Assembly: GCF_000661955.1 (NCBI RefSeq)
Contig: NZ_CP007597.1
Span: 434,001 to 498,000 of the forward strand
Length of the DNA stretch: 64,000 nt
Source: Stenotrophomonas rhizophila
GTDB taxonomy: Bacteria > Pseudomonadota > Gammaproteobacteria > Xanthomonadales > Xanthomonadaceae
Direction: 5' to 3'
The translations under genes and the position numbers were made by a program. The notes below the pieces were generated by a model, which was not told where the DNA came from, ran no database searches, and worked only from the letters and a program-made list of their open reading frames with translations. Below are positions 1 to 64,000 of this stretch, one piece after another (position 1 is the first letter of the stretch; every line of letters begins with the position of its first letter).

Positions 1-86
1 GACTCTTCGCCTTCCTTGATTTCGATTTCGGCGAGGTTCGACTCTTCCAGCAGGTCGATCAGCTTCTTGATTTTGCGGAGATCCAT
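1..86 (-). CDS. accB: Biotin carboxyl carrier protein of acetyl-CoA carboxylase, N-terminal fragment
   Basis: Only the first 28 codons lie in the window; the gene runs off the left edge. The translation begins MDLRKIKKLIDLLEESNLAE and goes on with EIEIKEGEES, the typical start of the AccB subunit, which carries biotin for the first step of fatty acid synthesis. The start codon is the ATG at 86-84. It lies downstream of aroQ and an LprI-like gene on the same strand; aroQ-accB-accC is a common order in gamma-proteobacteria, so accC is expected just outside the window. The biotinylation domain itself cannot be seen here. Confidence 0.9.
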   Translation of the reverse strand, partial: MDLRKIKKLIDLLEESNLAEIEIKEGEE

Positions 87-139
87 GGGGGCCTCTTGGC
101 TCGTGGTGTCAGTGTGGTGGGAAGCGCGGTGCGCTCGGG

Positions 140-562
140 TCAAAGCAATTCGTAGAAGTCGCGCAGTTGCCGCGTACGGTCGCGCGCCAGGGTGATCAGG
201 CAGCGCATCTGCGCGCCGTTGCGCGCGGTGCCATCGGAGTTGAGGGCGTAGACCGCATTGCAGTCGTGGTCGCGCAACTGCATCCAGGCACGTTGCGCCA
301 ACACCAGCTCCTGTTCGGCATTGCCGCAGTAGCTGCAGCTGCCGCCCTTGGCCGGCGTACGCAGCTGCTTGCGCGCCTGCGCATACACGGCATTGAGTTC
401 GACGTCGGCGGCGGCGGCCACGTCGGAGGCGCACAGGTCGCTCTCCATCGTGGTGGTCGGGTGCGCACAGTCGATGCCTTCGGCCTCACGGTCGGACGCC
501 GCCGCGCCGGCACACAGGCCAGCCGACAGCACCACGCAGGCAAGGGCGCGCAGCAGCGTCAT
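140..562 (-). CDS. LprI-like / DUF1311 secreted protein
   Basis: This 140-residue protein has a signal peptide (residues 1 to about 22, ending GAAAS) and a small Cys-rich domain. Features of the DUF1311/LprI family are visible: an early Cys, the segment LNAVYAQARKQL, and a later LAQRAWMQLRDHDC, plus further Cys residues likely to form disulfides. In mycobacteria LprI inhibits lysozyme; the function of most family members is unknown, so the role here is an inference. Its ATG overlaps the aroQ stop codon by one base (TGATG at 564-560), so it is translationally coupled to aroQ and probably transcribed with aroQ and accB. Confidence 0.8.
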   Translation of the reverse strand: MTLLRALACVVLSAGLCAGAAASDREAEGIDCAHPTTTMESDLCASDVAAAADVELNAVYAQARKQLRTPAKGGSCSYCGNAEQELVLAQRAWMQLRDHDCNAVYALNSDGTARNGAQMRCLITLARDRTRQLRDFYELL

Positions 563-1011
563 CAGGCGCGCGTGCCCTGCAGGCGGGTCAGGGCGGCATC
601 CATCGCGTAGCGGTAGCTGTCGGCCCCAAAGCCGCAGATCACGCCCACCGCCTTGTCGCTGAAATAGCTGTGCTGGCGGAACGGCTCGCGCGCATGCGGG
701 TTGGACAGGTGGATTTCGATGAACGGCACGTCCACCGCGGCCAGCGCATCGCGCAGGGCCACCGAGGTATGGGTGAACGCAGCCGGGTTGATCAGGATGA
801 AGGCGGTGCCGTCTTCACGGGCGGCCTGCACGCGGTCCACCAGGTGGTGTTCGGCGTTGGACTGCAGGCTCTCCACGTCATGCCCGGCGGCGTTCGCCTG
901 GGCCAGCAGGGCCTGGTCGATCTGCGCCAGCGTGGTGTGCCCATACACCCCCGGCTCGCGTGTGCCGAGCAGGTTGAGGTTGGGGCCATGCAGGACCAGC
1001 AGTTTCGCCAT
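562..1011 (-). CDS. aroQ: Type II 3-dehydroquinate dehydratase
   Basis: AroQ converts 3-dehydroquinate to 3-dehydroshikimate in the shikimate pathway, in the cytosol. The 149-residue length fits the type II family. Signature segments are [17 protein letters not shown] near the N terminus with the catalytic Tyr in GVYG, a substrate-binding [20 protein letters not shown], and [20 protein letters not shown] with the conserved His. I chose the ATG at 1011; an in-frame GTG at 1020 would add only three residues. It leads a unit that continues into the LprI-like gene and accB. A second shikimate-pathway gene, the aromatic-controlled DAHP synthase, lies elsewhere in this window at 54281. Confidence 0.95.
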
Positions 1012-1201
1012 GGGTGCCACGAAGCGGGAAAGGGCGAAGTCTGGCGGAACCGGCTGATGGTGTCCAGTTCGGCGAAGTTACGGGTGTTTCAATCGGTTGT
1101 TTGAAATGCACTGCATTCACCCGTCCCGCCAGCATCTCACGCGCACGCACCCGCCTGATGTAACGCGCGCACCTGCACGGCCGTGCCACGACCCGCAGCA
1201 C

Positions 1202-2260
1202 TCACCCGGTACGCGCGTCCGCTGGAAACCACCGCTTCCCCAAACGCAACGCCACATGCACCAGCAGGATCAGCACCGGCACCTCCACCAGCGGCCCGAT
1301 CACGGCGGCGAACGCCACCGGTGAGGCCAAGCCAAAGGACGCGATCGCCACGGCGATGGCCAGTTCGAAGTTGTTGCCGGCCGCGGTGAACGCGATGGCC
1401 GTGGTGCGTGGGTAGTCGCGGGCGACGAACCGGCCCATCAGGAAGCTGATGATGAACTGGATCAGGAAGTACAGCGTCAGCGGAATGGCGATGCGCACCG
1501 CATCCATCGGAATGCGCAGCACCTCGCCCCCTTTCAGACTGAACATCGCCACGATGGTGAACAGCAGCGCGGCCAGCGTGATCGGGCTGATCCGCGGCAG
1601 GAACGTCTCTTCGTACCAGCGGGCGCCGTTGCGCGCCTGCAACCAGCGCCGGGCGAGGAAGCCGGCCAGGAACGGAATGCCCAGGTAGATCAGCACCGCC
1701 TCGGCAATGGTCCAGAAGCTGACGTGGATGACGCTGCCCTGCAGCCCGAGCATCGAGGGCAGCCACGACAGGAAGAACCACGCATAGCCGCTGAACAGTG
1801 CGATCTGGAAGATCGAGTTGAACGCCACCAGCCCTGCCACGTACTGGCTGTCACCGCGTGCCAGCTGATTCCATACCAGCACCATGGCGATGCAGCGCGC
1901 CAGGCCGATCAGGATCAGGCCGGTCATGTAGTCGGGATAGTCGCGCAGGAACAGCACGGCCAGGCCGAACATCAGCAGCGGCCCCACCACCCAGTTCTGC
2001 AGCAGCGAGAGCAGCAACACGCGCTTGTCGGCGAAGACCCGGGGCAGTTCCTCGTACTTCACCTTGGCCAGCGGCGGATACATCATCAGGATCAGGCCGA
2101 TCGCGATGGGGACGTTGGTTGAACCGACCGACAGGCTGTTAAGCGCGGCCGGTACGCCGTCGAACATCGCGCCCAGCCCCACGCCCAGCGCCATGGCCAG
2201 GAAGATCCAGAGGGTGAGGTAGCGATCCAGAAAGGAAAGACGCGGGGGCTGAGGGGGCAT
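1202..2260 (-). CDS. acr3: ACR3-family arsenite efflux permease
   Basis: This 352-residue membrane protein belongs to the bile/arsenite/riboflavin transporter (ACR3) group, which expels arsenite from the cytoplasm using the proton gradient. About ten hydrophobic segments are visible. The family's essential cysteine is present at residue 123 in the segment [14 protein letters not shown], and [17 protein letters not shown] near the C terminus matches the helix holding the conserved Glu. It follows arsR by 9 bp on the same strand and must be co-transcribed with it. Sometimes called arsB, but this is the ACR3 type, not the ArsB/NhaD type. Confidence 0.93.
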
Positions 2261-2269
2261 GGCGCGTGC

Positions 2270-2581
2270 TCAGCAACCGGGCCGGTCACAGGCCGGATCA
2301 TCGGCGCAGCAGTTTTCGGTGAGGTAGGCCACCAGTGCGTTCATGGCCTGGAACTCGGCCCGGTAGCAGATGGTGCGGCCACGCTGCTCGGCGTTGATCA
2401 GCCCGGCCGCGCTCAGCTCCTTCAGGTGGAAGGACAGCGTGGCGCCGGGCAGCGCCAGCGCCTGGGCGATGTCGCCGGCCAGCTTGCCGCCGCGGCCGGC
2501 CTGCACCAGCAGGCGGAAGATCGAGAGTCGGGTGGCGTGGCCCAGGGCAGCCAGTGCGTGGGTTGCAGTCGTATGTTCCAT
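2270..2581 (-). CDS. arsR: ArsR/SmtB-family arsenic-responsive repressor
   Basis: This 103-residue winged-helix repressor should bind the ars operator and release it on binding As(III). The recognition-helix region reads [20 protein letters not shown]. It lacks the ELCVCDL metal site found in helix 3 of plasmid-type ArsR. Instead, cysteines cluster at the C terminus: C91, C92, C98 and C103, resembling the Acidithiobacillus ferrooxidans ArsR, which uses three C-terminal cysteines. The start codon (2581-2579) lies inside the 26-bp palindrome at 2575-2600, so autoregulation is likely. The gene is divergent from arsH-arsC and upstream of acr3. Confidence 0.93.
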
Positions 2582-2600
2582 GATTCTAGAATAATGGAAC
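2575..2600. promoter_or_regulatory. ars operator, 26-bp palindrome
   Basis: A 26-bp inverted repeat with a perfect ATTCTAGAAT core at 2583-2592 and outer half-sites GTTCCAT and ATGGAAC. Only one pair, around the core, is mismatched. It sits between the divergent arsR and arsH genes and includes the arsR start codon. Position and symmetry make it the probable ArsR binding site controlling both directions. Confidence 0.75.
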
Positions 2601-2608
2601 TATCGGCG

Positions 2609-3361
2609 ATGGACAACCCCATGCACCCCCTCCCCAACGTAGTGCCCGGCGCTCTGGACCTTCCCTCGGCCGCCAGGCTGGAGCAGGGCACGGCGCCGCG
2701 CCACCGCCCGCGCATCCTCATCCTGTATGGCTCGCTGCGCCCGCAATCGTTCAGCCGCAAGCTGGCGCTGGAAGCGCAGCGGCTGCTGGAACAGCTTGGG
2801 GCGGACACCCGGCTGTTCGATCCGCATGGCCTGCCGATGCTCGACGCCGAACCGGCCACGCATCCCAAGGTGCAGGAACTGCGCCAGGCATCGCTGTGGT
2901 CCGAAGGCCAGGTGTGGGTCAGCCCGGAGCGGCATGGCACGCTGACGGCGGTGTTCAAGAATCAGATCGACTGGCTGCCGCTGGAAGAAGGCAGCGTGCG
3001 CCCCACCCAGGGACGCACGCTGGCGGTGATGCAGGTCTGCGGTGGCTCGCAATCGTTCAACGTGGTCAACGCGCTGCGCGTGCTGGGCCGTTGGATGCGC
3101 ATGGTGACCATCCCCAACCAGTCGTCCGTGCCCAAGGCATGGCAGGAGTTCGATGATGCGGGGCGGATGAAGCCGTCGGCCTATTACGATCGCGTGGTGG
3201 ACGTGATGGAGGAACTGGTCAAGTTCACCCTGCTGGTGCGCGGGCGCAGCGACTACCTGGTGGACCGCTACAGCGAACGCAAGGGCGCGGTCGAGGCGGT
3301 CGCGCTTGCGGCCGCTGCCGGCGTGGTGGACGCAGCCTTGAACCAGGCGGAGGGCGCATGA
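2609..3361 (+). CDS. arsH: ArsH, NADPH-dependent FMN reductase-type organoarsenical oxidase
   Basis: ArsH is a flavoprotein reported to oxidise trivalent organoarsenicals such as methylarsenite. The 250-residue sequence has the flavodoxin-like phosphate-binding segment [18 protein letters not shown], followed by [37 protein letters not shown] and [20 protein letters not shown], all typical of ArsH. I chose the ATG at 2609 because a GGAA lies about 9 bases upstream. An earlier in-frame ATG at 2594 lies within the operator palindrome. The stop overlaps the arsC start by 4 bp (ATGA at 3358), so the two are translationally coupled. Confidence 0.93.
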
Positions 3362-3768
3362 ACGCCGTCATTTACCACAACCCCAATTGCGGCACCTCGC
3401 GCAACACGCTGGCGATGCTTCGGCACGTGGGCATCGAACCACAGGTCATCGACTACCTGGCCCACCCGCCCAGCCGCGCGCGCCTGATCGAACTGATCGC
3501 AGCGGCAGGCCTGGGCGTTCGCGATGCCATCCGGCAGAAGGGCACGCCGTATGACGCGCTGGGGCTGGGCGACCCCGCGCTCGGCGGCGACGCACTGCTG
3601 GACGCGATGCTGGCGCATCCGATCCTGATCAACCGGCCGTTCGTGCAGACGGCGCTGGGCACCCGGCTGTGCCGTCCCTCCGAGGTCGTGCTGGAAATCC
3701 TGCCGCCGATGACGCGCCCCTTCATCAAGGAAGACGGCGAGGTGGTGGAAGCGCGGCAGGGCAGTTGA
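3358..3768 (+). CDS. arsC: Glutaredoxin-coupled arsenate reductase
   Basis: This 136-residue protein reduces arsenate to arsenite, which ACR3 then exports. The N terminus [12 protein letters not shown] carries the catalytic cysteine (C11) of the ArsC/Spx thioredoxin-fold family. The arginine-containing segments [20 protein letters not shown] match those that bind the oxyanion in the E. coli enzyme. It overlaps the end of arsH by 4 bp. Together with arsR, acr3 and arsH it completes a chromosomal arsenic resistance module. No terminator with a U-run was seen after it. Confidence 0.95.
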
Positions 3769-3885
3769 CCGATCCCGATGCAGCAAACGCCCGAAGGGTT
3801 GCCATGACCATCGGGGGTTTCCGCTGCGCGCCGGGTGCACCAGCATCGCGTCCAGGCAAGGCACCCGCCATTGCATGGAGGCAGC

Positions 3886-4974
3886 ATGATCGGACGCATC
3901 AGCGGTATGTTCATTCTTGGGGTGTGCAGCGCCAGCGCGCTGGCCGCCGGGACGGGGTACCAGCCCCCCTTCCACCCCGACCAGCTGAAGGGCCCGCCGG
4001 CGGGCCGGCCCAACGAGGTGCTGGTGCTGGGCTCGCCGCACCTGTCGGGAATGCCGGACACCTTCGCGCCGGCCCAGCTGGAACCGCTGCTCGAGCGCCT
4101 GGCCGCATGGAAGCCGGAGGCGATTGCGGTGGAAGCCGTGTCCGGCCTGCAGTGCGACTACATGCGGCGCAATCCCGCGCGGTATGCCGACAGCGTGAGC
4201 AGCTACTGCGTGGATACCGGCCCGGCGCAGGCCGCAACCGGCCTGGACGTACCGGCCGCCAACGCCGAGGCCGAGCGCCTGCTGGCCCAGTGGCCCGCCA
4301 CCCCCAGTGCGGCGCAGCGCCGACGGCTGGCAGCGGTATGGCTGGCCGCCGGTGAGCGCAACTCCGCGGTGGTGCAATGGCTGCGCCTGCCCGCCGAGCA
4401 ACGCATTGCCGCCGACGGTATGACCGACGCGCTGGTGGCCTTCCTGGACAAGCGCCTGCAGCGGCGCGACGAGTCGGTGCTGGTGGCCGCCACGCTCGCT
4501 GCCCGGCTGGGACTGGAGCGGGTGTGGGCGGTGGATGACCACACCGCCGATTCGCCCACGCCGAAGGAGGTAGAGAAGGCGGCGGCCGATGCGATCAGGA
4601 AGGCGTGGGACAACCCGTATTCCAAAGCCCGCCACGCGGCGGACGATGCGCTGAACGCCCATCTGACCCAGCCGCACGGCATGCTGGCGATCTACCGCGC
4701 ATACAACGCGCCGGAAGGCGCGATGCAGACCTACCGCAGCGATTTCGGCGCGGCGCTGGTGGAGCCTTCGCCGCAGGCGTTTGGCCGCAACTACGTGGGC
4801 TACTGGGAAACCCGCAACCTGCGCATGGTCGCCAACATGCGTGACGTGCTGGGCCAGACCCCCGGCATGCGCCTGCTGACCATCGTCGGCGCGTCGCACA
4901 AGCACTACTACGAGGCCTACCTCAACCTGATGCACGACGTGCAGCTGGTGGATGCCGAAGCCGTGCTGCGCTGA
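3886..4974 (+). CDS. Secreted DUF5694-like protein
   Basis: This 362-residue protein has a signal peptide (residues 1 to about 18, ending SALAAG). The start is the ATG at 3886 because GGAGG lies 4 bases upstream; a longer frame from 3835 has no such site. The segment EVLVLGSPHLSGMPDTF near residue 45 and IVGASHKHYYEAYLNLMHDV near the C terminus, each with His residues, resemble the DUF5694 family, which looks distantly related to TraB/ChaN-type domains. The family has no established function that I know of. It stands alone between arsC and a serine hydrolase gene, both on the same strand. Confidence 0.7.
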   Translation: MIGRISGMFILGVCSASALAAGTGYQPPFHPDQLKGPPAGRPNEVLVLGSPHLSGMPDTFAPAQLEPLLERLAAWKPEAIAVEAVSGLQCDYMRRNPARYADSVSSYCVDTGPAQAATGLDVPAANAEAERLLAQWPATPSAAQRRRLAAVWLAAGERNSAVVQWLRLPAEQRIAADGMTDALVAFLDKRLQRRDESVLVAATLAARLGLERVWAVDDHTADSPTPKEVEKAAADAIRKAWDNPYSKARHAADDALNAHLTQPHGMLAIYRAYNAPEGAMQTYRSDFGAALVEPSPQAFGRNYVGYWETRNLRMVANMRDVLGQTPGMRLLTIVGASHKHYYEAYLNLMHDVQLVDAEAVLR

Positions 4975-5128
4975 CGCCCATCGACGGCGTGGTGCCAAAG
5001 CAGGCCGCTTTGAAATGCAGGGGTTCGGATACGCCGGGAGATAACTTCCGGCCTATATCGCAGCCTTCAATAGCCATGCTAGGTTGCGCTGCCCAACACT
5101 GCCGTGGGCATCCATCCAGGGGCCTGCC

Positions 5129-6850
5129 GTGCGTGTCAGTCGATCCGTCTTGTTGATGGCGATCATCGCCACCGCGTGGGCCGTGCAGCCCACGCTTGGT
5201 CAGGCGAAGCCCGCCGGCATCCCACCGGCAGATCGCCACGCGCAGGTGGACGCCCTGTTCGCCCCGTGGAACGGCACCGCCACGCCCGGCTGCGCGGTGG
5301 GGATCTCCCGCGACGGTGTGCTGGATTACGCGCGCGGTTACGGCATGTCCACGCTCGAGTACGACATCCCCCTCTCTCCGGAATCGATCTTCCTCGTCGG
5401 GTCGGTCTCCAAGCAGTTCACCGCCTTCTCGATCGCGCTGCTGGCACAGGACGGCAAGCTGTCGCTGGACGATGACATCCGCACCTACCTGCCGGAGATG
5501 TCGAACATTAGCCGCAAGATCACCATCGCGCAGCTGATCCACCACACCAGTGGCCTGCGCGAGCAGGGGCAGCTGCTGTACCTGGCCGGGTGGCGCAGCG
5601 ACGACCTCATGACCCAGAACGACATGCTGGCGATTGCCAGCCGGCAACGTGGCGTGAACTTCGCGCCGGGCAGCGAAACGCTCTACAACAATCTGGGCTA
5701 CACGCTGCTGGCGGTCATCGTGCAGCGCGTCTCCGGCAAGCCGCTGTGGGCCTTTGCCGATGAGCGCATCTTCAAGCCGCTGGGCATGGCCGACACCCAC
5801 TTCCAGGACGACCACACCGAGATCGTGCGCGGGCGTGCCGCGGCGTACCAGGCCGATGGCAAGGGCGGCTGGAAGATCAGCATTCCGGCATCGGACTACT
5901 ACGGTCCAACCGGTCTGTTCAGCACCGTGGGCGACCTGCTGAAGTGGCAGGCCAACTTCGTTGACGGGCGCGTGGGTGGGGCAGCGTTGGTGGCCTCCCT
6001 GCAGCGTTCGGCTGCGCTGGATAGCGGCGCAGCAAATGGCTACGGCGGCGGCGTGTTCGTCAGCACCTACCGTGGCCTGCGCACCATTGGCCACGATGGC
6101 GTGCATGCCGGGTACCGGGCCGACACGGTGGCCTTCCCCGACCAGCGGCTGGCGATCGTGACGCTGTGCAACGGCACCACGCTTGCACCTGCGGAGCTCA
6201 ACCAGAAGATTGCGGCGGTGTATCTCGGGGACCAGATGAGGCCGATTGCATCCGCGGTGAAGGTGCCGGAGGCGGCGTTGGTGCCGCTGGCGGGCGTGTA
6301 CTGGAGTGCCGTGACCGACGAAGTGGTGCGGGTGGACGTGAAGGACGGGGCGCTGCGTCCGTCCGGCGCGGCGTCCCCGTTGGAAGCGCTCGGCGGTGGG
6401 CTGTTCCGCGCGGGCGAGGTGGCGCGATGGCAGTTCGATACCTCCACCAAGGCGCTGCCAGGTACACGCGAACTGCGGATCTGGGATTCCTGGCCCACGC
6501 CGCGCGTCTTCTCGCGCGTTGACGCACCGATGCCCTCCGCCGAGGCGCTGGCGTCGTTGGCCGGGCAGTACCGTATCGAGGAGGTCGGCATGACCTACAC
6601 GGTGCTGATGGTGGACGGCAAGCTGACCGTGCGCTGGCCGCGCCAGAGTGACCTGGTGCTGGAGGCCGTGGGCGGTGACCGCTTCGTCAGTGGCCCATGG
6701 ACGGTGACATTCACGCGGACGGCGGTGGGTGCGGTGGACGGGTTGACGCTCACGGCGCGCCGGCTGCGACGCCTGCGGGCCGAACGGCTCACCACGGTGG
6801 AGGTGCCGGCGGTAGCGGCTACACGCACAGGCGCTGACCACGCGCGCTGA
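5129..6850 (+). CDS. Exported serine hydrolase of the class C beta-lactamase / penicillin-binding-protein family
   Basis: This 573-residue protein has an N-terminal signal peptide and a beta-lactamase-like domain (about residues 35-370). The catalytic SxxK is S92-V-S-K95 in LVGSVSKQFTAFS, the second motif is YNN in ETLYNNLGYTLLAV, and HDGVHAGYRAD stands in place of the KTG motif. The remaining C-terminal part (about 390-573) looks like the beta-rich lipocalin-like domain seen in many such hydrolases. The start is taken as GTG 5129, with a purine-rich CAGGGG about 6 bases upstream, because the signal peptide begins there; ATG 5084 is less likely. The substrate is unknown: esterase, D-aminopeptidase or carboxypeptidase roles are all possible. 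Confidence 0.85.
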   Translation: MRVSRSVLLMAIIATAWAVQPTLGQAKPAGIPPADRHAQVDALFAPWNGTATPGCAVGISRDGVLDYARGYGMSTLEYDIPLSPESIFLVGSVSKQFTAFSIALLAQDGKLSLDDDIRTYLPEMSNISRKITIAQLIHHTSGLREQGQLLYLAGWRSDDLMTQNDMLAIASRQRGVNFAPGSETLYNNLGYTLLAVIVQRVSGKPLWAFADERIFKPLGMADTHFQDDHTEIVRGRAAAYQADGKGGWKISIPASDYYGPTGLFSTVGDLLKWQANFVDGRVGGAALVASLQRSAALDSGAANGYGGGVFVSTYRGLRTIGHDGVHAGYRADTVAFPDQRLAIVTLCNGTTLAPAELNQKIAAVYLGDQMRPIASAVKVPEAALVPLAGVYWSAVTDEVVRVDVKDGALRPSGAASPLEALGGGLFRAGEVARWQFDTSTKALPGTRELRIWDSWPTPRVFSRVDAPMPSAEALASLAGQYRIEEVGMTYTVLMVDGKLTVRWPRQSDLVLEAVGGDRFVSGPWTVTFTRTAVGAVDGLTLTARRLRRLRAERLTTVEVPAVAATRTGADHAR

Positions 6851-6916
6851 CGCCCGACCCTCCAGCGCCGCCGGACTGGCTTATGATCCACCCACTTCAA
6901 CTCCTGCACCGGCATC

Positions 6917-8896
6917 ATGGACCGATCCCGTACGCACCTTGCCTGGCCACCGCGCGTGTTGGCGCTGCTTGTGCTGCTGCTGTGCTGCACCTCAGCTGCG
7001 CTGGCGCAGACCGCACGCAAGCCATCACCCTACGAGTACCGGCCAGGTAACGAGGCCGCTCCCACGTCGACCGAAGGGCCGGACTATCTGTCGCGCATCG
7101 ACAACCGCGCGCAGTTCATGCAGCTCGCCCGCGTCTACAACGCCGGTACCGCGCTGGAGATGCCGCACCTGATCTTCGTGATCGACCGGCAGAACGCCGC
7201 GCGCATCTACTACATCAACACCCCGCGCATTGCGCTGCACGAGCAGTTCGTGCGCCGCCAGCGGCTGGTGCGCAGCCTGGACAAGGCCACGCTCAACGCC
7301 CAGTACCGTGACCCCGAGCGGCGCTTCCTGTTCGGCACGCTCAGCTGGCAGCGCGATCTGCCCGGCTACACCTTCGAGTTCTGGGAGGGCGACAAGCTCA
7401 CCGCGCCCCTGCTGCGGCAGACCGACACGGTGGTGCGCGCCTCCTTCCGTGAGCCGATCCGTTTCAAGACCAACTCCACCCAGCACGAGCAGCTGGCCAC
7501 CACGATGGGCCTGGCCTACGTCAGCCAGGAGGCGCTGCTGCGCGAGCAGCGCTTCCTGCCGTTGAACACCGGCCGCGCCGAGGGTCGGCTGCGCATCGTG
7601 CGCTCGGAGGCGCAGCTGCGCACGCTGTCGCCGGGCGACATCCCGGTGCTGGATGAGGTGCCCATCGCGCTGTCACCGGTGGCCGGCCTGGTCACCCAGC
7701 GTCCCTCCACCCTGCTGTCGCACGTGAACCTGCTGGCCAAGGGCTGGGGCATTCCCAACCTCTACCTGCGCGATGCCCAGGCGGCCCTGCGCCCGTACGA
7801 CGGCCAGTGGGTCGCCCTGGAGGTCACCCACAACAACTACCAGGTCACCCGCCTGACGCGCCCGGCACGCACGCCGTCGGCCACCGCGGCGCGCCCCACG
7901 GTGCGCAACCTGCCACGCCCGGACCTGAGCGTGGTCGCGCTCAAGCCGCTGGCCGCGCTGCGCGCGCGCGACAGCGGGCATTGCGGGGTGAAGGCGGCCA
8001 ACCTCGGCACGCTGAAAACCGCGCTGCCACCCGCCGCGCGCGTGCCCGACGGCTTCTGCATCCCGTTCGCCCACTACCAGGCGATGATGCAGCGGCTGCG
8101 CATTCCCCAGCGCCTGCAGGAACTTCAACGTCGTCCCGGTTTCAGTACCGACGCGGCCGTCCGCCGTGATGCGTTGGCGGGGCTGCGTGCGGAAATCGCC
8201 AACGCCGCGCCCGATCCAGCCTTCGTGCGCAGCCTGGACAGCCAGTGGCGCAGCCAGTTGCAGGGCGGCGCGGTGTTCGTGCGCAGCTCGTCCAACTCCG
8301 AGGACCTGCCGGGCTTCAGCGGCGCCGGTTTGTACACCACCGTGCCCAATGTCACCCGCACCGACGACGTAGCCAAGGCCGTGCAGACGGTATGGGCGTC
8401 GGTCTTCAACTTCGAGGCGTACGAGGCCCGTACGGCAGCCGGCCTGCGCCAGGACGCGGTGGCCATGGCGGTACTGGTGCAGCGCGCCGCGCCTTCGGAC
8501 AGCTCCGGCGTGATGATCACGCGCGATCCGTTCGACGCCGCCCGCCGCCACATCACCTACATCTCGGCCAAGCGCGGCTTGGGTATCCGCGTGGTGGAAG
8601 GCAAGCGCCAGGCCGAGCAGGTGATGTACTCCACCTGGTCCAAGGCGGTGCAGGTACTGAGCCGGTCGGCTGAAGATACCCAGCTGGTGGCCAACGCGGC
8701 CGGCGGGGTGCGCGAAGTGCCCATCACCGGTTCACGCCAGGTGCTCACCGATGCGCTCATCGCGCGGTTGGCCCGGGTGGGCGCCAGCACCAAGCAGGCG
8801 CTGGGCGGCGTGGACCAGGACATTGAGTGGGCCGTGGTGGGGGATGAGGTGCTGATCCTGCAGTCGCGGCCGTACGTGGATGGCAGTGCGCGGTAG
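6917..8896 (+). CDS. Exported dikinase-like protein with PEP-synthase/PPDK ATP-binding domain
   Basis: This 659-residue protein has a signal peptide (residues 1-30, ending SAALA). The region around residues 245-300 contains STLLSHVNLLAKGWGIPN with His269, which resembles the phosphohistidine segment of glucan water dikinase. The C-terminal half (about 350-659) is a PPDK/PEP-synthase ATP-grasp domain: HCGVKAANLGTL at 355-366, FVRSSSNSEDLPGFSGAGLY at about 454-473, and a C-terminal QDIEWAVVGDEVLILQSRP. The His domain thus comes before the ATP domain, the order found in glucan dikinases and the reverse of PEP synthase. Residues 55-240 are unassigned. Export of an ATP-dependent enzyme is odd, so its role is open. 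Confidence 0.75.
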   Translation: MDRSRTHLAWPPRVLALLVLLLCCTSAALAQTARKPSPYEYRPGNEAAPTSTEGPDYLSRIDNRAQFMQLARVYNAGTALEMPHLIFVIDRQNAARIYYINTPRIALHEQFVRRQRLVRSLDKATLNAQYRDPERRFLFGTLSWQRDLPGYTFEFWEGDKLTAPLLRQTDTVVRASFREPIRFKTNSTQHEQLATTMGLAYVSQEALLREQRFLPLNTGRAEGRLRIVRSEAQLRTLSPGDIPVLDEVPIALSPVAGLVTQRPSTLLSHVNLLAKGWGIPNLYLRDAQAALRPYDGQWVALEVTHNNYQVTRLTRPARTPSATAARPTVRNLPRPDLSVVALKPLAALRARDSGHCGVKAANLGTLKTALPPAARVPDGFCIPFAHYQAMMQRLRIPQRLQELQRRPGFSTDAAVRRDALAGLRAEIANAAPDPAFVRSLDSQWRSQLQGGAVFVRSSSNSEDLPGFSGAGLYTTVPNVTRTDDVAKAVQTVWASVFNFEAYEARTAAGLRQDAVAMAVLVQRAAPSDSSGVMITRDPFDAARRHITYISAKRGLGIRVVEGKRQAEQVMYSTWSKAVQVLSRSAEDTQLVANAAGGVREVPITGSRQVLTDALIARLARVGASTKQALGGVDQDIEWAVVGDEVLILQSRPYVDGSAR

Positions 8897-8944
8897 CGGA
8901 TGTGCTCGCGTACGTCGGTTGAACTCACCTATCAGGAGCGTTGT

Positions 8945-9475
8945 ATGGCCATACGAAGCATCCCGCTGATCGCCTTCTTCGTCGCGCTGGTTGTCTGTGC
9001 CCCGGCACGCGCGGAACGCAACGTGGCCGACGATGTGCAGGCGATCGAGCACGTAATGGACGCGTTCCAGTCAGCGCTGATCCACAAGGACAAGGCGGCC
9101 TACATGGACCTGTTCTTCTCGGACAAGCCCGCCGACATCGGCTGGCAGTTCGTGTCGGAGGATGTTCGCCTGGCGACGATCCGCAGGACCAAGCCCGACG
9201 CGATCAAGGCGCGCCAGCTTCCCTCGAACACCTTTGTCGCCCTGATCGACGAGGTGGTGGCCACCACCGAGCCGCGCGCCGAGGAGTTCTCCAACGTGAA
9301 GATCGACACGGACGGCGATGTTGCGTCGGTGTCGTTCGATTACCGCTTCCTTGCCAACGGCGCGACGACCAACTGGGGCAGGGAGATGTGGCAGCTGGTG
9401 GGAACCGAGCGCGGCTGGAAGATCTTCTCGGTGGTGTATTCGATCCATGACAGGTTGAGCAATGCGCGCGACTGA
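8945..9475 (+). CDS. Secreted SnoaL/DUF4440-like (NTF2-fold) protein
   Basis: This 176-residue protein has a signal peptide (about 1-22, ending PARA) followed by a domain with the pattern of NTF2-like proteins: AIEHVMDAFQSALIHKDKAA (helix 1, then LFFSDKP) and a C-terminal WQLVGTERGWKIFSVVYSIH strand pair. AGGAG at 8934-8938 lies 6 bases before the ATG. Such periplasmic NTF2-like proteins have no agreed function. It follows the dikinase-like gene by 48 bp on the same strand, so the two may be co-transcribed. A second NTF2-like secreted protein is encoded at 12733 on the other strand. Confidence 0.75.
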   Translation: MAIRSIPLIAFFVALVVCAPARAERNVADDVQAIEHVMDAFQSALIHKDKAAYMDLFFSDKPADIGWQFVSEDVRLATIRRTKPDAIKARQLPSNTFVALIDEVVATTEPRAEEFSNVKIDTDGDVASVSFDYRFLANGATTNWGREMWQLVGTERGWKIFSVVYSIHDRLSNARD

Positions 9476-9563
9476 CGGCTCGCGCCGGCACAGTCCAGCG
9501 CGTGCGTGATCTTTCACGATGCAGCCATCCGGCCCATGGTCTGGGTCAAAAAAGGGGACGTCG

Positions 9564-9857
9564 ATGCACGCGCTTGACCGCCTTCAGAAGTGGTACGCCG
9601 ATCAGTGTGATGGGGACTGGGAACATTCCTTTGGCATCAGGATCGACACGCTGGACAACCCGGGCTGGACGGTATCCGTGGACCTGATCGATACGGTGCT
9701 TCAGGACAAGCCCCATGCCCCCATCCGCCGAGGTGACTCAGAGACGGATGCGCAATGGCTGTATTGCAAGGTCGATTCGGGCAGGTTCGAAGCCGCCGGC
9801 GGCGTTGCGTGCCTTCCAGATATGCTGGAGCAGTTCCTTTGCTGGGCCGGCTATTGA
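9564..9857 (+). CDS. Imm53-family immunity protein, orphan
   Basis: The 97-residue product begins MHALDRLQKWYADQCDGDWE and continues HSFGIRIDTLDNPGWTVSVD, the hallmark of the immunity protein 53 family found beside polymorphic toxins. The middle has DAQWLYCKVDSGRFEAAGG, also characteristic. The start is ATG 9564 with AGGGGA 5-10 bases upstream. No toxin gene, Rhs repeat or secretion gene adjoins it; downstream the composition becomes AT-rich and an island with a radical SAM gene begins. An orphan immunity gene of this kind may protect against neighbours' toxins, which is inference. Confidence 0.8.
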   Translation: MHALDRLQKWYADQCDGDWEHSFGIRIDTLDNPGWTVSVDLIDTVLQDKPHAPIRRGDSETDAQWLYCKVDSGRFEAAGGVACLPDMLEQFLCWAGY

Positions 9858-10023
9858 GCGCGGATCCGATCTCGTCGCTCTGTCGGAAGTTCCAGCGCCT
9901 GGGAAGACTGTGACCAAGTATGAAATCCGAATGTCTTCCGTATTTTTGGATCAAGGTGAGGGGCATGACATTCGTTCTCACGTTCTAATTTCCATAAGGT
10001 TCCGCCAGCTATTTTATTGGTTC

Positions 10024-10863
10024 TCAGTCTTGTCGCGTTTCCATCGTGTTCGATGGCTGTGGCGCGGCGTAACGTAAACATCGGAGCTCATCGTGAAGCT
10101 CTGAGAGAGAGCATGTTGGTAGTCGCGCGAGAACTAAATGGCTAGTATCGATAAACTTGCTGCCTCGTTCATGATAATCAGTGGATGAACGCACATCTCG
10201 CCCAGAACAAACGGAAGCTAACGCGTGCATGGTGGTTGCTTCAGTCGTAACTATGTTGGCAATTCGTGGAATAGAGATGTTCTCGTCGACGAGGGAGCCG
10301 ACGACCTTGCACATATGTGTAAGGCTAGTTGGCTGGAATTTCCAGGCGCGGTCAAAGACTTCGCTGCCTCGATCGCGCATCTCATTCTCCAAGCGCATCT
10401 GTGGCTTCGGTCTGGACTCGCTTGTACTCATTCCGAATGTGTAGGCAAGGCGCAGCACGCTGGCGTTCACCCCGACCTCTTCAATGGCTTGTTCGGCTTG
10501 GCGCTTGGTGTCGGCGTATACGTTGTCCTCATCAATGCCGACAGATGAAAGGAAGATCATTCTGATGCTGCGCGCCGCCGACCATTCGGCAATTGCGCGA
10601 GTCGCATCTACATTTATTAGTTTGGCTAGTTGCGGATTAAGTGTGCACTGCGCGCGACGTGCCATTCCCGCTGCATGTACAACCATGTCAACATCGATGC
10701 TCTCTAGCGCGCTACGAAGAGTGGTTGGTTGACTTAGGTCAAGCGAAGGAAAATTGCCCGCTGGACTCCGGCTGAGCGGCAATACTTTGTTGCATGGCTG
10801 TAGGTGCTGGATTAGCCGCGTACCAATGAATCCAGTTGCGCCAGTAACAGCGATGCGCATCAT
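10024..10863 (-). CDS. NAD(P)-dependent epimerase/dehydratase (extended SDR)
   Basis: The 279-residue protein starts with the Rossmann motif VTGATGFIGTRLIQHL and has the SDR catalytic pair Tyr-x3-Lys in VYADTKRQAEQAI, preceded by the Ser-containing IFLSSVGID. This is the extended SDR fold of nucleotide-sugar epimerases and RmlD-like reductases. The substrate cannot be read from the sequence. Base composition is clearly more AT-rich than flanking genes, with many TTA, ATA and AGT-type codons on the coding strand. It follows the radical SAM gene by 5 bp on the same strand, so the two form an operon that looks acquired. ATG 10860 is an alternative start one codon downstream. Confidence 0.85.
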   Translation of the reverse strand: MMRIAVTGATGFIGTRLIQHLQPCNKVLPLSRSPAGNFPSLDLSQPTTLRSALESIDVDMVVHAAGMARRAQCTLNPQLAKLINVDATRAIAEWSAARSIRMIFLSSVGIDEDNVYADTKRQAEQAIEEVGVNASVLRLAYTFGMSTSESRPKPQMRLENEMRDRGSEVFDRAWKFQPTSLTHMCKVVGSLVDENISIPRIANIVTTEATTMHALASVCSGRDVRSSTDYHERGSKFIDTSHLVLARLPTCSLSELHDELRCLRYAAPQPSNTMETRQD

Positions 10864-10868
10864 CTGCG

Positions 10869-12497
10869 CTACCTTAAGCTCTGCATGGAAAGGCCTTCAT
10901 ATGGCCTTTTCCCTTTAAGAATGTGGGTGTCTATGATCGCCGTAGCCTCGTCGAGTGCTGACAGGGTCTCCGTTTTCCACGATGAAATGTCGTACCAATC
11001 ATGCTTAACTCGGAGTAGCAAAAGACGCCACTGATCAACCGTTCTTGTGCTGTTCTTGCTTGCGTCAAGCGTTGCTTCAACAAATTTTAATGCGTTCTTT
11101 TCATGTGAGAACGCGATAAGCCCTTTCTCAAACTCTGAGAAGCCGCAGTGTTGTTGGCGGTACTGCTCGAGGATGTCATGCGTAGATTCTCCATACCACG
11201 TGAGAAGTTGCGTGCGCGTGGCATTAATTATCGTGACAACTTCGCTGTCTACGGATTCCGCACATGCCTCCATGCGTCCATCCTTGCGGAAGTCTTGTAT
11301 TGCTCGGATTGTGTAGTACAACTTGACTCGGTCCTCCTCGAGCAGAACTGGACTTGTGTAGTCTCGAATGTTCACGGCCTTCGCGCGTTCACACGCCTTG
11401 ACGCTGACCTCCTCGATTACCTCGAATCGGTATCGCAGACCCTTCTCGATAGTTGCGAGGACCCCTGGGTCTGAGAGTGTGCGTTTCATGACTTCGGCAT
11501 AGTTGTGCTCATCAATATTTATCTCGACGTCCGGCATCTCGCATTGCCAACCCCCAGCGACTCGGCCGTCGTATATGACCAGCATGTCATGTCCATAGCC
11601 ATGGTCGTGCAATTGCAGACCGGTGCGGTCGCCCTCGTTAATATATGCGTCTCGTTCCCATATCTTCACCCTCTTGGTTGAGAGATCTTCGTTTCGCAGG
11701 TCTGCCGCCATGTCGGAGAGTAGCAACTTTGCGAATGTTACTGGAAGTTCGAGGCCGGACGGTAACAGCAGTTGCATCGATCTTTCAGTAACCTTGATCT
11801 TTGAATGCATCTTTTCTTCGGTTTCATGCAGCGAACCGCCGAGTTGCTTCGCCAGGATGTCAACTAACTCTTGTTCACCGTCCAGGCAATGTAGCATCAA
11901 TGAAAAGCCTGATTCATCTGGATGTGCCGCGTCGAAGGATTTGATGATCCGGCGCACGTAAGCCAAGGGGTCATCTGGTGACCCAATTCGGTCTATGTGG
12001 TGCTGGTCGACACTTAGTCTGATAACGATCGATCTGTCTGGATTGTTTGAATTGCCTCCCGTGTGCGCAGCGCGGCAGTTCGAAAGCACTCTCTCTGTAT
12101 TTGATTCGGTGGTTGCCCAGAATCCACTTGTGACCATCCAGGTGACATCTGCCGAGCTACCCTCGATTATTCTGTACATGAGCGATAGCTCTAGAAATCC
12201 CTCTCCTCCGCCGGAAACAAGAAAGTATCCAGTATTGGAATCCTTTACGAGTTGCAATAGGCGGTTAACTCGGTCAAGGGTCATTGTATTTGTTGATGAT
12301 CGTCGCTCATCCATGTTTGATGCGAACATGCAATGGGGGCAGCCCAGATGGCAGCGGCTCGTAATTAGGGCGCAAATAAATCCCCTGCCCGTGAATTCTA
12401 GTGTCGTTGGAATGTTGATCGCAGCAATGAGCCGACGCCGCCATTCGCGGGGCGATAGGAATGGATTCATGGGTTTGATTACGTCTTTATTTGGCAT
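10869..12497 (-). CDS. Radical SAM enzyme of unknown substrate
   Basis: This 542-residue protein has the radical SAM cluster motif C49-x3-C53-x2-C56 in SRCHLGCPHCMFAS, followed by GGGEGFLE (residues 97-104), equivalent to the GGEP motif that binds S-adenosylmethionine. Later conserved-looking segments are IRLSVDQHHIDRIG and GWQCEMPDVEIN. The C-terminal 200 residues are unlike any domain I recognise, and no clear SPASM Cys pattern is present. Base composition is AT-rich relative to the rest of the window, suggesting horizontal acquisition with the epimerase gene 5 bp downstream. The ATG at 12497 has no evident ribosome-binding site and overlaps a small upstream reading frame by 11 bp. Confidence 0.85.
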   Translation of the reverse strand: MPNKDVIKPMNPFLSPREWRRRLIAAINIPTTLEFTGRGFICALITSRCHLGCPHCMFASNMDERRSSTNTMTLDRVNRLLQLVKDSNTGYFLVSGGGEGFLELSLMYRIIEGSSADVTWMVTSGFWATTESNTERVLSNCRAAHTGGNSNNPDRSIVIRLSVDQHHIDRIGSPDDPLAYVRRIIKSFDAAHPDESGFSLMLHCLDGEQELVDILAKQLGGSLHETEEKMHSKIKVTERSMQLLLPSGLELPVTFAKLLLSDMAADLRNEDLSTKRVKIWERDAYINEGDRTGLQLHDHGYGHDMLVIYDGRVAGGWQCEMPDVEINIDEHNYAEVMKRTLSDPGVLATIEKGLRYRFEVIEEVSVKACERAKAVNIRDYTSPVLLEEDRVKLYYTIRAIQDFRKDGRMEACAESVDSEVVTIINATRTQLLTWYGESTHDILEQYRQQHCGFSEFEKGLIAFSHEKNALKFVEATLDASKNSTRTVDQWRLLLLRVKHDWYDISSWKTETLSALDEATAIIDTHILKGKRPYEGLSMQSLR

Positions 12498-12666
12498 GCC
12501 GTGAAGGGCACCAGGGGCGCGGGAGGTCCGACTGCAAATGTAGCTGGTTTCTTGAGTAGATTACTATGCTGGCCAGTTGTGTGTTCTTTTTTGCGATTCG
12601 TGAGCCATCTGGCGCGAACCCGTCGCCTCTACGAAAGCTGCCTCCCATTGCGGCGCCGGGAGGCAT
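12487..12666 (-). CDS. Possible small peptide gene upstream of the radical SAM gene
   Basis: A 59-codon frame starts at ATG 12666, preceded by GGAAAG a few bases upstream, and stops at TAA 12489-12487, 8 to 10 bases inside the radical SAM gene. The product begins MPPGAAMGGSFRRGDGFAPD and ends DLPRPWCPSRHAK. A longer version from 12723 adds 19 residues. In favour: the radical SAM gene lacks its own Shine-Dalgarno and would be translationally coupled to this frame. Against: composition changes from GC-rich to AT-rich within it, so it may be a chimera across an island junction. A role as precursor peptide is speculation. Confidence 0.3.
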   Translation of the reverse strand: MPPGAAMGGSFRRGDGFAPDGSRIAKKNTQLASIVIYSRNQLHLQSDLPRPWCPSRHAK

Positions 12667-12732
12667 TGTCTTTCCGAAAAGCTCTGGCAGCAGGCCGGGA
12701 CCATGCGGGGCATGCCTACGCAATGCTGGAAC

Positions 12733-13176
12733 TCACTTCGGTACGCCGGTCCACGATTTGCTCATGATCTTCCACTGCCCGTCGGTCTTGAGCAGCACCA
12801 CGTAGTCCACGCCATCCCATCCGGGGTAGTCCAGGTTCACCCGCACGGCGGCCAGATTCTGGGCCACATCCACGATCTGGTAGCTGCGTTTGCGCTGCGC
12901 CTCGTTGGCGGCCGGCTTGCCATCGAATCCCTCGGCGAACTGTTCCCCGGTGCGGGAGGCCAGTGCCGGCCCGCGGGCTTCCGAATAGCCGATCATGACG
13001 CCATCGCTGCGGAAGACCTGCTTGGCCAGCGTGTTGTCGGCGCTGCGGTAGGCGCGCATGAAGGTCTGCATGACCTGGTCCACGGCCTCACGGTCGCTGC
13101 TCTGTGCGGCGGCGGCGGTGGGAAGCAGCAGAAACAGGGCACCGGCAAATGCCAGGGGTCGGATCGAAGATGTCAT
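12733..13176 (-). CDS. Secreted NTF2-like protein (putative lumazine-binding family)
   Basis: This 147-residue protein has a signal peptide (1 to about 23, ending TAAAA) and a single NTF2-like domain: DREAVDQVMQTFMRAYRSAD (helices 1-2), then a strand region ending VVLLKTDGQWKIMSKSW, the pattern of the putative lumazine-binding family. Function is unknown; some relatives are annotated as stress or nuclear-transport-factor-like proteins. It lies 67 bp downstream of the DJ-1-like lipoprotein gene on the same strand, with GGAA shortly before its ATG, and probably shares that transcript. Confidence 0.8.
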   Translation of the reverse strand: MTSSIRPLAFAGALFLLLPTAAAAQSSDREAVDQVMQTFMRAYRSADNTLAKQVFRSDGVMIGYSEARGPALASRTGEQFAEGFDGKPAANEAQRKRSYQIVDVAQNLAAVRVNLDYPGWDGVDYVVLLKTDGQWKIMSKSWTGVPK

Positions 13177-13243
13177 GGGTGTTCCTGTGGTGTGGGTAGG
13201 CGAACAGCGCCAGGCGGCGCCCGGCGTTGGGTACTGCGGTGAA

Positions 13244-14086
13244 TCAGTTCGGTGCGGCGCGCTGCGGCAACCGATGCGCAGGCGGGCCCAGCGCGGCTAC
13301 CACGGCGCGGGCCACGGGCGCGGCAGAGGCGTAGTTCTGCCCGGTCACCAGCCGGCCATCGACCTGGATGTGCGGCGCTTCGCCGTCCACGGCATGGAAC
13401 ACGCCGCCGCGCGCGCGGACGGTCGTGCCGATCAGGAACGGGAACTGCTTGAAGTAGGCCGCGCCCTGCTGTTCGTGCTCTTCGGGAAACCCGCTGACAC
13501 GCTTGCCCGCGATCAGGTAGTCGCCGCTGGCCAGCCGCAGGTTCACGATGCCGGCCGTGCCGTGGCACACCGCCGAGACCACGCCGCCATTGCCCTCGTA
13601 AACCTGCAGGGCAATGCGTTGCAGCGCCGGGTGTTCGGGGACGCCGTACATGGCGTTGCTGCCCCCCACGTAATACACGGCGCGGTAGCGGGCCGCGTCC
13701 ACCTGGGCCGGGGTGAAGGTGGTGCGCAGCGGGTCCATGATCCGCGCGTCGTGCAGCCGCGCGGCCACGTCCGGGCTGACGTAGTCATCGAGGATCGGCA
13801 CGGCGCCGCCGTCGGGGGACACCATGTCCACCGCGTAGCCGGCGGCGTTGAACACGTCCCACGCATGCACCACTTCACCGAAGCTGATGCTGGCCGGCAG
13901 CGTGGAGGTGCCATGCACTTTGCTGCTGGCGATGATGAACAGGATGCGGTCCGGGCTGCCCGCTGCGGGCCGCGCGGGGGCAGCCGTGGCCGCTGCAACA
14001 GGTGCGGCGTCGGTGCTGCAGGCGCCGCCCAGCCAGACGCTCAGCAGGAGCAGCAGGCAGGCGGCGAAGGTGCGGAACGTGTGCAT
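13244..14086 (-). CDS. DJ-1/PfpI-family (type 1 glutamine amidotransferase-like) lipoprotein
   Basis: The 280-residue protein begins with a lipoprotein-type signal ending LGGAC (Cys23), so it is probably anchored to a membrane on the periplasmic side. The domain at about 45-265 is of the Hsp31/PfpI type: ILFIIASSKVHG, EVVHAWDVFNAAGYAVDMVSP, YYVGGSNAMYG, and the nucleophile elbow VVSAVCHGTAGI with the catalytic Cys followed by His. Family members act as glyoxalases, chaperones or deglycases. It lies downstream of a membrane-bound AraC regulator on the same strand and upstream of an NTF2-like gene. Confidence 0.83.
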   Translation of the reverse strand: MHTFRTFAACLLLLLSVWLGGACSTDAAPVAAATAAPARPAAGSPDRILFIIASSKVHGTSTLPASISFGEVVHAWDVFNAAGYAVDMVSPDGGAVPILDDYVSPDVAARLHDARIMDPLRTTFTPAQVDAARYRAVYYVGGSNAMYGVPEHPALQRIALQVYEGNGGVVSAVCHGTAGIVNLRLASGDYLIAGKRVSGFPEEHEQQGAAYFKQFPFLIGTTVRARGGVFHAVDGEAPHIQVDGRLVTGQNYASAAPVARAVVAALGPPAHRLPQRAAPN

Positions 14087-14155
14087 GGCGCTGGCTCGTG
14101 GGAAGGAGCCTGCACCCTATCGGATGTCTTTCAGATCAATATGTTGCGGAACGTT

Positions 14156-15193
14156 TCAGGAGTGCTGAAATCGATTCTGGGAGTCGCTGCCGGTGGCGCG
14201 GAACGCCGCCGGGGTGATCCCCTCCCACTTCTTGAAGGCGCTGTGGAAGGTCGACATCGACTGGAAGCCGGCCTCCTCGGCGACCCGCTCCAAGGGCTTG
14301 GGCGGTAGCTGCTGCAACAAGGCCTTTGCCTCGACCACGCGCAGCTGCGCCAGGTACTGCTTGAAGGAGGTCTGGTTGTTGTCGTTGAGCAGCTGCGACA
14401 GCCGCGCCTGCGGCATGCCCAGCCGCCGGGCCAGCCGGGGCAGGGTCAGCGCAGGGTCCAGGTGCAGGCGTTCGGTGGCCATCAACGTGGCCAGGGCCTG
14501 CAGTTGCGCGTCGGCCTCGAGTTCGGGAATGCGGCGGTCCTGGTAGGGCTCGATCGGCGCCTGGCCCGCGCGCAGGCGCAGCCAGGCCACGATGCTGGCC
14601 GCCAGGACGAAGGTGAACGACAACGCGCCCACGATGTAGGACGTGTAGCCGGCGGTGTAATACGCGATCCAGATGACCCAGATCCCCGCCAGCGCGCCCA
14701 GCAGCAACGGCGCCGCCGGCGTGCCGCGCAGGCGGGTGCGATGGACGTACAGGTGCCCGCTGGCCAGCAGCAGGTAGCCCAGCCACGCATAGTTGATGGC
14801 CGGGGTGATGCCGTGGCGCCACAGATCCACATGGGTGGAATAGGGCACCACCACGTTCAGTGCGATGGCCATCACCAGCAGCGCGCCCAAGTGCCAGCGG
14901 TCTACGCGGGCGGGGCCGGAGGCATCGCCCTGGCTGGAGCGGATCAGGAAGAACAGGCACGGCCCGATGAAGAAACACGCCGTCAGGCCGAGCTGCAGCA
15001 CCACCAAGGGGATGTCCGGCCAGAAATGGAAGGCCACCGATTTCCCGGTTCGCACGCCCACCATCAGGATCAGCAGCGCCAGCCAGCGCTGCGACGGCGC
15101 ACCGTTGGCCCGCCACCACAGCACCGATGCCGCGACGATGCCGTTGAAGGCACCCAGCATGGCGAAGAAGAACAGGAAGTGTTGGCTGAGCAT
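14156..15193 (-). CDS. Membrane-bound AraC-family transcriptional regulator
   Basis: The 345-residue protein has about seven hydrophobic helices in residues 1-215, beginning FLFFFAMLGAFNGIVAASVL, and a C-terminal AraC-type DNA-binding domain (about 235-335) with LTLPRLARRLGMPQARLSQL and the second helix-turn-helix at LERVAEEAGFQSMSTFHSAF. This architecture suggests a receptor in the inner membrane passing a signal directly to DNA. It is followed by the DJ-1-like lipoprotein gene 69 bp downstream, the most likely target. The ligand is unknown. Confidence 0.85.
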   Translation of the reverse strand: MLSQHFLFFFAMLGAFNGIVAASVLWWRANGAPSQRWLALLILMVGVRTGKSVAFHFWPDIPLVVLQLGLTACFFIGPCLFFLIRSSQGDASGPARVDRWHLGALLVMAIALNVVVPYSTHVDLWRHGITPAINYAWLGYLLLASGHLYVHRTRLRGTPAAPLLLGALAGIWVIWIAYYTAGYTSYIVGALSFTFVLAASIVAWLRLRAGQAPIEPYQDRRIPELEADAQLQALATLMATERLHLDPALTLPRLARRLGMPQARLSQLLNDNNQTSFKQYLAQLRVVEAKALLQQLPPKPLERVAEEAGFQSMSTFHSAFKKWEGITPAAFRATGSDSQNRFQHS

Positions 15194-15278
15194 GGCCGGA
15201 GTATTGGGTAAAACGGCCCTTCGTCAAGCTGCCAGAAGTCCCGTGTGCGGCTGTGGCGGCACCGTCAACCGGGTCCTT

Positions 15279-16154
15279 CTATCCGTTCAGAACAAGCGAC
15301 ATGTCGGGATATCGGGCGCATAGGAAGTCAACGAACGCGCTCACCTTGGGCGCTGCCAGGCGCCTGGATGTGTGCAGTACCCATAGCGCGGGATCGGCGC
15401 CCGACACCACGCCCCACTGCACCAGATCGCCACGGGCGAGATGATGCCAGGCAATGGACTCTGGCATGAGAGCGACGCCCGCGCCTGCCAGTGCGGCGTC
15501 GCGGATCATGAGGAAAGAGGACAGCCTGAGCCGGGGAATGGGCTCCAGAACCAGGCGCCCGTCGTCCAGGTCCCAATGACCGGATTGGAAGGTCGAGGCG
15601 ACGATCCCCGGCACCTGCCTCACCGCACCAGGGTCTGGTTGGGCAATGCCGGGAGCGGCGACGACAACAAGCCGATCCTTGGCGAAGCAGCGCCCCACCA
15701 GGGTGCTGTCGGGGCTCGGATTGACCCGGATGACCACATCGAACTGCTCGTCGACCAGATCGACCATGCGGTCCTCAGCCACGACCTCGATCAACACTTC
15801 CGGGTAGGCCGCGCAGAACGCAGCGCTTATCTGCCCCATGGCCAGTTGAGAGAACAGCACGGGGGAGGCGACGCGCAGGCGCCCGCGCGGCAACGCCATG
15901 CCTTCGCGTGTGGCGATCATCGCCTCGGCGACCTCTCCCATGGGCGCCTCGATCCGGCTGGCAAGGAGCTGGCCGGCTTCAGTGAGCATCAGCCCCCGCG
16001 CGCTGCGCTCGACCAGTCTTACGCCGAGGTGCTCTTCCAGATCCGAAATCCGCCGGGACAACGTCGCTTTCGGTTTGCCGCTTGCCCGGCTGGCCTTGCC
16101 GAGGCTTCCACTTGCGGCCACCAGCAGGAAGTCACCCAGATCATTCAGGTCCAT
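15279..16154 (-). CDS. LysR-family transcriptional regulator
   Basis: The 291-residue protein has an N-terminal winged HTH (residues 1-60: SLGKASRASGKPKATLSRRI, DLEEHLGVRLVERSARGLML) and a C-terminal effector-binding domain (about 90-285) typical of LysR regulators. It is divergent from the NmrA-like oxidoreductase gene that starts at 16387, the standard arrangement for LysR control of a neighbour, so regulation of that gene is the likeliest role. The 232-bp space between them holds no gene that I can support. Confidence 0.88.
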   Translation of the reverse strand: MDLNDLGDFLLVAASGSLGKASRASGKPKATLSRRISDLEEHLGVRLVERSARGLMLTEAGQLLASRIEAPMGEVAEAMIATREGMALPRGRLRVASPVLFSQLAMGQISAAFCAAYPEVLIEVVAEDRMVDLVDEQFDVVIRVNPSPDSTLVGRCFAKDRLVVVAAPGIAQPDPGAVRQVPGIVASTFQSGHWDLDDGRLVLEPIPRLRLSSFLMIRDAALAGAGVALMPESIAWHHLARGDLVQWGVVSGADPALWVLHTSRRLAAPKVSAFVDFLCARYPDMSLVLNG

Positions 16155-16386
16155 GGTGTCTCAAATATGGAACGGCAGGTCTACATATTGTCGTCTTCGT
16201 TCTGGCTGTGCAACGGCCTATCGTCGCTCCATCGTGTCCATCCCGGCGTCACGTCCCTGCACATCACGCATCGGACAGCACGGCTCCGGTCTGGCCATCG
16301 AGCGCAACCGCACCCCCTCGCGCGCCGACAACGTCGTCGCGGACTTCCCGCACTGATTCCTGTTCCACTCCCTGAAGGAGATTCAC

Positions 16387-17256
16387 ATGAGCATTCTTGT
16401 CACCGGCGCCACCGGCACCCTCGGCTCTCTCATCACCCACGGCCTCGCCACCGCAGGTGCCGACGTCACCGCTCTGGTCCGCAGCCGCGGGAAAGTGGCG
16501 TTCGCCGACGGTGTCATCGAAGTGGTCGGCGATCTGACCGACGTGCCGTCGATCCGCGCTGCACTGGCGTCGGCACGCACGCTGTTCCTGCTCAACGCGG
16601 TCACGCCGGACGAAGTGACCCAGGCGCTGATCGCGTTGAACCTTGCCCGCGAAGCCGGCATCGAACGCATCGTCTACCTGTCGGTCATCCATGCCGACAA
16701 GTTCACCAATGTGCCGCACTTCACCGGCAAGCACACGGTTGAACGCATGATCGAAAGCCTCGGCATTCCTGCCACCATTCTGCGTCCGGCCTACTTCATG
16801 CAGAACGAATTCATGGTCCAGAAGACGATCCAGGACTATGGCGTCTACCCGATGCCGATCGGTGCCGCCGGCGTCGCCATGATCGATGCGCGCGACATCG
16901 CGGAGATTGCCGTGGCGGAGCTGCTGCGACGCGATCGCGCTCCGTCTGCGCTGGACACCGTTACGCTCGATCTGGTGGGACCGCAGGCGTTGACAGGCGC
17001 TTCGGTAGCGAAGGTGTGGAGCACGGCGTTGGGTCGGGAGGTGATCTATGCGGGCGATGACGTGGCAGCGTTCGAGGCACAGATGGCTGCATTCGGTCCG
17101 TCGTGGATGGCCTATGACATGCGCCTGATGATGGCGGGCATCCAGACGTTCGGGATGCAGGCAACCGAAGGCACGGTTGCGCGTCTGGAGGCCATTCTTG
17201 GGCATCCGATGCGTACCTATGAGGACTTCGTTCGTGAGCTGACGACGAAGGGTTGA
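16387..17256 (+). CDS. NmrA-family NAD(P)-binding protein / atypical SDR
   Basis: The 289-residue protein begins with the Rossmann motif ILVTGATGTLGSLITHGL and continues with the NmrA-type pattern VVGDLTDVPSIRAALASA, IERIVYLSVIHADKFTN, HFTGKHTVERMIESLGIPAT and ILRPAYFMQNEF. Such proteins are either redox-sensing NAD(P)-binding regulators or quinone/ketone reductases; the sequence does not decide. GAAGGAG about 9 bases upstream of ATG 16387 supports the start. It is divergent from a LysR regulator. Confidence 0.87.
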   Translation: MSILVTGATGTLGSLITHGLATAGADVTALVRSRGKVAFADGVIEVVGDLTDVPSIRAALASARTLFLLNAVTPDEVTQALIALNLAREAGIERIVYLSVIHADKFTNVPHFTGKHTVERMIESLGIPATILRPAYFMQNEFMVQKTIQDYGVYPMPIGAAGVAMIDARDIAEIAVAELLRRDRAPSALDTVTLDLVGPQALTGASVAKVWSTALGREVIYAGDDVAAFEAQMAAFGPSWMAYDMRLMMAGIQTFGMQATEGTVARLEAILGHPMRTYEDFVRELTTKG

Positions 17257-17286
17257 CCGCCTCATAGGGGTGGGCAGGCCGGGGAG

Positions 17287-17604
17287 CTACCGGTAACTCC
17301 CCGCGGCCGCGTCGAGCGCGTTCAGCAGGTGGGCTTCTTCAAGCGGCTCCGGCGATTGGCCTGCGTCCATTTCCCAGACCTGCAGCGGCGCGTTGCGTTC
17401 GGCGAACACGCGGACGATGTCGCGGATCTCACTGTCACGCTGCACATGGTCGTTGCCATACAGTTCGCAGGTGTAGAACGTGCCGCTGGCGCCCAGCGCC
17501 AGTTGGCCGCGCACGTGGCCCAGCGAAAGCGCCAGCCGGCGGTGCAGGAATGCCGCCAGGTGCAGGTCGGTGGTGGGCAGCAGGGAGGCGAGGGCGATCT
17601 TCAT
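17287..17604 (-). CDS. Hypothetical protein
   Basis: A 105-residue soluble protein that I do not recognise. It begins MKIALASLLPTTDLHLAAFL and has a central GTFYTCELYGNDHVQRDSEI. Coding bias looks genuine (strong GC at third positions), and the frame is free of overlap with other supported genes. It lies between the NmrA-like gene (convergent) and a divergent double-CXXCG gene starting 70 bp away. No ribosome-binding site stands out before the ATG. Confidence 0.6.
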   Translation of the reverse strand: MKIALASLLPTTDLHLAAFLHRRLALSLGHVRGQLALGASGTFYTCELYGNDHVQRDSEIRDIVRVFAERNAPLQVWEMDAGQSPEPLEEAHLLNALDAAAGSYR

Positions 17605-17674
17605 GCTGCCAGTATGACCGACCGGGTTGGTCAGCCTGCGCTGCTAAAATCGGCGTCCGATCGACTCACTGCCG

Positions 17675-18259
17675 ATGTCACCGCCCGTGCTCTACCACCT
17701 CAGTCTGAAAGGCAATGGCGCGCACATGATCGGCTCGTGCGACGAAGTGGACCCGGCCAGTGGCGTTCCCACGTGTGTTACGTGCGGCTACCGCACCGAT
17801 CCGGACTTCACCAACCCAGGATTCCGGATGCGCAGGCGCCGCCTGGACATCTCCTGCTGCTACGACGGCGCGGTGATTGTCAGCGACCGCTTCCGAACCC
17901 TGTATGCATCGTTGGGTGGATCCAACCTGCGCTTCGTGGACCTGCCGAAGGCACCGGGCTTCCATCACCTTACGTGCATCACCCCGATCGCGCTGGACTA
18001 TGCCGCCATGGGGACGCAGTGCCTGCGCTTGTGCTCCGGCTGTGGCCGCCACCTGGATGTCGTGGGCTGCGGCACCCTCGTGCTCGCTCCCGGTGCGCTT
18101 CTGGCGGGTAATGAGCTGGCCTTTTCCGACCGGTACTTCGGCTCCCACAACGAGGCCATCCCGCAGCTGCTGTGTGGTGAGCTTCTGGCGAAGGCCATTG
18201 GGGCCGCGGGGCTGGCCGGCATCGATGCGTGCGAACCGGTGGCGATGACGCAGGGGTAG
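17675..18259 (+). CDS. Double-CXXCG motif protein (possible SitI6-like immunity protein)
   Basis: The 194-residue protein has two CXXCG motifs, C34-VT-C37-G38 and C120-SG-C123-G124, probably forming one zinc site. The spacing of about 85 residues and the length recall the double-CXXCG paralogue family of Myxococcus xanthus, some of which are immunity proteins (SitI6) for SitA toxins. No signal peptide or membrane segment is seen. No toxin gene adjoins it. The assignment rests on motif pattern and size only, so immunity function is an inference. Confidence 0.55.
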   Translation: MSPPVLYHLSLKGNGAHMIGSCDEVDPASGVPTCVTCGYRTDPDFTNPGFRMRRRRLDISCCYDGAVIVSDRFRTLYASLGGSNLRFVDLPKAPGFHHLTCITPIALDYAAMGTQCLRLCSGCGRHLDVVGCGTLVLAPGALLAGNELAFSDRYFGSHNEAIPQLLCGELLAKAIGAAGLAGIDACEPVAMTQG

Positions 18260-18468
18260 CAGCGATCTCTGTTCGCGCCCCACCGCGAGCGTGGCCGCTT
18301 CTGTGCGCAGCACGCGTTGTTATCGCAGCCACGCCATGATGCTGATGCCCGGCGTGCTGGTCACTCACGTACCACGGATTCTCACGGAGACCGATGGAGT
18401 GAAGCTGAAGCGATGAAGGTCGCTCTTCACGCTGCCTCTACGTCTTCCAATCGCAGCTGAAAGCCGGT

Positions 18469-18497
18469 CATGGCTCTGGCGAAAAGGCCGCTATAGT
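18469..18497 (+). promoter_or_regulatory. Probable promoter of the Lpp-like gene
   Basis: A good -10 hexamer TATAGT lies at 18492-18497, 31 bp before the lipoprotein start. The -35 position 17 bp upstream is poor (CATGGC). The start of transcription would fall near 18504, just before the strong ribosome-binding site AAGGAGG at 18514-18520. Confidence 0.4.
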
Positions 18498-18527
18498 CCG
18501 GGTTCCCCAGACGAAGGAGGGAGTGCA

Positions 18528-18797
18528 ATGTTCCTCACCAAGCGACAGATCAACACCGCCCGTACGCTCACCGTGGCCATCATCGCCACCGTCGGTCTCA
18601 GTGCCTGCGCCACCTATAAAGACGAATTTGCAACGATCAACTCACGCCTCGACCAGCTCGACGTGAAGGTTCAGGGCGCAGCCCAGAGTGCCGAGTCGGC
18701 CAACCAGTCCGCACAGCAGGCCAACCAGCGTCTGGATCAGATTGAAGGCCGCGTCCAGCAGCTTGAAAAGGCGCCCCGCCGCACGCCGCGCGGTTAA
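18528..18797 (+). CDS. Lpp/OprI-like murein lipoprotein
   Basis: This 89-residue protein has a lipoprotein signal with lipobox LSAC (Cys at about residue 27), followed by an alanine/glutamine-rich heptad region INSRLDQLDVKVQGAAQSAE and onwards to about residue 78, which should form a coiled-coil trimer as in E. coli Lpp or Pseudomonas OprI. Unlike Lpp it ends in APRRTPRG rather than a terminal lysine, so the usual covalent link to peptidoglycan is not obvious. An L,D-transpeptidase, the enzyme class that makes such links, is encoded directly downstream. A strong AAGGAGG site precedes the start, fitting high expression. Confidence 0.85.
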   Translation: MFLTKRQINTARTLTVAIIATVGLSACATYKDEFATINSRLDQLDVKVQGAAQSAESANQSAQQANQRLDQIEGRVQQLEKAPRRTPRG

Positions 18798-19607
18798 TTG
18801 GAATCGGGTTCCGGTGGCCGTTGCAGGCCACCGGCGTCCCGTGATCACACCGTCTTAACTGCAAGGAACTGTGCCATCCCTACGTATTCATCTCCTGCAT
18901 TCCGGTCCGTCTGTGGCGCGCTGGTCATGGCGTTGGCGTTGGCCGGCACCGACGTAGCCCGCGCCGAAGAACCCGTTGCCCAGCCAGCCGCCGCCGTCGA
19001 TGAGCTGCCGCAAGGCCAGGAAGTCTCCGACACCGTGATCGAGCTTGCCGGCTGGGTGGTCGCAAGCAAGGACAGCCAGGGCTATCCCTTCGCGGTGCTG
19101 GACAAGGCCGCCGCCCAGATCCTGATATTCGGCGGCGACGGCCGGCTTCGCGGCGCGGCACCCGCGCTGTTTGGCTCGGCCATCGGCGATCATTCCGCTC
19201 CCGGCGTTGCCGGTCTTGCACTTCGCGCGATCCCGGGACGGGACCGCACCACACCGGCCGGTCGCTTCGTGGGCGGCTACGGTCCGTCCATCGACGCCGG
19301 GCGCGTGCTGTGGGTGGACTACGAGTCCGCCGTCTCCCTTCATCCCACCCCGCCTGGTACGCCGGCCGAGAAGCGTGCCGAACGCCTGGCATCGGCGTCG
19401 CCGGACGACAACCGTGTCACCCACGGCTGCATCAATGTCTCGACCCCGTTCTATGAGCAGGTCGTGCGGACCACGTTCGAGCGCGGTGGCGTGTTCTACA
19501 TCCTGCCCGACAAGGCGAGCATCGCCGAGACCTTCCCGGCGTTCGCGGAGAGCCGCGCGGCTGCGCAGGACAGCGACGGAAAGCGCACGCGTTCCGCCCG
19601 CAAGTGA
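18798..19607 (+). CDS. L,D-transpeptidase (YkuD family), exported
   Basis: The YkuD domain (about residues 70-235 of the longest frame) ends in the catalytic motif RVTHGCINVSTPFYEQVV with the active Cys. Such enzymes cross-link peptidoglycan or attach lipoproteins to it. A signal peptide ends DVARA before EEPVAQPAAA. The start is uncertain. TTG 18798 has no ribosome-binding site. ATG 18927 leaves a very short leader. An ATC at 18876 has AAGGAA 7 bases upstream and would give a normal signal peptide, but needs a rare start codon. It follows the Lpp-like gene on the same strand with a 9-bp-stem hairpin between the two. Confidence 0.8.
   Translation: MESGSGGRCRPPASRDHTVLTARNCAIPTYSSPAFRSVCGALVMALALAGTDVARAEEPVAQPAAAVDELPQGQEVSDTVIELAGWVVASKDSQGYPFAVLDKAAAQILIFGGDGRLRGAAPALFGSAIGDHSAPGVAGLALRAIPGRDRTTPAGRFVGGYGPSIDAGRVLWVDYESAVSLHPTPPGTPAEKRAERLASASPDDNRVTHGCINVSTPFYEQVVRTTFERGGVFYILPDKASIAETFPAFAESRAAAQDSDGKRTRSARK
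18811..18834 (+). terminator. Hairpin after the Lpp-like gene
   Basis: Perfect 9-bp stem CCGGTGGCC / GGCCACCGG with a 6-base loop, 14 bp after the lipoprotein stop. There is no U-run behind it, so it may stabilise the 3' end of the lipoprotein mRNA or reduce read-through into the L,D-transpeptidase rather than end transcription. Confidence 0.45.
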
Positions 19608-19689
19608 TGCGCGCTGGCAGCTGTGCGGCACAGTAAGACCGACGTACATGCGCGGGATTCTGACGTTGGTCCAGGACCGCGATGCGGGG

Positions 19690-21057
19690 TCAGGCGTTGA
19701 TTCGATCCGGCCTGATGCCCCGCCAGCAGAGCACACTGCCGCCGAGCAACAGGACAACGGCAAGGCCGATCGACAGGTGCATGCCATGCATGAACGGCGT
19801 TGGTGCCGTGTCACGCACCAGATAGCCGAAGACGGCCACGCCGAGCATCCCACCCACCTGACGTGCGGAATTGAGCACGCCTGACGCAACGCCTGCGCGC
19901 GAGGCGTCCACCGATGACAGGGTAATGTTGGTCATGGTCGGCACCATCAGCGCGATTCCACTGGCGGACATCAGCATGGGCAACACCAGGTAGCCGTAGC
20001 TGCCACCGATGCTCACCGGCATGAGCAGCAGATACCCTGACGCGGCCAACAGCAATCCCAGCACCATCAGCACGCGTGGTCCCACGCGCGCGATAAGCCT
20101 TCCTGCCAGCACGTTGACGGCGATAAGCACCACCGTCATGGGCAGGAAGGCCAGCCCGGTCATCTGTGGCGAGAGATGCTGCTGAATCTGGAAGAACAGA
20201 CTGAACACGAAGATCAGGCCGTAGTAGGCGAAGTTGACGACCACGCCTGCCGCCGAGGCGATGACGAAAGTGGGGCGCCGGAACAGCTCCAGCGGCAGCA
20301 TGGGCGCGCGGATGCGTGATTCGATCCCTATGAAGACCGCCAGCGCGATGAACGCCAGCGTGGCGCTGCCGAGCACCCGGACATGGGTCCAGCCGAGGCG
20401 GGCTGCCTCGGTAAGCGCCCAGGTCAACGCGGCCAACGCAAGAATGGCCGCGGCTTGCCCGGCCCAGTCGATCGTCCGTTGATGACCGGCCACGCGGGCG
20501 GCGTGACGCAAGGTCAAGCAGATACCCAGCAAGCCGATGGGAAGGTTGATCAGAAAGATGCTGCGCCACCCCAGATGGGTCACCAGAAGTCCGCCGAGCA
20601 CCGGCCCGGCGGCCAGCGAAACCGCACCCATGCCTCCCCACCAGCCCACCGCGCGATTGCGCTGCTCGCGATCGGGAAATGCGTGCTGAAGCATTGCCAG
20701 TGAATTTGGCACCAGCAGCGCAGCGCCCAGTCCTTGCAGCAGCCGCGCGGCGATCAGCGCCGGAAGGCTGCTGCTCCATCCGCATGCGGCCGATGCAAGG
20801 GTGAAGACAACGAATCCCACCAGGAAGACGCGCCACGCACCCAGGCGATCGCCCAACGCTCCGCTGGTCAGCAGCAACGCAGCAAACACCAGCGTGTAGG
20901 CATTGATCACCCACTGCAGCCCGGACACGTCGGTGGCGAACTGATGGCGCACGGCATCCAGCGCCACATTGACCACACTTACATCCAGAAGAACGATAAC
21001 CAATCCCAGCGCAGAGGCCAGCAGCGTGCCCCGACTGGACAGGGTGGATGTGTTCAT
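19690..21057 (-). CDS. MFS drug efflux transporter, DHA2 (14-TMS) type
   Basis: The 455-residue membrane protein has the DHA2-family pattern: LDVSVVNVALDAVRHQF in the first helix (motif D1), WVINAYTLVFAALLLTSG, GDRLGAWRVFLVG (motif A), and AGPVLGGLLVTHLGWRSIFL (motif C of antiporters). About fourteen hydrophobic segments can be counted. It should export drugs or metabolites in exchange for protons. It is divergent from a LysR regulator that starts 97 bp away, which probably controls it. Confidence 0.9.
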   Translation of the reverse strand: MNTSTLSSRGTLLASALGLVIVLLDVSVVNVALDAVRHQFATDVSGLQWVINAYTLVFAALLLTSGALGDRLGAWRVFLVGFVVFTLASAACGWSSSLPALIAARLLQGLGAALLVPNSLAMLQHAFPDREQRNRAVGWWGGMGAVSLAAGPVLGGLLVTHLGWRSIFLINLPIGLLGICLTLRHAARVAGHQRTIDWAGQAAAILALAALTWALTEAARLGWTHVRVLGSATLAFIALAVFIGIESRIRAPMLPLELFRRPTFVIASAAGVVVNFAYYGLIFVFSLFFQIQQHLSPQMTGLAFLPMTVVLIAVNVLAGRLIARVGPRVLMVLGLLLAASGYLLLMPVSIGGSYGYLVLPMLMSASGIALMVPTMTNITLSSVDASRAGVASGVLNSARQVGGMLGVAVFGYLVRDTAPTPFMHGMHLSIGLAVVLLLGGSVLCWRGIRPDRINA

Positions 21058-21102
21058 GCGTCCCGCTCGATGTGTCGAAGGGGGTCAGGCTAGGGGCTGC
21101 GG

Positions 21103-21156
21103 ATCTGTGCGTATACTCCCAAAAAACGCAACCCATCCATGAGAAAGCGCACAGAT
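21103..21156. promoter_or_regulatory. Divergent control region with inverted repeat
   Basis: A 9-bp perfect inverted repeat, ATCTGTGCG (21103-21111) and CGCACAGAT (21148-21156), spans the space between the MFS and LysR genes and reaches into the LysR start codon. Inside it lies a smaller TGCGT / ACGCA pair at 21107-21129. Both are candidate sites for the adjacent LysR protein. Confidence 0.45.
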
Positions 21157-22039
21157 GTTTGACTGGGAAAACATGCGTCACTTTCTGGCGGTTGCCAGGG
21201 TTGGCACGCTGTCAGGCGCTGCGCGGGCAATGGGCGTCGACCACGCCACTGTCAGCCGACGCCTGGCTGCTCTGGAAGCCGAGCTGCAGGTGGTGCTGGT
21301 CGAACGCTTGCCTCGGGCATGCCGGCTCACCCCGATGGGGGTGAAGATCCACCGGCAGGCCACGGCGATGGAGGCGGCCGCGTTTGCGGTCGAGCGCGGG
21401 GCGCTCGCCAGTCAGACGCCGCTGGCCGGAACGGTGACCCTCAGCGCACCGCCTGTGTTGGTTGCCCACCTTCTTGCAAAACGTCTGGCTGCGTTCCGCG
21501 ATGAGTATCCCGACATCCAGCTCTCAACATCCGCGCAGCCGCAGCAGGTGTCGCTGAGCCGGCGCGAGGCCGATGTGGCACTGCGGCTGGTGCGCCCCAA
21601 GGAAGCCGGCAGTGTGGTCCGCAAGCTGGGTGAGATGCCGTTCGCGCTGTATGCAAGCGTGGGCTACGCAGCCAGGCACGCGCCCACGGACTGGTCGTTC
21701 ATTGCGTACGACGCCCAGTTTGCCGACATGCCCCAGCAGCGATGGCTGCTGCAGATCGCGGCCGGCCGCTCCGTTGGCTGCGCGCTGAGCGACATCAGTG
21801 GGCACCTGAGCGCAGCGCTGGCCGGTGCCGGCGTTGCCGGCCTGCCGCGCTTCCTTGGCGATCACGCGCCCGGATTGATTCGGCTCGAACACGACGGCCC
21901 GGCCTTCTCACGCGATGTCTGGCTGGTCGTACACCGCGACCTGCGGCGTGCGGCACCGGTGCGGGCCGTCATGGACTTCGTGGCGAACGTGGTTTCGCAA
22001 ACGCCGGGTCTTGCGCAGGCGGACGCCTCGGGGAATTGA
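21155..22039 (+). CDS. LysR-family transcriptional regulator
   Basis: The 294-residue protein begins MFDWENMRHFLAVARVGTLS and has the HTH GAARAMGVDHATVSRRLAAL, characteristic of the LysR subgroup that starts with the residues DWE/DWD. The effector domain spans about residues 90-285. It is divergent from the DHA2 transporter gene, its likely target, and convergent with the carotenoid oxygenase gene downstream. Confidence 0.9.
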   Translation: MFDWENMRHFLAVARVGTLSGAARAMGVDHATVSRRLAALEAELQVVLVERLPRACRLTPMGVKIHRQATAMEAAAFAVERGALASQTPLAGTVTLSAPPVLVAHLLAKRLAAFRDEYPDIQLSTSAQPQQVSLSRREADVALRLVRPKEAGSVVRKLGEMPFALYASVGYAARHAPTDWSFIAYDAQFADMPQQRWLLQIAAGRSVGCALSDISGHLSAALAGAGVAGLPRFLGDHAPGLIRLEHDGPAFSRDVWLVVHRDLRRAAPVRAVMDFVANVVSQTPGLAQADASGN

Positions 22040-22111
22040 GTGTGCATCGGCCCTTCATGATCCCGCGTGCCATTCCCGGGCCAGATCGATGACGTCGGCA
22101 GAGCGATCCAC

Positions 22112-23635
22112 TCAGCCGCGCGCGGCGAACGTGCCATGGAAGCCCAGCGGTACCGCATACGGCAGCCATGCCTGGGCCAGTGGACCCGCATCGATGCGCT
22201 GCGCATCCAGCACCGCGATACCGCTGCGTTGGGTGGCCGCATCCAGCAGCGTACCTACCAGCCAGCCATCGTCGGCGCTGCGGCTGCCCGGGCGCGGGAC
22301 GAACACGTGTTCCTCGGCGAGGATATCGCGACCGTACCGGTGCACTTCGCGCCGACCCCGGTCCACGTCGTAGCTGGCCACCGCGTTGAAATAGGGCGCC
22401 GTTGTTTCGCCCTGCATGGCCGGTGCGTACAGGCGTGCACCGCGCCCGCCGGCGCTGCGGCGGTCGAACAGCGGGAATTCGATGCCCTGGATACCGGTCT
22501 CTTCCCAGTGTGCCTTCCCGGTGCGCAGGTCCAGGTGCAGTTCGCGCAGCGAGGCATTGGAATTGGTGGCATGCGCGGCATCGCCGGCCATCGCGGCATG
22601 CATCGGTGAGCGCGCTTCGTTGATGTCGTCGTGGCGCACGGTGCGCATGACGATGCGGCCGTTGCGCTGGTACGCATCGCCGAAATGGTAGGCCGCGGTG
22701 AAGTCCGCCTCGAACCACTGCGCGGTATCCGGCGCCGCCTTGGGTACCACCGCAATTCGGCAGGGGCGGTCCGGGGCGAACTGCAGGCGCTCGAAGAACG
22801 CCGCACCGGATGGCTTGACGTCGAACGGCATCAGCATGAACACCAGATGGTCGTCGGTCATGGCGAACGCATGCAGGTAGCCCATGAACGGGGTGTCCAG
22901 TACGGTGGCCGAGCGCAGCTGCCCGTCTGCGCCGATCTTCCACACCAGCAGGCCGGTACCGCCCAGCAGCGACAGCGAGCCGAAGTTCCACACGGTGCCG
23001 TCGCGGTCCACCAGCGGGTGCGCGGAGAACGGCACGGTGGCCAGGTCCGGGCGCCAGGTGGTGGGCCCCAGCGTGCTCAGTTCATCGGGGTCCAGTTCGA
23101 ACGCCGAGCCGGCTTCGCACAGGGCGAACAGGCGGCCATGAATGCTGATCACCGAGGTGTTGGCGGCGTTGGCATCGTCGTTGTTGCGTACCGCCTGCAT
23201 GTCCGGCACGGCGGTGCCGGCGGCCGGGTACAGGAAGCGGCCGGCCTTCTGCTCGCGGGTGAACTTGGGCGTGGCCACCATCCGCGCGCGATGGGTCAGC
23301 GTGCCATCGCCGTTGAAGTGCCAGCCGTGCACCATGCCGTCGCCGTCGAACCAGTGGTCGTAGCGGAAGCCGTTGCGTTCGGTCCAGGCCGGGCCGTTGC
23401 GGTACAGCGTACCGGCCAGCCCCTGTGGCAGGCGGCCCTGCAGCTGCACGGTCGCCGGCCCCAGGGTTTCAGTGGTGACGCTGCGCCAGCCGGTCAGCCA
23501 CGGGTGCTGCTGGCGGGCGGCGGCGAACGTGGCGGCATCGCCGGCTATGGCCGGGAGGCTGCGCAGGGCAGTGGCGCCGATCACGGCGGTGGTGGTGGCC
23601 GACAGCAGTGAGCGGAGGAAACGGCGGCGGTCCAT
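22112..23635 (-). CDS. Carotenoid cleavage oxygenase (RPE65/CCD family), Tat-exported
   Basis: This 507-residue protein is a non-haem iron dioxygenase that cleaves carotenoid- or stilbene-type double bonds. All four iron-binding histidines of the family can be placed: H206 (FSAHPLVD), H255 (YLHAFAMT), H317 (AYHFGD) and H500 (GFHGTF). The N terminus MDRRRFLRSLLSATTTAVIG is a twin-arginine-type signal, implying export in folded, iron-loaded form. It lies upstream of a DUF2141 gene on the same strand and 600 bp from a divergent two-component system. The substrate is unknown; lignostilbene-type and apocarotenoid substrates are both possible. Confidence 0.9.
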   Translation of the reverse strand: MDRRRFLRSLLSATTTAVIGATALRSLPAIAGDAATFAAARQQHPWLTGWRSVTTETLGPATVQLQGRLPQGLAGTLYRNGPAWTERNGFRYDHWFDGDGMVHGWHFNGDGTLTHRARMVATPKFTREQKAGRFLYPAAGTAVPDMQAVRNNDDANAANTSVISIHGRLFALCEAGSAFELDPDELSTLGPTTWRPDLATVPFSAHPLVDRDGTVWNFGSLSLLGGTGLLVWKIGADGQLRSATVLDTPFMGYLHAFAMTDDHLVFMLMPFDVKPSGAAFFERLQFAPDRPCRIAVVPKAAPDTAQWFEADFTAAYHFGDAYQRNGRIVMRTVRHDDINEARSPMHAAMAGDAAHATNSNASLRELHLDLRTGKAHWEETGIQGIEFPLFDRRSAGGRGARLYAPAMQGETTAPYFNAVASYDVDRGRREVHRYGRDILAEEHVFVPRPGSRSADDGWLVGTLLDAATQRSGIAVLDAQRIDAGPLAQAWLPYAVPLGFHGTFAARG

Positions 23636-23673
23636 GCGGGAATCTCGTAAGAGGGGCGGAAGAGGGCGTGCGG

Positions 23674-24096
23674 TCAGCGCAGTGCGATGTCGATGGCCGC
23701 GCCGTCGGCCGGCACCTGTACCCGCGCTTCGTCGAAGGTGGGCTTGCGCTGCACGCGCGGGTTGTTGCTGAAGCCGTAGCCTTCCACCGGAATGCCCACC
23801 AGGTTGGTGTCCAGCGTGCCGTTGTCGTTCTCGTCATGGGTAACCAGCACCGCGTAGTCGCCGGCGGGCAGGTTCTTGAACACCACGTGCGCTGCATCGG
23901 CGGTGGCCGGCAGGCTCTGCGCCTGCACCGGGGCCGCCTTGCCGTCCCAGCCGGCGGCGCTGTCCACCACCGCCAGACGCACGGTACCGGTGTGGGCGCG
24001 GATGCCGTGCAGGTCCACCTGGAGGTCGCCGGCAGCGGCGGTGGAGGCCAGCAGCAGGCCGGCGAACGGAAGGCAGAACAGGGCGTTGCGGATCAT
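23674..24096 (-). CDS. Secreted DUF2141 protein
   Basis: The 140-residue protein has a signal peptide (to about residue 22, TAAAGD) and the DUF2141 pattern DLQVDLHGIRAHTGTVRLAV, FKNLPAGDYAVLVTHDENDN, GTLDTNLVGIPVEGYGFSNN. Members are small beta-sandwich periplasmic proteins of unknown function, often beside carotenoid-related genes. I chose the ATG at 24096, where the signal peptide begins; a frame open to 24153 adds 19 residues with no signal character. The carotenoid oxygenase gene follows 38 bp downstream on the same strand, so the two are likely one operon. Confidence 0.85.
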   Translation of the reverse strand: MIRNALFCLPFAGLLLASTAAAGDLQVDLHGIRAHTGTVRLAVVDSAAGWDGKAAPVQAQSLPATADAAHVVFKNLPAGDYAVLVTHDENDNGTLDTNLVGIPVEGYGFSNNPRVQRKPTFDEARVQVPADGAAIDIALR

Positions 24097-24242
24097 GGCG
24101 GTGGCTCGGTTGGGTGTGGGGCCAGTCTGCCCAGCGCGCCGCCGCGGCCCCATGCCCAGTGGTCATCGATCCGCAGTGCCGGAAGTCACTTTCTGCGCCG
24201 CGCCCATTGCCGGGCGGCATCCTGCGCGGGCAGCATGCGCAC

Positions 24243-25346
24243 ATGCCTTCTTTCCTGCGCACCCTCATCAGTCCCCTCAGCCTGGCCGGCCTGCTCACCA
24301 TCCTGGGCGTGGGGCTGTCGCTGGGGCTGCCGTCCGACGCCGATGGCGCGCTGCGCTGGAGCGTGCTCGGGGTCTTCATCGCGCTGTTCCTGGCCTACGA
24401 CCACCTGCCGCCGCGGTCGCCGCTGCGCCTGGCCAGCGACGTGCTTCAGGCGCTGCTGGCGTTGTGGCTGTGCTGGCTGGAGCCCCGCGTGGGCACGGTG
24501 CCGGTGCTGCTGGTGGTGCTGGTGGCCCACCTGGCCGAGCACTGGTCGCCGCGCGCGGTGCTGGCCACCACGGTGGTGCTCAACGTTGCCCTGTACCTGG
24601 TGCTGCGCCACAGCGGCTTCAGCCAGCCGCTGCTGATCGTGGCGATCTACGCCGGCTTCCAGGCGTTTGCCGCGCTTACCGCGCACTACGCACGCAGCGC
24701 CGAGCAGGCACGCGATGCGCTGGCCCGGGTCAATGCGGATCTGCTGGCCACGCGCACGCTGCTGGCCGACGGCGCACGCGACGCCGAGCGCCTGCGCCTG
24801 GCGCGCGAGTTGCACGACGTGGCCGGGCACAAACTCACCGCGATGCGCCTGAACCTGCGCGCGTTGTCTACCGATCCTGCGCTAGCCGGCCGTGAGCAGG
24901 TGCTGCTGGCCGAGCGCCTGTCCGCTGAGTTGCTCGGCGATATCCGCCAGGTCGTGCAGTCCATGCGCGATGACCGCGGGTTCGACCTGGCCACCGCGCT
25001 GCAGGCGCTGGCGGCCCCGTTCCCGCGGCCCGGGCTGCGCGTGCGCATCGGCGCGCAGGTCCGCATCGGCAATCCGCTGGTGGCCGATGCGGTACTGCGG
25101 CTGGCCCAGGAAGCACTCACCAACGCGGCGCGGCATGGCGATGCCAACACCGTATGGCTGGACATCGACACGGACGCCCACGGCGTGCGCATCGACATCC
25201 GCGACGACGGCCAGCGCAGCGAGCGCATCCGCGAAGGCAACGGCATCACCGGCATGCGCGAACGCCTGGCCGAGCTGCAGGGGCAGCTGGAACTGGCGCG
25301 TACCGATGCCGGCGGCATGCACCTCATCGCGCGGTTGCCGGCATGA
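24243..25346 (+). CDS. Sensor histidine kinase (HisKA_3 / DesK-NarX type)
   Basis: The 367-residue kinase has about five to six membrane helices in residues 1-150 (starting LAGLLTILGVGLSLGLPS), a dimerisation/phosphoacceptor segment RLARELHDVAGHKLTAMRL with the phosphorylated His, and an ATPase domain with LAQEALTNAARHGDANTVWL and DDGQRSERIREGNGITGMRE. It lacks a periplasmic sensor loop, as in DesK-like kinases that sense the membrane itself. ATG 24243 fits the first hydrophobic helix. Its stop overlaps the response regulator start (ATGA at 25343). It is divergent from the DUF2141-carotenoid oxygenase operon. Confidence 0.9.
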   Translation: MPSFLRTLISPLSLAGLLTILGVGLSLGLPSDADGALRWSVLGVFIALFLAYDHLPPRSPLRLASDVLQALLALWLCWLEPRVGTVPVLLVVLVAHLAEHWSPRAVLATTVVLNVALYLVLRHSGFSQPLLIVAIYAGFQAFAALTAHYARSAEQARDALARVNADLLATRTLLADGARDAERLRLARELHDVAGHKLTAMRLNLRALSTDPALAGREQVLLAERLSAELLGDIRQVVQSMRDDRGFDLATALQALAAPFPRPGLRVRIGAQVRIGNPLVADAVLRLAQEALTNAARHGDANTVWLDIDTDAHGVRIDIRDDGQRSERIREGNGITGMRERLAELQGQLELARTDAGGMHLIARLPA

Positions 25347-25981
25347 GCGCGGCACCGGTGCGGGTCGCATTGGCCGACGACCAGGCCTTGGTGCGGGCCG
25401 GCCTGCGTGCCCTGTTGCAGGGGTTGGGCGTGCAGGTGGTGCTGGAGGCCGACGACGGGCAGACACTGCTGGATGGCCTGGCTCACCAACCGGTGGACGT
25501 GGTGCTCAGTGATATCCGCATGCCGGGCCTGGACGGCATCCAGGCCCTGCAGCAGGTGCGTGCACGCGGCGACGCCACGCCGTGGCTGCTGCTGACCACC
25601 TTCGATGAAAGCGATCTGCTGTTGCGTGCCAGCGAAGCCGGTGCGCAGGGCTTCATGCTCAAGGATGCCGCCCCGGAAGACCTGCACGAGGCGATCTGCC
25701 GCGTCGCCGCCGGCCACACGCTGCTGTTGCCGGTGAGCACCGACCCGGTGCGTGCGCGCTACCGCTTCCACGATGAAGCGCCGCCCAGCGATACCTTCAA
25801 CGAGAAGGAAGTGGCGATCCTGCGGTTGCTGGCCGGCGGCTATTCCAACCGCGAAATCGCGCGCAGCCTGTTCCTGGCCGAAGGCACGGTGAAGAACTAT
25901 GTCTCCACCATCCTGGACAAGCTGGGCACGCGCGACCGGACCCGCGCGGTGTTGAAGGCGATCACCCTGCGGGTGATCTGA
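25343..25981 (+). CDS. NarL/FixJ-family response regulator
   Basis: The 212-residue protein has a receiver domain (about 6-120; phosphoacceptor Asp in VVLSDIRMPGLDG, Lys in FMLKDAAPED) and a C-terminal LuxR-type HTH (about 145-208: NEKEVAILRLLAGGYSNREI, FLAEGTVKNYVSTILDKLGT). It is translationally coupled to the kinase by a 4-bp overlap. Its regulon is unknown; the divergent DUF2141-carotenoid oxygenase pair is a plausible target. Confidence 0.92.
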   Translation: MSAAPVRVALADDQALVRAGLRALLQGLGVQVVLEADDGQTLLDGLAHQPVDVVLSDIRMPGLDGIQALQQVRARGDATPWLLLTTFDESDLLLRASEAGAQGFMLKDAAPEDLHEAICRVAAGHTLLLPVSTDPVRARYRFHDEAPPSDTFNEKEVAILRLLAGGYSNREIARSLFLAEGTVKNYVSTILDKLGTRDRTRAVLKAITLRVI

Positions 25982-25997
25982 GCCGCGGGCCTGGTAC

Positions 25998-27209
25998 TCA
26001 GCCGCGCCGGCCCACGCGTGCCACCGCGACCGCTGCGGCGGACGCCAGCAGCAACAGCAGTGCACTCACGCCGAACGTGGCCCGGTAGCCGGCACCGTCG
26101 TACAGCAGGCCACCCACGGTGGAGCCCAGCGCGATGCACAGCTGCACCACCGCCACCATCAGGCCACCGCCGGCCTCGGCGTCGCGCGGCAGTGTGGCGG
26201 CCAGCCATGACCACCACCCCACCGGTGCCGCGGTGGCAACCAGCCCCCACGCCGCCAGCAGCACGGCAGTCACCGGCAGCGAATGGCCGAACACGGTCAG
26301 GCCCAGCGCGATCACCGCCATCACGAGCGGGAACAGGATCAGTAACGGGTACGGGCTGCCCTTGAGCAGGCGTCCCACCAGCAGCGTGCCGACCAGGCCG
26401 GCTACACCGATGGCCAGCAGGATGCTGGACAGCGCGGGCAGGGCGACGCCGGTGGTGCCTTCCAGGAAGGGCCGCACATAGGTGAACAGCGTGAACTGCC
26501 CCATGAAGAACAGACCCGCAGCGAGCATGCCCAGCGCGGGCAATGGGCGGGTGAGCAGCCGCAGCGCGCCGGGGCGTGCCGTGGCCTGCGGGGCCGGCCG
26601 CATCGACGGCAGCGCAATCCACTGCCATGCCAGCGCGATCACCGCCACCGGCACGATGCAGAAGAAGGCACCGCGCCAGCCGATGATGCCGCCCAGGTAG
26701 CTGCCCAGCGGCGCGGCCACCACCGTGGCCAGTGCGTTGCCGCCGTTGAACAGCGCCAACGCCTTGGGCACCTCGTCCGTCGGTACCAGGCGGATGGCGA
26801 CGGCCGCCGACATCGACCAGAACGCACCGATGACCACGCCGATCAGCGCCCGCCCGAGCATGTACATGGCGTAGTTGGCGGCCGTGGCCACCACCACGCC
26901 GGACACGCACATCAGCACCGTGAGCAGAAGCAGCAGCACCTTGCGGTCCATGCGGCCGGCCACGCGCGCGGTGAGCAGGCTGGTGACCACCGCGAAGGCG
27001 CCGGAAATGGCGATGCCGTAGCCGACCCAGCCTTCGCTCACCCCAAGTGTGGCGGCGATCGGCGAGAGCAGGCTGACCGGCATGAATTCCGAGGCGATCA
27101 GGGCGAACACGCACAGGCTCATGGCCAGCACGCCGCCCCAGTTGGCCGGATGAGGCACAGCGTCGTGGGCGGCGGTGGCAGGCAGGGAAGGGGAGGCAGG
27201 CGTGGACAT
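25998..27209 (-). CDS. MFS transporter, DHA1 (12-TMS) type
   Basis: The 403-residue protein has the 12-helix MFS layout: ALIASEFMPVSLLSPIAATL in helix 1, RVAGRMDRKVLLLLLT as motif A, and WSMSAAVAIRLVPTDEVPKA. The ASEFMP start and overall pattern resemble AraJ/NepI-like sugar or nucleoside efflux pumps. The substrate cannot be assigned. It is convergent with the response regulator, and it lies downstream of the dienelactone-hydrolase-like gene on the same strand, separated from it by a terminator hairpin. Confidence 0.87.
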   Translation of the reverse strand: MSTPASPSLPATAAHDAVPHPANWGGVLAMSLCVFALIASEFMPVSLLSPIAATLGVSEGWVGYGIAISGAFAVVTSLLTARVAGRMDRKVLLLLLTVLMCVSGVVVATAANYAMYMLGRALIGVVIGAFWSMSAAVAIRLVPTDEVPKALALFNGGNALATVVAAPLGSYLGGIIGWRGAFFCIVPVAVIALAWQWIALPSMRPAPQATARPGALRLLTRPLPALGMLAAGLFFMGQFTLFTYVRPFLEGTTGVALPALSSILLAIGVAGLVGTLLVGRLLKGSPYPLLILFPLVMAVIALGLTVFGHSLPVTAVLLAAWGLVATAAPVGWWSWLAATLPRDAEAGGGLMVAVVQLCIALGSTVGGLLYDGAGYRATFGVSALLLLLASAAAVAVARVGRRG

Positions 27210-27227
27210 GATGACTCGGTAGGGGCG

Positions 27228-27259
27228 AAAACAGGGCGCCGGCCCACGGTGGGCCGGCG
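27228..27259 (-). terminator. Rho-independent terminator after the alpha/beta hydrolase gene
   Basis: On the minus strand a perfect 10-bp stem (27237-27246 with 27250-27259, 3-base loop) is followed by CCCTGTTTT. It lies 13 bp past the hydrolase stop and 28 bp before the MFS start. The U-run is short, so termination may be partial. Confidence 0.6.
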
Positions 27260-27271
27260 TTAGTTGCGGGC

Positions 27272-28306
27272 TCAGCGGGCGCGCAGGTGGGTGGTGAAGA
27301 ACGCGGTCAGCGCGTCGAATGGAATCAGCGCCACCCGGTCGTAGAGGTCCACATGCCCGGCGCCGGGCACCACCAGCAGCTGCTTGGGCTGGCCGGCCAG
27401 GCGGTAGGCCTCTTCGCTGAACTCACGCGAGTGGGCGGTCTCGCCGGTGATGAACAGCATCGGGCGCGGCGAGATGGTCTCGATGTCGGCCAACGGATAG
27501 AAGTTGAGGAACTTCAGGTTGCTGGTCAGCGTGGGATGGGTGGTCAGCGCCGGCGAGGATCCGGCCGGGGTGTACGCCCCGCGCGGGGTGCGATAGAAAT
27601 CGTAGAACTCGCGTTCAATCGGCGAGGACGTTTCATCGATGCTGTGCACCGAACCGCTGGTGTACTGCACCGGCCCGCCGGCGAATTCCACATCGCGCTG
27701 GGCCACTGCGGCGGCGATGGCGGCCTTGCGTTGCGCCACGCTCACCGCGTGGCCAAGACCGTTGCGGTTGGCCGCGCCCATGTCGTACATGCTCACCGTG
27801 GCGATGGCCTGGATGCGCGGGTCGATCTTCGCCGCGCTGATGACGAAGCTGCCGCTGCCACAGATGCCAATGGCACCGATGCGGTCCTTGTCCACGAACG
27901 GCTGCGTGCGCAGGAAATCGACTGCCGCGCTGAAGTCCTCGGCGTAGATGTCCGGCGAGACGGCGTTGCGCGGCTGACCTTCGCTTTCGCCCCAGAACGA
28001 CAGATCCAGCGACAGGGTGACAAAGCCCTGCTCGGCCATGCGCGTGGCATACAGGTTGGCGCTCTGCTCCTTCACCGCACCCATGGGGTGGCCAACCACG
28101 ATGGCCGCGTGCGGCACGCTGCGGTCCAGATCCTTGGGCACGAACAGGTTGCCGGCCACCTGCATCTGGTACTGGTTCTTGAAGGTGACCTTCTGCACGG
28201 TCACCCGGGGGCTGGAATAGAAGTTGTCTGCGCCGTGGCTCATATCGGCTCCTGAGGCAAAGAGGGGAAGGGTCAACAGCGCAATCAGCGCGAGCAACCT
28301 GGGCAT
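27272..28306 (-). CDS. Exported alpha/beta hydrolase, dienelactone-hydrolase-like
   Basis: The 344-residue protein has a signal peptide (1 to about 18, LPLFASG) and an alpha/beta-hydrolase fold: VVGHPMGAVKEQSANLYATR around the oxyanion hole, nucleophile elbow GAIGICGSGSFVISAAK with Cys at the nucleophile position, and a C-terminal VPGAGHVDLYDRV with the catalytic His. The Cys elbow resembles dienelactone hydrolases and YcjY-like proteins. I chose ATG 28306, the start of the signal peptide; the frame stays open to 28747 but that part overlaps the divergent LysR gene. The LysR regulator starts 121 bp away. Confidence 0.85.
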   Translation of the reverse strand: MPRLLALIALLTLPLFASGADMSHGADNFYSSPRVTVQKVTFKNQYQMQVAGNLFVPKDLDRSVPHAAIVVGHPMGAVKEQSANLYATRMAEQGFVTLSLDLSFWGESEGQPRNAVSPDIYAEDFSAAVDFLRTQPFVDKDRIGAIGICGSGSFVISAAKIDPRIQAIATVSMYDMGAANRNGLGHAVSVAQRKAAIAAAVAQRDVEFAGGPVQYTSGSVHSIDETSSPIEREFYDFYRTPRGAYTPAGSSPALTTHPTLTSNLKFLNFYPLADIETISPRPMLFITGETAHSREFSEEAYRLAGQPKQLLVVPGAGHVDLYDRVALIPFDALTAFFTTHLRAR

Positions 28307-28358
28307 GGGCGATCCATCGGTGAGTGGGCCAGCCCAGTGTGGTCGCGCGGGCACCATT

Positions 28359-28404
28359 TGATTAGCTAACCAATCGGGAATGACGCTGTTAGGTGCGCTA
28401 ATCA
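28359..28404. promoter_or_regulatory. Divergent LysR control region
   Basis: Perfect 8-bp inverted repeat TGATTAGC (28359-28366) and GCTAATCA (28397-28404) between the hydrolase and the LysR gene; the left arm overlaps a palindromic TTAGCTAA. The AT-rich motifs stand out in a GC-rich setting and are good candidates for the LysR binding site. Confidence 0.5.
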
Positions 28405-28427
28405 ATGTGGCGTGCCAGACTTGCCCC

Positions 28428-29315
28428 ATGGCACGCCGCAATCTCAACGACCTTCTGGCCTTCGTCACCGTTGCCCGCGAAGGCAGCTTCACCCGTGCCG
28501 CCAGCGTGCTCGGGGTGACCCCGTCCGCGTTGAGCCAGGCCTTGAAGGCGCTGGAAGAGCGGCTGGAGATCCGCCTGCTGACCCGCACCACGCGCAGCGT
28601 TTCGCCCACCCAGGCCGGCGAGCGCCTGCTGGCGGCCATTGGCAATCGCTTCGATGAGATCGAAGCGGAACTGGACGCGCTGACCGCACTGCGCGACAAA
28701 CCGGCCGGCACCGTGCGCCTGACCAGTGGCGACTTCCCGCTGCGCACGCTGCTGCTGCCGCGGTTGATGCCCCTGATGCACCGCTACCCGGACATCAACA
28801 TCGAGTTCGATGTGAGCTACGGCCTGCGCGATATCGTGGCCGACCGCTTCGACGCGGGCATCCGGCTGGGCGAAAGCATCGACAAGGACATGGTGGCCGT
28901 GCCGATCGGCCCACCGCTGCGCATGGCGGCGGTGGCCTCACCGGCCTACTTCGCCCGCGTGCCGCCGCCGAAGGTGCCGGCGGACCTGACCGGGCACCGT
29001 TGCATCAACATGCGCTTCCCGACACGAGGCGGGCTGTACGCCTGGGAGTTCGAGCGTCGGGGGCGTGCAGTGAACGTGCGCGTGGACGGCCAGCTGACCT
29101 TCAACACCTCGCCGCACATGGTGCTGGCTGCGCTGGACGGGCTGGGCATTGCCTTCCTGCCCGAGGACGAGTTTGCGCCGCACCTGGAAGATGGCCGGCT
29201 GGTGCGGGTGCTGGCGGACTGGTGCCCGCCGTTCCCGGGCTATCACCTGTATTACCCCAGCCGCCGGCAGCATTCGCCGGCGTTCGCGCTGGTGGTGGAG
29301 GCGTTGCGGCGCTGA
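28428..29315 (+). CDS. LysR-family transcriptional regulator
   Basis: The 295-residue protein begins MARRNLNDLLAFVTVAREGS and has the HTH RAASVLGVTPSALSQALKAL, with a C-terminal effector domain (about 90-290). ATG 28428 was chosen over an earlier ATG at 28380 because the LysR N terminus normally begins a few residues before this helix. The divergent dienelactone-hydrolase-like gene is the likely target. Confidence 0.9.
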   Translation: MARRNLNDLLAFVTVAREGSFTRAASVLGVTPSALSQALKALEERLEIRLLTRTTRSVSPTQAGERLLAAIGNRFDEIEAELDALTALRDKPAGTVRLTSGDFPLRTLLLPRLMPLMHRYPDINIEFDVSYGLRDIVADRFDAGIRLGESIDKDMVAVPIGPPLRMAAVASPAYFARVPPPKVPADLTGHRCINMRFPTRGGLYAWEFERRGRAVNVRVDGQLTFNTSPHMVLAALDGLGIAFLPEDEFAPHLEDGRLVRVLADWCPPFPGYHLYYPSRRQHSPAFALVVEALRR

Positions 29316-29343
29316 AGCGGGCGGCCGTGTTTGTCAGTGCCGC

Positions 29344-29517
29344 TTACATCGTGGTGCTGTCCACCAGTTGGCGTCCGGCCTGGGTCAGGTCGATGTCGCC
29401 GTCTTCGGCCTGCGCGGCGTAACCGGCTGCCACGGCCCAGTTCGCGTCCGCGTCCGATACCGGGCGGGTGGCGTTGATGTCATCCAGGATGCGGCGCTGC
29501 TCGGCGGTCAGGCTCAC
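29344..29517 (-). CDS. Small hypothetical protein (57 aa)
   Basis: GTG-initiated 57-codon gene whose product begins with SLTAEQRRILDDINATRPVS and continues acidic (DADANWAVAAGYAAQAEDGD) with no membrane segment. Its GTG overlaps the stop codon of the small membrane protein gene upstream by 4 bp (GTGA at 29517-29514), which supports both as a coupled pair. I do not recognise the family. Confidence 0.6.
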   Translation of the reverse strand: MSLTAEQRRILDDINATRPVSDADANWAVAAGYAAQAEDGDIDLTQAGRQLVDSTTM

Positions 29518-29657
29518 GTGGTCGGCCCGCTGGACCCGATCGCGGCCCCGCCCTGTCTGGCACGGATGGCACGGCGGTGGTTCACCCACCACACCAACCC
29601 GGGCAGCCCATACAACAGGGCGCCGACCAACAGAAATATCTTGAATGCGGTGTTCAT
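29514..29657 (-). CDS. Small membrane protein (47 aa)
   Basis: A 47-residue protein beginning MNTAFKIFLLVGALLYGLPG with one transmembrane helix (about 5-25) followed by a basic stretch NHRRAIRARQ and a short polar tail. GAAGG lies about 7 bases before the ATG at 29657. It is translationally coupled to the 57-aa gene downstream. Small one-helix proteins of this type are common and usually uncharacterised. Confidence 0.6.
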   Translation of the reverse strand: MNTAFKIFLLVGALLYGLPGLVWWVNHRRAIRARQGGAAIGSSGPTT

Positions 29658-29867
29658 GGGGTGCCTTCGATAGCAGCCTGCCGGGCGTCCAGCGGAGGGA
29701 AACCGGAATGAATTTCCCAGGCGACAGCTGCAGTTCAGCAGATGCCACGTGAAGCCGCTGTCCATCCGGCGCGGCAATGCCGTGACGCGGACCACAACGC
29801 CTGTGCACTTCATGCCCAGCCCACACACGCTTTGTACCCTCGTTGCCTGCGCCCCACTGGAGCAACG

Positions 29868-30488
29868 ATGCGCCCGGATACACCGATGTCTTCTTCTGCC
29901 GCTACGCCCTCACCGGCACGTCTGCTGCGCCGCTGGCTGGTCCGCCTGCTGTTGTTGGCCGCCTGCGTGGTGGCGGTGGGCGCCCTGTGGAACAGCCGCT
30001 GGGCAGAGGTGCCGCGGGCGATGTGGACACTGGCACGGATGCCGCCGCCCACCGCACTGCCGGTGCCCGTGGACGGGGTGACGGCCCGGCGCATTGCCGA
30101 TACGTTCGGCGCGCCCCGTGGCCGCGACCGCACCCATGCCGGCATCGACATCTTCGCCAAGCGCGGCACGCCGGTACGCAGCGTGGGCAACGGGATCGTG
30201 GCCGATGTCCGCGAGGGCGGGCTGGGTGGGCGGCAGGTGTGGGTGCTGGGCCCGGCCCGCGAGCGCTACTACTACGCCCACCTGGAAGGCTGGCGCGACG
30301 GCTTGGCGCGCGGCGAGGTGGTGGCGGCCGGTACCGTGCTGGGCTATGTGGGCGACAGCGGCAATGCCAAGGGCACGCCACCGCACCTGCATTGGGGCAT
30401 CTACGGGAGCGAAGGCGCGTACGACCCGCTGCCGTTGCTGCGCGCGTGGACGCCGGCCCCAGGCGCAACGCCGGCAGCGCGGCGATGA
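29868..30488 (+). CDS. M23-family metallopeptidase (LytM domain), membrane-anchored
   Basis: The 206-residue protein has one membrane helix near residues 22-44 (LVRLLLLAACVVAVGALW) and a LytM/M23 domain (about 85-190). The zinc ligands are seen in RTHAGIDIFAKRGTPV (His, Asp) and PHLHWGIYG (His-x-His). Such enzymes cleave peptidoglycan cross-links or, when degenerate, activate amidases; here the metal ligands are intact. GGAG lies 5 bases before ATG 29868. It is divergent from the small-protein pair and convergent with the hydrolase gene 11 bp downstream. Confidence 0.88.
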   Translation: MRPDTPMSSSAATPSPARLLRRWLVRLLLLAACVVAVGALWNSRWAEVPRAMWTLARMPPPTALPVPVDGVTARRIADTFGAPRGRDRTHAGIDIFAKRGTPVRSVGNGIVADVREGGLGGRQVWVLGPARERYYYAHLEGWRDGLARGEVVAAGTVLGYVGDSGNAKGTPPHLHWGIYGSEGAYDPLPLLRAWTPAPGATPAARR

Positions 30489-30499
30489 CGGCGCGCGCG

Positions 30500-31609
30500 C
30501 TAGCGGGTAGCGGGCGTGCCCGATACCGGTGCCAGCGCTTGGCCAAACACCTGCAGCGCCTGCGCGATGGCCGCTGCGTGGGCCGCGGCTTGTGGCGCCT
30601 CCGGCGGGCACAGGGTGGCCAGGCGTTGGCGGCCGAGCGGAGTGCAGGCGGCCAGGAAGTCGTAGTGGCCTACGCCGGGCAACGCGCGCAGCGTCGCCTG
30701 CGGTGCGAGCGCTGCAAGCACCTTGCCATTGGTGGATGGCGGCGCTACCGCATCGGCGTCGCCAAGCAGAATCGACACCGGCTGCGGCAGTGCGCGCAGC
30801 TGCGCCGGCGTAAACGCCTGCACGATGGCCGGTGCCATCAGGAAGGCGGCACGCACACCGGGCACGCCGTGGTCATCGCCTGCCTGCGCCATGTAAGGCG
30901 CCAACGCGGGCGTCGCCGCTGCGTCGATGCGGGCCTGCAGCGTGGAGGCGGGCATTTCCAGTTGCGGCTGGCACACCCCGTCATCCGGGGTGGCGCGGCA
31001 GAACGCCAACAGATGGGCCATATCCACGCGCGCACCGGCGGCGGCCAGCGCGGTGAAGCCGCCGGCGGAGAAACCGGCCACCCCCAGGCGCGCGGCATCC
31101 AGGTGCGCGCCGAGCTGGGGGTCGGCCTGCACCGCGGCCAGCGCGGCCTTGAGGTCCTCGGCCCGTTCCCAGATCAGGATGCTGCCGGCCAGCGTCATCG
31201 GCTCCATGCCGTTGTTGCCCGGGTGGTCCACCGCGATCACCAGGTAGCCGGCCCGCGCCATGGCAATGCCGAACCAGCCCATCATCCGCGCGCTGCCGCC
31301 ATTGCCGTGCGAGAGCAGCAGGGTGGGCAGGGCACCCGGCGCAATGGGCGCGTCGACGGCGGCGCTGCCCACGTTGAACAAGGGTGCATCCGGGGGTCCG
31401 ATGGTGATGGGCTGCTCGCGGGCACCGGGCGCAGCCGGGTACCACACGGTGTAGCGCAGGCCGTCGTGCTTTGCGGCATCGCGCACCGCGGCGCTGGCGC
31501 TGCGGGTCTGGCCATGGCGCTCGCCGACAACGGCCGGCGCGGGCGCTGCCAGCGAGGGGGCACTGGCCAGGCAGAGCAGCAGGGTCAGGCAACGGGCAGG
31601 CACTCGCAT
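30500..31609 (-). CDS. Exported alpha/beta hydrolase (dienelactone hydrolase/PAF-acetylhydrolase-like)
   Basis: The 369-residue protein has a signal peptide (to about residue 22, SLAAP) and an alpha/beta-hydrolase fold: LLSHGNGGSARMMGWFGIAM around the oxyanion hole, GVAGFSAGGFTAL with the nucleophile Ser, and PGVGHYDFLAACTP with the catalytic His. The pattern resembles plasma PAF-acetylhydrolase-like esterases of bacteria. The start is ATG 31609, ten bases after the stop of the AraC gene on the same strand, so the two form an operon and the regulator probably controls its own partner. Confidence 0.85.
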   Translation of the reverse strand: MRVPARCLTLLLCLASAPSLAAPAPAVVGERHGQTRSASAAVRDAAKHDGLRYTVWYPAAPGAREQPITIGPPDAPLFNVGSAAVDAPIAPGALPTLLLSHGNGGSARMMGWFGIAMARAGYLVIAVDHPGNNGMEPMTLAGSILIWERAEDLKAALAAVQADPQLGAHLDAARLGVAGFSAGGFTALAAAGARVDMAHLLAFCRATPDDGVCQPQLEMPASTLQARIDAAATPALAPYMAQAGDDHGVPGVRAAFLMAPAIVQAFTPAQLRALPQPVSILLGDADAVAPPSTNGKVLAALAPQATLRALPGVGHYDFLAACTPLGRQRLATLCPPEAPQAAAHAAAIAQALQVFGQALAPVSGTPATR

Positions 31610-31619
31610 CGGCGTTCTC

Positions 31620-32450
31620 TCAGGTAGGGTCGGTGTCGGCCAGGGGCAGCCAGATTTCCACGCCGCCGTGGCCGCTGTGGGCGTCAAACCGTGCGTCGTA
31701 GCGTTCCAGCTCCGGCGCATCGGCCAGGCTCAGCCCGGATGCGGGCAGGTAGTGGTTCAACAGCCAGTACCAGGTGGAGCGGATCGCCGAGATGTGGCCG
31801 GCGTGCCACGCCACCACGTAACGGTGGGCGGGAATGCGCACGGTCTGCCAGCCGTCCGGCAGCGCCGCGAAGCCGGCCACGCCGATGCCGGCGATATAGT
31901 CGAAGCTGCCGTCATCGTCGCTGTTGCAGCACACGCCGTAGCTCACCTCCGGTGCGGTGGGGCAGTGCAGTGCCAGCCGTTGCCATTGCGAGGGAATGGC
32001 GGCCACCGACGCGCCGTGGTGGCGCGCACCGATTCCGGCTACCAGCAGGGTGTCGGCGTTGACGATGCGTGGTGGCTGCGCGCAGGGCAGGGCATCGTCG
32101 TGCAGCTTGATCGCCTCCACCAGCGCGATGCTGTCCAATCCTTGCGCGCGCACCTGTTCCGGCGGGCGGCCGAACTGCTCGGAGAATGCACGGGTGAAGG
32201 TGGGATGTGAGGCATAGCCTGCGTCCAGCGCGACCTGCAGGATGTCGCGCGCGCCGCCGGCCAGTTGCCGCGCCGCTTCGCTCAGGCGTCGCCCGCGCAG
32301 GTAGCGCACCAGCGAGGTGCCGGTGCTGGCCTGGAACACGCGGGACAGGTGGAATGGCGATACCCCCACCACGCGCGCCACGTCGGCCAGGGCGATCGGC
32401 GCGGCGTGGTGGCTTTCGATGTACCACAGGGCCCTGCGTGCCGCGCTCAT
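31620..32450 (-). CDS. AraC-family regulator with GyrI-like effector domain
   Basis: The 276-residue protein carries an N-terminal AraC DNA-binding domain (about 5-105; ALADVARVVGVSPFHLSRVF and LQVALDAGYASHPTFTRAFS) and a C-terminal GyrI-like ligand-binding domain (about 120-276; VAGIGARHHG, FAALPDGWQTVRIPAHRYVV). This Rob/SoxS-like order is typical of multidrug-sensing activators. It is followed by the esterase gene 10 bp downstream. Confidence 0.87.
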   Translation of the reverse strand: MSAARRALWYIESHHAAPIALADVARVVGVSPFHLSRVFQASTGTSLVRYLRGRRLSEAARQLAGGARDILQVALDAGYASHPTFTRAFSEQFGRPPEQVRAQGLDSIALVEAIKLHDDALPCAQPPRIVNADTLLVAGIGARHHGASVAAIPSQWQRLALHCPTAPEVSYGVCCNSDDDGSFDYIAGIGVAGFAALPDGWQTVRIPAHRYVVAWHAGHISAIRSTWYWLLNHYLPASGLSLADAPELERYDARFDAHSGHGGVEIWLPLADTDPT

Positions 32451-32518
32451 GCCGCCTTCCGGATCGGGACAGGCACGCAGCGTAGCCCAGCATCGCCAGG
32501 GCCGCTTGGCCGTTCTTG

Positions 32519-34570
32519 CTACAGCGTGAGGTTCAACGACACGAACAGGCTGCGTCCCGGAGCCGGCGAGAACATCGGCTGGTCATTGCCGCCCCAGAAG
32601 AAATTGTCGTACCACGCGTAGGCGTAGGTGCGGCCGGTGAGGTTTTTCACCTGCACGTCCACGCTGAGCCGCTCCGACACCGCGTAGCCGGCGCTGGCGT
32701 CCAGCACCGCGAAGCCGCCAAAGCGACCGTGCTGGTTGCGCTCTTCGATGTAGTAGTCGCCTTGCCGGCGGCCCTGCATGCCGAAGCGCCATCGCGCATC
32801 GGGGCGGTAGTCGGCCCCGATGTTGGTGATGTGGCGCGGCGTGGCCAGCACCTCGTTGCCGGCCAGCGAGCGGCCGTCGGCGGTGAACGCGCTGATCACC
32901 TTGGCCTGCTGGATGGCGTGCGATGCCCAGAGCGTCCAGCGCGCGCTCACGCGTGCATTGAACTGCAGGTCCACGCCGCGTCGCCGGGTCTGGCCCAGGC
33001 CGACGGTGGTGCCGGTGGCGGGCATGTTGGCCACTTCATCGGTGGCGTCCTGCTGCCAGGCGGCGACACGGGCCTGGATGCCGTCGGCGGGGCTGAAGCT
33101 GATGCCCAGTTCCTTGCCGGTGTTGATCGACGGGCGGAAGGCGGCCTGCCCGCTGGTCAGGTAGGCCGGGGCGGTGGACCCGGTCAGCACCTGGAAGGTG
33201 CGGCCCCAGTTGGCATACACGTTGAGCGAGGGGGTGAACGCGTACGCCACGCTGAGCTTGGGTTGGTCTATCCAGCCGGAGCGCTGCAACGGCGCGCGGA
33301 CGCCGCCGGGCAGGTGGGTGTCGCCCGAGAACCGATCCACGCGCCACGCCGGGACGATCTTCAGCGCCGGTGTCGGCTGGATCACGGCCTGCAGGTAGCC
33401 GCCGACGTTGTCCAGGGAATAGCGGTCATCGTTCTGGATGCGCGCCGGTACGGCATCGAAGTCGGTCGGGATGCCGTAGGCGTAGCGCAGTCGCCGGTAC
33501 GCGTTGTCCTGCTGTTCGGCGTTGATGCCGCCAGCCACGGTGAGCCGCTCGCTGGCGCGCCAGGTCAGGGTGCTCAGCAGCCCCGTCTGCCGTTCGTCCC
33601 ACTGCCGGCGCTGGCGCGGCGCGTTGCCGGGTTGGTAGTCGGTGAAGGTCACCTGGCGGTCGTCCTCGTACCGGTTGTAGTACAGCCGGTTGCTGAGCTG
33701 CAGGGTGTCGGTGAGGCGCAGGTCGAGGTGCGCGCCGAGGGTGTGCATGTCGCGCACATCGCCATCGTTGGCATTCTTGCGCGGCGATGCGCGGCGTGCG
33801 TTGGCCAGTTCGGTGGCGGTGAGGAAGCCGGGTTCGTCGGCAACGTGGTGGTACACGCGTGCGACCAGGCCGGCCTTGAGCACGTCCTCGTCGCTGCCGA
33901 TGAACCATTTGCCGCCCAGCGAATACTTGCGCGACCGGTCGTGGTCGCGATAGCCATCCGAGGCCTGGGTGCCGATGAAGTAGTTCTGTGCCACACCGTT
34001 GGCCTCGCGACCGAGCGCGACCTGCACTTCGCGGCTGTCGAAACTGCCGACGCTGAGCCGGGCATCGGTGTAGGTGCCGCCCTGGCGGGTGCCGATGTTG
34101 ATGTTGCCGCCGATGTTGTGCAGGCCGTAGCGCGGGTCGTTGGTGCCGCGCACCACTTCGATGTAGTCGATGTCCAGCGGGAAGATCATGTCCACGAAGC
34201 GCTGGTTGCCGCTGTTGACGTTGCTGGGAATGCCGTCGATCAGGATCTTGATGCCGTTGATGTAGCCCTCGCCGTTGAACGCACGGAAGCTGGCCTTGCC
34301 GGACTCGGCGCCCTGGCGGGTTTCGGTGAGCTGGATGCCCGGCATCTGCCCCAGCAGTTCCCAGCTGTTGCCGACGTTCTTGTGCGCGATCTGGTCGGCG
34401 CCCATCACATCCACCGAGGTCAACACCTGGCGCGACGCCAGGGGGCCGGTGTTGCCCTTGCGGGCGTCCACGCTGCCGAGGGTGACGGTTGGATCTGGCG
34501 CGGGGGCGGCACCGACATCGAGGGGGAACAGGGCCGCCAGCAGGGCTGAGGCAAGAGCAGGGGTTTTCAT
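32519..34570 (-). CDS. TonB-dependent outer membrane receptor
   Basis: The 683-residue protein has a signal peptide (1 to about 21), a plug domain (about 45-165, with DVMGADQIAHKNVGNSWELL and IDYIEVVRGTNDPRYGLHNI) and a beta-barrel ending FVSLNLTL, with a terminal hydrophobic/aromatic strand. Such receptors import iron-siderophores, vitamin B12, copper or sugars using TonB energy. The ligand is not evident from the sequence; there is no N-terminal STN signalling domain. A GCAATG / CATTGC palindrome lies 31-48 bp upstream. No ABC transporter or TonB gene adjoins it. Confidence 0.9.
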   Translation of the reverse strand: MKTPALASALLAALFPLDVGAAPAPDPTVTLGSVDARKGNTGPLASRQVLTSVDVMGADQIAHKNVGNSWELLGQMPGIQLTETRQGAESGKASFRAFNGEGYINGIKILIDGIPSNVNSGNQRFVDMIFPLDIDYIEVVRGTNDPRYGLHNIGGNINIGTRQGGTYTDARLSVGSFDSREVQVALGREANGVAQNYFIGTQASDGYRDHDRSRKYSLGGKWFIGSDEDVLKAGLVARVYHHVADEPGFLTATELANARRASPRKNANDGDVRDMHTLGAHLDLRLTDTLQLSNRLYYNRYEDDRQVTFTDYQPGNAPRQRRQWDERQTGLLSTLTWRASERLTVAGGINAEQQDNAYRRLRYAYGIPTDFDAVPARIQNDDRYSLDNVGGYLQAVIQPTPALKIVPAWRVDRFSGDTHLPGGVRAPLQRSGWIDQPKLSVAYAFTPSLNVYANWGRTFQVLTGSTAPAYLTSGQAAFRPSINTGKELGISFSPADGIQARVAAWQQDATDEVANMPATGTTVGLGQTRRRGVDLQFNARVSARWTLWASHAIQQAKVISAFTADGRSLAGNEVLATPRHITNIGADYRPDARWRFGMQGRRQGDYYIEERNQHGRFGGFAVLDASAGYAVSERLSVDVQVKNLTGRTYAYAWYDNFFWGGNDQPMFSPAPGRSLFVSLNLTL

Positions 34571-34600
34571 GGGGAAGCGGCGTCAGGCAGTCTCGATATA

Positions 34601-34618
34601 GCAATGATATAACATTGC
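34601..34618. promoter_or_regulatory. Palindromic operator candidate upstream of the TonB-dependent receptor
   Basis: Perfect 6-bp inverted repeat GCAATG / CATTGC separated by ATATAA, in an AT-rich patch 31 to 48 bp before the receptor start. The TATAACATT part resembles a half-site of Zur boxes, but the spacing is too short for a standard Zur or Fur box, so the regulator is not identified. Confidence 0.45.
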
Positions 34619-34731
34619 AACAGTGGTGACCCATCCCCGCTGCCAGCCGTAGGCCATCTGTGAGCCCTCGCTACGGAACCGCGACGCGCCTGCAGGGCGA
34701 AGTCATCCCGTGCCGGCTTGCGTGAGCGGGC

Positions 34732-35553
34732 TCACGCCACCCCGCGCAACCACGCCGTGATCGCCTCGCGCAACCGTGGATGCGCGGGCACGGTGATGCC
34801 GAACCCCTCGTGCAGCACGGTCAGCACATCGTCGGCGCCGTTGAGCATGCGGCGCTCGCTGGGCTGCCCGCGGCGGTGCACGGTGTAGGCCCCGGCGCCG
34901 ATCGTGCGGCGCCCGTCCGGCCCGGCCAGGGCGACCCGCAGCTGTCCGGGGAAGGAGGAGTGCGGGTGCGTGCACACATACCAGTTGCCCACCTCATGGT
35001 CGATGGGGGCCTGCACCTGCAGGTCGAAGTGGTAGAGCGGCCGCCACTCGCCGGCGATGTCCACCCGCAGCAGGAACTGGTCGTGCTGCTGGTCCAGCCG
35101 ATAGTGCTCGTGCGGCGTGGCCTGGGCGAACCGATGGTCCAGCCGCAGCGGACCGGTCGGCGTGTTGCCACCGAAGCCGACGTCGGCGATGTAGTCCACC
35201 GCGTCGATCCGCACCAGCACCAGCATGTGGGTGCGCGCGGTGGGGGCGTCATCGGTGCGCCCCATGACCACGCGCGCGGCAACGGCGCGGGCGTCGAAGC
35301 CCAGGTGCTGCAGCAGCGCCAGGAACAGCCCGTTGAGCTCGTAGCAGTACCCGCCGCGTCCTTCGCGCAGCAGCTTGTGCGCCACGCTGGGCAGGTCGAT
35401 GGCCACCGCATCGCGCAGCAGCGTGGTGAGCGTCTCGAACGGGAACGTGGCGTTGTGACGTTCCTGCAGCAGCGCCAGCGTGGCCAGGGTAGGGGGCGGT
35501 GGCGCCGCCACGCCGAGGCGGGCCAGGTAGTCGCGACAGGTTTGCGGGTCCAT
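34732..35553 (-). CDS. Arylamine N-acetyltransferase
   Basis: This 273-residue enzyme transfers acetyl from acetyl-CoA to arylamines or hydroxyarylamines (NAT/NhoA family). The Cys of the Cys-His-Asp triad is in [19 protein letters not shown], the His in ARTHMLVLV and the Asp in YIADVGFGG, all in expected order. I chose ATG 35553, which gives the usual start [15 protein letters not shown]; the longer frame begins with a TTG at 35613. The gene is divergent from the chemoreceptor gene and downstream of nothing on its strand. Confidence 0.9.
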
Positions 35554-35737
35554 GGGCAGGGGCCATGCGGGAAGGTGACGCCACTGTGGCGGCTCAACCG
35601 TGGTTGAGGTCAAGCACGGGCGATCGAACGCTGAATCGCACCCGCGGAATGTCCGCCACCGTCATCTTGCCGTCGCTTGCCGCCGCTACAAGGGGCGGGG
35701 GTGGCAGCGCGCTGCGACCGGTTCGAAAAATGCAGCC

Positions 35738-35764
35738 TAAAGACCGCCTGTTTCCGGCCGATAC
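35738..35764 (+). promoter_or_regulatory. Sigma-28 (FliA) promoter of the chemoreceptor gene
   Basis: TAAAGACC (35738-35745), an 11-bp spacer and GCCGATAC (35757-35764) match the FliA consensus TAAAGTTT-N11-GCCGATAA closely, with exact spacing. Transcription would start near 35772, 21 bp before the chemoreceptor ATG, which also supports the chosen start. Confidence 0.8.
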
Positions 35765-35792
35765 CGATGCGTCAATCCGCCTGGAGCATCTG

Positions 35793-38357
35793 ATGTCGGT
35801 CGTCCCCCGCCGCCCGTTGTCCCGGTTCGCCCGCTTGGGTGAACACCTTCCACGTCCCGGTTTCAGCCGCGCCATCGGCGCGCTGCGCCGGCTCAGTGTG
35901 GCACGCAAGCTCAAGGCCGCGCTGCTGGTCTGTGGCAGCGGCCTGCTGGTCGTGGCGCTGGTCTACGCAGGTACCCGCTACAGCAGCGAGCGTGCCGCCG
36001 CCACGTTCGCCGCCCACCAGCAGAACGCCGCGCTGGCCAGCGCACTGGCCACCCAGGTGGCCGAAGCCCGCCGCCTGCAGACCCGCTATGCCATCCACTT
36101 CGACGCTGCCGACCGCGGCGCCCTGCAGCAGGCCCAGCAGCAGCTGCAGCAGTCGCTGCAGGCGTTGCAGCGCGCCCCGCACGACCGCGGTACCGCAGCT
36201 GCGTTGACCGCACTGGCGGCGCGCGCCCAGGAATTCAGCGCGGGCATTGCGGCGCTGAACGACCGCGCCGACGAGATGGGGCGCGGCGACGCCGGACTGC
36301 GCGCGCAGCTGGACGCCAGCGCCGCAGCGCTCGATACCCTGCTCACCGACGCCGCCTACCTGCCATTGGCGCTGCAGTGGCAGCGCATGCGGCGGCAGGA
36401 AGCGCTGCTGCTGCTCACCGGTGATGCGGTGCACACCGACCAGGCCAGCGAAGCCAAGCTGCCCTTCGACCTGGCGGTGTCGGCCTCGGGCCTGGCCGGT
36501 CCCACCCAGAACGCGCTGCGTGCCGCAATGGACGATTACCAAGGCGCGTTGCTGGCCTATACCGCCGCACGGGTGGGGCTGGACGTGGACGCGATGGCGC
36601 TCACCGATACCGCCGCGCAGGTCGCGCCCGCGCTGCAGCACCTGCAGCAGGCGCAGGCGGCCGCGCTTGCCGCAGCACGCGCACGCCAGCAGGCCCAGGC
36701 ACGGGCGATGACCGTGCTGTTCGCCGCGACGCTGGCGCTGGTGGCACTGGTGCTGATCGCCAGCCTGGTGCTGGTGATGCGGGCCGTCCGCCAGCCCATC
36801 GCCGACACCCTGCGGTTTGCCGAGGACATCGCCGAGGACCGGCTCGACAGCGTGCTTGCCGTGCACAACCCGCACGACGAGATCGGCCAGTTGGCGCAGC
36901 GGCTGATCCACATGCAGCAGCGGCTGCGCGAGCGCATCCAGGCCGAGCGCGCCAGCGCCCAGGACAACACCCGCGCCCGCCAGGCATTGGACAGCGCCCA
37001 GGCCTGCGTGATGGTGCTCGACCCGGACGGGCGCATCGGCCTGCTCAACCGCGCGCTGCTGGCCGAACTGGCCACGCAGGAAACCCAATGGCGCGGCCAG
37101 CCCGCCGCGGCGCTGCACCCGGTGTTCCAACGCATCGTGGCCCAGCTGCACGGCAACGCGGCGTCCAGTCACGAGATCCTGCATGCCGGCATCGGCTACC
37201 AACTGGTGGTCAATCCCATCCTCGACCACGACCAGCTGCTCGGCGCGGCCGTGGAGTGGCGCAGCCGCGCGCTGGAAACCACCGTGGAAACCGAGGTGGC
37301 CGCACTGGTCGATGCCGCCGCGCAGGGCGAGCTGCACGGTCGCATCGACACCACCGGCAAGCAGGGCTTCGTGCACACGCTGGCGGTCAGCATCAACCGC
37401 CTGCTGGATACCTTCCAGGGCAATCTGTCCGGCGTGCAGGCGGTGCTGTCCGGGTTGGCCCAGGGCGACCTGCGCGTGCGCATGCAGGGCCAGTTCCAGG
37501 GCGTGTTTGCCCACCTGCGCGATGATGCCAACGCCACCGTGCAGCAGTTGACCGACATCGTGGCGCGCATCCAGCACGCGTCATCGGCCATCGACCACGC
37601 CGCCGGCGAAATCGTGGCCGGCAACCAGGAGCTGGCCGGGCGTACCGAGCGCCAGGCCGCGCACCTGGAAGAAACCGCCTCGTCGATGGAAGAACTTACC
37701 GCCACCGTGCGCCAGAACGCCGACGCCGCCCAGCAGGCCAACCAGCTGGCGCTGCAGGCCACCGGCGTTGCCCAGCAGGGCGGCGCCTCGGTGGCGCAGG
37801 TGGTGGCCAGCATGCGCGACATCGCCGACGCGTCGCGGCGTATCGCCGACATCACCGGGGTCATCGACGGCATCGCCTTCCAGACCAACATCCTGGCCTT
37901 GAACGCGGCGGTGGAGGCGGCGCGGGCCGGCGAGCAGGGCCGCAGCTTCGCCGTGGTGGCCAGCGAAGTGCGCCTGTTGGCCCAGCGCAGTGCCGACGCC
38001 GCACGCCAGATCAAGGGCCTGATCGAGGCCTCGGTGGACACCGTGGCCGCCGGCAGCCGCCAGGTGGACCAGGCCGGTGCAACGATGGGCCAGATCGTCG
38101 GCAGCGTGCAGCAGGTCAGCGCCATCATGGCCAGCATCTCGGCCGCCTCGCAGCAGCAGAGCGCCGGTATCGAGCAGGTGGGGCATACGCTGCTGCAGAT
38201 GGATGGCAGCACCCAGCAGAACGCCGCGCTGGTGGAGGAAGCGTCGGCGTCGGCGCAGGCGATGGAGCGCCAGGCCGCGTTGCTGTCCGACGCGGTGGCC
38301 GCCTTCGTGCTGGAGGTGCCGGCGGTGCGGCCGGTGGCGGCGCGCGCGGTGGGCTGA
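35793..38357 (+). CDS. Methyl-accepting chemotaxis protein
   Basis: The 854-residue receptor has a first membrane helix at about 41-60, a periplasmic helical domain (about 61-305) rich in Ala/Gln, a second membrane helix ([20 protein letters not shown]), a HAMP region, a PAS-like stretch ([20 protein letters not shown]) and a long signalling domain. The hairpin tip is typical of MCPs: [20 protein letters not shown] then [24 protein letters not shown] lies 7 bases before ATG 35793. It has its own FliA promoter, so it is expressed with the flagellar regulon. The ligand is unknown. No CheA, CheW or flagellar genes lie in the window. Confidence 0.92.
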
Positions 38358-38428
38358 CCGCGCGACCGATACGCAGCCCTCACGCGTCTTCACTGGCTGC
38401 TTCGACGGGCGCTCATTATCCTGCACGC

Positions 38429-41062
38429 ATGAGCACCCGTCGCACGCCTCCCGCAGCTTCCGCACGCAACGCCTTTGTCCGCGTCCGCGGCGCCCGCGAA
38501 CACAACCTGAAAAACGTCGACGTGGAGATCCCACGCGACGCCCTGGTGGTGTTCTCCGGCATCTCCGGTTCGGGCAAGTCCTCGCTGGCCTTCGGCACCT
38601 TGTACGCCGAAGCGCAGCGGCGTTACCTGGAGTCGCTGTCGCCTTACGCGCGCCGGCTGATCGACCAGGTGGGCGTGCCCGACGTGGACGCCATCGAAGG
38701 GCTGCCGCCGGCCGTGGCGCTGCAACAGCAGCGTGGCACCGCCAGCGTGCGCTCCAGCGTGGGCAGCGTCACCACGCTGTCCAGCCTGCTGCGCATGCTG
38801 TACTCGCGTGCGGGCAGCTACCCGCCGAAGCAGCCGATGCTGTTTGCCGAAGACTTCTCGCCCAACACCCCGCAAGGCGCCTGCCCGAACTGCCATGGGC
38901 TCGGCCACATCTTCGAGGTCACCGAGCAGTCGATGGTGCCCGACCCGTCGTTGAGCATCCGCGAGCGCGCCATTGCGGCGTGGCCGCCGGCCTGGCACGG
39001 GCAGAACCAGCGCGACATCCTGGTCACCCTCGGCTATGACGTGGATATTCCCTGGCGCGACCTGCCCAAGAAGCAGCGGGACTGGATCCTGTTCACCGAA
39101 GAACAACCGGTGGCGCCGGTGTATGCCGGCTTCACCCCGGCCGAAACCCGCGCCGCGCTGCGTCGCAAGGAAGAACCCAGTTACATGGGCACCTTCAGCG
39201 GCGCGCGCCGCTACGTGCTGCATACCTTCGCCACCACGCAGAGCGCGATGATGAAAAAGCGCGTGGCGCGCTACATGGTGGGCACTGTATGCCCGGTCTG
39301 CGACGGCAAGCGGCTCAAGCGCGAAGCGCTGTCGGTCACCTTCGCCGGGCTGGATATCGGCGCGCTGTCGCAGCTCTCGCTCAGTGCCATGGGCGATGCG
39401 TTGCGCCCGGCCGCCGAAGGGCGCTTCCAGGCGCCCGCTGCGTCCGGCACGCGCAGTCGTGCGGCCGGTCGCAAGGCGCAACAGGCGCGTGCGGCCGCCG
39501 GTGGGCCATCGCACGTGGGCAGCAGCGACGTGCGCCGCACGCCGGACCTGTCCGAAGAAAAACGCATTGCCGCGCAGCGGATCGCGCAGGACCTGGTGGA
39601 GCGCATCGGTACGCTCGAAGCACTGGGCCTGGGTTATCTGTCGATGGACCGTGCCACCCCGACGCTGTCGCCCGGCGAACTGCAGCGGCTGCGGCTGGCC
39701 ACGCAGATCCGCTCCAGCCTGTTCGGTGTGGTGTACGTGCTCGACGAGCCGACCGCCGGCCTGCACCCGGCCGACGGGCAGGCGCTGTACCACGCGCTGG
39801 ACCAGCTCAAGGCCAGCGGCAACACGTTGTTCGTGGTCGAGCACGACCTGGAGATGCTGCGCCGTGCCGACTGGCTGGTCGATGTGGGCCCGGGCGCCGG
39901 CGAGCATGGCGGGCAGGTGCTGTACAGCGGGCCGCCAGCGGGGCTGCGCACGGTCAAGGCATCGGTGACCGCGCCGTATCTGTTCGATAGCGGCGACGGC
40001 ACGCGTCGCACCCCGCGTACGCCCGCGGCTTGGCTGGAACTGCGCGGGATCCACCGCAACAATCTGCATGGGCTGGACGCGCGCTTTCCCATCGGTGCGT
40101 TCACGGCAGTCACCGGCGTGTCCGGTTCGGGCAAGTCCAGCCTGGTCAGCCAGGCGCTGGTGGAACTGGTCAGCGAGCATCTCGGCCACGAGCCGGTGCG
40201 CGAGGAGCCCGACAGCGAGCTGCCGGTGCCCAGCAGCATCGAACGCACCCGTGGCCGCCTGCATGCCGGCGCCAGGCACATCACGCGGCTGGTCAACGTT
40301 GACCAGAAGCCGATCGGGCGCACCCCGCGTTCCAACCTGGCCACCTATACCGGCCTGTTCGACCACGTGCGCCGCCTGTTCGCCGCCACCCGCACCGCCA
40401 AGGCACGCCGCTACAGCGCCGGGCGTTTTTCCTTCAACGTGGCACAGGGCCGCTGTGACACCTGCGAAGGCGAAGGCTTCGTGCACGTGGAACTGCTGTT
40501 CATGCCCAGCGTGTACGCGCCATGCCCCACCTGCCATGGCCAGCGCTACAACGCCAAGACGCTGGAAGTGGAATGGAACGGGCGCAACATCGCCCAGGTG
40601 CTGGGCATGACCGTGGAGGAGGCCTTGGCCTTCTTCGCCGACGAGGCGCCGGTGCAGCGTCCGCTGCAGCTGCTGCGTGACATCGGCCTGGGCTACCTGC
40701 GGTTGGGCCAGCCGGCCACCGAGTTGTCCGGGGGCGAGGCGCAGCGGATCAAACTGGCCACCGAACTGCAGCGCAGCCAGCACGGCAGCAGCCTGTACGT
40801 GCTGGATGAGCCGACCACCGGCCTGCACCCGGCCGACGTCGACAAACTGATGGCGCAGCTGCAGGGGCTGGTGGACGCGGGCAACACCGTGGTGGTGGTG
40901 GAACACGACCTGCGCGTGGTGGCCGATGCGGACTGGGTGATCGACGTCGGCCCGGGGGCGGGCGAGCAGGGCGGCGAGATCGTCGCCGCGGGCACGCCAG
41001 CACAGGTCAGCCGCGCCACGGCAGGCGCAACCGCGCCCTACCTGCGCCGCTGGTTCCCCTGA
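38429..41062 (+). CDS. UvrA2-type ABC ATPase lacking the UvrB-binding domain
   Basis: The 877-residue protein is a UvrA paralogue. It has two ATPase cassettes: Walker [21 protein letters not shown] at about 44, and [19 protein letters not shown] in the second half; signature and Walker B segments are [43 protein letters not shown] and [12 protein letters not shown]. Zinc Cys pairs ([34 protein letters not shown]) are intact. The sequence runs from [15 protein letters not shown] straight into the insertion-domain region, so the UvrB-binding domain of true UvrA is missing. UvrA2 proteins are linked with drug or DNA-damage tolerance in some bacteria, but cannot recruit UvrB normally. Confidence 0.9.
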
Positions 41063-41073
41063 GCCGGTCGACG

Positions 41074-41098
41074 GTAGAGCGACGCCATGCGTCGCTAC
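41074..41098 (+). repeat. SMAG-type GTAG stem-loop
   Basis: GTAG followed by the stem GCGACGC / GCGTCGC with a 3-base loop CAT, ending in TAC. It lies between the convergent uvrA2 and tlpA stop codons. The form matches the GTAG-headed SMAG repeats of Stenotrophomonas and may act as a bidirectional 3'-end structure. Confidence 0.75.
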
Positions 41099-41116
41099 CC
41101 CAACCAACCCCCCGGG

Positions 41117-41674
41117 TCACGGCGTCGCCCACGCCTCAATCTCGCCCGCCTGAAACGGCCCCAGCTTCTGCTTGACGATGCGCCCGCGCGCATCCACCAG
41201 CACCGAGTAAGGCAACAGCCCCTGCGCGTTGCCCAGCCGCACGCTGGCATCGGCCGGCCCGGGTGTGTCCAGCACGATCGGGTAGCCCACCGGCACCTGG
41301 GCCAGGAAATCGCGCACGCCTTCGGGGGTATCCAGCGCCAGCCCCAGCACCTGCACGCCGTCGGCCGGCTGGGCGGCGGCAAAGGCGGCCAGCGCCGGCA
41401 TTTCCTCCACGCACGGGCCGCACCAGCTGGCCCACACGTTGATCAACAGCGGGCGCCCGCGGAAGCGGGCCAGGTCCACGGGCGTGCCCGACACATCGGG
41501 CAGGGTAATGGCGGGCATCGCATCGCCGATCCCGGCGCCCGGGGTGACCGCGCGCGGTGGCGGGGGCGGTGTTGCCGCACCGGGACGGTTGAAGAACCAC
41601 GCCCCGGCGGCCACGCCCAGTAGCGCCGCCAGAACGGCCACCACCGCAAGTTGGCGGGGTGGCCGCGGGCTCAT
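41117..41674 (-). CDS. TlpA-like thiol-disulfide oxidoreductase, membrane-anchored
   Basis: The 185-residue protein has one N-terminal membrane helix (about 8-28, VVAVLAALLGVAAGAWFF), a proline-rich linker and a thioredoxin-like domain (about 48-180) with the active site NVWASWCGPCVEEMP. It should keep periplasmic proteins, such as cytochrome c precursors, reduced. Its ATG overlaps the dsbD stop by 4 bp, so the two work together: DsbD passes electrons from the cytoplasm to periplasmic thioredoxin-like partners, of which this is presumably one. Confidence 0.9.
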   Translation of the reverse strand: MSPRPPRQLAVVAVLAALLGVAAGAWFFNRPGAATPPPPPRAVTPGAGIGDAMPAITLPDVSGTPVDLARFRGRPLLINVWASWCGPCVEEMPALAAFAAAQPADGVQVLGLALDTPEGVRDFLAQVPVGYPIVLDTPGPADASVRLGNAQGLLPYSVLVDARGRIVKQKLGPFQAGEIEAWATP

Positions 41675-44043
41675 CGCGCGGTCCGCAGCAGCGCTTCTTC
41701 GACGATGGCCTGGGTGAGCACCGTGGGCAGCACGGTCGGCGGGGCGCCCGGGCCATACACCACGTACAGCGGCACGCCCACGGCCTTGTGCTCATCCAGG
41801 AACGCGGTGATGTCCGGGTCGACGTTGGTGTAGTCGCCGCGCATGTACACCGCGTTGGTACGGCGCAGGGTGTCGTGGAAGGCGTTGGTGCCCAGCACCG
41901 TGCGTTCGTTGGCCTTGCAGGTCACGCACCAGTCGGCGGTCATGTTGACGAACACCACGCGGTTGTCCTGGCGCAGGCGGTCGAGCATCTGCGGGGAGTA
42001 GGCCACCACGTTGTCGGCGGCGGCCGCGGCCGCCTTGGCCGGCGGCACCAGCCGGGTCACGCCCCACACCGGCACCAGCGCGGCAAGCAGCAGCAGGAGG
42101 GCCAACAGCCCGCCCACGCGCTGGCTGCGCCAGCGGCTGCGTTCGTACCACCACAGCGCCAGTGCCAGCACCACCAGGCCACCCAGCACCAGCGTCATGG
42201 CATCCACGCCGCGCTGCTTGCCCAGCACCCACAGCAGCCAGATCGCGGTGCCGTACATCGGGAAGGCCAGCACGTGCTTGAGCGTTTCCATCCAGGCGCC
42301 CGGGCGCGGCAGGCGCTTGGCCAGCGACGGAATGAAGCCGATCAACAGGAACGGCAGCGCCAGGCCCAGGCCCAGTGCCATGAACACCAGGATCGCCGGC
42401 ACGGTGCTGGCGGTGAACGCATACGCCAGCGGCAGGCCCATGAAGGGCGCCACGCACGGGCTGGCCACCACGCAGGCCAGCACGCCGGTGAAGAAGTCCC
42501 CCACCGGGCCACTGCGCGCGGCCAGCGACTGGCCCACACCGCCCAGGCTGCCGCCCAGCGTGAACACGCCCGACAGGCTCAGGCCCACGGTGAACATCAG
42601 GTACACCAGCGCGGCGATGAACCACGGGTGCTGCAGCTGGAAGCCCCAGCCCGCGGCTTGGCCGGCGGCACGCAGGGCCAGCACCAGGGCACCGATCGCG
42701 GCGAAGGCCACCAGCACGCCAGCGGTGTACCAGAGCGCATGGCTGCGTGCGCGCTGGCGGCTTTCGCCGCTCTGCGCCACGCCCAGCACCTTCAGCGACA
42801 GGATCGGCAGCACGCACGGCATCAGGTTGAGGATCAGGCCACCCAGCAGGGCCAGCAGCAGCGCGCCGATCAGCGTGGTGGGCGCGGCATCGTCGCCCGG
42901 CGGGCGGGTGCGCTGCGCGTTGTCGGCGCTGGCATCGGGCACGCTCGACGCGTCGGTCGCGGCGGCGGCCGTGTCGTTGGGGCGGATCAGCATCGGCTGG
43001 GTGGCGATGCCGGCGGCGTCGCGCTCACGCGCCGGCGCGCGCTTGTCCTTGCCGGGCAGCGGGGCAATCACTTCGTTCTGGTGCGCGGCTTCGTCAGCGC
43101 GTGCGTTGACCTTGCCGGCCGGCAGCGCCAGCTTCACGCGGCGCGTCATCGGCGGGTAGCAGATGCCATCGGTCTGGCAGCCCTGGAAGGTGATCACCAG
43201 GGTGGCTTCGTCGGCGTCGGCACGGCTGCGGCGCAGCGGCAGCTTGACGTCGACCTGGTCGAAATACACGGCCACATCGCCGAAATGTTCATCGCGGTGC
43301 GACTTGGCCGCCGGCCATGCCGGCTTGTCGGCGCGGATTCCGGCGGCACCTTCCAGCTTCAGCGAGGTGCGGTCGCGGTAGAGGTAGTAGCCCGGTGCCG
43401 GGCTGAAACGCAGCAGCACGGTATTGCCGTCATCGACAATGGCGTCGAAGCCGAACGCGCGCTCGGACGGCAGCGGCAGGGCCTGGGTGTTGGCGGCGCC
43501 CGGCAGGCGCAGGCCGCCGCCGTTGCCGGCCAGCGGATTGTTGAACGGCGAGGCGCCGAGGGCCGCAGGCGCGGCGGTGGCCGGGGCCACCCCCGCAGCG
43601 GCGCCGCTGCCGGCGGGCAGCTTCACTTTGATGCTGCGCTTCTGCGGCGGGTAGCACACCCCGGCATCGGCACAGCCCTGGTAACGCACTTCCAGGGTCA
43701 CCGTGTCGGTGCCGTCGTCGGCCTTGCCCGGCAGCACGGCGGTGAGCCGCTCGCGGTAGGTTTCCACCTCGCCGAAGAAGTCGTCGTGGTGCTTCTTGCC
43801 GGCCGGCATCTGCAATGCCTCGGCGGCAAAGCCGGCATCGGCCTTGACCGTGGTGCGGTGGCGGTACAGGTAATAGCCCGGCGCGATCTTCCAGCTGATC
43901 TCGACGCGGTCGCGATCACGCGCCTGCGCGGTCAGCCCGAACGCCTCGTCCACCGGCAGCAGATCTTTCTCGCTGACGGCCCACGCCGGCAGGGACACCA
44001 CGAACAACGCGCACAGCGCGGCAACACGACGAAACAGCGTCAT
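41671..44043 (-). CDS. dsbD: Protein-disulfide reductase DsbD with duplicated alpha domain
   Basis: DsbD carries electrons across the inner membrane to periplasmic disulfide isomerases and TlpA-type proteins. The 790-residue protein exceeds E. coli DsbD (about 565) because the N-terminal alpha domain is present twice: copy 1 (about 25-150) has YQGCADAGVCYPP, copy 2 (about 190-320) has FQGCQTDGICYPP. An eight-helix membrane domain follows (NLMPCVLPILSLKVLG and VVASPCVAPFMGLPLAYAF), then a C-terminal thioredoxin domain with NMTADWCVTCKANER. A signal peptide covers residues 1-22. The ATG overlaps the cutA stop (TGATG); it is coupled on both sides. Confidence 0.93.
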   Translation of the reverse strand: MTLFRRVAALCALFVVSLPAWAVSEKDLLPVDEAFGLTAQARDRDRVEISWKIAPGYYLYRHRTTVKADAGFAAEALQMPAGKKHHDDFFGEVETYRERLTAVLPGKADDGTDTVTLEVRYQGCADAGVCYPPQKRSIKVKLPAGSGAAAGVAPATAAPAALGASPFNNPLAGNGGGLRLPGAANTQALPLPSERAFGFDAIVDDGNTVLLRFSPAPGYYLYRDRTSLKLEGAAGIRADKPAWPAAKSHRDEHFGDVAVYFDQVDVKLPLRRSRADADEATLVITFQGCQTDGICYPPMTRRVKLALPAGKVNARADEAAHQNEVIAPLPGKDKRAPARERDAAGIATQPMLIRPNDTAAAATDASSVPDASADNAQRTRPPGDDAAPTTLIGALLLALLGGLILNLMPCVLPILSLKVLGVAQSGESRQRARSHALWYTAGVLVAFAAIGALVLALRAAGQAAGWGFQLQHPWFIAALVYLMFTVGLSLSGVFTLGGSLGGVGQSLAARSGPVGDFFTGVLACVVASPCVAPFMGLPLAYAFTASTVPAILVFMALGLGLALPFLLIGFIPSLAKRLPRPGAWMETLKHVLAFPMYGTAIWLLWVLGKQRGVDAMTLVLGGLVVLALALWWYERSRWRSQRVGGLLALLLLLAALVPVWGVTRLVPPAKAAAAAADNVVAYSPQMLDRLRQDNRVVFVNMTADWCVTCKANERTVLGTNAFHDTLRRTNAVYMRGDYTNVDPDITAFLDEHKAVGVPLYVVYGPGAPPTVLPTVLTQAIVEEALLRTAR

Positions 44044-44381
44044 CAATCACTTTCCTCACGGGTCTGCGCCCGAATCCAGTCCAGGTACGCCGGCAGGCCG
44101 GCGCGGGTTTCGACCGCGATGCACTCCGGGAGTTCATACGGATGTAGCGCATGCACCCGTGCGATGGCCGCGTCCAGGCGGCTGCCGGTGGTCTTGATCA
44201 GCAGCTGGACCTCGTGGTCCTCGCTGATCTCCCCGTGCCAGCGGTAGGTGGAGTGCGCCCCGTCCAGGCGGGTAACACACGCGGCCAGGCGTTCTTCCAC
44301 CAACGCACGTGCCAGCCGCGTGGCGCAGGCCGCGTCGGGGCAGGTGGTGAACAGCATGAATACGGGATCGACGGTCGACAT
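44043..44381 (-). CDS. cutA: Divalent-cation tolerance protein CutA
   Basis: The 112-residue protein is a CutA1 trimer-forming member, with VFMLFTTCPDAACATRLARA, ACVTRLDGAHSTYRWHGEIS, VQLLIKTTGSRLDAAIARV and HPYELPECIAVE, the family core. It has been linked to copper tolerance but its function is debated. A TATACT hexamer at 44395-44390 (minus strand) lies so close to the ATG that the mRNA may be nearly leaderless. It is the first gene of the cutA-dsbD-tlpA operon, each joined to the next by overlapping codons. Confidence 0.93.
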   Translation of the reverse strand: MSTVDPVFMLFTTCPDAACATRLARALVEERLAACVTRLDGAHSTYRWHGEISEDHEVQLLIKTTGSRLDAAIARVHALHPYELPECIAVETRAGLPAYLDWIRAQTREESD

Positions 44382-44416
44382 GACCGCCGAGTATAGGACT
44401 GCCAGACCCGAATGGT

Positions 44417-44445
44417 CCGGCCGGCGCCGTTGCGGCGCCGGCCGG
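44417..44445. terminator. Long hairpin between the endonuclease gene and cutA
   Basis: A perfect 13-bp GC stem (44417-44429 with 44433-44445) with a TTG loop, starting 6 bp after the endonuclease stop. No U-run follows on either strand, so it may be a Rho-independent terminator variant or a mRNA-stabilising structure. Confidence 0.55.
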
Positions 44446-44451
44446 CGGGGC

Positions 44452-46245
44452 TCAGTTGAGCAGCTGGCAGCTGGTCGGCTTGGCCGAGGTGAACAGGGCC
44501 GGGGTGGCCCATTCGGGGTGGTCGATGAACGGGTTGCGGTTGCCCTGGAAGCTGTAGATCACTTCATTGCGGGCGCGTTCGGCGGCATCCGGCGGGTCGG
44601 ACAGGTGCCATTCGATCAGGGTCGAGAGCAGGCCCATGTACGCCGGCGAGGCCGAGGTCTTGACGATTTTGGCCCGGTCGTCGGTCAGCTCCAGGTCGGG
44701 TTCGGACTGGCCGGTCTTGGCGTCTTTGCCCCCTTCATAGCGGATGGCCATGTACATCACGGCCCGCGCCATGTCGCCCTTGCGGTGGCCCCACACTTCA
44801 AAGGTGCCGGTATTGCCGTCCGGCGTGCGCACCCAGTTGGAGTTGCCGGGATAGCCGCCGCTGCCGCCGCCGAAGCCGTTGTTGGACTCGGTGGCGCGTT
44901 CGCCGCAGTTGCTGTCGCACTTGCCGAACGGCTTGTTGCCGCGGTCGGCGTTCCACTGTGCGTCGGTCAGGTACAGCATGTGGGTGTCGGTGTAGGGCGC
45001 ATACGGCAGGCCCTTGTCGCCGGTGGTGTTGGCAAAGCCCAGCGAGTTGGGCCAGGTGTGTTCGCGGTTGTAGGTCAAGCCGCTGCCGGTGCCCGCGCGG
45101 CCGCTGACCTTGGTGTAGCTGCGGTTGCGGTAGGCGTCCAGGATCTTGCCGCTGTTGTTGGGATCTTCGTCGGCGATTTCCAGGATGGTCCAGGTGCTGG
45201 TGCCCGAGCCGCTGTACGGGTAGGCGGTGTGGCCCTTGATGGTTTCATGCAGCGAGCAGCGCAGCTGGCTGGGGTTGGCGGTGTTGACGCGCGAGTAGTA
45301 CTCGCCGGGGGTGCCGGGATCGGGATTGCCCGGGTCCGGGTTGCCGGTGCTGCTGGCCACGGTGAAGGCGATGCGGGTGTCGGCGGCGGGGCGGGCGCCC
45401 TGGGCATCGCTGACCTTGGTGGCGCGGATGTCGAACCGGCAGGCTTCGCCGGCGACGAGGGCGGTGTTGGTGGAGACGGTGAAGGTGCTGCCGCTGCTGG
45501 CGTGGCTGAGCGGCACGGTGCCGGACTGGCCGCAGCTCAGCACGAATGCGCCGGTGGCCAGGGTGACGGTTTCGCTGAAGGTGACGGTGAGGTCGGCGGC
45601 GGCCGGGAAGGTGCTGGCGCCTTGTTCGGGGGTGGTGGTGCGTACCGACGGCGGGGTGTTGGGGCCGGTGCCGCCGGTGCCGCTGAAGGTCTGGCCGTTG
45701 TTGCAGGCGCCGAAGGTCTGTTTGGCCGATTCGGCCCAGGTGAAGTGGGCGTACTGGCTGCCGCTGCCGGTGAGCTGGAGGGAGGTGCCGGGGGCGGTGC
45801 TGTTGCTTTCGCTGACGGGGATGTTCTGGCTGGTCAGGCCGGCGGCCGGGCCGCCGCTGGCGGTGATGGTGCCTTCGTAGCTGATGAACTGGACGACTTT
45901 GCCGCTGGCGTCGACGAGGGCGATGCCGTCGTTGGCGCCGTTCTGGAGGCCGTTGGTGGGGTAGGTGACGGTGGCGAGGGTGGCCTTGCCGCACGCGGCG
46001 GCGGTGCCGGCGGGGACCGGGTTGTTGGCATACACGGTGGCGGCCGAGGGGCTGCTGCCGTTGTACAGGTAGAGGCGGTAGGTGCTGAGGTCTTCACCGC
46101 CGGTGGCAACGACTTCGATGGCTTCGCCGACGTCGCCGGCGGGCGTGCTGTCGTCGTAGTGCAGTTCATTGATGAATACATCCGCCTGGGCGGTGCCGGC
46201 CAATGCCAGCAGGCACGCCAGGGACAGCGGTGTGAGCAACCTCAT
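44452..46245 (-). CDS. Secreted endonuclease I with lamin-tail and Ig-like domains
   Basis: The 597-residue protein has a signal peptide (1 to about 21, GTAQA), an N-terminal lamin-tail domain (about 22-165, VFINELHYDDSTPAGDVGEA), a bacterial Ig-like region (about 195-295, with PSVRTTTPEQGASTFP and TVTFSETV), a GNPDPGNPDPGTPG linker, and a C-terminal endonuclease I domain with TYNREHTWPNSLGFAN, the NucM/EndA catalytic signature, then FEVWGHRKGDMARAVMYMAI. This is the layout of extracellular ExeM-like DNases, used for DNA degradation in biofilms or phosphate scavenging. It is a single gene read from a region rich in palindromes. Confidence 0.9.
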   Translation of the reverse strand: MRLLTPLSLACLLALAGTAQADVFINELHYDDSTPAGDVGEAIEVVATGGEDLSTYRLYLYNGSSPSAATVYANNPVPAGTAAACGKATLATVTYPTNGLQNGANDGIALVDASGKVVQFISYEGTITASGGPAAGLTSQNIPVSESNSTAPGTSLQLTGSGSQYAHFTWAESAKQTFGACNNGQTFSGTGGTGPNTPPSVRTTTPEQGASTFPAAADLTVTFSETVTLATGAFVLSCGQSGTVPLSHASSGSTFTVSTNTALVAGEACRFDIRATKVSDAQGARPAADTRIAFTVASSTGNPDPGNPDPGTPGEYYSRVNTANPSQLRCSLHETIKGHTAYPYSGSGTSTWTILEIADEDPNNSGKILDAYRNRSYTKVSGRAGTGSGLTYNREHTWPNSLGFANTTGDKGLPYAPYTDTHMLYLTDAQWNADRGNKPFGKCDSNCGERATESNNGFGGGSGGYPGNSNWVRTPDGNTGTFEVWGHRKGDMARAVMYMAIRYEGGKDAKTGQSEPDLELTDDRAKIVKTSASPAYMGLLSTLIEWHLSDPPDAAERARNEVIYSFQGNRNPFIDHPEWATPALFTSAKPTSCQLLN

Positions 46246-46461
46246 CTACGTCTCCTTGTGATTGGTTATTGCTGGCCGAATCTAATCAATCCAGATGACA
46301 CATCTATCGATATGTCGGGACTTAGGTTCCGCAGTGGGACGTGCGTCAAGGAATTGGCGGGGGTTCTTTTTTTTTAGAAGCTGAAAAGCCGGGGCAAAAG
46401 CAGGAGCCAGAGCTGGAGCCGTGAAGCCAGAGCCTCGGTTGGCCGGTCCTCCAGGCTGGGC

Positions 46462-46559
46462 GGGGGTGTGAGGGCTCACGGGACACGCTGCAAGTACGTC
46501 CCTGTAAGCTCCGCCACCGCATCCATGCGGTGGAGGGTCCCGTGAACCCTCACACCCCC
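46462..46559 (+). repeat. Compound palindromic element, copy 1
   Basis: Outer arms of 23 bp (46462-46484 and 46537-46559) match at 22 positions; they begin GGGGGTGTGAGGG. Inside is a second hairpin of 9 bp, CCACCGCAT / ATGCGGTGG. The core GGGACACGC...GCTCCGC...CCATGC...GAGGGTCCCG is shared with copy 2, which lies inverted 116 bp away. Confidence 0.7.
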
Positions 46560-46674
46560 ACCCCAGACACTTGGCTGGGGGCCTGGGGAGAGCGGGTGCA
46601 ATGCCCAGCCACGCCTGGCGGCAAAGGCTCTTGGCTCTGCTCTTCCGTGAGCAACGGCAGAGTGTCTTAGGGGT

Positions 46675-46770
46675 GGTGGGGGTGGGGGTGCGGGACCCTC
46701 GGCGCCATGGATGGCGCCGCGGAGCCCCCAGGGATGGGTTTACGGCGTGTCCCGCACCCCCGCCCCCACC
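46675..46770 (-). repeat. Compound palindromic element, copy 2 (inverted)
   Basis: Outer arms of 22 bp (46675-46696 and 46749-46770) match at 21 positions. The inner hairpin is GGCGCCAT / ATGGCGCC. Read on the minus strand it shows the same core as copy 1, including GGGACACGC, GCTCCGC, CCATCCATGG and GAGGGTCCCG; the flanks also share the sequence AGACACT. This suggests a mobile or self-propagating repeat family. Confidence 0.7.
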
Positions 46771-46866
46771 AGCCCAGCGCGCCACGCCCGCAGGCTTCGC
46801 TTCGCAGTTGCCCTTGATCTTGCCTCGGGCCCCACCGGCCGCCGGCCGGAAAAATTTCGTCTTCGC

Positions 46867-46896
46867 CCCTTGAAAGGGAAGTGCCCAGCACCATCT
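46867..46896 (+). promoter_or_regulatory. Sigma-32 (heat-shock) promoter of groESL
   Basis: CCCTTGAAA (46867-46875), a 13-bp spacer and CACCATCT (46889-46896) match the sigma-32 consensus CTTGAAA-N11-16-CCCATNT at all but one position. It lies 115 bp before groES, with the CIRCE operator in the transcribed leader. Confidence 0.75.
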
Positions 46897-46905
46897 CTGC
46901 TCTGT

Positions 46906-46926
46906 ACCCGCACCGTCGGGTTTTTT
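46906..46926 (+). terminator. Terminator-like hairpin in the groES leader
   Basis: ACCCG / CGGGT (5-bp stem, 6-base loop) followed by a run of six T at 46921-46926. It lies just after the predicted start of the sigma-32 transcript, so it may attenuate groESL or end a short upstream RNA. The stem is short and its strength uncertain. Confidence 0.4.
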
Positions 46927-46937
46927 CGTGAGCGTGG

Positions 46938-46964
46938 CTGGCAGTCGCCCTGTGCGAGTGCTAA
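46938..46964. promoter_or_regulatory. CIRCE operator for HrcA
   Basis: The right half GAGTGCTAA (46956-46964) is a perfect CIRCE half. The left half CTGGCAGTC (46938-46946) has three mismatches to TTAGCACTC; the spacer is exactly nine bases. It lies 48 bp before groES, the usual location for HrcA repression. Confidence 0.75.
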
Positions 46965-47011
46965 CATCGCCAGACTTTTCCAGACCAATCAACAACTTAA
47001 AAGGGTCTCAC

Positions 47012-47296
47012 ATGAGCATCAAGCCGCTTCATGACCGCGTCGTAGTCAAGCCGATCGAAGCCGACGAAATCTCGTCCGGCGGCATCGTGATTCCGGATTC
47101 CGCCAAGGAAAAGTCCACCAAGGGTGAAGTCGTGGCCGTCGGCCCGGGCAAGCCCCTGGACAACGGCAGCGTGCGCGCGCCGTCGCTGAAGGTCGGTGAC
47201 AAGGTCATCTACGGCCAGTACGCCGGCAGCAGCTACAAGTCCGAAGGCGTCGAGTACAAGGTCCTGCGCGAAGACGACATCCTCGCCATCATCTGA
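47012..47296 (+). CDS. groES: Co-chaperonin GroES
   Basis: GroES is the heptameric lid of the GroEL chamber, needed for ATP-driven protein folding. The 94-residue sequence has [20 protein letters not shown] at the start, the mobile loop [20 protein letters not shown] and the closing [16 protein letters not shown]. The start is ATG 47012, with AAAAGGG about 8-13 bases upstream. Expression should come from the sigma-32 promoter at 46867, with HrcA acting at CIRCE. It is followed by groEL after 111 bp, which contains an inverted pair of GTAG repeats. Confidence 0.97.
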
Positions 47297-47300
47297 TGAC

Positions 47301-47325
47301 GTAGAGCGGGGCTCTGCCCCGCTGC
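47301..47325 (+). repeat. SMAG-type GTAG stem-loop between groES and groEL, copy 1
   Basis: GTAGA, then the stem GCGGGGC / GCCCCGC with loop TCT, ending TGC. It starts 4 bp after the groES stop. With the inverted copy at 47367-47391 it forms a head-to-head dimer in the groES-groEL gap. Confidence 0.8.
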
Positions 47326-47366
47326 GCGGTAGCCGGACTGACCGGCCGACCGTACCCCCCATTCCA

Positions 47367-47391
47367 GCAGCCGGGCATGGCCCGGCTCTAT
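47367..47391 (-). repeat. SMAG-type repeat between groES and groEL, inverted copy 2
   Basis: On the minus strand it reads ATAGAGCCGGGCCATGCCCG and then GCTGC; the stem is GCCGGGC / GCCCGGC. It is the inverse-orientation partner of copy 1 and ends 16 bp before the groEL ATG, so it may fold in the mRNA near the groEL ribosome-binding site (AAAAGG at 47394-47399). Confidence 0.7.
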
Positions 47392-47395
47392 ATAA

Positions 47396-49057
<1,662 letters not shown>

Positions 49058-49058
49058 T

Positions 49059-49085
49059 GTAGATGCCGGCCATCGGTCGGCACAC
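49059..49085 (+). repeat. SMAG-type GTAG stem-loop after groEL
   Basis: GTAGA then TGCCGGCC / GGTCGGCA, an imperfect stem, 1 bp after the groEL stop codon. It is followed by a second GTAG repeat and the terminator. Confidence 0.65.
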
Positions 49086-49094
49086 ATCGGAGCG

Positions 49095-49120
49095 GTAGGT
49101 ACCGACCGTTGGTCGGTACC
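49095..49120 (+). repeat. SMAG-type GTAG stem-loop, second copy after groEL
   Basis: GTAG followed by a perfect 10-bp stem GGTACCGACC / GGTCGGTACC with loop GTT. Located between the first repeat and the groEL terminator. Confidence 0.75.
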
Positions 49121-49141
49121 CGCCACCCGCCAACGTACGAC

Positions 49142-49172
49142 AAAAAACCCCGCCGGAAGGCGGGGTTTTTTT
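49142..49172. terminator. Bidirectional Rho-independent terminator after groEL
   Basis: A-run, perfect stem CCCCGCC / GGCGGGG with loop GGAA, and a run of seven T. The symmetry lets it end groESL on the plus strand and the LysR gene at 49190 on the minus strand. Confidence 0.92.
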
Positions 49173-49189
49173 GTGCGCGCATCACCGCC

Positions 49190-50089
49190 TCACAGCACGT
49201 GCGTCGCTGCGTCCGCTTCCTCCTGCAACCAGTGCAGAAAGGCGTGGATGGCCGGGTTCCCCTCGGCCTGCGGCAGGGTTACGGCGTAGTACGCAAACCG
49301 GGCGGGCCACGGTTGGTCGAACGCGATGGCCAAGCGCCCGCTGGCAATCTCGGCCTGCACGTAGATATCGCGCACCAGCGCGATGCCCTGGCCGGCTTCG
49401 GCGGCGCGGATCAACAACACGTCATCGTCGAAGGCCGCGCCCCGTTCGCTGCGTTCGTCGGCGGGCAGGCCGAGCGCACGCAACCACAGCGTCCAATCGC
49501 TGCGATCGGAATCCTGCAAAAGCGGGTACCGCAGGCAGTCGGCCGCCGTTCGGATCGGCGGACCGCTGGCAAGCAATCCCGGGCACGCGACCGGCAGCAG
49601 CACGGGCGCGGCGAGGTGACGGGCGGTGAGCCCACGGTACTGGCCCAGACCGTGGCGGATCGCGATGTCGATGCGGTCGCGACGCAGATCCACCAAGGCC
49701 GATGACGCCTCTACGCGCACTTCGATCGCCGGGTGACGTTCGCTGAACCGCCCCAGCCGCGGCACCAGCCATGACGCGGCAAAGCTGGGCACGGTGCTGA
49801 TGGTCAACGTCTGCCGCGCGTGGATCGCCTCCAGCGTGGCCATGCTGTCCTGGATCTGGTCGAAGGCGCGCGCCAGTGCCGGGTGTACCTGTGCGCCCTC
49901 TGGTGTGAGCGACACCCCGTGGCGGCTGCGGGTGAACAGGCTCACCCCGGTACGCGCCTGCAGCAGCTTGAGTTGCTGGCTGATCGCGCCGGGGGTGACG
50001 CCCATGACATCGGCGGCCGCCTTGAGGCTGCCATGGCGGCCGGTTTCAACGAAGGCGCGCAGGGCGAGCAGGGGAAGAACAGCACCCAT
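49190..50089 (-). CDS. LysR-family transcriptional regulator (GcvA-like)
   Basis: The 299-residue protein has the HTH SLKAAADVMGVTPGAISQQL and KLLQARTGVSLFTRSRHGV, with a C-terminal effector domain (about 90-290), closest in pattern to GcvA-like regulators. I chose ATG 50089 (MGAVLPLLALRAFVETGRHG) as the natural start; a frame open to 50167 adds 26 residues of no known type. It is divergent from the glutathione S-transferase gene starting at 50262 and probably controls it and the luciferase-like gene. Confidence 0.88.
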   Translation of the reverse strand: MGAVLPLLALRAFVETGRHGSLKAAADVMGVTPGAISQQLKLLQARTGVSLFTRSRHGVSLTPEGAQVHPALARAFDQIQDSMATLEAIHARQTLTISTVPSFAASWLVPRLGRFSERHPAIEVRVEASSALVDLRRDRIDIAIRHGLGQYRGLTARHLAAPVLLPVACPGLLASGPPIRTAADCLRYPLLQDSDRSDWTLWLRALGLPADERSERGAAFDDDVLLIRAAEAGQGIALVRDIYVQAEIASGRLAIAFDQPWPARFAYYAVTLPQAEGNPAIHAFLHWLQEEADAATHVL

Positions 50090-50261
50090 GACCTTAGTTT
50101 TTCTCTCTTGGTAGCGAAGGAATAATCGTTCTACACGGCGTACGGCGCTGCGTAGCATCGTGATCATGTTGAGTCGGGGGTGTTTAGTCCAGCTGTATCA
50201 GCGGACCCCGATACCGCGACCACATCCCTCTCGTTATCCATCGCCCGCCAAGGAGACCGAT

Positions 50262-50897
50262 GTGTCCCCAGCTTCGCTGCACCTGTACACCGACAGCTCG
50301 CCCAACGGCTTCAAGATCACCATTGCGCTGGAAGAGCTGGGCCTTCCTTATGTGCTGCACCACGTCCGCATCGACGATGGCGCGCATCGCCACCCTGATT
50401 TTCTCAAGCTGCATCCCCATGGCCGCATTCCGGTGCTGGTGGATGCGCCACGTGGCATCACGGTGTTCGAATCGGCCGCCATCCTGCTGTACCTCGCCGA
50501 GCAGAGCGGGCGGCTGTTGCCCCACGCGTCACGCGCGCGCTGGGACGCCATCACCTGGTTGATGTTCCACTCTGCCAGTGTCGGCCCGATCCTGGGCCAG
50601 CGCGTCCATGCGGAGATGTTCGCTGACGCGCCGCATGCGCCTTCCATCGCACGCTACCGCCGCTTGAGCACAGAGTTTTTCGCCACGCTCGACCAGCGCC
50701 TGGCCGACCGACCGTGGCTGGCCGGCGAGGCGTACTCCATCGCCGATATCGCCGGCTATGGGTGGATGCATATCGCACGACTCATCGGCTTCGATTTCAG
50801 CGCGTACCCGAACTTGAGTGCATGGCACCTGCGCATGTCGCAGCGGCCTGCGGTGCAGCGCGGCGTGCTGCTCCCCGAACCGGCCACCGGCCCCTGA
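50262..50897 (+). CDS. Glutathione S-transferase family protein
   Basis: The 211-residue protein has an N-terminal thioredoxin-like GST domain (LHLYTDSSPNGFKITIALEE, IPVLVDAPRGITVFESAAIL, the latter with the cis-Pro and Glu-Ser pair that bind glutathione) and a C-terminal helical domain (RPWLAGEAYSIADIAGYGWM). The pattern is that of YfcG/YghU-like disulfide-bond reductases. The start is GTG 50262, because AGGAG lies 6 bases before it and the upstream extension is uncharacteristic. The luciferase-like gene follows after 16 bp. Confidence 0.87.
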   Translation: MSPASLHLYTDSSPNGFKITIALEELGLPYVLHHVRIDDGAHRHPDFLKLHPHGRIPVLVDAPRGITVFESAAILLYLAEQSGRLLPHASRARWDAITWLMFHSASVGPILGQRVHAEMFADAPHAPSIARYRRLSTEFFATLDQRLADRPWLAGEAYSIADIAGYGWMHIARLIGFDFSAYPNLSAWHLRMSQRPAVQRGVLLPEPATGP

Positions 50898-50913
50898 CCC
50901 AGGAACGACCACG

Positions 50914-51963
50914 ATGACCCTGTTGACTGATATCACCCCGATGCAGGCGCCGCTGACGGGCGCATCCGCACCGATGTTCGCCCGCCACGCCGGCTACCAG
51001 CGCATGTTCCGCGAGGGGGCGCTGACGCTGGGTGTGTTCCTGCCCCTGCGCTTCTATCACGGCGACATGCAGGTGCTGGCCGGCCAGGCCGACCTGGTGA
51101 GCCAGCTCGACCGCGACGGCTTCGCCGCCACCTGGGTGCGCGATGTGCCGCTGTATGACCCGTTGTTCGGCGATGCCGGGCAGGTGTTCGATCCGTTCAC
51201 CTACCTGGCCTACCTGGCCGCGCGCACCGAGCGGCTGGCGTTGGCCACCGGCGCCGCGATCTTCTCGTTGCGACACCCGATCGACCTGGCCAAATCGGCT
51301 GCCACCATCGACCAGCTCTCCGGCGGACGCCTGGTGCTGGGCATCGCGTCCGGTGATCGCCCAGTGGAGTTCCCGGCCTATGGCTTGGAGCATGCAGACC
51401 GCGGGGAGCGCTTCGCCGCATCGGTGGCGTACGTGCGCCAGCTGATGCAGCACGGGCCCCTGCAGATCGACTCGGCACTGGGCGCACTGCAGGGCGTGGA
51501 GCTGCTGCCCAAGCCGGTGGCCGGCGCGATCCCGCTGCTGGTCACCGGCACCTCGCGGCAGACGCTGGACTGGGTGGGGCAGCATGCCGATGGCTGGCTG
51601 ACCTATCCCGAGGCTACCCACGATGCGGCCGGGCCGAAGCGACTGGCGGCCAAGATCCAGGCGTGGCGTCGTTCGATTCCCGACGGTGGCTTCCGTCCGC
51701 ACGTCACCAACGAATGGCTGGATCTGGTCGACGATCCGAACCATCCGCGCACGCCGCTCAATGGCGGTTACACGTTGAGGACCGGCCGCAACGGGCTGAT
51801 CGATCTGCTTGGGCAGTGGCAGCAGGCCGGAGTCAACCACGCCGCGCTCGGTATCCAGTTCTCGCAACGGCCGGCCGCCGAGGTACTGCAGGAACTGGCC
51901 GAGTATGTGCTGCCGCTGTTTCCGTCGCATGCGGGGCCTTTACCGGCCGAGATGCGCTGGTAG
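50914..51963 (+). CDS. LLM-class flavin-dependent oxidoreductase (BA3436-type)
   Basis: The 349-residue protein is a luciferase-like monooxygenase: YQRMFREGALTLGVFLPLRF, FAATWVRDVPLYDPLFGDAG, FDPFTYLAYLAARTERLALA and IDQLSGGRLVLGIASGDRPV match the luciferase-type oxidoreductase family known as BA3436. It probably uses reduced FMN, but the substrate is unknown. The ATG at 50914 follows the GST stop by 16 bp, so they are an operon, with the divergent LysR regulator as the likely controller. Confidence 0.88.
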   Translation: MTLLTDITPMQAPLTGASAPMFARHAGYQRMFREGALTLGVFLPLRFYHGDMQVLAGQADLVSQLDRDGFAATWVRDVPLYDPLFGDAGQVFDPFTYLAYLAARTERLALATGAAIFSLRHPIDLAKSAATIDQLSGGRLVLGIASGDRPVEFPAYGLEHADRGERFAASVAYVRQLMQHGPLQIDSALGALQGVELLPKPVAGAIPLLVTGTSRQTLDWVGQHADGWLTYPEATHDAAGPKRLAAKIQAWRRSIPDGGFRPHVTNEWLDLVDDPNHPRTPLNGGYTLRTGRNGLIDLLGQWQQAGVNHAALGIQFSQRPAAEVLQELAEYVLPLFPSHAGPLPAEMRW

Positions 51964-52004
51964 GCATGCCCACCGCTCCGTCATGAGTGGCGGCGCGGCA
52001 CCTG

Positions 52005-52289
52005 TCAGGCCCGAGAACGCGCTGCCCGCCGACGGTCGCGCCACGCCAGGCCCAGATGCGCAAGCAGGAAGCACAGCGCGCCGCCCACCATCATTCCCTG
52101 CGAGTACGCCATGGGCAGCCATATCGCTGCCGCCGCACCCAGCGCCATGCCAGCCAGGCCGGCGGCGACGGCAACGCGTTGCCGCGCCAGGTACTGCGCC
52201 TGCGCGCGCTGACGGTGCTGGATGGCCTCGCGCTTGTTGTCCGGTTGCAGGATGGCCTGAGCAATCGCGTCAGCTTGGGAAGGGGTCAT
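52005..52289 (-). CDS. Small two-helix membrane protein
   Basis: The 94-residue protein has two hydrophobic segments (about 39-58 and 62-82; VAVAAGLAGMALGAAAAIWL and MMVGGALCFLLAHLGLAW) flanked by Arg-rich ends. I do not recognise the family. It is convergent with the luciferase-like gene and divergent from the MarR gene 131 bp away. Confidence 0.65.
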   Translation of the reverse strand: MTPSQADAIAQAILQPDNKREAIQHRQRAQAQYLARQRVAVAAGLAGMALGAAAAIWLPMAYSQGMMVGGALCFLLAHLGLAWRDRRRAARSRA

Positions 52290-52360
52290 CTACGCGTCCT
52301 TGTGGGTGATCCTGTCCCGGATCTTTGCCTGTCACCTGGGGTATGTAAAGTGCGGCGGGG

Positions 52361-52404
52361 TTCCAGATGCGTCGCAGTAATGATATAGTTAGCCGCCGTA
52401 CTAT
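52361..52404 (+). promoter_or_regulatory. MarR-gene promoter with inverted repeat
   Basis: A TATAGT -10 hexamer at 52384-52389 with TTCCAG at the -35 position (17 bp spacing). The -10 overlaps the left arm of an ATAGT / ACTAT repeat (52385-52389 and 52400-52404), fitting autorepression by the MarR protein encoded just downstream. Confidence 0.45.
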
Positions 52405-52419
52405 TCCGGATCCGCCTGC

Positions 52420-52914
52420 ATGCTGGAAATCAAACATCAGGCCTTCCTGACCGAACTGGCGCGACGTGGCCAGCCGGACGCGGGGGAATTGGCGCTGTGT
52501 TTCCAGGTGCTGTCGCTGGCCAGCGCGATCGACCAGGACTGCGCCAGTCGTCTGGCACCGCTGGGCTTGAGCGAAGGGCGTTTTGTGCTGCTGTTCCTGC
52601 TGCGCGGGGCAGATACAGTGCTGTCGCCCCACCAGTTGGCCGAACGCGCCGGCGTCACCCGTGCCACCGTGACCGGCCTGCTGGATGGCTTGGAGCGCGA
52701 GCAGCTGGTGAGCCGTCACAGCGATCCCGATGACAAGCGGCGCATCCACGTGCGCCTGACCCGGTCGGGACAGACACTGTCGGCGCGCCTGTTCGACCAG
52801 CAGACGCAGTGGATCGCCTCGCTGTTTGCCGACATCAGCACCGCCGAACGCCAGGTGCTTGGCACGCTGCTGCAGCGCGTGTGGTCGCGCACCGATGCGG
52901 GGCGCACCTCATGA
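52420..52914 (+). CDS. MarR-family transcriptional regulator
   Basis: The 164-residue protein has the MarR winged HTH (VLSPHQLAERAGVTRATVTG, then LLDGLEREQLVSRHSDPDDK, with the wing RRIHVRLTRSGQ). It controls its own gene and probably the AlkD-like gene, whose start overlaps its stop by 4 bp (ATGA at 52911). The promoter carries an inverted repeat suitable as operator. The ligand is unknown. Confidence 0.9.
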   Translation: MLEIKHQAFLTELARRGQPDAGELALCFQVLSLASAIDQDCASRLAPLGLSEGRFVLLFLLRGADTVLSPHQLAERAGVTRATVTGLLDGLEREQLVSRHSDPDDKRRIHVRLTRSGQTLSARLFDQQTQWIASLFADISTAERQVLGTLLQRVWSRTDAGRTS

Positions 52915-53651
52915 AAAAGCCGATCACCCGCGAGCGGCGCGGCCAGCTGGATCGGGGCGAGGCCGAAGCGGCCCACCTGGCCGAAGTGCTGGCCGTCGAT
53001 TTTGCCCGGCTGATGGCCCATGTCGCGCCGACCTTGCCGGCCTCGGCGCTGGCCCCGATGCGCAACGCCGCCAAGCTGGGCATCACCCTGCGCATGCAGG
53101 GCGCCGCCACGCTGCTGCGCGCGCATGGGCACGGCGATCATGCCCACTGGTCACGACACGCCAGCGACACCGTACGCGGCTGGGCCTGCTACCTGATCGG
53201 CAGCGATCCGGCGCTGACCCTGGAGCGCAAGCTGGATGCCCTGCGCGCCTTGGCCGACGACCCGCACTTTGGCGTACGCGAATGGGCCTGGCTGGCCGTG
53301 CGCCCCCACATCGCCGCCGAGCCGCTGCGGGTGCTCGCGCACCTGCAGGCTTGGGTCCAGGATGCGTCGCCGAACGTGCGCCGCTTCGCCTGCGAAGCGC
53401 TGCGCCCACGCGGGGTATGGGCCGCGCATATCACCTTGTTCAAGCAGGAACCCCACCATGCACGGGACCTGCTGGACGCACTGTGCTGCGATGAAGCGCG
53501 CTACGTGCAGGATTCGGTAGGCAACTGGCTCAACGACGCCGGCAAAAGCCAGCCCGACTGGGTCCGCGCGCTGTGCAGCCAATGGCAGCAGCGCCATGCC
53601 GATGATCCGGCCAATAGCTACATCCGCAAGCGCGCCCTGCGCTCGCTCTGA
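52911..53651 (+). CDS. DNA alkylation repair protein (AlkD/AlkC-like HEAT repeats)
   Basis: The 246-residue protein is composed of alpha-helical HEAT-like repeats with DPHFGVREWAWLAVRPHIAA, DASPNVRRFACEALRP and ARYVQDSVGNWLNDAGKSQP, the pattern of the AlkD/AlkC DNA glycosylase group, which remove alkylated bases such as N7-alkylguanine and N3-alkyladenine without flipping. It is coupled to the MarR gene upstream and followed by a DUF6616 gene after 13 bp. Confidence 0.85.
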   Translation: MKKPITRERRGQLDRGEAEAAHLAEVLAVDFARLMAHVAPTLPASALAPMRNAAKLGITLRMQGAATLLRAHGHGDHAHWSRHASDTVRGWACYLIGSDPALTLERKLDALRALADDPHFGVREWAWLAVRPHIAAEPLRVLAHLQAWVQDASPNVRRFACEALRPRGVWAAHITLFKQEPHHARDLLDALCCDEARYVQDSVGNWLNDAGKSQPDWVRALCSQWQQRHADDPANSYIRKRALRSL

Positions 53652-53664
53652 CCCAAGGAATGCC

Positions 53665-54012
53665 ATGTCTTACATGCTGATCGAGCTCTACACCGCCACC
53701 CCCGCCTGGACCGCGCTGGACCCGGTATCGCGGGGGGCGCTCTTCGCCCGCATCGGCGCGGGCATGCAGCATGTCGATCCGGCGCGGATCAAACCGCTGG
53801 CCATGGGCCCGCTGGATACGGACGTGCCGCGCAGCAGCGCAGAGCAGTTCTACGCCGTGTGGCAATGCAGCGACCGCACGGACGCTGATGCGCTGCTGGC
53901 CGCCATTGATGGCACCGGCTGGCACACCTACTTCACCACCACCCACATCGCGGGCGCATCGGGTGGGCTGCAGCAGCATCTGGCCGAACTGGCGGCGCTG
54001 CCGAAGGCATGA
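53665..54012 (+). CDS. DUF6616-like protein
   Basis: The 115-residue protein begins MSYMLIELYTATPAWTALDP and has EQFYAVWQCSDRTDADALLA, a pattern I associate with DUF6616 proteins of unknown function. AAGGAA lies about 7 bases before ATG 53665. It follows the AlkD-like gene by 13 bp, so it is likely the third gene of the MarR-controlled operon. Confidence 0.7.
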   Translation: MSYMLIELYTATPAWTALDPVSRGALFARIGAGMQHVDPARIKPLAMGPLDTDVPRSSAEQFYAVWQCSDRTDADALLAAIDGTGWHTYFTTTHIAGASGGLQQHLAELAALPKA

Positions 54013-54102
54013 GGCCCGCGCTCACGGTGGCTGAACACCGCCGTCGCAGTTGCGAATGAAACATTTTGCGCCGCACAAAAGCTGTGCTATCAATACTCCC
54101 CA

Positions 54103-54183
54103 ATGAACGCACGCCCCGCCAATTCCTACTTTTGGTATTACTTTCCGAAGCCACCGGCGGAGGAAGGCATGCGCTCACCCTGA
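54103..54183 (+). CDS. Aromatic leader peptide of the DAHP synthase attenuator
   Basis: A 26-codon frame (too short for routine gene calls) encodes MNARPANSYFWYYFPKPPAE and then EGMRSP. Seven consecutive residues, S-Y-F-W-Y-Y-F, hold two Phe, three Tyr and one Trp. The position, a Rho-independent terminator 23 bp downstream and the DAHP synthase gene after it are the classical layout of a transcription attenuator. Scarcity of any aromatic amino acid would stall the ribosome over these codons. A GGCGG segment at 54156-54160 can pair with CCGCC at 54211-54215 in the terminator as an antiterminator. I see no clear Shine-Dalgarno before the ATG. Confidence 0.85.
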   Translation: MNARPANSYFWYYFPKPPAEEGMRSP

Positions 54184-54206
54184 AGAAACCTTCAGACGCA
54201 TTCCCG

Positions 54207-54237
54207 AAAGCCGCCAGCGCACCTGGCGGCTTTTTTG
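54207..54237 (+). terminator. Attenuator terminator upstream of DAHP synthase
   Basis: AAAG, perfect 8-bp stem GCCGCCAG / CTGGCGGC with a 5-base loop, followed by six T (54231-54236). It lies between the aromatic leader peptide and the DAHP synthase start, so ending transcription here blocks expression when aromatic amino acids are plentiful. Confidence 0.9.
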
Positions 54238-54280
54238 TTGCCGCCGCGCTGGGGACCCCCACTTCCAAGGAGTTTCCCCC

Positions 54281-55354
54281 ATGCCCCCGCACACCGACGA
54301 CCTGCGCATCCGCAAGATCGAACCGTTGACCCCGCCGGCCCAGCTGCTGGCCATGCTGCCCTGCGACGATGAAGCCTCCGACACGGTCAGTGCCTCGCGC
54401 GCGGCCCTGCACGAAATCCTGCACGGCCGCGATGACCGCCTGGCGGTGGTGATCGGCCCGTGCTCGATCCACGACCCGGTGGCCGCCATCGAATACGCCC
54501 AGCGCCTCAAGCCGCTGCGTGACGCCTTTGCTGACGAACTGGAAATCGTCATGCGCGTGTACTTCGAAAAGCCGCGCACCACGGTGGGCTGGAAGGGCCT
54601 GATCAACGACCCGGACCTGGACGGCAGCTTCAACATCAACAAGGGCCTGCGCGTGGCGCGCGGCCTGCTGCGCGACATCAACAAGCTCGGCCTGCCGGCC
54701 GGCGTGGAATTCCTCGACGTGATCTCGCCGCAGTACATCGCCGACCTGGTGGCCTGGGGCGCGATTGGCGCGCGCACCACTGAGAGCCAGGTGCACCGCG
54801 AGCTCGCCTCGGGCCTGTCGTGCCCGGTGGGCTTCAAGAACGGCACCGACGGCAACATCAAGATCGCTGCCGACGCGATTGGTGCTGCGTCGAATCCGCA
54901 TCACTTCCTGTCGGTGACCAAGGAAGGCGGCACCGCCATCGTCGCCACCGCCGGCAACCCGGATTGCCACGTCATCCTGCGCGGCGGCAAGACGCCCAAC
55001 TACGACGCCACCCATGTGGAAGCGACCAGCCAGACCCTGGCCAAGTCGCACCTGGCCGCGCGCATCATGATCGATGCCAGCCACGCCAACAGCAGCAAGA
55101 ACCCGGAGAACCAGCCCAAGGTCATCGCCGACATCAACGCGCAGCTGGCCAACGGCGAAGAGCGCATCGTCGGGGTGATGGTGGAAAGCCACCTGGTGGC
55201 CGGTCGCCAGGACCTTGTCGAAGGGCAGCCGCTGACCTACGGCCAGAGCATCACCGATGGCTGCATCGGCTGGGACAGCTCGCTGGCCGTGCTGGAAAGC
55301 CTGGCCGAAGCGGTGCGCGCGCGCCGCGCAGCGCGGGTGCGCGAAGCGGCGTAA
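54281..55354 (+). CDS. aroG: 3-deoxy-7-phosphoheptulonate (DAHP) synthase, class I
   Basis: This 357-residue enzyme joins phosphoenolpyruvate and erythrose 4-phosphate, the first step of the shikimate pathway. Class I markers are plain: VVIGPCSIHDPVAAIEYAQR, VYFEKPRTTVGWKGLINDPD, SFNINKGLRVARGLLRDINK, GARTTESQVHRELASGLSCP, GFKNGTDGNI and IMIDASHANSSKNPENQP. Feedback-sensitivity subtype (Phe, Tyr or Trp) cannot be decided safely, so the symbol aroG is a family-level choice. The mRNA leader with an aromatic peptide and terminator indicates attenuation. A SMAG repeat follows 46 bp after the stop. Confidence 0.95.
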   Translation: MPPHTDDLRIRKIEPLTPPAQLLAMLPCDDEASDTVSASRAALHEILHGRDDRLAVVIGPCSIHDPVAAIEYAQRLKPLRDAFADELEIVMRVYFEKPRTTVGWKGLINDPDLDGSFNINKGLRVARGLLRDINKLGLPAGVEFLDVISPQYIADLVAWGAIGARTTESQVHRELASGLSCPVGFKNGTDGNIKIAADAIGAASNPHHFLSVTKEGGTAIVATAGNPDCHVILRGGKTPNYDATHVEATSQTLAKSHLAARIMIDASHANSSKNPENQPKVIADINAQLANGEERIVGVMVESHLVAGRQDLVEGQPLTYGQSITDGCIGWDSSLAVLESLAEAVRARRAARVREAA

Positions 55355-55400
55355 CGCGGTTGACGCGCCCACGGCACGCCGGTACACCCGGCCTGTCCCG

Positions 55401-55425
55401 GTAGAGCCACCCCATGGGTGGCCGC
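55401..55425 (+). repeat. SMAG-type GTAG stem-loop after DAHP synthase
   Basis: GTAGA, stem GCCACCC / GGGTGGC with loop CAT, ending CGC. Nearly identical to the copy at 58202-58226. Confidence 0.8.
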
Positions 55426-55775
55426 ACGCGGACCTGGCCCCTCTGTTGCAATGCGTTGTTTTTGACAGTGATTCAGTTTCGTTGTGACGTTCAATAGAGG
55501 GCGGCCCGGTAGGTGGTCAAGTAAGGGGCGCATGGTCCCGTGTGGCTGAGCCAGCTGTGTTACAGCCAGTGAAATCCGTTGATACAACGCGGACACGCTG
55601 GCCGCCCAGCAGTAAAGTTGGCTGGAAGTAACTTGGGAGGGGCGGTGGGGCTGGGTGCGTGGGTGTGGCGTGTGGCGACAATGCATGTCCTCCACGAGTG
55701 CCCGAGCGCCTGCACCAGCACCTGGACCAGGAACGTCCCCCGATCCGACAGCATCCATATCTTTGGAGGTGCGCT
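55426..55775. other. Gene-free region before the lipoprotein cassette
   Basis: No supported gene. It contains a lone TTGACA (55462-55467) without a good -10 at the correct distance, a stretch rich in GGTGGGG/GGGTGTG (55635-55680) and an 18-bp sequence CAACGCGGACACGCTGGC (55585-55602) that recurs with one difference at 58181-58198. Confidence 0.5.
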
Positions 55776-56312
55776 ATGAGATGTCTTTTTCTCTCCGTCA
55801 TCCTGATTCTGACTGTCGGCTGCTCATCAAGGCAGGTCAAGGCGCCGCAGCAGGACGTTGAAACGGCACTCCGCGCCTATTCCGACCAGATCGATCTCTG
55901 CGTAGGCGCATGGCAGCCCATCGTTGACGACTGGGTCGAGCAAGGTGGCCGCATTGACGAGGACATTGATTCGACCCGCGAACGAATCGCCGGTGACCGC
56001 GTCAGCACCTTCGCGGCACTGATCCGGAGTGTCTGGAGCAGGCAGGTCGCGGCTGGAACGGATCTAGACCGATCGTATACGTTCATGGAGGCGCTCGAAT
56101 CAAGAAATGTCGTGCCAGAAAGTTGCACACCTCTGGTTTGGGCGGAAGAGGTCCTGGCCAGTTCACCAGCGGCGATCTCTCCTGACACGATCACGTCCCT
56201 TCAGAAGAAGCTGGGTATTGAGGATGACCGAGTGAGAGCGACCAGTTGGGCGATGTCCCAGCTGCTGATTTCACCGGCGAATGCGCCGAGGCACCCGCAG
56301 CGGACACCGTAG
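55776..56312 (+). CDS. Lipoprotein A1 of duplicated cassette, function unknown
   Basis: The 178-residue protein has a lipoprotein signal ending LTVGC (Cys at about 16). The mature part has two Cys conserved with A2 (in IDLCVGAW and VPESCTPL). The core WQPIVDDWVEQGGRIDEDID and the C-terminal SWAMSQLLISPANA are near-identical to the A2 protein at 57029. GGAGG at 55765-55769 lies 6 bases before ATG. I recognise no domain; a helical, surface- or periplasm-facing lipoprotein is likely. Confidence 0.8.
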   Translation: MRCLFLSVILILTVGCSSRQVKAPQQDVETALRAYSDQIDLCVGAWQPIVDDWVEQGGRIDEDIDSTRERIAGDRVSTFAALIRSVWSRQVAAGTDLDRSYTFMEALESRNVVPESCTPLVWAEEVLASSPAAISPDTITSLQKKLGIEDDRVRATSWAMSQLLISPANAPRHPQRTP

Positions 56313-56474
56313 ACCTGGATGGCCCTTCATGGGCTGCATCATGGTTGGTCGGAGGTCATGGCCGACGATCTGGAACTGGATACGTGGACAAGGCAGTGGG
56401 CCCGATCAGCGTGAGCCCATGGGGAATGGCCTTGCGTACAGAAAGCTTTCCTCATTCGAGAAAAGGTCAATAAA

Positions 56475-56993
56475 ATGCGCAACATGCAAGTAGGGTGCTT
56501 CCTGCTGATTCTTCTTGGATCGTTATCTTGTTCGGTAATTGCCAAGGACGTCCAAGGGGACGTTTTTTTCAAGGATGGTGTTGATGATGGCGATGGGATG
56601 AGTTCGTTCATTAATTACTCGGGCGCGACTATGAGGGTGCTGGGAGAGCGTAATTCGCTTTCTGCCTGCGGTGACAATCCCCCCTCCAGGGCGTGTGTGA
56701 ATTCTTCTTACTTCTATTTCTATATGCCTTCATCCTTGGCGCCGCAGTGGGAGAGTGAGGGCGTAAATTTTGCGCTGGTGGGCCAGTGCGCGCTTTCGAC
56801 AGGCGCCCAAACGGTGTCCACTTATGTGATCAGGTCGCCACAGGCTGGAAAGGTGCTGACGTTCTATGTAGCCCGTTCCGGAGGCTTGTTGGGTTGGGAA
56901 ATCGCATATCCCGATGGAAAGTACCGGTACTTCAAGGAAGGTGTGCGAGCTGAAACTTGCGCTTATGATCACATCGACCATCAGGTGGATTGA
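56475..56993 (+). CDS. Secreted protein B1 of duplicated cassette, function unknown
   Basis: The 172-residue protein has a signal peptide or lipoprotein-like leader (LGSLSC, Cys at about 19), then a beta-rich domain with Cys in SLSACGDNPPSRACVNSSY, VGQCALS and ETCAYD. It ends LLGWEIAYPDGKYRYFKEG then VRAETCAYDHIDHQVD. The same architecture appears in B2 at 57577. AAAAGG lies about 8 bases before the ATG. No domain is recognised. Confidence 0.75.
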   Translation: MRNMQVGCFLLILLGSLSCSVIAKDVQGDVFFKDGVDDGDGMSSFINYSGATMRVLGERNSLSACGDNPPSRACVNSSYFYFYMPSSLAPQWESEGVNFALVGQCALSTGAQTVSTYVIRSPQAGKVLTFYVARSGGLLGWEIAYPDGKYRYFKEGVRAETCAYDHIDHQVD

Positions 56994-57028
56994 GTGCACC
57001 GGCGGACGCGAATTTCAGGTGACGGATT

Positions 57029-57547
57029 ATGAAATTGATTTCAGCATTTATTATCTTGGCGCTGGTCGCCGGATGCTCCTTGGCAAAGGGGAGGAGTGAT
57101 CCGGAGGATTATCACCAAATACTTGATGCCTATTTTGAGGAAAACAATGTATGCAATGCTGCGTGGGAGCCCGTCGTTGACGAATGGGTAGCGCACGGCG
57201 GCAGCATCAGTGATGATATAGCCGCTACCCGGGATAGAGTCGTAGATGACCGGGCCACCCTGTTTGCGTCGCTCATCCGCGAGGTTTGGAAGAGGCAGGA
57301 CGCAGCGGGAACGGATGGGGACCGGTCAAGCGCTTTCTCTGAAGTGCTTCTTTCCAGAAAGGTAGTGCCCGAGCGTTGTGCTTACCAGTTCTGGGTGCAA
57401 GGCGCTTTGATCGATACGCCAGGCGCCTTCGCTGCAGGTGCAATGACTGCAATCCAGCAAAGGCTGGGTATCGCAGACGACCGCTTGCAAACCGCTAGTT
57501 GGGCGATGTCCCAGTTGCTCATATCACCAGCCAACGCGCGGAAGTAG
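57029..57547 (+). CDS. Lipoprotein A2 of duplicated cassette, function unknown
   Basis: The 172-residue protein has a lipoprotein signal ending LVAGC (Cys at about 16). It is a paralogue of A1: AWEPVVDEWVAHGGSISDDI against AWQPIVDDWVEQGGRIDEDI, and an identical SWAMSQLLISPANA at the end. Identity is roughly half overall. The start is ATG 57029, with AGGTGA 7-12 bases upstream. B2 follows after 29 bp. Confidence 0.8.
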   Translation: MKLISAFIILALVAGCSLAKGRSDPEDYHQILDAYFEENNVCNAAWEPVVDEWVAHGGSISDDIAATRDRVVDDRATLFASLIREVWKRQDAAGTDGDRSSAFSEVLLSRKVVPERCAYQFWVQGALIDTPGAFAAGAMTAIQQRLGIADDRLQTASWAMSQLLISPANARK

Positions 57548-57576
57548 CTGCCAGCTTCGGATGGAAGGGTGCTCAG

Positions 57577-58083
57577 ATGCGCAAGATGCAGTGCATTGGT
57601 GTTGTTCTGATCATGATGATTTCATGCGGTGCAAGCGGTGCTGGCGCCTGGAGCGTCTACTCTATTGATGGAGTAAGAAAAGGCGACGGAATGGTTGCGA
57701 TCATTGATGCCGAATCAGGGTCATTGATCATGTCGAGTGACTCGTTTGTCCTTGGTGATTGTGGCAAGCTCTCTCCGTCAGTGGGTTGTATTAATTCCAA
57801 GTATTTTACTCTTCACCTCGATCCTCTTGTTGCTCTGGAAGTTGATCGGCAATGGGCTTATGAATCATTTCGCTTCAGTGTTGTTCGGGAGTGTGTTTTC
57901 ATGTCTCCGACTGGCAATGCGAACGGATTTGAAGTTGCCTCGGAACATTTCCATGGGCGCTTTGAGTTTTAGGTGAGCGCGTCGTTTGATCTCCTGGGCT
58001 GGAAATTGAGTCATGCCAAAGGGAAGGATTTATACCTGAGGGAAGGGGTAAAGCTCGGCTCTTGCAGCCGGTGGGCGATGTGA
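57577..58083 (+). pseudogene. Secreted protein B2 of duplicated cassette, interrupted by an in-frame amber codon
   Basis: The frame from ATG 57577 encodes a signal peptide and a domain related to B1, then stops at TAG 57970-57972. The same frame continues open beyond it to TGA 58081-58083, and the translated continuation (FDLLGWKLSHAKGKDLYLRE, then GVKLGSCS) aligns with the B1 C terminus (GGLLGWEIAYPDGKYRYFKE, then GVRAETCA). The TAG falls at the position of a Tyr in B1 (TFYVARS), so it is a nonsense mutation rather than a frameshift. Total 168 codons compared with 172 in B1. Gene decay, a sequencing error or readthrough are the options. Confidence 0.75.
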
Positions 58084-58201
58084 GTGATGCCAGCCGTGGT
58101 TGAGAGGTGGCGGTGACGCAGAATCTGCGGTGCATGATGCATTGCGACCATCCCAACCCGCGCCAGCTCAAGAGATGCCGCAACGCGGCCACGCTGGCAA
58201 G

Positions 58202-58226
58202 GTAGAGCCACCCCATGGGTGGCTGC
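58202..58226 (+). repeat. SMAG-type GTAG stem-loop near mdtC, copy 1
   Basis: GTAGA, stem GCCACCC / GGGTGGC with loop CAT, ending TGC. Pairs head-to-head with an inverted copy at 58247-58272 just past the mdtC stop codon (convergent side). Confidence 0.8.
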
Positions 58227-58246
58227 ACCGTAGGCCATGGCGAAGA

Positions 58247-58272
58247 ACAGCCACCCAAGGGGTGGCTCTAAC
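58247..58272 (-). repeat. SMAG-type repeat near mdtC, inverted copy 2
   Basis: On the minus strand: TTAGAGCCACCCCTTGGGTG and then GCTGT; stem GCCACCC / GGGTGGC. It and copy 1 together could form a long double hairpin at the 3' end of the efflux operon. Confidence 0.75.
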
Positions 58273-58296
58273 GGCAGTGGGTCGCCTGCCCGTTGA

Positions 58297-61200
58297 TCAC
58301 GCGGTGCGCCGCAAGCGCGCCAACGCCAGATAGATCGCCGGCGTCGTATACAACGTCAACCACTGGCTCACCAGCAACCCACCCACGATCGCGATCCCCA
58401 GCGGCTGGCGCATCTCCCACCCTTCGCCAGTAGCCAGCATCAACGGCAACGTGCCCAGCAACGCCGCCACGCTAGTCATCAGGATCGGCCGGAAACGCAG
58501 CCGCGCCGCCTCGCAGATGGCGTCGTACGACGACAACCCGCGCTCGCGTTCGGCCGACAGCGCGAAGTCGATCATCAGGATGGTGTTCTTCATCACCACG
58601 CCTACCAGCAGGAACAATCCCAGCAGCGAGATCAGGTTCAATTCGTTGCCGAACGCCATCAGCGCCAGCAGTGCGCCCACGCCGGCCGAGGGCAAGGTGG
58701 ACAGGATCGCCAGCGGCTGCACGAAGCTCTCGTACAGCACGCCCAGCACCAGGTACACCGCCAGCATCGCGCCGACGATCAGCCACAGCTGCCGCTCGCG
58801 CAGTTTCTCGAAGCCACCGGCCTCGCCACTCAGCTTGGCCTGCACATGGGTGGGCAGCATGATGCCGGCCATGGCGCGGTCCACGGCTTTCACCGCCTGG
58901 TCCAGGGTCACGCCGGGTGCGAGCGCGAACTCGATCCAGACCGAGGCGAACTGCTGGCTGTGGTAAATGCGGTCCGGTGCCATGCCGTAGGACCAGCTGG
59001 CAATGGAGGACAGCGGCAGGCGCTGACCGTCCTTGCCGATCACGTGGATCTGGTCCAGCGTGGACGGGTCCTGGGTGTAGCGGGGGTCCAGTTCCATCAC
59101 CACGCGGTACTGGTTGAGCGTGTCGTACAGCGTGGCCACCTGGCGCTGGCTGAAGGCGTTGTTGAGCACCGAGGCGATCATGCGCATGTCCACGCCCAGC
59201 CGTGCGGCGGCGTCGCGGTCGATGTCCAGCACCACCTGGCGCATGCCCTCGTCGCCCTTGGATTCCACGTCCACCAGCTCAGGCAGGGCGCGCAGTGCGT
59301 CGGCCACCTTGGGGGCCCATTGCCGTAGGGGTTCCAGCTCGCCGGACAGCAGCTGGAACTCGTACTGGCCGCTGTCGCCGCTGCCTTCCAGCTTGATGTC
59401 CTGGTCCACCCACAGGAACATGCCGCCGCCGGGAATCTTCGGCATGTTGCTGCGCAGGCGGTCGATCACCTGCTGGCTGGATACCTTGCGCTCGGCCAGC
59501 GGCTTCATCTTGATCATGATGAAGGCGTTGTTGACCCCGCTGCGCCCGCCGATGTACCCGATGATGTCGCTGATGGCCGGGTCGGCCAGCAGCAACTTCC
59601 GATACGCATCGATCTTGGGCTGCATCACCTGGAACGACAGCCCGTCGTCGCCGCGCGCGAAGCCACGCAGCTGCGCAGTGTCCTGCTTGGGCACGATGCC
59701 CTTGGGCACCTGCTGGAACAGCCACACGTTCAGACCGATCACCGCGCCGAACAGCAGCAACGGCACGGCCAGCCAGCGCAGCATCGTCTGCAGGCTGGCC
59801 ACGTAGCCGCCGCGCAGCCGCTCGAACAACGCCGTGCCGCTCCGCTGCAGCACGTTGCCCGCACCGGGCCGCTCACGGCCCAGCAGACGTGCGCACAGCA
59901 TCGGGGTCAGGCTCAGCGAGACCAGCAGCGACACGCCCATTGCCGCCACCAGGGTCAGCGAGAACTCGCGGAACAGCTTCTCCACGAAGTCGTCCAGGAA
60001 CAGGATCGACACGAACACCACCGCCAGTGCGATGTTCATCGACAACAGGGTGGCGCCCACTTCACCGGCACCACGCAGGGCCGCGTCCATCGGCGACGTA
60101 CCGTTCTCGCGATGGCGGGCGATGTTCTCCAGCACCACGATGGCATCGTCCACCACCAGCACCGCGGCCACGATCAGCGCCATCAGCGACAGCGTGTTGA
60201 GCGAGAAGCCGAGCAGCGCGATCACCGCCAGTGCGCCCAGCAGCGACACCGGAATGGCCAGGGTGGGCACCAGCGCGGCGCGCCAGTGACCCAGGAAGGC
60301 CAGGACCACCAGCACCACCAGGGCAATGGCCAACAGCAGGGTCAGCTCGGCCTCGTGCAGGGTGGCGCGGATGACCGGCGAGCGGTCCATCACCACCTGC
60401 ATGTCGATGCTGGCCGGCAGCAGCGCCTGCAGCGTGTCCATCTGCGCGTTGATGGCGTCGACGGTTTCGATGATGTTGGCGTCCGGCTGCCGGCTGACGA
60501 TCAACAGCACCGCCGGGCGCTGGTTGTGGAAGCCGCTGGCATAGCGGTCTTCCACGCCCTCGCTGACCTGGGCCACGTCGCGCAGGTGCACCGGGCGGCC
60601 CTCGCGCATGGCGATGATCAGGTCGCGGTACTCGGCGGCGGTGCGCAGCTGCAGGCTGGCCTCCAGCTGCCATTGCCGGCTCTGGCTGGCCACGGTGCCC
60701 AGCGGCTTGAGCGCGTTGGCGGTGCGGATGGCCGCGGCCACGTCATCGAGCGCGATGCGCTGCTGGTTGAGCGCATTGGGGTCCAGCGACACCCGCACCG
60801 CCGGCAGCGAACTGCCGCCCACCTGCACTTCGCCTACGCCCGGAATCTGCGCCAGCTTCTGCGCGATCACCGTGGAGGCCACATCGAAGATCTGCCCGGG
60901 CGAGAGGCTGTCCGAACTCAGCGCCAGCGCCAGGATCGGTGCCTGCGAGGGATTGACCTTGTTGTACTGGGGCATGCCCGGCATGCCGCTGGGCAGCTGC
61001 GCGCGGGCGGCGTTGATCGCTGCCTGCACGTCGCGCGCGGCGCTGTCCACGTCGCGCCCCAGTTCGAACTGCAGCTCGATCTGGGTGGAGCCCTGGGTAC
61101 TGGCCGAGTCGATCCGGCTCAATCCCGGAATCGTGCCCAGCGCCCGTTCCAGCGGCGTGGCCACGTTGGCCGCCATCGATTCGGGGCTGGCCCCGGGCAG

Positions 61201-61362
61201 GCTGGCGCTGACGTTGATGGCCGGGTAGTCCACCTGCGGCAGCGGTGCCACCGGCAGCAGCCGCAGACCGAGCAGGCCGGCCAGCACCACCGCCACCGAC
61301 AGCAGCAGGGTGGCCACCGGATGCTGCACGAACCAGCCGATCGCCCGCGCCAGCGGACTCAC
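58297..61362 (-). CDS. mdtC: RND multidrug efflux subunit MdtC (SmeK-like)
   Basis: The 1021-residue inner membrane pump subunit has the RND pattern: twelve helices, periplasmic porter domains ([40 protein letters not shown]) and the proton-relay helix [20 protein letters not shown]. It ends [18 protein letters not shown]. MdtB and MdtC form a heterotrimer that expels drugs and bile salts; in S. maltophilia the matching system with two RND genes is SmeIJK. ATG overlaps the stop of mdtB by 4 bp (61359-61362). The gene is the last of the operon; SMAG repeats follow the stop. Confidence 0.92.
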
Positions 61363-64000
61363 GCGTGGGCCTCGGCCGCGTCGTCGGCACGTTCGGCCGG
61401 GCGCCGGCGGAAGCGGTCGAAGAACAGGTAGATCACCGGCGTGGTGAACAGAGTGAGCACCTGGCTGACGATCAGCCCGCCCACCATCACCACGCCCAGC
61501 GGCTGCCGCAGTTCCGCGCCCGAGCCGCTGGCGAACATCAACGGAATGGCGCCGAACAGCGCGGCCAGGGTGGTCATCAGGATCGGACGGAAGCGCAGCA
61601 GCGCGGCCTGGTGGATCGCCTGGTGCGGGCCCAGGCCGAACTCACGCTCGGCCTCCAGCGCGAAGTCGATCATCATGATCGCGTTCTTCTTCACCAGCCC
61701 GATCAGCAGCACGATGCCGATCACCGCAATCAGGTCCAGGCTGCGCCCGCTCAGCAGCAGCGCCAGCAGCGCGCCCACCGTGGCCGAGGGCAGGGTGGAG
61801 AGGATGGTGATGGGGTGGATGAAACTCTCATACAGCACGCCCAGCACCAGGTACATCACCACCACCGCGGCCAGCACCAGCCACAGCGTGCTCGACAGTG
61901 AGGCGCGGAACGCATCGGCCGCGCCCTGCAGGCGCAGCTCCACCCCGGTGGGCAGGCCGATCGCCGAACGCGCGCCTTCAATGGCCTGCACCGCTTCGCC
62001 CAGCGACGCGCCGCGTGCCAGGTTGAACGAGAACGTTACCGCCGGGAACTGGCCCACGTGGTTGATCAACAGGTGCGCCGGGCGCTGCTCGATGCGCGCG
62101 ATGCCATTCAACGGCACCTGTTTGCCCTCCGGCCCGGCCACGTGCAGGCGCGCGATGGCGTCCGGCCCGAAGGCCACGTCCGGGCGCGCTTCCAGCACCA
62201 CGCGGTACTGATTGGCCTGGGTGAAGATGGTGGAGATCTGGCGCTGGCCGAACGCGTCGTACAGCGCATCGGCCACTGCGTCCACGCTGATGCCCAGGCG
62301 CGCGGCGGCCACCCGGTCGATCAGCACGTGTGCCTGCAGGCCCTGGTCCTGCAGGTCGCTGGCCACGTCGGCCAGGGCTGCGGACTGCTGCAGGTGGGCC
62401 AGCAACCGGGGCGTCCACTGCGCGAGCTGGTCGCTGTCGGGGCTGGTCAGGGTGAACTGGTACTGGGTGCGGCTGATCCGGTCCTCGATGCCCAGTTCCT
62501 GCACCGGCTGCAGGTACAGCGTGATGCCGGGCACGTGCGCCACGCGCTGCTGCAGCCGCGCGATGATCGCCTGCGCGTCGGCATCGCGCTGCGCATGCGG
62601 TTTCAGCTCGATCAGCAGCCGGCCACTGTTGAGCGTGGCGTTGTTGCCGTCCACGCCGATGAACGAGGACAGGCTGGCCACGTCCTCATCGTCCAGCAGC
62701 GCCGCGGCAAGCGCCTGCTGGCGCTGTGCCATGGCCTGGAACGAGATCGACTGCGGCGCTTCGCTGATGCCCTGGATCAGGCCGGCGTCCTGCACCGGGA
62801 AGAAGCCCTTGGGCACCCAGACGTACAGCGCGGCGGTAAGCAGCAGGGTGGCCACGGTGGCGCCCAGCATCAGCGGCTGGCGCTGCAGCACCCAGTGCAG
62901 TTGGCGGTCGTAGATCGCCACCACGCGGTCGAACGGGTCGCCCTGCTGCGCCGATTCCTGGCCGTCAGCATCACGGCGGGTGGCATGCCCGGCCTTGAGC
63001 AGACGCGCGCACATCATCGGGGTCAACGTCAGCGACACCAGCAGCGAGATGCCGATCGCCACCGCCAGGGTGATCGCGAACTCGTGGAACAGCTTGCCCA
63101 CCACGTCGGCCATGAACAGCAGCGGGATCAGCACCGCGATCAGCGACAGGGTCAGCGAGATCAGGGTGAAGCCGATCTGCCGGGCGCCCTTCAGTGCCGC
63201 CTGCATCGGCGTGGCGCCGCGTTCCAGGTGGCGGGCGATGTTCTCCAGCATCACGATCGCATCGTCGACCACGAAGCCGGTGGCGATGGTGAGCGCCATC
63301 AGGGTGAGGTTGTTGAGCGAGAACCCCGCCAGCAGCATCACCCCGAAGGTGCCCACCAGCGACAGCGGCACCGCGATGCTGGGAATGATCGTGGCCGGAA
63401 TGTTGCGCAGGAACACGAAGGTGACCATCACCACCAGCGCGATGGCGATCAGCAGTTCGTGCTGCACGCCGCGGATGGAGGCGCGGATCGATTCGGTGCG
63501 GTCGCTCAGTACCGCCACGTCCACGCCCTTGGGCAGCGACGCCTGCAGCTGCGGCAGCAGCGCCCGCACCTGGTCCACCACGGCGATCACGTTGGCACCG
63601 GGCTGGCGCTGGATGTTGATCAGCACCGCCGGCGTGGTGCCCGACCACGCGGCCAGCTGGCGGTTCTCCGCGCCGTCTTCGATCGTGGCCACATCGCCCA
63701 GGCGCAGCGGCGCGCCGTCCTTGTAGGCCAGGATCAGTGCCTGGTATTCGGCCACCGAGCGCATCTGGTCGTTGGCATCGAGCATGATCGCGCGGGTGGG
63801 GCCGTCGAAGCTGCCCTTGGGCATGTTGACGTTGGCCGCGCCGATCGCGGTGCGGATGCTGGCCATGCTCAGCCCGTTGGCGGCCAGCGCCGACGGATTC
63901 ACCTGGATGCGCACCGCCGGGCGCTGCCCACCGGCCAGGCTGACCAGGCCCACGCCCGGCAGCTGCGACAGGCGCTGGGCCATGCGCGTATCCACCAGGT
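61359..64000 (-). CDS. mdtB: RND multidrug efflux subunit MdtB (SmeJ-like), 5'-truncated by window edge
   Basis: The reading frame continues past the right edge, so the N-terminal part (about 150 residues) is missing. What is visible carries [40 protein letters not shown], the proton-relay helix [36 protein letters not shown], and the C-terminal [20 protein letters not shown]. It works with MdtC (4-bp overlap) and, presumably, an MdtA-like adaptor gene upstream outside the window. Trailing residues [16 protein letters not shown] form a charged tail. Confidence 0.92.

Follow-up and report, generated by a model that had tools for sequence, protein, structure and literature searches.

A predicted ribosome-mediated transcription attenuator with an aromatic leader peptide upstream of the DAHP synthase gene aroG

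The region preceding the DAHP synthase gene (aroG) in the window (i.e. the whole stretch of DNA analysed here, 64,000 nucleotides in length) very probably acts as a ribosome-mediated transcription attenuator of this gene, as judged from its nucleotide sequence and from comparison with related loci. Three features by which leader-peptide attenuators are recognised are apparent in the sequence: (i) a short ORF with control codons, (ii) an intrinsic terminator, and (iii) a predicted antiterminator which shares an arm with the terminator and would begin just past a ribosome stalled on the control codons. In addition to what had been proposed in a preliminary description of this DNA, the present analysis revealed a longer, three-helix antiterminator, a usually fixed gap of 11 nt between the control codons and the antiterminator arm, and a leader mRNA that is predicted to be leaderless.

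Anatomy of the aroG leader region

The features of the region are shown in Table 1. The leader ORF (54103-54183, plus strand) starts with ATG, ends with TGA (54181-54183) and encodes a peptide of 26 codons, MNARPANSYFWYYFPKPPAEEGMRSP, with SYFWYYF in its middle. Re-reading of the window sequence confirmed this frame to the base, as proposed in the preliminary description, as well as the complementarity between GGCGG (54156-54160) and CCGCC (54211-54215), the latter being situated in the 5' arm of the terminator. The perfect 8-bp terminator stem (GCCGCCAG, 54210-54217; loop CGCAC, 54218-54222; CTGGCGGC, 54223-54230) followed by six T residues (54231-54236) was also found as described; when the flanking AAA/TTT pairs are counted, the stem is extended to 11 bp (54207-54217 paired with 54223-54233).

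Table 1. Features of the aroG leader region and their coordinates within the window.
Feature	Position	Strand	Basis
Operator-like element GTTGCGAATGAAAC, upstream of the presumed -35 region	54049..54062	+	Loose pattern, 137/144 unique upstream sequences
Predicted extended -10 TGCTATCAA, ending 9 nt before the leader ATG	54085..54093	+	Conserved upstream pattern
Leader peptide ORF MNARPANSYFWYYFPKPPAEEGMRSP	54103..54183	+	Direct reading; aromatic-run leader in 151/151 family loci
Control codons TAC TTT TGG TAT TAC TTT (Y F W Y Y F)	54127..54144	+	Direct reading; F, Y and W in the run of 150/151 family loci
Predicted antiterminator 5' arm GGCGG, within the leader ORF (codons of ...PPAEEG...)	54156..54160	+	With CCGCC-type partner in 149/151 family loci
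Predicted inner antiterminator helices GG(C)ATGCG (54166-54173) : CGCAT(T)CC (54197-54204) and CTGAAG (54180-54185) : CTTCAG (54190-54195)	54166..54204	+	RNA fold, modest pair-count support
Intrinsic terminator, 11-bp stem AAAGCCGCCAG / CTGGCGGCTTT, loop CGCAC, T-run 54231-54236	54207..54236	+	Found in 151/151 family loci
DAHP synthase, type I-alpha (AroG-like), 357 aa, regulated gene	54281..55354	+	NCBIfam models; AAGGAG at 54267-54272

The best-scoring model for the DAHP synthase ORF was NCBIfam NF006723 (AroG; 571.7 bits, cut-off 568). TIGR00034 (general aroFGH), NF009395 and NF009396 (Trp-sensitive AroH) also scored above their cut-offs, and the feedback type of the enzyme is therefore not fixed by the model scores. 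The top matches among solved structures were Phe-regulated DAHP synthases (1gg1, 5cks). The host genome contains a single copy of the type I-alpha gene, together with one type II DAHP synthase.

Of 144 unique sequences upstream of the leader, 140 carry an extended -10-like element of the TGnTATCAAT type whose end lies at a distance of 7-9 nt from the leader start codon. This distance is 6 nt in one more sequence, and the pattern was not found in the other three. A Shine-Dalgarno-like 4-mer precedes the leader in only 1 of these 144 sequences, versus 99 of 141 loci in the case of aroG itself. The proximity of the -10 element and the near absence of a Shine-Dalgarno sequence suggest that the leader mRNA is leaderless or nearly leaderless. 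By eye, a similarly close TATA-like box is present in Bradyrhizobium, Mesorhizobium and the Rhodanobacteraceae; no such box was seen in the Burkholderiaceae leaders inspected in the same way, and these do not appear to be leaderless. Attenuator transcripts of Corynebacterium glutamicum were reportedly found to be leaderless by Neshat in 2014.

Further upstream, the operator-like pattern ends 38-41 nt before the leader start codon (137/144 unique upstream sequences). This element, GTTGC...(T)GAAAC / GCAAC, forms a perfect GTTGC-N4-GCAAC palindrome in some relatives. Seven sites of this type were detected in the host genome, versus one for a reversed-pattern control, and inspection of the ORFs revealed no common gene context at the other six genomic sites. 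The GTTGC element is a possible operator.

A simple consensus scanner reported neither the leader terminator nor a sigma-70 promoter at the leader, which we attribute to the AAA/TTT pairs consuming the T-run and to the -10 sequence TATCAA, which is devoid of the required T.

The hairpin might merely be the terminator of the upstream gene, since it is located approximately 200 bases beyond the end (54012) of a same-strand ORF, and the small ORF might then represent a chance frame. We consider this extremely unlikely. A conserved promoter-like element intervenes between the upstream ORF and the hairpin, and the aromatic codons, their spacing and the antiterminator are conserved across families. 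Moreover, among all ATG-initiated ORFs of 12-45 aa in the window (216 on the plus strand and 175 on the minus strand), the leader is the only one with at least six aromatic residues in eight, and one other has five. When 64-kb sequences with matching dinucleotide composition were simulated 30 times, no ORF with at least five aromatics in eight was obtained, which argues against a chance frame. A small ATG-initiated ORF with a Phe run, MTHLSICRDLGSAVGRASRNWRGFFFFRS, observed at position 46295 of the window, probably results from the in-frame reading of a T-run.

Conservation and distribution of the leader

The family set comprised 151 loci carrying this DAHP synthase. They originate from 150 genomes, all belonging to the window's family (one genome was represented twice). 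The gene is present in 90 of 91 genomes of the window's genus, and in 73 of 247 sampled genomes of the family (14 of 54 genera). The main tally included all 151 family loci and 80 named loci, with no rows dropped, and an ORF was scored as a leader if a stretch of eight residues contained four or more aromatics. The locus closest to the window's gene among those named was L002 (86%).

The proposal of an attenuator with an aromatic leader peptide upstream of the DAHP synthase gene is strongly supported by this comparison. A leader ORF and an intrinsic terminator were detected in each of the 151 family loci, and a GGCGG arm within the ORF, with a matching terminator arm, in 149 (it is absent in L216 and L236). 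The Tyr, Phe and Trp codons, whose loss in related genomes had been named beforehand as speaking against the proposal, occur together in the run of 150 of 151 family loci, the sole exception being L213, which has no Trp codon. The aromatic codons of the 93 unique leaders show synonymous variation (TTT 210, TTC 39, TAT 75, TAC 192), which indicates that it is the amino acid, and not the base, that is kept. The Phe codons of the leaders are mostly TTT (210 of 249), as opposed to those of the DAHP synthase genes (TTT 13 and TTC 137 of 150 Phe codons; 26 genes). Slower decoding is one possible reason for this opposite bias, and avoidance of RNA structure is another.

The synonymous changes also bear on the question of whether the region is a metabolite-binding riboswitch or a protein-dependent attenuator. 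A conserved RNA with alternative hairpins upstream of a biosynthetic gene would be compatible with either of these, but the most constrained part of the region is precisely the codon run in which synonymous changes occur. Furthermore, neither the window nor any of 13 related loci gave a match to an Rfam 15 family at its gathering score. We therefore regard such a mechanism as very unlikely. A weak match to RF01859 (Phe_leader) overlaps the terminator region (22.7 bits versus a gathering score of 55), and the element is not a member of this family. A match to asX2, an sRNA family of Xanthomonas, on the minus strand of the window (54208-54268; 21.7 bits versus a gathering score of 70) is probably due to chance, and asX2 gave no match at its gathering score in the 13 related loci.

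A sequence-only model of the leader (R1), built from 43 family sequences, was used to search the 247 family genomes. Matches with E <= 1.4e-14 were obtained in 73 genomes, which are exactly the 73 carrying the gene. All of these strong matches are located on the contig and strand of the gene, 14-123 nt upstream of it (72 of 73 within 60 nt). The next of the listed matches had an E value of 2.2e-6, and no aromatic leader ORF was found in nine weaker matches that were inspected, including those spanning most of the model. Among the matches listed, the element is thus found in the sampled family only in association with the DAHP synthase gene. One weak R1 match (positions 287-407 of L293, G057:C1:3518000-3518800) contains a terminator-like hairpin and a T-run shortly before the frame MSTNDLPQIKIAVVGYGSQGRAHALNLRE, which we take to encode a ketol-acid reductoisomerase; this hairpin is possibly another attenuator in the window's genus.

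The short terminated RNA, or the peptide, might act in trans as an sRNA or a small protein, with cis attenuation being secondary. There is a precedent for this, since the trp attenuator of S. meliloti is described in PMC10117765 as giving rise to a dual-function sRNA and to a functional peptide from a leaderless ORF; its trpL is reported there to be leaderless. The leader studied here is likewise predicted to be leaderless and its peptide is well conserved. However, the conservation of the 3' half of the peptide can in large part be explained by the need to encode GGCGG, the aromatic positions hold amino acid rather than base identity, and the strong model matches in the family occur only upstream of the DAHP synthase gene. 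A predominant role in trans is therefore improbable, and attenuation in cis is the preferred explanation.

Beyond the family, a similarity search with the DAHP synthase gave at least 590 named genome contigs, of which the best 80 were analysed. The complete set, i.e. aromatic leader, terminator and GGCGG, was identified in 44 of these 80 loci, and in 30 of the 44 the run includes F, Y and W. Leaders of the same design that encode different peptides precede the gene in the Rhodanobacteraceae, Burkholderiaceae, Oxalobacteraceae and Rhizobiales, as exemplified by MSAKFYFYFFWYLRPLADREG (Burkholderiaceae), MITVATSYFWYFSYDSSLAAGGSRSI (Bradyrhizobium) and MILTSTRYYFWFYGYPMPLAEVGARS (Dyella). None of the nine Oxalobacteraceae loci with a complete set has a Trp codon in its run. 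No complete leader was found in the loci of Enterobacterales, Vibrionales and Rhodocyclales among the best 80 named contigs. With regard to the more distant DAHP synthases of the class, a match was obtained in 239 genomes; the 26 newly fetched loci, which scored best after those of the family itself, yielded a single complete leader (L256).

On the gene tree, the leader label changes 13 times, compared with 27.2 in shuffles. The label was applied strictly: L002 was scored as a gene without a leader as a dropped duplicate, and L032, L034 and L048 were scored in the same way for having only four aromatics in eight. The 13 changes are therefore probably an overcount.

Predicted alternative RNA structures

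The free RNA beyond a ribosome stalled on the aromatic run of the window leader is predicted to fold as a single hairpin (-23.0 kcal/mol) composed of three helices: (i) GGCGG:CCGCC, (ii) GG.ATGCG:CGCAT.CC and (iii) CTGAAG:CTTCAG. This fold and that of the terminator, which are mutually exclusive, emerge from computation, as do the anatomy and the conservation of the region described above. The antiterminator fold exceeded the terminator hairpin in stability in 76 of 81 leaders (38/40 family and 38/41 named; L168 and L204 were omitted), and the pairing probability of its core exceeded 0.5 in 74 of 81 (37/40 and 37/41, respectively). Seven of the 81 folded leaders leave the chosen core outside the antiterminator.

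Spacing and permutation analyses were performed on unique leaders with at least five aromatics in eight and a terminator found. Of the 175 entries, 169 were placed; L216, L236, L030, L033 and L047 are without GGCGG, and L058 was set aside. Of 128 unique family leaders, 124 have a distance of 11 nt from the last aromatic codon to GGCGG, and the other four have one of 14 nt. In the 41 named-locus leaders this gap is 11 nt in 17 cases, 14 nt in 10, 17 nt in 6, and takes other values in the remaining 8.

In an alignment of 43 sequences, the terminator pairs were almost invariably retained (pairing in 99.8% of 473 cells), and 4 of the 11 pairs had changed on both sides, versus 0.3 in shuffles. The core of the antiterminator, which comprises 5 bp in the clade of the window genome versus 7 bp in many relatives, hardly varies inside the family. 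In the case of the pairs flanking this core, 82 leaders gave a count of 115 with their own partner arm versus 105.3 +/- 2.7 with permuted partners (5 of 5000 permutations as high), and the 41 named leaders alone gave 67 versus 57.4 (1 of 5000 as high); relatedness was ignored in both tests. The inner helices are paired in only 75% and 69% of cells. Within them, 22 cells had changed on both sides, whereas the shuffles gave 12.0 (6 of 500 reached this count, shared ancestry being uncorrected), but the number of inner-helix pairs with such two-sided changes was not exceptional (6 versus 4.4; 56 of 500 shuffles as high), and some slid controls matched the inner helices on single measures (e.g. covariation score of 0.087 at +1 versus 0.086). 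The stretch between the two arms folds better than its dinucleotide shuffles (mean z of -1.2 for 41 family and -0.8 for 41 named leaders). RNAalifold, applied to the antiterminator stretch without L216, L217 and L236, retained only the five core pairs plus three others. The predicted antiterminator is conserved, with modest covariation.

A 1:2 protector hairpin of the kind known from trp was also considered. Pairing of GGCGG with the N-terminal codons had a value of 0.54, versus 0.72 in base-shuffled controls, and no sign of selection for such a hairpin was found. In our judgement, such a hairpin is not a defining feature of the wider class of leader-peptide attenuators.

Proposed mechanism, amino acids sensed and relation to known systems

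We infer the stalling of the ribosome, the termination of transcription and the identity of the amino acids sensed from the features described above. Transcription would start at the leader ATG or a few bases from it, and a ribosome would translate the 26-codon peptide. If charged Tyr, Phe or (through one codon) Trp tRNA were scarce, the ribosome would stall in the Y-F-W-Y-Y-F run. The GGCGG arm, which begins 11 nt past the last of these codons, would then be available for pairing with CCGCC in the three-helix antiterminator. The terminator 5' arm would thereby be captured, and RNA polymerase would read into aroG. With charged tRNAs plentiful, the ribosome would reach the stop codon, which lies inside the antiterminator hairpin, the terminator would fold and transcription would end near 54236. 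The GGCGG core is perhaps located just behind a ribosome positioned on the stop codon, in which case masking would act on the inner helices and not on the core.

It is plausible that a single leader of this type senses all three aromatic amino acids. The preliminary description had contrasted this with the trp, phe and his leaders, each of which senses a single amino acid, but that contrast overlooks leaders responding to several amino acids, such as those of ilvGMEDA and thr. The ilv leaders, with codons for the three branched-chain amino acids, provide the nearest logical parallel, although they precede another gene. More generally, the enterobacterial trp, phe and ilv attenuators likewise consist of a short ORF with clustered codons for the product and of an antiterminator and a terminator sharing one arm. 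The trp and phe leaders differ from the element described here in that one amino acid is sensed, other genes are controlled, and no match reaches the Rfam gathering scores.

Taken at its widest, the finding would mean that one leaderless peptide senses a shortage of any of the three aromatic amino acids and, by acting on one DAHP synthase gene, controls entry into the shikimate pathway in the Xanthomonadales, most of the Burkholderiaceae examined (where the leader is, by eye, not leaderless) and the Rhizobiales, and without a Trp input in the Oxalobacteraceae. We put this forward tentatively, its chances being just short of even. Within the three-input reading, the case of the Oxalobacteraceae suggests that the set of inputs is tuned by codon change.

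The same attenuator might effectively sense one amino acid, most likely Phe, with the Tyr and Trp codons serving as spacers of similar translation speed. This is a sub-case of the attenuator reading, with which its probability overlaps, and it is a serious candidate whose chances we place somewhat below even. For the aroR leader of C. glutamicum, a response to Phe but not to Tyr has been reported in spite of its F-Y-F run (PMC11802643; see also PMC4046766). The window leader has a single Trp codon, the runs of 9/9 complete Oxalobacteraceae loci and of L213 of the family have none, and the predominance of TTT among the leader Phe codons (210/249), a codon rare in the DAHP synthase genes (13/150), points in the same direction. 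On the other hand, F, Y and W are all retained in 150/151 family loci and in 30/44 complete named loci, and the retained Tyr and Trp positions are hard to explain if any slow codon sufficed.

Other genes of aromatic biosynthesis in the host genome (G000:C1) were also inspected. Approximately 190 bases before the trpE match at 321882 (L282) there is an ORF, VSILTTPHTLSSARRWWRWWPVAV..., with an RRWWRWW run, which is likely to be a Trp-only leader, separate from that of aroG. Inspection of the 600 bases preceding the pheA match of the host genome revealed no aromatic run, and that of the 500 bases preceding the type II DAHP synthase gene (G000:C1:3599397-3600701, minus strand; L244) revealed no small ORF rich in aromatics.

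Two systems reported upstream of genes for the same enzyme resemble the element described here. In C. glutamicum, aroR, which precedes the DAHP synthase gene aroF, likewise encodes a leader peptide with Phe and Tyr codons, and ribosome stalling on it is said to raise transcription under Phe limitation (PMC11802643 and PMC4046766). It differs from the window leader in having F-Y-F without Trp and in originating from an actinobacterium, the likeness described here being one of enzyme function and codon idea. In Acholeplasma, the uORFC-13-1 motif upstream of aroF likewise combines a candidate uORF, in which one or more Phe codons occur, with an intrinsic terminator; this motif, likened here by description and not by sequence, differs in belonging to another lineage, in that only Phe is named, and in having 24 representatives (PMC8632094). 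Attenuators have also been predicted upstream of tyrA operons, some of which include DAHP synthase genes, e.g. in Vibrio (PMC1173090, where they are taken from another database). In the open-licence literature, we found the C. glutamicum and Acholeplasma cases only and no proteobacterial aroG leader, although an earlier mention is possible; none was found in the accessible parts of PMC2965389, PMC1173090, PMC1262725, PMC5343134, PMC4842269 and PMC4603805. Ribosome-mediated attenuation is thus a known kind of regulation, including one DAHP synthase case, and the widely conserved aroG leader, which is not listed in Rfam, is new so far as we found.

If the proposed mechanism is true, it would explain how the first step of aromatic amino acid synthesis is controlled in plant-associated and environmental Proteobacteria. 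The leaders would also provide a natural series (F, Y and W; F and Y only; with or without a leaderless start) that may reveal how many codons, and of which amino acid, an attenuator needs.
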